From the IMG/VR virus record IMGVR_UViG_3300029319_000571, positions 1 through 22,168 of that record: a stretch of 22,168 nt of DNA. One strand, 5' to 3'. Below, piece after piece: positions 1-22,168 of this stretch. This stretch comes from a virus. The first letter of the stretch is position 1, and every line of letters starts with the position of its first letter. The translations under genes and the position numbers were made by a program. The notes beneath the pieces were generated by a model. That model had not been told where the DNA came from. It saw only the letters and a program-made list of their open reading frames with translations, and made no database searches.

Positions 1-2
1 AA

Positions 3-3000
3 GGCAATCAGTCAACACCAACATCAACCCGCAGCCAAGAAACTAGCGTAACATCGCCGCCTGACACAGAAAGAAGAACATTAGCCACACAAGCTGGTAT
101 AAATGGCAGCACAAACGATAAATTAAACAACAACGTTCTTGTACAAGCTTATATACAGGCGTTAGTTGATTATTATAAAGATGATATGTTGCGTGTAATG
201 AATATGTTGAATAAATATCCAGGTGCCCGTTTAATTGCAAAAAGTATAGCTTTTCTAGATTGTCCACAAGATCCAATAATGAATCCGAGCATTCCTGATT
301 TTATAAAAAGCGTTAAATTACCGGAGTGTGGAACTCCATTTGAAATAGTTGCACCAAAATTTCAAAATCCTTTTGGTTGGATTCCGCAAGTAATGGATTT
401 TCCAAAAATATTTTTTGATCTTTTAAGAGTTGCAATGCGCGAACTTTTAATGAAAATTTTAATACAACTATTATCAAAGCTTTGTAAATTGCTTGGTAGT
501 TCTATTTGTAATGGTTTATCTGCTATTGTTGGTATGGGAGCAAATGCAATTGCAGGAGACGGAAGCGGTTTTGGTGGAAGAGAACAATTTAAAGATGTCA
601 TAAGAAACAATATCTGCGGCGCCGATGCTGATTTAAATAAAGTTAATGATACAATAAATGATCTTTTCGAAAAACTTGGAGTAAATCCTGCCGCTTTAAC
701 TAATCAAGAAAGAGTAGACGCTTTTGTTGGAGATATTAGTTCATCCACAACACAATCAGAATTTATGTCAGCGATTCTAGGACAACCAACTGATGAATTT
801 TTGCAAATTGTAGATTATCTTATTGAATATGAATATACTGAATTTAGAGGTAGCATTAATAATAAAGATGCAATAGAAGACTTATTTGGAAATATGGGTA
901 ATTTGATGCCAATAGACTTAAGAGATGCCATGGCTGATGAGTTGGCTAATTCTGGAGACGGACTTCAATACCCAGCAAACCCATCTTTATGTGCAACTAA
1001 AGAAGATTTAGATAATTTTTGTAACAATCGCGCTAATCTTTTATCGGGAAGAGCAACAGCAGCCCAAGCGGCTTTAATGTGTGAAAACGATAGAGACAGA
1101 TTAAAAGAAGACTTAGATGAAATTAATGATTTGATTCAATCAGGAATACCTAATGCTTTAAATTTACCTCCCATCGTGTCAGATCCGGGTTGTGAAAACG
1201 GCTTGATTCCATTTGAAACAGAAGATATGATTGCGGCATCTACAGACACGGTTAAAAATGAACTTAAAAGAATAAAACTTGCTTACACCACAGATTTTAT
1301 TGGCAATGGCCCTGGTAAAAGTCGCTGGGGTTTAATTAACATGATAATGTCAGATACATTAGGCAATCCGCTTACAACACATAATAGAAAAAACTTTTTC
1401 CAAAATAGATACGTTGATTTTTATGTCGACGGAGCTTCAGATAATGATGGTCGAGTTCCAATGACAACAAGACAAAGAGGAGCATATCCAACAAAAATTG
1501 CAGAATGGCTACAGTATCAAATGTTGAATGAATTTTCTACACAAGGCTGGGCTGATTCATCTGATCTTTATGAATCTTTAATTTTTAATAGTAATAACAC
1601 TATAGGCGAAAAAGAAATTTCTCTTTCGTCATTTAACTCATTAGGATTAACAAGTGGATTATATGATAAACCTGAAATAAAGTTATATGAACTTCCAGAG
1701 CTTGGACCATTTTCAAATGTTGGAATTAAATGGGATGATGAAAGTATCAAGTTTGTAAGGCAAGCTAGAAAAGCAGAGCCCGATATGAAATTAGTTTTCA
1801 AAGATAATGCAAAAGGTTATAGATATGGCTTAAACTCATCAAACTCTTCTTATTCTTATGGTTTTGATATTAATGTGTTCTTTTCTGAGCTTTATAACAA
1901 AAACGTTTATGAAACAGGTGGCCAAGATTACAATACTACAAAAGTTGTTAATAGAAGAAAAGATAACGTTAGATTGTTAATTGATTTAAACAACAACCCA
2001 GGTGCCAAAATAGTTTCACCGATGGCTGCTTCAGTAACCGATGATGATTCTAAATCTTCATCAGGCTCTGATAATGATGATAGTAAATTAGTAACTGAAA
2101 GGTATGACGAAATATATTATACAGACAGCACATTAGATATTCTTGATAACTTTGGCAGTCTGCATTCTAAACTTGCATTAACAAGAACTTCTCCCTATCC
2201 AAAGTTTTTTCAATGTTTTGAAAGAACATCAGACTACATTCCACAAATAATACTTTTAGAGGAAATGATGAGTAATAAGGGAGTTGATATTGATACTGAT
2301 ACAATAAAAAGTTATTATGATTCTCTTATGGAAACATTCATGAAGGAAATATTTTTAGAAATTGGAGGTAACGAAGCCGCGTTTAATTATGGAGCAGAAT
2401 ATGATAATTTAACAGAAGATGATACTGAATATGTTCTAGGTCCAGGTTATAGAGACTCCGGCCTTCCTTATGGAGAAGCAGAAATTGAATCTGAGGATGA
2501 AGATGGCAACAAAGAATATCGTAAAATTAAAAATAATGATATGATTTTAGGCATGAGTCGAATGCAGTATCAAATTGAAAATGAAGGCCGCGACGAAACA
2601 AATAGAGTTTTTTATCTAGATCCTAACAAGTTTGGTGGAACTTATATGAATCCGCCAATTTACATTTCTCCGCTTGAAAATGAAGGATGGATGGGAATGT
2701 TAGACGTTTTATTTCCAGAAATTACACATTGTAAAAGCAATGCAAAAAGAGAATTAGTCAATTTTACAGAAATTGAGGACATGATTAAAGATAGAATTCC
2801 AAGAATACCTCATGATGACAGACTAAAAGCTACAGATAAAGACTGCATTGACGAAGTAGCTTATAACAAACTTTTACAAAGAGATTCTGCTGCCACTATT
2901 GAAGGTATTATAACCGCAACGATAAGAATTTTTATTACTAGCCACATAGTAAAATCATTGGCTACCTTTACAAAATTTAAAATTGATTTTCCAGGCAACT

Positions 3001-4712
3001 TTAGTGGCTTATATGCTGCATTTATAGTTGAAGAAATGCAAAAAGTTTTAGCAGGTGCAGACGATGATTCAGAAGAAAGACTTAGCTTGTTTAAAGATGA
3101 TGAATTTTGGTATGCATTTTTAGAACAAGCTGTTCAAATTTACGCCAGAAACATGGATATTGGAATTATTCAGCAACCTAGTGCGAATGTTATAAAAGCT
3201 ATCAATGATATAGATCAAATTCAAAGAGGTAATTTTTATCCAACGCGTCAAGAACTTCAACAGGTAAAAGATGCTGGGCGAGTTAAAAAAACTAAAACAT
3301 TACGAAACTATAGAGATGAGCAAAAATATAATTTAATTTTTAAAACGCAAGAATCAGCGAAAAAAGTTCTTACTCAAATGGTGATTGATGAATTTAATCA
3401 CATGAGCCCATCAATTAGAAAAAACTTAGAGACTATTAATTTAAAACCTGATATTGATGATTTAGCAGATTGGTTATTTTTTAATTATGTTAATAATTCT
3501 ACGATAGATATATCTGATGAAAATCTTGTCGAGACAAGCACAGAGTTACCAACCGAATCAGGATTGGAGAATCAATATACATATGGTAACGAATTTAGTG
3601 TCTATGAAGTAAATGATGAAGAGTCTGGTTATTCTAAGGGAGACGTGTATGTTGGATTTTATCACACGCATGCAGACGAAAATGGTGATTTAAAATATAT
3701 GGCTGGCAATGTTCACTCTGATGTTGCTCATAATTTATTAAAACCTTTTTCTACAAAAATGATAGTTCCAATAGGAGATTGTGCAGACTTTGGAGATGAT
3801 ATAGATTTTACCGATGACCGCCCCTTTTATCTTGAAAAATATACAAAAATTAATGATGTAAAATACAGCCCTACAGATGCGGTTTCTATTATTTTGCAAA
3901 ATGATTCAAATTTAAATATTTCCGATGTGTATCCTGGAAGTATAGAAATTTTAAGAGATGATAAAGATGTTGCTGTTGGTTTATCTGGCGAACTAGGCGT
4001 AAGGCATGGGTTATCATTTTTTGTGTTAATTGATGGTCAAAAAGCAGAAATAACTTCAGTTGAAGTAGATGTTTTAGATTTGCCAATATCTCAATTTCAA
4101 CCACTGGAAGGTAATAGTAAAATTTTGCTTTGTTTGATTAATTTATTAAAAGATGACGATAAATTTAATTTGTTCTATCGCTATATTTTTCCATTAAATA
4201 AACTAACTTCTATAGCAGCAATTTATAATAGTATGGGTTTCTTGCCATCTATAGGCGAGATAACTGTTCCAGATGGAGCATCTTTTGGTGCCGGAGCATC
4301 AAATATAGATGAAAAACCAGGCATGCGCGCGGTATTTGAAAATTTAGAAAACACAGATGGAACCACAAGCTTAATAGCAACAACAGAGGGAACGGATGGC
4401 TGGGCAAGTTATGCTGATCGACAGCCGGGATTTCTTTCTGGATTGCTTGTTAATGAATGGGATTCATGGGATCAACAAACATTACAAAGAACAAAAAAGA
4501 CAATAAAAAGAACTTTTAGAAGTCACTATAATTTTGTAAGATTGAAGCCGGGCAATTTTCCAGAAATGCCTGATGTTGGCAGAGTATTTTTAAATAATTT
4601 AAGAGAGAGATTAAAACCTCCGGCCGGAAAAGCATTGTTGCCATGGTGGAAAAAAAGCAAATTCCGAACTAATCCGTTTGATTCTAATGGAAATATTTGT
4701 GATAAGGAATAA
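3..4712 (+). CDS. Very large virion-type protein of unknown function, 5'-truncated by the window edge
   Basis: The frame is open from base 3 to the TAA at 4710-4712, giving at least 1569 residues, so the true start lies left of the window. The first in-frame ATG (186) is unlikely to be the start, because the 61 codons before it are open and read as a Ser/Thr/Asn/Gln-rich linker. Residues are counted from base 3. Nine cysteines lie between residues 87 and 397, flanking a strongly hydrophobic stretch at about 133-185. An acidic, Ser/Asp-rich linker lies near 679-697. A His cluster (HxH-x14-H-x3-H) lies near 1221-1242. The C-terminus is basic and Trp/Arg/Lys-rich. I do not recognise the family. 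Its position directly upstream of gp25 and its size suggest a baseplate or tail-tip component, but this is inference from context only. No signal peptide can be judged because the N-terminus is missing. Confidence 0.85.
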   Translation, partial: GNQSTPTSTRSQETSVTSPPDTERRTLATQAGINGSTNDKLNNNVLVQAYIQALVDYYKDDMLRVMNMLNKYPGARLIAKSIAFLDCPQDPIMNPSIPDFIKSVKLPECGTPFEIVAPKFQNPFGWIPQVMDFPKIFFDLLRVAMRELLMKILIQLLSKLCKLLGSSICNGLSAIVGMGANAIAGDGSGFGGREQFKDVIRNNICGADADLNKVNDTINDLFEKLGVNPAALTNQERVDAFVGDISSSTTQSEFMSAILGQPTDEFLQIVDYLIEYEYTEFRGSINNKDAIEDLFGNMGNLMPIDLRDAMADELANSGDGLQYPANPSLCATKEDLDNFCNNRANLLSGRATAAQAALMCENDRDRLKEDLDEINDLIQSGIPNALNLPPIVSDPGCENGLIPFETEDMIAASTDTVKNELKRIKLAYTTDFIGNGPGKSRWGLINMIMSDTLGNPLTTHNRKNFFQNRYVDFYVDGASDNDGRVPMTTRQRGAYPTKIAEWLQYQMLNEFSTQGWADSSDLYESLIFNSNNTIGEKEISLSSFNSLGLTSGLYDKPEIKLYELPELGPFSNVGIKWDDESIKFVRQARKAEPDMKLVFKDNAKGYRYGLNSSNSSYSYGFDINVFFSELYNKNVYETGGQDYNTTKVVNRRKDNVRLLIDLNNNPGAKIVSPMAASVTDDDSKSSSGSDNDDSKLVTERYDEIYYTDSTLDILDNFGSLHSKLALTRTSPYPKFFQCFERTSDYIPQIILLEEMMSNKGVDIDTDTIKSYYDSLMETFMKEIFLEIGGNEAAFNYGAEYDNLTEDDTEYVLGPGYRDSGLPYGEAEIESEDEDGNKEYRKIKNNDMILGMSRMQYQIENEGRDETNRVFYLDPNKFGGTYMNPPIYISPLENEGWMGMLDVLFPEITHCKSNAKRELVNFTEIEDMIKDRIPRIPHDDRLKATDKDCIDEVAYNKLLQRDSAATIEGIITATIRIFITSHIVKSLATFTKFKIDFPGNFSGLYAAFIVEEMQKVLAGADDDSEERLSLFKDDEFWYAFLEQAVQIYARNMDIGIIQQPSANVIKAINDIDQIQRGNFYPTRQELQQVKDAGRVKKTKTLRNYRDEQKYNLIFKTQESAKKVLTQMVIDEFNHMSPSIRKNLETINLKPDIDDLADWLFFNYVNNSTIDISDENLVETSTELPTESGLENQYTYGNEFSVYEVNDEESGYSKGDVYVGFYHTHADENGDLKYMAGNVHSDVAHNLLKPFSTKMIVPIGDCADFGDDIDFTDDRPFYLEKYTKINDVKYSPTDAVSIILQNDSNLNISDVYPGSIEILRDDKDVAVGLSGELGVRHGLSFFVLIDGQKAEITSVEVDVLDLPISQFQPLEGNSKILLCLINLLKDDDKFNLFYRYIFPLNKLTSIAAIYNSMGFLPSIGEITVPDGASFGAGASNIDEKPGMRAVFENLENTDGTTSLIATTEGTDGWASYADRQPGFLSGLLVNEWDSWDQQTLQRTKKTIKRTFRSHYNFVRLKPGNFPEMPDVGRVFLNNLRERLKPPAGKALLPWWKKSKFRTNPFDSNGNICDKE
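399..557 (+). other. Hydrophobic, Cys-flanked segment inside the 5'-partial large protein
   Basis: Residues about 133-185 of the partial protein are dominated by Leu, Ile, Met, Phe, Ala and Gly. A Leu-rich part (FFDLLRVAMRELLMKILIQL) is followed by a Gly/Ala/Ile part ending near AIVGMGANAIAG, with two cysteines between them. The first half reads as amphipathic helix with several Arg/Lys. The second half could be membrane-inserting. Two readings are possible: a buried helical oligomerisation core or a membrane-active segment used at infection. Confidence 0.5.
3660..3728 (+). other. Histidine cluster (HxH-x14-H-x3-H), possible metal site
   Basis: Within the large partial protein the codons read YHTHADENG, then about ten residues later VHSDVAHN. 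Four histidines therefore fall within 22 residues. HxH pairs coordinate iron at the tips of some phage central spikes (P2 gpV type), and I recall similar Tyr-His-x-His...His motifs in marine phage structural proteins. Metal binding here is inference. Confidence 0.4.
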
Positions 4713-4719
4713 TTATATT

Positions 4720-4724
4720 GAGGT
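4720..4724 (+). promoter_or_regulatory. Ribosome binding site for the gp25-like gene
   Basis: GAGGT at 4720-4724 is followed by six bases and then ATG at 4731. It lies in the 18-base gap after the upstream stop codon, fixes the gp25 start, and is a good Shine-Dalgarno match. The gap holds nothing resembling a promoter or terminator. Confidence 0.75.
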
Positions 4725-4730
4725 AATATT

Positions 4731-5099
4731 ATGTCTTCATTAGGAATTTCTCTTCCTTTGACTCTCGATAATGCGGGTGGGTTTACTCGTATAAAAACTT
4801 TTAATAGATTAGTCAAACAAAATTTAAAAATGCTTATATTGACCATACCCGGCGAAAGAGTTATGATTCCTGAGTATGGTGTTGGCTTAAAAAGATATTT
4901 ATTTTCAAATTATAATCCATCTATATTTGGAGAAATTCAACAAAAAATATCTGAGCAAGTAGCCATATACCTACCAGCAGTCACTATCAAAGATATACAA
5001 TTTAACGATTCCTCCCCCGATCAAAGTCTATTGTCTATTAGAATCGTATACTCAGTTCCTCAATTAGGAATTCAAGATTATATGCAAGTTACTATTTAA
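4731..5099 (+). CDS. 25: Baseplate wedge protein, T4 gp25-like (GPW/gp25 family)
   Basis: This 122-residue protein is close to the family length (T4 gp25 is 132 residues). In T4, gp25 sits in the inner baseplate next to gp6 and gp53, resembles the sheath-protein fold, and helps initiate sheath assembly. The diagnostic core is at residues 40-58, PGERVMIPEYGVGLKRYLF: the family pattern of a short Glu-Arg turn followed by Pro-x-x-Gly and a hydrophobic-Phe end. The N-terminal segment (LDNAGGFTRI then a Lys/Asn-rich helix) and the C-terminal strands also fit. The first residue of the family's EPR-type motif context differs slightly (GER here). The start at 4731 has a clear ribosome binding site. 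The gp6-like gene follows 14 bases downstream, the expected partner. Confidence 0.93.
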   Translation: MSSLGISLPLTLDNAGGFTRIKTFNRLVKQNLKMLILTIPGERVMIPEYGVGLKRYLFSNYNPSIFGEIQQKISEQVAIYLPAVTIKDIQFNDSSPDQSLLSIRIVYSVPQLGIQDYMQVTI

Positions 5100-5101
5100 A
5101 A

Positions 5102-5107
5102 TGAGGA
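5102..5107 (+). promoter_or_regulatory. Ribosome binding site for the gp6-like gene
   Basis: TGAGGA at 5102-5107 lies six bases before ATG 5114, inside the 14-base gap after the gp25-like stop. It supports this start and independent initiation at high level. Confidence 0.75.
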
Positions 5108-5113
5108 TTTTTT

Positions 5114-6910
5114 ATGTCAGATCAGCAAAATAAACGCATACCCATTAAATACACAAGTAGAGAATTTTCTGAAATTAGAAACGATTTACTTGAAATAGTC
5201 GAAAGATATTATCCAAATACCTTTCAAGATTTTAGCGAAGGTTCGTTTGGTTCACTAATGTTGGATGCTGTATCATATGTTGGAGATCAATTATCATTTT
5301 ACTTAGATTACAATGTTAATGAAAGTTTTTTAGATAGCGCTTATCAATATGGAAATATTGTTAGGCATGGTAGAGTTTTGGGTTATAAAAATACTGGTCG
5401 CTCATCTACGTTTGGACAAGTGGCGCTATATGTTCTTGTGCCATCTTCTCCAACATCTATAGGTCCCGATTTGCTATACACTCCAATTCTTCAAAGAGGA
5501 ACAACATTTAGCTCTAAAAATAATAAGTCTTTTATATTAACAGAAAACGTTGATTTTTCAATCAACACTAATCCAAGAGTTGTAGCCAGAGTAAATGATG
5601 AAACTGGAGCCCCCACTCATTATGCTATTAAAGCATATGGAAATGTTGTCTCTGGCATAATGCAACAAGCATCATATGACCTAGGCCCATACGAAAGATT
5701 TCAAAGAATTGTTATTAATGACCCAAATATTGCTGAAATAGTCAAGGTAGTTGATTCGCAAGGAAATGAATATTTTGAGGTTGATTACTTATCACAAGAC
5801 ATTGTTTATAAAGAAATTTCTAATAATAATTATCAAAATGATAATGTGCCATCTATTTTGAAGCCTATGCTGGTGTCAAGAAAATTTACTGTTTTAAGAA
5901 ATAGGCTAAGTACCACAATACAATTTGGAAGCGGAGATCCAACAGCAGACGATGTTGTGGCCGATCCTCAATCTGTAGCTATGGATATATTTGGAAAAAA
6001 TTATACTACTGATACAACGTTTGATCCGACTAGATTATCACTTAATAAAAATTTTGGAATTGTCCCAGCGAACACCACAGTTACTATTGCGTATAGAACA
6101 ATTTCAAACGGAAGTAACAATATTGGAGTCGGAGGTATAAACAAAATTGTAGATGCTAAAATGAATTTTCCAGAATTACAAAAATTATCTGTTACAAAAG
6201 CACAAAACGTAGAGACTTCATTAGAGGTTTTAAATGAAACTCCTATAACAGGAGACACTTCAAATCCAGGAATATATGAAATAAAACAACAAATTTACGA
6301 CACATTTCCGACTCAGAATAGAGCGGTAACTCAATCAGATTATGAAAATATTGCTTTACGAATGCCTGGTAAATTTGGCTCTATTTTGCGCGCTAGTGTT
6401 CAAAGAGATCCAGATTCTATGAAAAGAAATTTAAACATGTATATTTTGGGCGAAGACACTGCAGGAAAATTTGTTAAATGTAATCCAACAATCAAAAACA
6501 ATTTAAAAACATGGTTGAATAATTATAGAATGATTAACGATACAATTGATATTCTTGATCCATATATAATAAATGTTTCAATTTCATTTGTTGTTCAGTC
6601 TGCTTCAAATTCTGATAAACATTTAGTATTTGAAGAATGCCTAACCGCATTAAAACAAAAATTTTCTACAAAATTGTATATTGGGGAACACATTAATATT
6701 GCAGAAATATATAAATTATTAAATCTAGTTCCATCTGTAGTAGATGTAATATCAGTTCAAATTTTACCTAGAACAGGTGCGGAATATTCTTCCAATACAA
6801 TTTTAATTGGAAAAAGCATTTCGCCAGATGGCGGTAAACTTATTTGTCCAAAAAATGCGGTTTTTGAATTTAAATACCCTGATGTAGATTTCAAAGGAAA
6901 AATTAGATAA
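5114..6910 (+). CDS. 6: Baseplate wedge protein, T4 gp6-like / baseplate J-like
   Basis: This is a 598-residue protein (T4 gp6 is 660). In T4, gp6 forms the continuous inner ring of the baseplate, and its rearrangement is coupled to sheath contraction. The N-terminus (YTSREFSEIRNDLLEIVERY) and residues about 40-75, with the GSFGSLMLDAVSYVGDQLSF stretch, are typical of the gp6/J family. A central beta-rich region follows. The J-type signature lies near residues 404-434: AVTQSDYENIALRMPGKFGS then a region leading to RDPD. The C-terminal part (near GEHINIAEIYKLLNLVPSV) matches the family's dimerisation end. The protein pairs with gp25 immediately upstream, as expected. The stop overlaps the next ATG as TAATG. 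No truncation or frameshift is seen. Identification is by recognised motifs and gene order, not by a database search. Confidence 0.93.
   Translation: MSDQQNKRIPIKYTSREFSEIRNDLLEIVERYYPNTFQDFSEGSFGSLMLDAVSYVGDQLSFYLDYNVNESFLDSAYQYGNIVRHGRVLGYKNTGRSSTFGQVALYVLVPSSPTSIGPDLLYTPILQRGTTFSSKNNKSFILTENVDFSINTNPRVVARVNDETGAPTHYAIKAYGNVVSGIMQQASYDLGPYERFQRIVINDPNIAEIVKVVDSQGNEYFEVDYLSQDIVYKEISNNNYQNDNVPSILKPMLVSRKFTVLRNRLSTTIQFGSGDPTADDVVADPQSVAMDIFGKNYTTDTTFDPTRLSLNKNFGIVPANTTVTIAYRTISNGSNNIGVGGINKIVDAKMNFPELQKLSVTKAQNVETSLEVLNETPITGDTSNPGIYEIKQQIYDTFPTQNRAVTQSDYENIALRMPGKFGSILRASVQRDPDSMKRNLNMYILGEDTAGKFVKCNPTIKNNLKTWLNNYRMINDTIDILDPYIINVSISFVVQSASNSDKHLVFEECLTALKQKFSTKLYIGEHINIAEIYKLLNLVPSVVDVISVQILPRTGAEYSSNTILIGKSISPDGGKLICPKNAVFEFKYPDVDFKGKIR
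6894..6898 (+). promoter_or_regulatory. Ribosome binding site for the 683-residue protein, inside the end of the gp6-like gene
   Basis: AAGGA at 6894-6898 lies 11 bases before ATG 6910, a rather long spacing. The stop of the gp6-like gene and this start share one base (TAATG at 6908-6912), so coupling by terminating ribosomes probably contributes. Confidence 0.5.
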
Positions 6911-8961
6911 TGGCTTTAAAACGTTACACAGCAAGCGCTGACACAACGATTGCAAATGCATATCGACCAGATTTATCTACTAGGGCAACCGGCGCCAACA
7001 TGGGCGCGTCTGATGTTTTAGACGTGTTTTCAATCTATGGAAGATATTCAACAAGTTCTGCAGAACTATCCCGCGCTCTAGTTCAGTTTCCGATAACTGA
7101 TATTTCTACAGATCGTACAAGTGATTTAATCCCAGCAAGCGGAAGTGTAAATTTTTATTTACGAATGTTTAACGCATCTCACACAAAAACCGTTCCAAAA
7201 GATGCTAAATATGTTTTTATGATGGTATCTCAATCATGGCAAGAAGGTGTGGGTCTTGATATGGAAAGCTATAAAGATCTTACGCTCGGCAATGAAGGCA
7301 GTAATTGGATGACAGCCTCCAGCGGTGGAAATACTGGGGCACAAGCAACTCTAACAGCATTAAGCAAAACAGCTGGCCAAGCTAACACGAGAGTGTTAAC
7401 AATCTTAGATGCCGATGATAATTCAGTATCTTTTACAATTGATAATACTATTTCGACATCCACAGCAACAAGAATTGCTTTTGCAAACGCAGCAGAAAAC
7501 GCAACACAATTTGCTACAAATATTGCTGCAGCTATTAATGCGGCGGATGATGCTGGTACATTGAATATTACTGCTACCTCTTCTGGCGCCGTTGTAACAT
7601 TAACAATGAATCATGCAACGCTCAATCAACAGAGTACAAACTTTGCAGGCACAGCAATTAGCGATAGTGTAATAACTGCTACTACGCAATTTGGAGCAGC
7701 TACTGTAAATTACTGGTCAGATATATGCGGAACATTACTAGCAGGAGGCTCATATCATACGTACTCTGCCGGCTCCAACAAGCAGGTAGATACACCAATT
7801 TACATCTTTAATCAAACTTTAGCAGACGGAACAGAAGATGTTGAAATTGATATTACTCCATGGGTTGAACAATGGATAGCTGGCACATATTCTAATTATG
7901 GTATTGGAATAATGCTTACCTCTAGTCAAGAAGCGTCAGGAGCCATTGATTACTTGGCTGGAAAAGTTTCTGGCCGCGCAGACGATGACGGCTTGATACA
8001 AAATCCAAGCGGCTCCACAACATCATATTATATTAAAAGATTTTTCGGAAGAAAAAGTCAATATTTTTTCAAAAGGCCATACATTGAAGCACGCTGGGAC
8101 GATACATTAAGAGACGACCGCGGTAATTTTTATTATAGTAGCTCAGTAGCATCACCAGCAGATAACTTAAATACAATTTATTTATACAACTATGTGCGTG
8201 GACAATTAAAAGACATTGTTGGAATTGAAAAAACTGGCTCTGTTATGGTTAGTTTGTTTTCTGGAAATGTTGATGATACCGCCCCAACTGGTTCTAGTGG
8301 TGCGCTTTTAATTAACAGCCAATCAACACCGGGCACAACCGATGGGGCAAATGTTACTTTACAATATTTTGCAACTGGAGGATGGGTTTCTACAGGAATT
8401 TATTCAGCTTCTATAGCTATTACGGCATCTGAGTTAGCTACAGGATTTGATCCAATCTTAACATTATATGATGTGTGGTCAAGTGGAAGCTTAGAAGATG
8501 GAAAACATTTAAAAAGAAGATTTCATACTGGCTCTATAAAACCAATTTTACAAGACAGCTTAAACACTATCCAAACAGAAAGAAATTATTTGGCCATTAC
8601 AAATTTACGCAATAGCTATCGAGCCGATGAAACTGCAAGATTCAATTTATTTGTCAGACAAAAAAATTGGAGCCCCAATATTCACACAAAAGCTATATCA
8701 AAAGTCGAAACAAATACAATCCATAGCGCTTCATATAGAGTTTTTAGAACATTAGATAATTATCGCGCTGTTGATTATGGAACAGGCAGCGATAACCACA
8801 CATACTTATCTTATGACGTGTCTGGTAATTATTTTAATTTTGACATGACATTATTAGAACCTGGGTATGAATATGCATTTGCGTTTTCATTTTATGACAA
8901 TTCTTTATCGTCATGGGTTGAGCAGAATCAGACGTTTAGGTTTAGAGTAGAAAAACTATGA
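6910..8961 (+). CDS. Beta-rich baseplate/tail protein with DNRLRE-like carbohydrate-binding-type domain and an inserted domain
   Basis: The protein has 683 residues. Residues about 5-140 follow the pattern of DNRLRE/CBM96-like beta-sandwiches: a tASADTTI start, a Gly/Asn turn, GASDVLDV, an Arg-x-Leu-Val-Gln-Phe strand, then SQSWQEGVGLDM and a GSNWMTASSG loop. The fold appears to resume at about residue 264 (VNYWSDICG) and ends near 335 with DITPWVEQWIAG. Between these lies a roughly 116-residue insert (146-261) shared with the giant downstream protein. The middle of the protein (FFKRPYIEARWDDTLRDDRG) and the C-terminus (a fibronectin/Ig-like ending with TFRFRVE) are also beta-rich; I recall similar sequences in marine T4-like phages. 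No enzymatic motif is seen. A glycan-contacting or structural baseplate role is inferred. It overlaps both neighbours (TAATG before, ATGA after). Confidence 0.65.
   Translation: MALKRYTASADTTIANAYRPDLSTRATGANMGASDVLDVFSIYGRYSTSSAELSRALVQFPITDISTDRTSDLIPASGSVNFYLRMFNASHTKTVPKDAKYVFMMVSQSWQEGVGLDMESYKDLTLGNEGSNWMTASSGGNTGAQATLTALSKTAGQANTRVLTILDADDNSVSFTIDNTISTSTATRIAFANAAENATQFATNIAAAINAADDAGTLNITATSSGAVVTLTMNHATLNQQSTNFAGTAISDSVITATTQFGAATVNYWSDICGTLLAGGSYHTYSAGSNKQVDTPIYIFNQTLADGTEDVEIDITPWVEQWIAGTYSNYGIGIMLTSSQEASGAIDYLAGKVSGRADDDGLIQNPSGSTTSYYIKRFFGRKSQYFFKRPYIEARWDDTLRDDRGNFYYSSSVASPADNLNTIYLYNYVRGQLKDIVGIEKTGSVMVSLFSGNVDDTAPTGSSGALLINSQSTPGTTDGANVTLQYFATGGWVSTGIYSASIAITASELATGFDPILTLYDVWSSGSLEDGKHLKRRFHTGSIKPILQDSLNTIQTERNYLAITNLRNSYRADETARFNLFVRQKNWSPNIHTKAISKVETNTIHSASYRVFRTLDNYRAVDYGTGSDNHTYLSYDVSGNYFNFDMTLLEPGYEYAFAFSFYDNSLSSWVEQNQTFRFRVEKL
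7345..7692 (+). repeat. Travelling domain, copy 1 (inside the DNRLRE-like domain)
   Basis: Residues 146-261 of the 683-residue protein. It begins ATLTALSKTAGQANTR and ends GTAISDSVITATTQF. Hallmarks are a strand near SVSFTID, a helix near FATNIAAAINAA, then GTLNITA and a VVTLT strand. It aligns with residues 377-491 of the giant protein, with about two-thirds identity over the first 88 residues by eye. Synonymous positions differ widely, so this is not a recent DNA duplication. The flanks (GSNWMTASSG before, VNYWSDICG after) look like a single loop that was split. Confidence 0.85.
8958..8961 (+). promoter_or_regulatory. ATGA stop-start overlap driving the giant gene
   Basis: The start ATG (8958-8960) overlaps the upstream TGA (8959-8961). 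The preceding 20 bases contain only weak AGG/AGAG matches, so translation of this 10.8 kb gene probably depends on re-initiation after the 683-residue protein. Confidence 0.6.
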
Positions 8962-11900
8962 GTATTAAAAAACTTTTTGATGTAGAAAGTTCTAGAAACT
9001 TTTTGTCAGAAAAAAATGAAAAAGAAATTTTTGAAGACGTAGAGTCTGCTAGAAATGTAAAAGCAATTTCTAAAAGACAGCAAGCTTTTATTCCACAAAT
9101 AGATTACACAAAACCTGAAAAATTTGCTCGTTATGGTTCTGCTTATTTGTATTATAAAAGCGCCATTGAATGGATTCATGATTATTATCCTTATGATGGA
9201 TCAGATGCAGAAATAAATGAGTATAGAAATAAACTATTACATATTGAAGAATATATTTTTAATAATTTATATCCTCGTACAAATGGGTTTATTACTTTTG
9301 CAAATCCTCAAGATGGTGGCTGGGGTTCGTTAGATGGCTCTATAACAAATGGTTATGGTCTTCCGGCAACATTAGAATATATCACATTTAAAGGTGGCCC
9401 CGGTACAGGCTCAGCCGCAGATAGTTCATTAACATCTTTGGTGCCAAATCCATATAATGAAAAGATAGAACACTCAAATATTTACGACGAAGACATTTAT
9501 ACAAACGCCGGTCTTCCATCGACATATGGATCTGGATCCCGAGAGTCCAACCTTAAAGCTAATCTTAATACAGGTGTAACAGTAGAGTTTTGGCTTAAGA
9601 CTGGATCTGTTGATACATCTTTAACTGAAAAACAAGTGATTTTTGACTGGTGGAATAATGAAGATACAGATAGCGCTCACTATGGTCGAATACTAATAGA
9701 GTTAACTTCTTCTAAGGATGCAGCAGGTCAGCCAATTTCTCCGTTTGTAGTAACTGCGCAATCCGGCGCTCAAACCAGTAGAGATTTGTATTTACTGGGC
9801 ACCTCATCTCTTCATGAAGGACTTGGAGATTGGAAACATTATGCGTTTAAATTATTTAACACTGGCTCTGGGTTACACACAGAACTATATGTAGACGGAA
9901 ATTTAAGCGATAAAAACTCTAGAGAGCCTTTGTATTCTTTATCTTCTAGCTTTGTTGGTCATATTAATAAAGGCGATGGAACTTTAAAAGAATATAAATC
10001 TCAAGGATCTCTTGAAGGGTGGTGGAGATTAAACGAAAGCTATGCAAGTCAAAATGTGCACGATAGTGCCGGCCAAGCGCCAATGGCTGTATTAACTGCT
10101 TTAAGTAAAACTGCTGGCGAAGCAAATACTAGAAAGCTCAAAATTTATGATGTTGAGGAAAATTATGTTGATTTTACGATTGATAACAGCATAGACACCT
10201 CCACTGCTACTAATATAGCTTTTGGAAACGCCAATTCAGAGGCAACTATATTTGCAACTAATATTGCAGCCGCAGTCAATGCGGCCAATGCAGCCGGTAC
10301 GTTAAACGTTACAGCTGAAGCAACATCGGCAATAGTAATATTAAGAGCAACAACTGTAAGTGAAACAGCTATTTCTAATACATCTGGTACAGCGATTACA
10401 GATAGCGTGGTGACAGCAACGCAACAATGGAGAACCCGCACTGGAAAATTTGATGCCTCCGATAATCGTCCCGCTGTTAATACCTCTACATATCCTTCTA
10501 TCTACGTTCAGGAAGCCGCAGTAAGCAATACTTTTGACGGCGCCGATACGAGAATAAACATTGGTGCCGCAAATCTTTGGGATTCAATTATTGGTAATTC
10601 TGGTCCAAGCAAAAAAATGATGACAATTACCGCATGGGTTAGAAAAACTGGTGATGGCGGAACAAACCAAGGAAAAATTATACAATTTGGAGATACTAAT
10701 AATGGAAGTATTCATATTCGTTCCACTACAAGTGAAGCTTTGTTTTTTCAGGCTGATTTTTCAACAACTAGAGGATCTTGGTTCTCGGCTAATAATGTTT
10801 TTTCATTAAATACGTGGCATCACATTGCGGTAACATATAATGCAAATAATGTAGGTAACGTTCCAAAAATGTATGTGGATGGTACACCTGTATCAGTGAC
10901 TGTTAACACCACACCCGTGGGAAATTATTCTGGCATTAACACTGAAGATTGTTTTGTTGGCGGCGAGTCTGATGGTCGTGAATGGGAAGGTCAATTAGCC
11001 GATGTAGCAGTCTGGAGCACAATACTCTCAGAAGATGAAATAAAAGCAATTTATAATGCACACTTCTATTATAACCTACATTATACATTTGACGAACTTA
11101 ACGACAAAAATGCGATGGGTCGCATCGGAGCGCTTCAAAAAACTCCTACTGGACTTAGCATTACTGCGGGAGCAGGAAAGTTATCAGGCTCACTTGATGA
11201 GTTTAGGTTTTGGAAAGTTGCAAGAACTGCCCGAGAAATTGGTTTAAATTGGTTTGACCAAGTAAGAGGCGGTACAAATACAGATATTTCTAATACGACT
11301 TTAGGTATTTATTATAAATTTAATGAGGGTATAACTGGCGTACCATCGACAGATAGTGTTATTTTAGACTATAGTGGCCGCGTAAGTAATGGTATATGGA
11401 CTGGCTATGGCAGCAATGCCAGAGCAACCGGATCAGCTATTGTGTTATCTAGCGGATCTACGCATACAACTGAATACAAAGATCCAATCATATATTCAAA
11501 CCATCCAGACGTTGTATCTTTAAAAACCGCGCTTCTTGATAGTGGATCTTATCATGATAGGCAAAACAATTCTTCAATTCTTAGCATGCTTCCCTCTTGG
11601 ATTATCGAAGAAGATGAAAGCACGGGAGAAGAATTTTCAAGTGATTTAAGATATATGACACATATAGTTGGTACGTACTTCGACAAACTATATTTACAAA
11701 TCGAATCAGTGCCAAAGTTAAAGCACTATGGATATACAAGCGCATCTTATACCCCGCTTTCTTTATCAAAACACCTGCCTGAATCTATCGGTCTAGTGGC
11801 ACCAGAAATGTTTATTGAGGCAACAATACTAGAAAAATTTCTAAACAAAAATTTAACAGGCTCTTTTGAATCAGACTTAACAGAAACAAAAAATTTAATT

Positions 11901-14900
11901 TATCAAAATCTTTATAATAACGCAACAAATATTTTTAAAAGCAAGGGTACGGAAAAAGCTTTTAGAAACGTGTTTAGGTGTTTTAATTTAGATGAATCTC
12001 TTATGAGATTAAACATGTACGCAGATAACACTGAGTATTTGCTTAAAAATAATTTACAACAAACATTAATTAACAAAAACACAATAAATCTAAATAATAA
12101 AAATAACATTTATGGTGTTGTTTATCAAAAGCAATATACCGGCTCTGCATTTGCGTCTGCTCCAACAGATGTGGTTGCTGGTGATACGATTGGCTTTATT
12201 TCTGGTTCTCATGGTGCCGGTTTTGGAATTTTAACAGATGCTGGGACATATCCACCACCACCAAATGCACCCCTTGGTGGTTCTGGCGCCGGCCATTATA
12301 GAGGTCTTGAAGATCCATATGGATTTACGATGGAAACTGATATTTTGTTTCCAAGCTACTATACCTTTTTAGATAAAATAGAGAGAAATTTTACAACAGG
12401 TTCTTTGTTTGGCATGTACACAGTTGCTACAGGTTCTGCCGCAATTGAATCTGGAGCCGACACAACGTGGATTACAAATCTAGCAGAAGACTCGGGTGGT
12501 GATAATGAATCAGGGCCAGATGTCGCCAACTTCCAAGTTTTTGCGATACGAGATAAACTATATTCAAAAAATATTAGATTTATGTTGTCATCATCTAATG
12601 AAGGTTTAGGTGGATATGTGCCATTTCCAGTGCTAACTAGCAGCACTTATATGGGGGTCTACAATAATAGTAGATGGAGCTTATCAGTAAGACTTGTGCC
12701 AAGCTTAACTAGTTCGTTTGGCGCTGCTGGTATCGTAAGCGGATCAGTTGAATCTTTCAAAGGTGGTCACAACAATTACGACTTGATATTTAGTGGATTT
12801 AATAATGAAAATGGATATCCTCAAAATTCTTTTAAACTGACCGCCTCAATAAACCACTCAGTTGCAACCAATTTTTTAAATGCGGCAAAAAGAGTATACG
12901 CTGGCGCCCGTCGAACTAATATAACTGGTGCTGTATTAGAGCCATCTGACGTTAATATAAATTCAGTAAAATATTGGACAAAGTACATAGAAGATGGAAA
13001 TTTAGAGCAACATGCAAGCGACTTCACTAATCTTGGTGCTTCGGGATCATATCAAAATACATCCCCAAGAGATCTTAATAGTTTTGGTCACGACATACTA
13101 AATTTAAATTCTTTAGCGCTTAGTTGGGATTTTGAAAATGTAACAGGATCAGATAGCAATGGAAACTTTTTTATAACAGATACTAGCTCAGGGTCAGCAG
13201 AAATAAGAGACAATTATGGTTGGGCGGGCAATTACGCCGGCTACCAACATACAGGATATGGATACGGATTTGAAGCATCTTCAACTGAAGTGGTTGATAA
13301 AAAAGCAATTAATTATTTTAAATTTACAAATCCTGAAAAAGTTGTGTCATCTGACATGATTAATATTTTATCTGCTGATGATATTACTTTTGGCGTTGAG
13401 CCTAATCCAGCAAAATATTATTTCACTATTGAGAAAAGCATGCATAACGCCATTTCTGAGGAAATGCTAAAGTTTTTTGCCGGTGTTGTTGATTTCAACA
13501 ACATTGTTGGAGAGCCAGTCAATAGATATAGACAAAATTATAAATCTTTAGAAAAATTAAGACAAGCGTTTTTTAGAAGAGTATCGTCCGTTAAAGATGT
13601 TGAAAAATTTATTGATTATTACAAATGGTTTGATGATTCAATCACGACAATATTGTCACAATTAATTCCTGCATCTGCTGATTTTGAATCAGATTTGTTA
13701 AACGTAGTTGAAAGTCATGTTTTAGAAAGAAACAAATATCAATTTAAATTTCCAACTATAGAATTTAAACAACCAGATCCAGATGTAGCAATGAAAGGCG
13801 CCCGCGAAAATCAATATTCTTGGGCCGAGGGTTCATCTACAATACCAGCCTCGCCTAGGCCAACAAATAAAAATAGATTATATTGGGACGAAAGAGCCGA
13901 GAGATCTTCAATTGAAATATCGTCAAGCCGTTCTACTAACTCTCCTGTAGTAAATGCTAACATAGATGTACAACGAAACATATTTAGAAAAGTCATATAT
14001 TCATCTCCAGCATTAAGTCAAAGTTCACCGCTATCATTCACCTCTGATGGAGCTGCTTATAGTGCTGGTGGTTTTTCAAGCGGAAGTTTTGGAAAACTAT
14101 ATAACATTGAGTTTGGAAACCCAACAAGCAAAGACTCATTTATTAAAGGTGGCGTTAACTTTACCGACAATAAAAATATTGATTTTACCTATAACGCTAT
14201 TAGACCAGCTGGTCCAGTTGAAAATGATGGTCAAACTTTTATTCCACAAAATGTAATTTTAGGATTTGCAAATCATTTTGTTGAACTTCATGAAACACAT
14301 CAATACACAGCTGACAGAACGCCGAGAATGCTTACAAAAAGATATCTTAGTACTCTTCATGGTAGAAACTTTGAACACGATGGAACAGGATATAGTAATG
14401 TAAAATCATCATTTGCATTTCCATTTAACATTATAAGTTCTTCTGTTGTAAGTGGATATAACAAAGTTATAGTTGATAGCGTTACCGGCGGAATTGAAAT
14501 TGTTAACCTCCATCACGATACATATGGAGATTCGTTTGAAGTACCAATGCAGGGCCCATTTACAAATTACGCTGTCGGAGGACATCAATCGAGACATATC
14601 GCAATCAATACGGGGTCTGATGCATGGTACAATAGAGCAGAGGCATGGAAACTTCTGTTTGGAACATGTGTTGGTTACAATGAAAATCATGGCTTAACCG
14701 GTGCAATTGGTATGGTCTCGCCAGACTATCCTTGGCCAGAAGCAAACGAAATTGGCGTGCTGCCATATCCGTTGACTGCTTCACAAAAAGCATGGCTCTA
14801 CAGGGATTTTGTAGCTAAGCGTCCTGTTAATATACGCAATATTCACATGAGAACAGGATCAACTATATTAGGAAATTATCAAAAAAATTATGAAATTGTA

Positions 14901-17900
14901 AGTACCGTTGGCGCAATCAACAATCCAAGAGCTTTTATAGAAGAACAGCCTACATTGCCCGATGCTATTTATCTAGCGCATTCTGGAAGTACGACTAATG
15001 TGCGAACGTTTTTAGATATACGTAGAAATTCTGGAAGTCATTTTAAATTTATCGACGAATATAACGCTGGCTATCTAACAGGCACTGAAAACAAATCTGT
15101 TATAGTATCCAGATTTGCTGCTCCTGGCGGCATAGAAGTTATGGGCCGCGGCTATCTTGATTTTAAATCTTCAGAATTTTCAGTATACAACTCACTGCTG
15201 AATAGAAACTTAACAGTGATTAAACCTTCACAGGGTTCAACCGGATCGCTTTCTGTCGAAATTGGTTCGGGCTCTGCTGGTATAATTGTACAAGACATAC
15301 ATGGTAGAGATTTTGGACTCAGATCGCATCTGTCGCGACATAGTGCAAGATTTGGACGTGATTCGCATATTGTAACTTCATCAGCTGATTTGCCAGGTGC
15401 TCAATATGATCAAGCACCATCGTTTCACAAAATTAATAGAAACAAACTTACAACATTAGAAATAACAAATGAGACAGCCGACACCTATAGTCCAAAAACC
15501 ATAACAACAGCTACGGCATCTAAGTTTGACAACTTTTATGTTCAGCATGCGATTCCTAGATCAGACTTGCAATACTCTTGGTTTACTTCATCTGTCGTAA
15601 TGGATGGTGAAAGATTTTATGCTTACATGCCGGTGCATGGAGAACAGGCAGGCTTACACTCTAGTTCAGCTGACGGGTACGTAGCTTATTTTGATTATGT
15701 TAGCGCAAGCTCTGTGGTGCCTCAGTCTATACAAGGGCTATATCAACCAACGTCAAGAATAAATATTTTAGCTTTTGACTCATTGACAGCTTCGGGAGAC
15801 GCTAACACACTAGGTTTTCCGACAACAATTGATAATGATGAATACTTTAATAAAACAATTGTAGATAAACTTCAAATTGAAAATTTCTTGACAACATCAG
15901 CAGATTATTTTAATGTTTTAATGACAAAGCGTAATGGAAAGTATGGGTGGAATTGGCAAAGATTAAGGATGCAAGATCATCCAATTTTGAGAAACGAACA
16001 TCTTAGCGGTGTAGTTTCAAGAGCCGACATATCAACTAACGCCATAAGCATTTATAATGTGCCTCCTGTTTCAATGAGAGGTCGCCCAGCCTTACTTAAT
16101 TTTAGTTTTAATGACGAAAATATAACATTAAAAATTACTCACAATAATGAAAAAATATATTTCAATGATGTTGAATTTAATGACTTACAAGGTCTTCCAA
16201 ATTTACAAACTGTGACACCTTTAAGCCAAGTGCTGGAATTGACAAACGCCGGCAACTACATGGTTAATTGGGTAATGTATTGTGAAAACATTTTTCCATC
16301 TAAAAGAAATGAATTTGTTTCTTCTTCACGCGAGAGAATAGGATATGATAATAAGTTTTGGAGAGATGATATTGTTGATCGAGTGGCCGTTGGAAACTCA
16401 GTATTAAATTCATTTGGTGTTAGCGTTGTGCCTGTGTCACAAAGTAGTTGGCCATTAGATGCTCAAATAAATTTTTTAACGCGCTCAGGCGTGCCTAACG
16501 TAGGCACAGGCGGCGATGAATTAGCTAATATTAGAGAAGGATCAGCAGGCGAATTACAAAACAATTATTTTCTTGTACATTCGGGCGTTGCACAAAACGA
16601 TCCAAATAGTGAGACTACGTTATCCCCAGGTGCACTATACTCTAGAAAACATATTATTACATCACCTCGTTCAGTCGCATCTCCGACCGGTCCATATATC
16701 GCTGAAACTGGAAGCATAGAAAAAGGCTTAGAGCCATTTAATGTTGGAATTCAAATTGATCCTTTTGGAGGCGAGGCGCTTTGGGAAGCAGGAACGCAAG
16801 CAGGAATAGTAACAATTACTGATGGCGCCACGACTTTCCATGCAACGGCATCTAATCCATGGTTTTCAACATACGATGACTATAAAGAAGATTTATTGCT
16901 AATGGCCAGAGATTTTTCTATCGTGCCAGAATTTAGAATTAGTGAACATGTAGAAGATTATGTTAGGTATGGAATTTCATCAACAGATAAAACAGACACA
17001 TTTGAAATTCCAGGCACCAATATTAATAGTTCGACAAGTTCATTCTACACAGATTATTCTAATTCAGAATTTTTAAATGACTTTTTAAACATTAAAAGCG
17101 AATCTTTGTTAGACGCTACTGAAATAAGATTAGTTTGTAGTGCAGCGATCAGATTCAATCCATATAAAGGTTTTTATCCAGCGCAAAGAACATTGGATTT
17201 AGTTTCACAATTTTCTCGATCGTATGGTGCTGGTTTTGATGCCTCAATCCAACCAAATTCTGCCGCAACTAAAAAATACAATGGTTTTGATTTAATTCAA
17301 AATCGCGGCGGATTGTTGCGTCCATTAATGCAGCCATTGTATTCGCCCGGTATTTTATTCAACTCAATAAAATCTGGCCTTGCAGTGGATTACCCAATTC
17401 TAACTGATAGTACAAAGTTAAGTGCTTCTTATTATGGTAGTACAGACGGCGCCGCAACACACAACTGGGCAATCACTCCTCAAGAACCTCCTGCAAGTAC
17501 AAAATATGGTTATCGCGGCGGTGAATTTTGGGATCAACGAGTGCCATTTGAGGCTATTCTGGCGCCAGAAAAGTATATAGCTGGCGTGCAAATACTTGAT
17601 GTAGAGCCTCACCCTTCGGCTTCATTTAATGCAACAGCATCAATGGGAGCAGCATCAGACGAAATTTATTCTATGATGGCTAGTAACTTTTTTGGAGAAG
17701 TTGGTTCGTTCTTTCTTAAAGATGACTCATATACATCATTAAAATCTGGGGTTGTAACTAATGATTTAAGATTTACATCTGGCAGTGTTTATGGAGCAAG
17801 AATCAAGTTAAGAAGATCTGTCTCAGGCTCGCGCGATTATAGAGGAGATTCAGGTTCTGCAGGAAACAATGTTGCGTATGGCATGGCTGGTGGCTTAGTT

Positions 17901-19721
17901 CACGACGGCACTGGTTTTGGTAAATCTACATTCCCATTACCGCAAGATCCAAAACAAGGTTTATTGTTTAAAGAATCATTTACAATGTATTCTAGACCAA
18001 CTGCTTTCGGACCGTCCGTAGCAGGCCAACCAGACGGCACAGGATCAATAGCCGCAGCAGTTATCAAAACATTTCCAATGGACAGCTTTAACGGCTACAA
18101 CTGGTCTTTCACTCCGCCTTATACAAATGGCGAAGCGTGGTGTGATTTAATCTTCAGACCTGATCCAAATAAGTCATATGATTTAGAACAAATATTATCT
18201 GAGGTTAGCTCTGCGTATTGGCGCGCCGACCCTGGACATGTTGTTAGCAATAAGCCCTGTTTGATATCTTCATTTGAAGATTCCGACTTTACACAGTCTA
18301 CTAACTTTATATATTCAGGGCACAATGTTAATTTAAATGCAATGCAAATTAGTGCTAGTATTAACTTATTTGGAGTCGAAAGAGTTTTACAACAAGAATC
18401 AGATACGTTTGGAAACAAATTAAAAACTACCAATATAACTGCGGGTAAAAAATGGGTTATTCAGCCCAAGTGGGAAACGCCTATGTTAAACTTTAACGAT
18501 AAAGGCATTCATCCTATAACAAATGCTGATGGCAATTTAACATTGCCTACATACGCATCCGGATCAGTTCCAAGAGGCATGTGGCATCAATTCGGTGTTG
18601 TTCCAGAATCGCCCGATAAAGGTATCTTTTTAGAAATTGGCGATATTCCAACTGATTGGTTAAAAAATCATTACGATGTTATAGTAAACGATACAATTTA
18701 TAATAATATGGATGCAGATACCGGAACAAGTGTTTATAAAAAAATGGCATCTTTGACAGATTTAGCAGGATTTGATACATCAACATCTAAAAGGTTAGGA
18801 GAAATATCAGAATCAAGAACAATATCAGAGGCAGTGGTTGCCGTGCCTTATATTGTTGATAGTGTTGAAAACATTTCTGAGGCTGCTGGGGTGTTTAATT
18901 CAACAAGAAAATCTTTTATTAATATTCCTACGTTAAGATATAAAGCTGCATTAGCATCTGCAAAAGGAACTTTAACAGGAGACTCATTAGATGCAGCTGG
19001 TGAATCAATCAGAAAACTTATACAAAAAATGGACAAATATGTTTTACCACCTCAATTTGATTTTTTAAACAATTCACTAGTCGAGCCAATAGTAATGTAC
19101 ATGTTTGAGTTTGAATATAAGCTTGATAAAGACGATTTATCATATATTTGGCAAAATTTATCTCCGAGAGATTCTAAAAAAATTAGTTTTCAATATCAAT
19201 CAGTTGCTCATGAGCTAATGGATACCGAATTATTATCTGAATCAAATATTTTAGATAATGAAAACTTAAGATGGATGGTATTTAAAGTAAAACAAAAATC
19301 ACAAGGACATTATTATAATCATGTTACTCCACAAGTTGGTCAAGCTTCAACTGATATATTTAGTTTTGATGACGATACCACAGGATACAAAATTGGATTC
19401 AATTGGCCTTATGATTATTTATCGTTTGTTGAGCTAATTAAAATGGATGCACAAGTTTTGTTTTCTAGATCACAAACAACCGCTGATCCTGTTAGTGAAA
19501 TAGCACAAGTTCCCAGCAATCAACGCACAAGAACTAGCAATCGTAACACTGAAACAAATATTTCCAACGGACAAACAACAACAAGAACTTCGCGAACTAC
19601 AAATGGCACCACTAATAGGACTAACAGAAATGGTCGCTCTCGCACTAGAGCAAATGGCAACAATCGCTCTGGCAATGGCGGCAGCGGTGGTCGTGGCGGC
19701 GGCGGCATGGGCGGATACTAA
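8958..19721 (+). CDS. Giant virion protein with nested LamG/concanavalin-like domains, probable baseplate or adhesion structure
   Basis: This is an uninterrupted 3587-residue protein filling almost half the window. Residues 8-14 and 27-33 repeat DVES(S/A)RN. Residues about 57-111 carry a Tyr-rich helical motif with YYPYDGS and a PRTNGFITF end. Residues about 209-320 form the first part of a LamG-like fold (VEFWLKTG, WKHYAFKL, ELYVDGNL). Residues about 352-700 form a second LamG-like fold (LEGWWRLNE, AWVRKTG, WHHIAVTY, MYVDG, GQLADVAVW), split by an insert at 377-491. Residues about 710-765 appear to complete the first (GSLDEFRFWK). A helical KSKGTEKAFRNVFRCF region follows, then a possible third concanavalin-like region (about 1123-1400, SVKYWTKY), long beta-rich segments, and a C-terminal Arg/Gly/Asn-rich tail. 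The position after gp6 is where T4 carries gene 7, but homology to gp7 is not established. I recall related giant proteins in marine T4-like phages. The start overlaps the upstream stop (ATGA) and has no strong ribosome binding site. Confidence 0.8.
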   Translation: MSIKKLFDVESSRNFLSEKNEKEIFEDVESARNVKAISKRQQAFIPQIDYTKPEKFARYGSAYLYYKSAIEWIHDYYPYDGSDAEINEYRNKLLHIEEYIFNNLYPRTNGFITFANPQDGGWGSLDGSITNGYGLPATLEYITFKGGPGTGSAADSSLTSLVPNPYNEKIEHSNIYDEDIYTNAGLPSTYGSGSRESNLKANLNTGVTVEFWLKTGSVDTSLTEKQVIFDWWNNEDTDSAHYGRILIELTSSKDAAGQPISPFVVTAQSGAQTSRDLYLLGTSSLHEGLGDWKHYAFKLFNTGSGLHTELYVDGNLSDKNSREPLYSLSSSFVGHINKGDGTLKEYKSQGSLEGWWRLNESYASQNVHDSAGQAPMAVLTALSKTAGEANTRKLKIYDVEENYVDFTIDNSIDTSTATNIAFGNANSEATIFATNIAAAVNAANAAGTLNVTAEATSAIVILRATTVSETAISNTSGTAITDSVVTATQQWRTRTGKFDASDNRPAVNTSTYPSIYVQEAAVSNTFDGADTRINIGAANLWDSIIGNSGPSKKMMTITAWVRKTGDGGTNQGKIIQFGDTNNGSIHIRSTTSEALFFQADFSTTRGSWFSANNVFSLNTWHHIAVTYNANNVGNVPKMYVDGTPVSVTVNTTPVGNYSGINTEDCFVGGESDGREWEGQLADVAVWSTILSEDEIKAIYNAHFYYNLHYTFDELNDKNAMGRIGALQKTPTGLSITAGAGKLSGSLDEFRFWKVARTAREIGLNWFDQVRGGTNTDISNTTLGIYYKFNEGITGVPSTDSVILDYSGRVSNGIWTGYGSNARATGSAIVLSSGSTHTTEYKDPIIYSNHPDVVSLKTALLDSGSYHDRQNNSSILSMLPSWIIEEDESTGEEFSSDLRYMTHIVGTYFDKLYLQIESVPKLKHYGYTSASYTPLSLSKHLPESIGLVAPEMFIEATILEKFLNKNLTGSFESDLTETKNLIYQNLYNNATNIFKSKGTEKAFRNVFRCFNLDESLMRLNMYADNTEYLLKNNLQQTLINKNTINLNNKNNIYGVVYQKQYTGSAFASAPTDVVAGDTIGFISGSHGAGFGILTDAGTYPPPPNAPLGGSGAGHYRGLEDPYGFTMETDILFPSYYTFLDKIERNFTTGSLFGMYTVATGSAAIESGADTTWITNLAEDSGGDNESGPDVANFQVFAIRDKLYSKNIRFMLSSSNEGLGGYVPFPVLTSSTYMGVYNNSRWSLSVRLVPSLTSSFGAAGIVSGSVESFKGGHNNYDLIFSGFNNENGYPQNSFKLTASINHSVATNFLNAAKRVYAGARRTNITGAVLEPSDVNINSVKYWTKYIEDGNLEQHASDFTNLGASGSYQNTSPRDLNSFGHDILNLNSLALSWDFENVTGSDSNGNFFITDTSSGSAEIRDNYGWAGNYAGYQHTGYGYGFEASSTEVVDKKAINYFKFTNPEKVVSSDMINILSADDITFGVEPNPAKYYFTIEKSMHNAISEEMLKFFAGVVDFNNIVGEPVNRYRQNYKSLEKLRQAFFRRVSSVKDVEKFIDYYKWFDDSITTILSQLIPASADFESDLLNVVESHVLERNKYQFKFPTIEFKQPDPDVAMKGARENQYSWAEGSSTIPASPRPTNKNRLYWDERAERSSIEISSSRSTNSPVVNANIDVQRNIFRKVIYSSPALSQSSPLSFTSDGAAYSAGGFSSGSFGKLYNIEFGNPTSKDSFIKGGVNFTDNKNIDFTYNAIRPAGPVENDGQTFIPQNVILGFANHFVELHETHQYTADRTPRMLTKRYLSTLHGRNFEHDGTGYSNVKSSFAFPFNIISSSVVSGYNKVIVDSVTGGIEIVNLHHDTYGDSFEVPMQGPFTNYAVGGHQSRHIAINTGSDAWYNRAEAWKLLFGTCVGYNENHGLTGAIGMVSPDYPWPEANEIGVLPYPLTASQKAWLYRDFVAKRPVNIRNIHMRTGSTILGNYQKNYEIVSTVGAINNPRAFIEEQPTLPDAIYLAHSGSTTNVRTFLDIRRNSGSHFKFIDEYNAGYLTGTENKSVIVSRFAAPGGIEVMGRGYLDFKSSEFSVYNSLLNRNLTVIKPSQGSTGSLSVEIGSGSAGIIVQDIHGRDFGLRSHLSRHSARFGRDSHIVTSSADLPGAQYDQAPSFHKINRNKLTTLEITNETADTYSPKTITTATASKFDNFYVQHAIPRSDLQYSWFTSSVVMDGERFYAYMPVHGEQAGLHSSSADGYVAYFDYVSASSVVPQSIQGLYQPTSRINILAFDSLTASGDANTLGFPTTIDNDEYFNKTIVDKLQIENFLTTSADYFNVLMTKRNGKYGWNWQRLRMQDHPILRNEHLSGVVSRADISTNAISIYNVPPVSMRGRPALLNFSFNDENITLKITHNNEKIYFNDVEFNDLQGLPNLQTVTPLSQVLELTNAGNYMVNWVMYCENIFPSKRNEFVSSSRERIGYDNKFWRDDIVDRVAVGNSVLNSFGVSVVPVSQSSWPLDAQINFLTRSGVPNVGTGGDELANIREGSAGELQNNYFLVHSGVAQNDPNSETTLSPGALYSRKHIITSPRSVASPTGPYIAETGSIEKGLEPFNVGIQIDPFGGEALWEAGTQAGIVTITDGATTFHATASNPWFSTYDDYKEDLLLMARDFSIVPEFRISEHVEDYVRYGISSTDKTDTFEIPGTNINSSTSSFYTDYSNSEFLNDFLNIKSESLLDATEIRLVCSAAIRFNPYKGFYPAQRTLDLVSQFSRSYGAGFDASIQPNSAATKKYNGFDLIQNRGGLLRPLMQPLYSPGILFNSIKSGLAVDYPILTDSTKLSASYYGSTDGAATHNWAITPQEPPASTKYGYRGGEFWDQRVPFEAILAPEKYIAGVQILDVEPHPSASFNATASMGAASDEIYSMMASNFFGEVGSFFLKDDSYTSLKSGVVTNDLRFTSGSVYGARIKLRRSVSGSRDYRGDSGSAGNNVAYGMAGGLVHDGTGFGKSTFPLPQDPKQGLLFKESFTMYSRPTAFGPSVAGQPDGTGSIAAAVIKTFPMDSFNGYNWSFTPPYTNGEAWCDLIFRPDPNKSYDLEQILSEVSSAYWRADPGHVVSNKPCLISSFEDSDFTQSTNFIYSGHNVNLNAMQISASINLFGVERVLQQESDTFGNKLKTTNITAGKKWVIQPKWETPMLNFNDKGIHPITNADGNLTLPTYASGSVPRGMWHQFGVVPESPDKGIFLEIGDIPTDWLKNHYDVIVNDTIYNNMDADTGTSVYKKMASLTDLAGFDTSTSKRLGEISESRTISEAVVAVPYIVDSVENISEAAGVFNSTRKSFINIPTLRYKAALASAKGTLTGDSLDAAGESIRKLIQKMDKYVLPPQFDFLNNSLVEPIVMYMFEFEYKLDKDDLSYIWQNLSPRDSKKISFQYQSVAHELMDTELLSESNILDNENLRWMVFKVKQKSQGHYYNHVTPQVGQASTDIFSFDDDTTGYKIGFNWPYDYLSFVELIKMDAQVLFSRSQTTADPVSEIAQVPSNQRTRTSNRNTETNISNGQTTTRTSRTTNGTTNRTNRNGRSRTRANGNNRSGNGGSGGRGGGGMGGY
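9582..9917 (+). other. LamG-like domain 1, N-terminal part
   Basis: Residues about 209-320 show the LamG/concanavalin strand pattern: VEFWLKTG, a strand near VIFDWW, then DWKHYAFKL and ELYVDGNL. The expected closing strand (Gly-x-hydrophobic-Asp-Glu-x-Arg-hydrophobic-Trp/Tyr) is absent here and appears instead near 11196. This suggests the domain is interrupted. Confidence 0.65.
10011..11060 (+). other. LamG-like domain 2, itself split by the travelling domain
   Basis: Residues about 352-701. The opening LEGWWRLNE then HDSAGQAP is the usual lead-in of Laminin-G-like modules. After the 115-residue insert the fold continues with TFDGADTRINIG, ITAWVRKTG, WHHIAVTY, MYVDGTPV and GQLADVAVWSTILSEDEIKA, a textbook ending for this family. 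Confidence 0.75.
10086..10430 (+). repeat. Travelling domain, copy 2 (inside LamG-like domain 2)
   Basis: Residues 377-491 of the giant protein. It begins AVLTALSKTAGEANTR and ends GTAITDSVVTATQQW. Length (115) and both ends match copy 1 (116). It interrupts the region between HDSAGQAP and TFDGADTRINIG of a LamG-like domain. Confidence 0.85.
11091..11260 (+). other. Apparent C-terminal completion of LamG-like domain 1
   Basis: Residues about 712-767 read ELNDKN, then GALQKTP, then SGSLDEFRFWKVARTAREIG. This is a canonical LamG closing segment that lacks its own opening, because LamG-like domain 2 already has one. Pairing it with 9582-9917 gives one complete fold. Confidence is moderate because structure was not modelled. 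Confidence 0.55.
12324..13150 (+). other. Possible third concanavalin-like region of the giant protein
   Basis: Residues about 1123-1398. It contains FTMETDILFP, a later WSLSVRLVP strand, a LIFSGFN strand, and SVKYWTKYIEDGNL followed by HASDFTNLG. The order of strands and the Trp-containing closing segment resemble a very divergent LamG/concanavalin fold. No catalytic residues are evident. Confidence 0.35.
19521..19718 (+). other. Arg/Asn/Thr/Gly-rich low-complexity C-terminal tail of the giant protein
   Basis: The last 66 residues carry 12 arginines, no lysine and one acidic residue. They start QRTRTSNRNTETN and end GGSGGRGGGGMGGY. The segment follows a folded region ending near VLFSRSQ and is predicted disordered by composition. 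The DNA becomes much more GC-rich than its surroundings at the glycine run. Confidence 0.8.
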
Positions 19722-21211
19722 TGGCTAAATTTTTAAATAAAAAAGAACAAGTATTTGATTTACAATTAACAACCTATGGTAGATATCTTTTGTCAATTGG
19801 AAAGTTTAAACCTTATTGTTATGAATTTTTTGATGATAATATTCTTTATGATGGTCGTTATGCCATGTATACAGGATCAAATGCTCCAGAAAAATCTGTT
19901 TTAGATTTGCAATTGCATGAAAATCAAAATGAAATTTTTCACAGAATTAAAAATGAAACTCAATATCTCGAAAGCTTAGTGCTTTTTTCAGAAGTTGAGA
20001 ACGAAATAGGACAAATTGATACTGACATAGGAGAACAAGAATCAGCAGCATACTCAACGGATGAAACACCAAAAGAAAACAAGCCTTCAAGCGATATTTA
20101 TAGATTTAACGCAGGTATTGGAGATCTTTTGTCTACTGCAGGAAATAGACAAACAGCACCGGCATGGAAAATTGTAATGCTACAAGGTGAGATTTCATCT
20201 TCTGCAGATTCTGAAAATCATTCTAAAAGTATAAAAATACCACAAATTAATATAGAAACAAAATACACAAGAATATCAACAAATGCAACGCCAGCTTTTG
20301 GGCCTGACGATGAAGATGAAAATAGATTTGATCTTAGACAAAGTTTTGGCATGGAAACAGATTTTTTTAGCAACAATAAAGTTGTGAAAATACTTGCCAA
20401 TGATCCAGTAATATATGCTGAAGAGGTAAATACGTTATTGTTAACTGAAAATTTTGACATTGAATTTTTTGAGGTTGATGCTACTGAAGCTACAAACGCA
20501 GTTGCTGAAATGGGTTTTCAAGCAGCAGATAGTGATTTAAACGGAGAAACGTTTACAATCAATGATGGCACTAACTCAGTTACTTTTACATGGACCACCG
20601 GCACTGTCGATAGCAATACAAAGATTAATGCAAGCTATGATGGGGCTTTCGCTTTTTGGGCTATGGCATCAAGAGCGAAGCTAGCGATTGAAAATTATAT
20701 TTCTGGAGGCGGCAGCCTTAATGTTTCTGTATCTCATGAGCTTCACAAGGTAATTATAACCAACACCAATGGGGCGGGTATCTCCACCAATACAATGGGG
20801 GGCCCTTCTCCGGGAACCGCAAGAGTAACCTCTTCAGACGAAGAAAAAATAATCACATCTGGCGGATTTTTTACAGGCGGAAAAGACGCAAACGAGCAAT
20901 TAATTCGAAAATATTTTAAAAAAGAAATTAATCAAATTGTGGATGGCATGATGATTAGTGATTCACCGATGGCAACACCAGAAGAAAAAATTACCACTGG
21001 CAGCGTTGAATATTATTTTGATATTCAATCTGACATGCAAGTTCCAGTTGAAATTGCGTGCAGAGGAGCGCAAGAATTCAATAATCAATCATTCTATGTT
21101 GATTTAGATTTTAATTGCTCTGAATTTGCTGATGAAAACTTTAATAGACCAGCCGCTAAATATTTTGATATTTATGGGCATGTTACGGAGCCAGAAATAT
21201 GTCAAGATTAG
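19721..21211 (+). CDS. Virion-type protein of unknown function carrying a diverged travelling-domain insert
   Basis: The protein has 496 residues. The N-terminus (MAKFLNKKEQVFDLQLTTYG, then IGKFKPYCYEFFDDNILYDG, then a QNEIFHRIKNETQYLE helix) looks strongly conserved in style; I recall similar openings in marine myovirus structural proteins, always without a known function. An acidic linker lies near residues 95-125. Residues about 257-387 look like an insert related to the two repeats upstream, after which the host fold resumes (NEQLIRKYFKKEINQIVDG). The C-terminus is acidic with a beta-rich VEIACRG strand. The start shares one base with the giant gene's stop (TAATG at 19719-19723) and has no clear ribosome binding site, so coupling to the giant gene is likely. 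It could be a chaperone or adaptor for the giant protein, which is inference from adjacency. Confidence 0.75.
   Translation: MAKFLNKKEQVFDLQLTTYGRYLLSIGKFKPYCYEFFDDNILYDGRYAMYTGSNAPEKSVLDLQLHENQNEIFHRIKNETQYLESLVLFSEVENEIGQIDTDIGEQESAAYSTDETPKENKPSSDIYRFNAGIGDLLSTAGNRQTAPAWKIVMLQGEISSSADSENHSKSIKIPQINIETKYTRISTNATPAFGPDDEDENRFDLRQSFGMETDFFSNNKVVKILANDPVIYAEEVNTLLLTENFDIEFFEVDATEATNAVAEMGFQAADSDLNGETFTINDGTNSVTFTWTTGTVDSNTKINASYDGAFAFWAMASRAKLAIENYISGGGSLNVSVSHELHKVIITNTNGAGISTNTMGGPSPGTARVTSSDEEKIITSGGFFTGGKDANEQLIRKYFKKEINQIVDGMMISDSPMATPEEKITTGSVEYYFDIQSDMQVPVEIACRGAQEFNNQSFYVDLDFNCSEFADENFNRPAAKYFDIYGHVTEPEICQD
20489..20881 (+). repeat. Travelling domain, copy 3 (diverged)
   Basis: Residues about 257-387 of the 496-residue protein. 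The pattern NGETFTINDGTNSVTFTW, then an Ala-rich helix ending AIENY, then GSLNVSV and KVIITN with a Gly-rich end follows the same order of strands and helix as copies 1 and 2. Sequence identity is low, so the relation is by pattern. Boundaries are approximate. Confidence 0.5.
21187..21190 (+). promoter_or_regulatory. Ribosome binding site for the right-edge gene
   Basis: GGAG at 21187-21190 sits eight bases before ATG 21199, inside the end of the preceding gene. It supports this start and a 13-base gene overlap. Confidence 0.65.
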
Positions 21212-22168
21212 AACCTAGAGATAACATAATTTCTGCCAACTTGCCGACTATTTTTATAGATTCAATTTCTATTAGAAGCGATGTGCCGGGTCAAATAAAT
21301 TCTGGAGTATTAAGAGATGGGTTAGAGCTAACGCTATCAATTGAAATAAGTTCTGCAGACGGCACGGAGCCAGAGTATTATTATGACCTATATAGTTCAC
21401 TTTACGGGTATGCAACGTTTATTTTTCAAAACTCTTTATTAGATGAGATAAGGTATGGTTCAGAGTTTATATACAACCATATGAAAAGTTACTTATCGTG
21501 GTTTTATCCAGGCACTAATAGTTCCACCTTAAATGATGCTGTATTTGCCGGCCCTATTATCACAACTACAGAATATTCCGATACAAGTGTCGAAGAGCCT
21601 ACATATGAATTTGAAATTGGTGAAAATAGTTATACAATTACAACACAAGAAGAAGATTTAATTACAACATCTGTTCGCACCGGTGCTTTTTTACGTAGAA
21701 ATTATATTAAATTCAATTTGTCAAGCTTTTTTGAAGCTGATGAATCAGGCGTAATGTATTCAAGCGTTTTTGATGATGAGGTAGATGGAAAAATTTATAG
21801 ATATTCTACAACCATTGAATTACCATTTGAATTGATTTATACAACAATGACTTTTGTTGAATATTATCAATTAATAAAAAATATTGATGATGAAGATTAT
21901 TCGAATTTACATGTTTGTACATTTTCATCTATTTTAGATTTTGATGAAGAAACAGAAGATGATGCATCGCCACTTTTTAATAATTTGCTGGCCGCTCCAT
22001 ATTATTCAAATATTTGCTATGAGCTTGTTTTAGATAATGTAGGCACCGCAGCTACTGGGCCGTATACAAACTACACATTACCTAATTTAAGTGTATATGA
22101 TGGCATCCCGCTCCAGCTTCCAATTGGAACATTTCATCAAGCTGATTATCCTGAACGCATGTTAACTC
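21199..22168 (+). CDS. Virion-type protein of unknown function, 3'-truncated by the window edge
   Basis: ATG at 21199 opens a frame with no stop to the window end, giving 323 complete codons. It begins MSRLEPRDNIISANLPTIFI and is acidic, with many Tyr, Ser, Thr and Asp/Glu residues and few Lys. Beta-strand-like alternation is frequent (for example LELTLSIEIS). I recognise no family and no enzymatic motif. It overlaps the 496-residue gene by 13 bases in another frame and has a good ribosome binding site, so it belongs to the same transcription unit and is probably another virion component. The Glu/Asp-rich stretch DFDEETEDDA lies near residue 255. The true C-terminus and total length cannot be judged from this window. 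Confidence 0.8.
   Translation, partial: MSRLEPRDNIISANLPTIFIDSISIRSDVPGQINSGVLRDGLELTLSIEISSADGTEPEYYYDLYSSLYGYATFIFQNSLLDEIRYGSEFIYNHMKSYLSWFYPGTNSSTLNDAVFAGPIITTTEYSDTSVEEPTYEFEIGENSYTITTQEEDLITTSVRTGAFLRRNYIKFNLSSFFEADESGVMYSSVFDDEVDGKIYRYSTTIELPFELIYTTMTFVEYYQLIKNIDDEDYSNLHVCTFSSILDFDEETEDDASPLFNNLLAAPYYSNICYELVLDNVGTAATGPYTNYTLPNLSVYDGIPLQLPIGTFHQADYPERMLT

Follow-up and report, generated by a model that had tools for sequence, protein, structure and literature searches.

Ig-like domains occur in five classes of phage virion protein, namely the tail fibre, baseplate, tail tube, capsid and Hoc proteins (Fraser et al. 2006, as cited in PMC9022992 and PMC9230969). They are described there as horizontally exchanged and as thought to aid adsorption or to bind glycans weakly (PMC9022992; PMC9230969). 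Recent shuffling of phage protein fragments, strongest in receptor-binding proteins, has also been described (Smug et al. 2023; PMC10684548), the cases in the accessible portion of that text being fibres, spikes, endolysins and replication proteins.

Here we describe a domain that is Ig-like in its distribution and mobility, but is not a member of the Ig-like family, as its fold failed that comparison. Like the Ig-like domains, it occurs in several virion protein classes (the proteins here named A, B and C, the tail sheath and a probable tail tube) and is horizontally exchanged among phages, as seen in a transfer between sheath loci L104 and L102 and a swap between L104 and L138. Unlike them, it has a non-Ig fold of mixed strands and an 18-residue helix. 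No Ig, Big or FN3 match was present among the Pfam families listed for 26 members, and antibody-type matches to the domain in Foldseek had E-values of 0.68 or worse and a probability of at most 0.14. Classic tail-tube Ig-like domains are C-terminal, some of them produced via programmed frameshift, whereas every copy seen here lies inside its host protein and is read in the main frame.

The best solved match to the domain, a weak resemblance, is the accessory domain of the tail sheath of phage Milano (PDB 8fop, 8foy and 8fqc), found by Foldseek with probability 0.99, an E-value of 4e-3 and a query TM of 0.47–0.51; the sequence link to this accessory domain is not significant (E 0.76, the best and only match in a PDB profile search). 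Like the additional sheath domains (PMC9230969), our domain is found in sheath proteins too, but its narrow family is also present in A, B, C and tube-like proteins. Flagellin outer domains (4nx9, 9n8h and 9n8g) gave weak Foldseek matches (E 0.03–0.09, TM about 0.4–0.5) and no sequence link. Such domains are variable surface domains of a polymer subunit. The general process is the same as in domain mosaicism (PMC10684548); that text never uses the term 'tail sheath', and no account was found there of a single domain internal to sheath, tube-like and LamG loops.

A shared domain in adjacent virion genes

The window, meaning the whole stretch of DNA that was analysed, is 22,168 bases long, constitutes the entire virus record and is probably a genome fragment. 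It contains the following features.

4731..5099, plus strand: gp25-like baseplate wedge gene (Pfam GPW_gp25, E 1.4e-12), context
5114..6910, plus strand: gp6-like baseplate wedge gene (phrog_219, E 3.2e-18), context
6910..8961, plus strand: gene A (ORF), a 683-aa virion protein with an insert-bearing, CBM96/DNRLRE-like N-terminal region
7330..7707, plus strand: inserted domain in A, residues 141–266 (core first proposed, 7345–7692), from empty sites in relatives and AF2
8958..19721, plus strand: gene B (ORF; Laminin_G_3), a giant virion protein of 3587 aa
9570..9911, plus strand: outer LamG of B, part one, residues ~205–318, approximate, from the continuous Laminin_G_3 match in relatives lacking LamG2
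9912..11084, plus strand: LamG2 of B, residues ~319–709, inside the outer LamG, with Laminin_G_3 at 553–696 (Pfam E 2.4e-22)
10074..10442, plus strand: inserted domain in LamG2 of B, residues ~373–495 (core first proposed, 10086–10430), absent in L023 and L008
11085..11249, plus strand: outer LamG of B, part two, residues ~710–764, approximate, from relatives without LamG2
19721..21211, plus strand: gene C (ORF; homologs), 496 aa, the virion gene after B
20483..20890, plus strand: diverged third superfamily copy in C, residues ~255–390, from hhalign and its absence in some homologs

The gene order is gp25-like, gp6-like, A, B and C, and the start codon of B overlaps the stop codon of A in the sequence ATGA. 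Judging by these neighbours, A, B and C would occupy the baseplate/fibre gene position of a contractile-tailed phage. Homologs of C are present in 18 of 23 related contigs, while relatives of A were looked for in a cultured-phage collection and none was found there.

A sequence-only reading of the window, whose coordinates and lengths proved right, had proposed that residues 146–261 of A match residues 377–491 of B end to end, with about two-thirds identity by eye over the first 88 positions. The alignment bears this out: 58 of the first 88 positions are identical, with a score 25 standard deviations above 1000 shuffles, and residues 128–265 of A align to residues 359–495 of B with 53% identity (E 3.7e-34). 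Overall, the copies share 53–58% of their amino acids, and blastn aligns them at 69% over 224 nt. The proposed core was right, but the true limits are slightly wider, at residues 141–266 of A and ~373–495 of B. Identity at codon positions 1, 2 and 3 is 71, 69 and 38%, respectively; third positions, already noted as widely different, are therefore saturated. Two features had been overlooked, namely that the LamG domain of B is nested within another LamG and that C holds a third, diverged copy.

Exact empty sites in relatives

We found that the main A site is empty in 31 of the 52 A-type proteins of the host tree (near-duplicates counted). The L003 protein, 84% identical to A, is empty at the exact insertion point: its sequence there is NWMSASDS-NYWTD, compared to NWMTASSGG-[insert]-NYWSD in the window. 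Relatives of A match Disaggr_repeat in 18 of 39 cases (best E 1.4e-5) and CBM96 weakly, and the top Foldseek matches of A are CBMs that bind chondroitin and alginate, with the chondroitin-binding one aligned across the insert; these matches agree with the DNRLRE-like host fold that had been proposed. Five insertion points exist in A, at window residues ~76, 140, 282, 440 and 459 (one seen in L111). Other inserts occupy the A site in L008 and L023. Their pattern resemblance suggests remotely related superfamily members; hhalign and HMM comparisons of the single sequences did not link them to the family.

The insert of B lies between the first predicted strand of LamG2 (GWWRLNE) and the Pfam-covered core, and the Laminin_G_3 match places it in a LamG-like fold, as had been read from the sequence. 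L023 and L008 retain LamG2 (Laminin_G_3 E 1.5e-24 and 1.3e-24, respectively) without the insert, while the entire LamG2 is absent from L001/L049, L047, L016, L010, L021 and L025. Relatives without LamG2 have a single continuous Laminin_G_3 match that spans the insertion point (E 3.6e-12 in L049, and 4.2e-10). Consequently, B is nested twice, with the domain inside LamG2 and LamG2 inside the outer LamG. The insert itself has no Laminin_G_3 or CBM96 Pfam match, and the host domains are complete without it. The flanks thus form one domain cut open in both A and B, as predicted, with relatives lacking the segment at the same point; homologs without it were found for A (up to 84% identical) and for B, and the opposite outcome, a segment integral to all homologs, was sought and not found.

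At a different loop of the outer LamG (~residue 255), the B proteins of L003 and L014 instead carry similar repeats arranged in tandem. The superfamily HMM recognises the L003 units (best 2.8e-9). The L014 units look similar to the family by eye, and were not tied to it by hhalign or HMM comparison of single sequences.

Residues ~255–390 of C, which are missing from L054–L058 and L060, match the A/B family in hhalign with an E-value of 2.4e-6 and a probability of 89%. The G003 version of this segment scores 2e-4 against the narrow profile, and the window's segment scores 4.5e-28 against a superfamily HMM whose profile had included this very sequence.

One narrow family in five host families

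A scan of viral contigs, listing host folds and insertion points, recovered the narrow ~116-aa family at 30 loci, plus one C homolog, L059. When hosts were clustered with the domain masked, they fell into five groups (A-type, tail sheath, tube-like, LamG2 of B, and C), with about ten insertion points altogether. The sheath hosts match phrog_23 (E 3.6e-65 and 1.7e-69) and carry the domain at two places. The tube-like host is a ~780-aa protein that is probably a tail tube protein, a weak assignment because its best match to Phage_tube_2 (E 2e-5) falls below the Pfam curated cut-off. It also matches a minor tail protein family.

Sites are mostly empty in relatives, and some hold a different, remotely related domain. 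The tube-like site is empty in 53 of 59 relatives having both flanks (those of L186 are 84 and 89% identical), and the sheath site is empty in L142, L144 and others. A sheath gene was not detected in 11 tube-type contigs, which may be incomplete and five of which are 95–111 kb, and was present in four large A-type contigs. Its absence from the former is consistent with sheathless viruses whose tube would be outermost. The proposal that a self-contained domain spreads among virion proteins is supported by its own fold, by the empty sites and by the family's presence in sheath proteins, tube-like proteins, C and several loops of A.

The sequence collections searched are samples. Cultured phages gave no tblastn match to the domain, its consensus, the C insert or A, to which the BLAST low-complexity filter may contribute, and bacterial and archaeal genomes yielded no confirmed relative. 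The filters used in both searches may overlook matches that are remote or of low complexity. No Pfam or PHROGs family covers the domain. Scattered Pfam matches on it to Ribosomal_L1, QTMAN_N and DUF5643, all with E 0.007 or worse, were rejected as chance.

Replacement and recent movement of cassettes

The strongest evidence for mobility comes from two sheath comparisons. Between L104 and L138, both flanks are 84–86% identical in amino acids and the domain only 36%, with the break at the domain edges; one superfamily member has therefore replaced another. Between L104 and L102, the domain is 97% identical and its third positions 91%, compared to 47–65% for the third positions of the flanks, indicating that the cassette has travelled recently and without its host gene. 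Replacement is also seen in the tube-like L172 and at the A site of L008 and L023, the last two by pattern only. Against the narrow profile, L138 and L172 score 0.04 and 1.9e-6, respectively; their better superfamily-profile values are dependent, as both sequences were already inside that profile. A larger-scale parallel involves gene A as a whole: its DNA in the window is 97% identical to that in the L001 contig, compared to 72–74% for the genes on either side, the shift falling within about 30–60 bases of the start and stop codons of A.

On the A host tree, at least 7 of the 10 changes required in the state of the main site are forced by well-supported branches. Copies in different hosts or sites are only slightly less alike than those sharing one, with a mean amino acid identity of 60% compared to 67%. 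The domain tree partly tracks host and site, so that jumps across hosts are rarer than inheritance at the same site. Nucleotide junctions inspected for target-site duplications showed nothing clear, and a comparison of insertion points showed no evident common DNA target. As single sites are unpolarised, gain is inseparable there from loss of an ancestral domain.

Exact empty sites, one narrow family in five unrelated virion families, same-site replacement and recent independent movement are best explained, with good confidence, by an accessory virion domain, self-contained and ~116 residues long, which phage structural proteins acquire, lose and exchange as a cassette in their surface loops. 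From the host folds and by analogy, these loops would be exposed on the particle. Cassettes could be transferred by recombination during co-infection, with homologous recombination in the flanks producing allele replacement and illegitimate recombination producing the first insertion.

Predicted fold and possible roles

An AlphaFold2 model from 26 family members (pLDDT 89.2, pTM 0.87) contains strands, a single 18-residue helix and a terminal strand. This high-confidence model predicts a compact, self-folding module, and the insert retains the same structural elements in a model of A residues 1–425 (mean pLDDT 75). The empty sites suggest that its N- and C-termini are adjacent. A Foldseek search of the domain, which the sequence-only reading had suggested, returned nothing below 1e-3 in the PDB, the Milano sheath being followed by podovirus tail proteins and flagellin among the top matches. 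Among predicted viral proteins there were 17 matches below 1e-3, including baseplate J-like, major tail and uncharacterised phage proteins. The fold therefore seems widespread in phages, in contrast to the narrow family.

By analogy with phage Ig-like domains, adhesion is the most likely role, a view we hold at about even strength. Present in many copies, the domain would serve as a low-affinity adhesin or outer stabiliser that alters the attachment of the particle to cells or polysaccharides, and its exchange may change receptor or glycan binding. The main rival, a mainly structural domain that would hold adjacent subunits together or stiffen the outer shell without any part in adhesion, is possible though rather unlikely. 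The best solved fold match is a sheath accessory region, additional domains of sheath and tube have been proposed as tail stabilisers (PMC9230969; PMC8718954), and the alignment has conserved residues that look like core with no obvious catalytic set. However, a single conserved contact surface is unlikely across unrelated hosts, differing neighbours and several loops of A, and at each site most relatives do without the domain.

Origin of the copies

An accessory domain swapped as a cassette could belong to a more organised system, in which an interchangeable superfamily pool with conserved edges (an AATAT... start and an F-x-GG end) serves fixed acceptor loops in sheath, tube-like, CBM-like and LamG proteins. 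We regard this as improbable. Exchange would then possibly occur through short homology at the cassette edges, and the adhesive surface of the whole particle would be re-set by swapping ~350-bp pieces.

The copies in A and B could instead derive from a duplication within this virus's lineage, followed by divergence and no wider mobility; the genes are adjacent, and the window has both copies, as does the related L002/L046 contig. The domain tree rejects a within-genome duplication, which we consider very unlikely. In this tree, the A copy of the window clusters with those at the A site in other viruses, and the window's B copy joins that of L082 (100/99), the two B copies forming a separate deep branch, in line with the suggestion that the copies are old or were separately acquired. 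Moreover, the window's A copy is closer to A and sheath copies of other viruses (63–67% of amino acids) than to its own B copy (58%), and L001 has an A copy that is 99% identical in amino acids, yet no B copy.

That the host folds contained the domain ancestrally, as an integral part, and have lost it repeatedly has less credibility still. Change is unpolarised at single sites, and the A host tree permits multiple losses. But ancestry would have to hold in each of five unrelated host families and at all five points in A, the sheath shows a recent and independent move of the cassette, and few of the tube-like hosts bear the domain while many are empty. A selfish in-frame element, intein- or homing-like and of no benefit to the virus, would fit the precise in-frame presence and absence, the many sites and the spread across hosts, but is barely credible for about 116 aa that fold like an ordinary domain, show neither an endonuclease nor a splicing domain in Pfam, align without conserved Cys/His splice residues or a Cys/His/Asn set at the ends, and enter points without an evident common DNA target.

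Implications

Exchange of surface domains among virion proteins has been known mainly from Ig-like domains, and here a second, non-Ig family behaves likewise. Its loci provide natural comparisons of states before and after, resolved to the single residue in several types of protein, together with a nested case of a domain within a LamG within a LamG, and annotators gain a recognisable family that is absent from Pfam and PHROGs. Two questions become testable: the binding targets of such accessory domains, and the means by which short cassettes pass between genes otherwise unrelated in sequence. The outer surface of the phage particle appears to be rebuilt by the swapping of short domain cassettes.

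Probable recombination and possible relocation among virion genes

The DNA of the entire gene A (6910-8961) is 97% identical to the L001 contig, a related viral locus, while the genes flanking A on both sides are only 72-74% identical to it, and the shift in identity occurs close to the start and stop codons of A. This pattern indicates a recombination event the size of the gene.

The giant gene B contains a second island with 96-99% identity to the L001 contig (14400-15150), outside of which its first half is mostly 70-85% identical. B ends in a low-complexity tail rich in Asn, Gly, Arg and Thr (19520-19718).

Three A-type proteins carry two or three superfamily copies per chain:
L087:3576-5912
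L090:2612-4831
L111:2671-4947

At the insertion site of a tube-like protein (probable tail tube; L171:3001-5418), the occupant is instead an unrelated-looking 77-aa insert.

Two B homologs contain tandem arrays of ~90-110-aa repeats:
L003:7661-13660
L014:7688-13687

These repeats resemble the superfamily (pattern ..TQATTGxxGNTxI..FTGG) and are placed in another loop of the outer LamG. In three further B homologs (L035, L011 and L018), the giant protein has LamG modules similar to LamG2, the inner LamG of B, at distant sites elsewhere in its chain, which suggests relocation of LamG itself.
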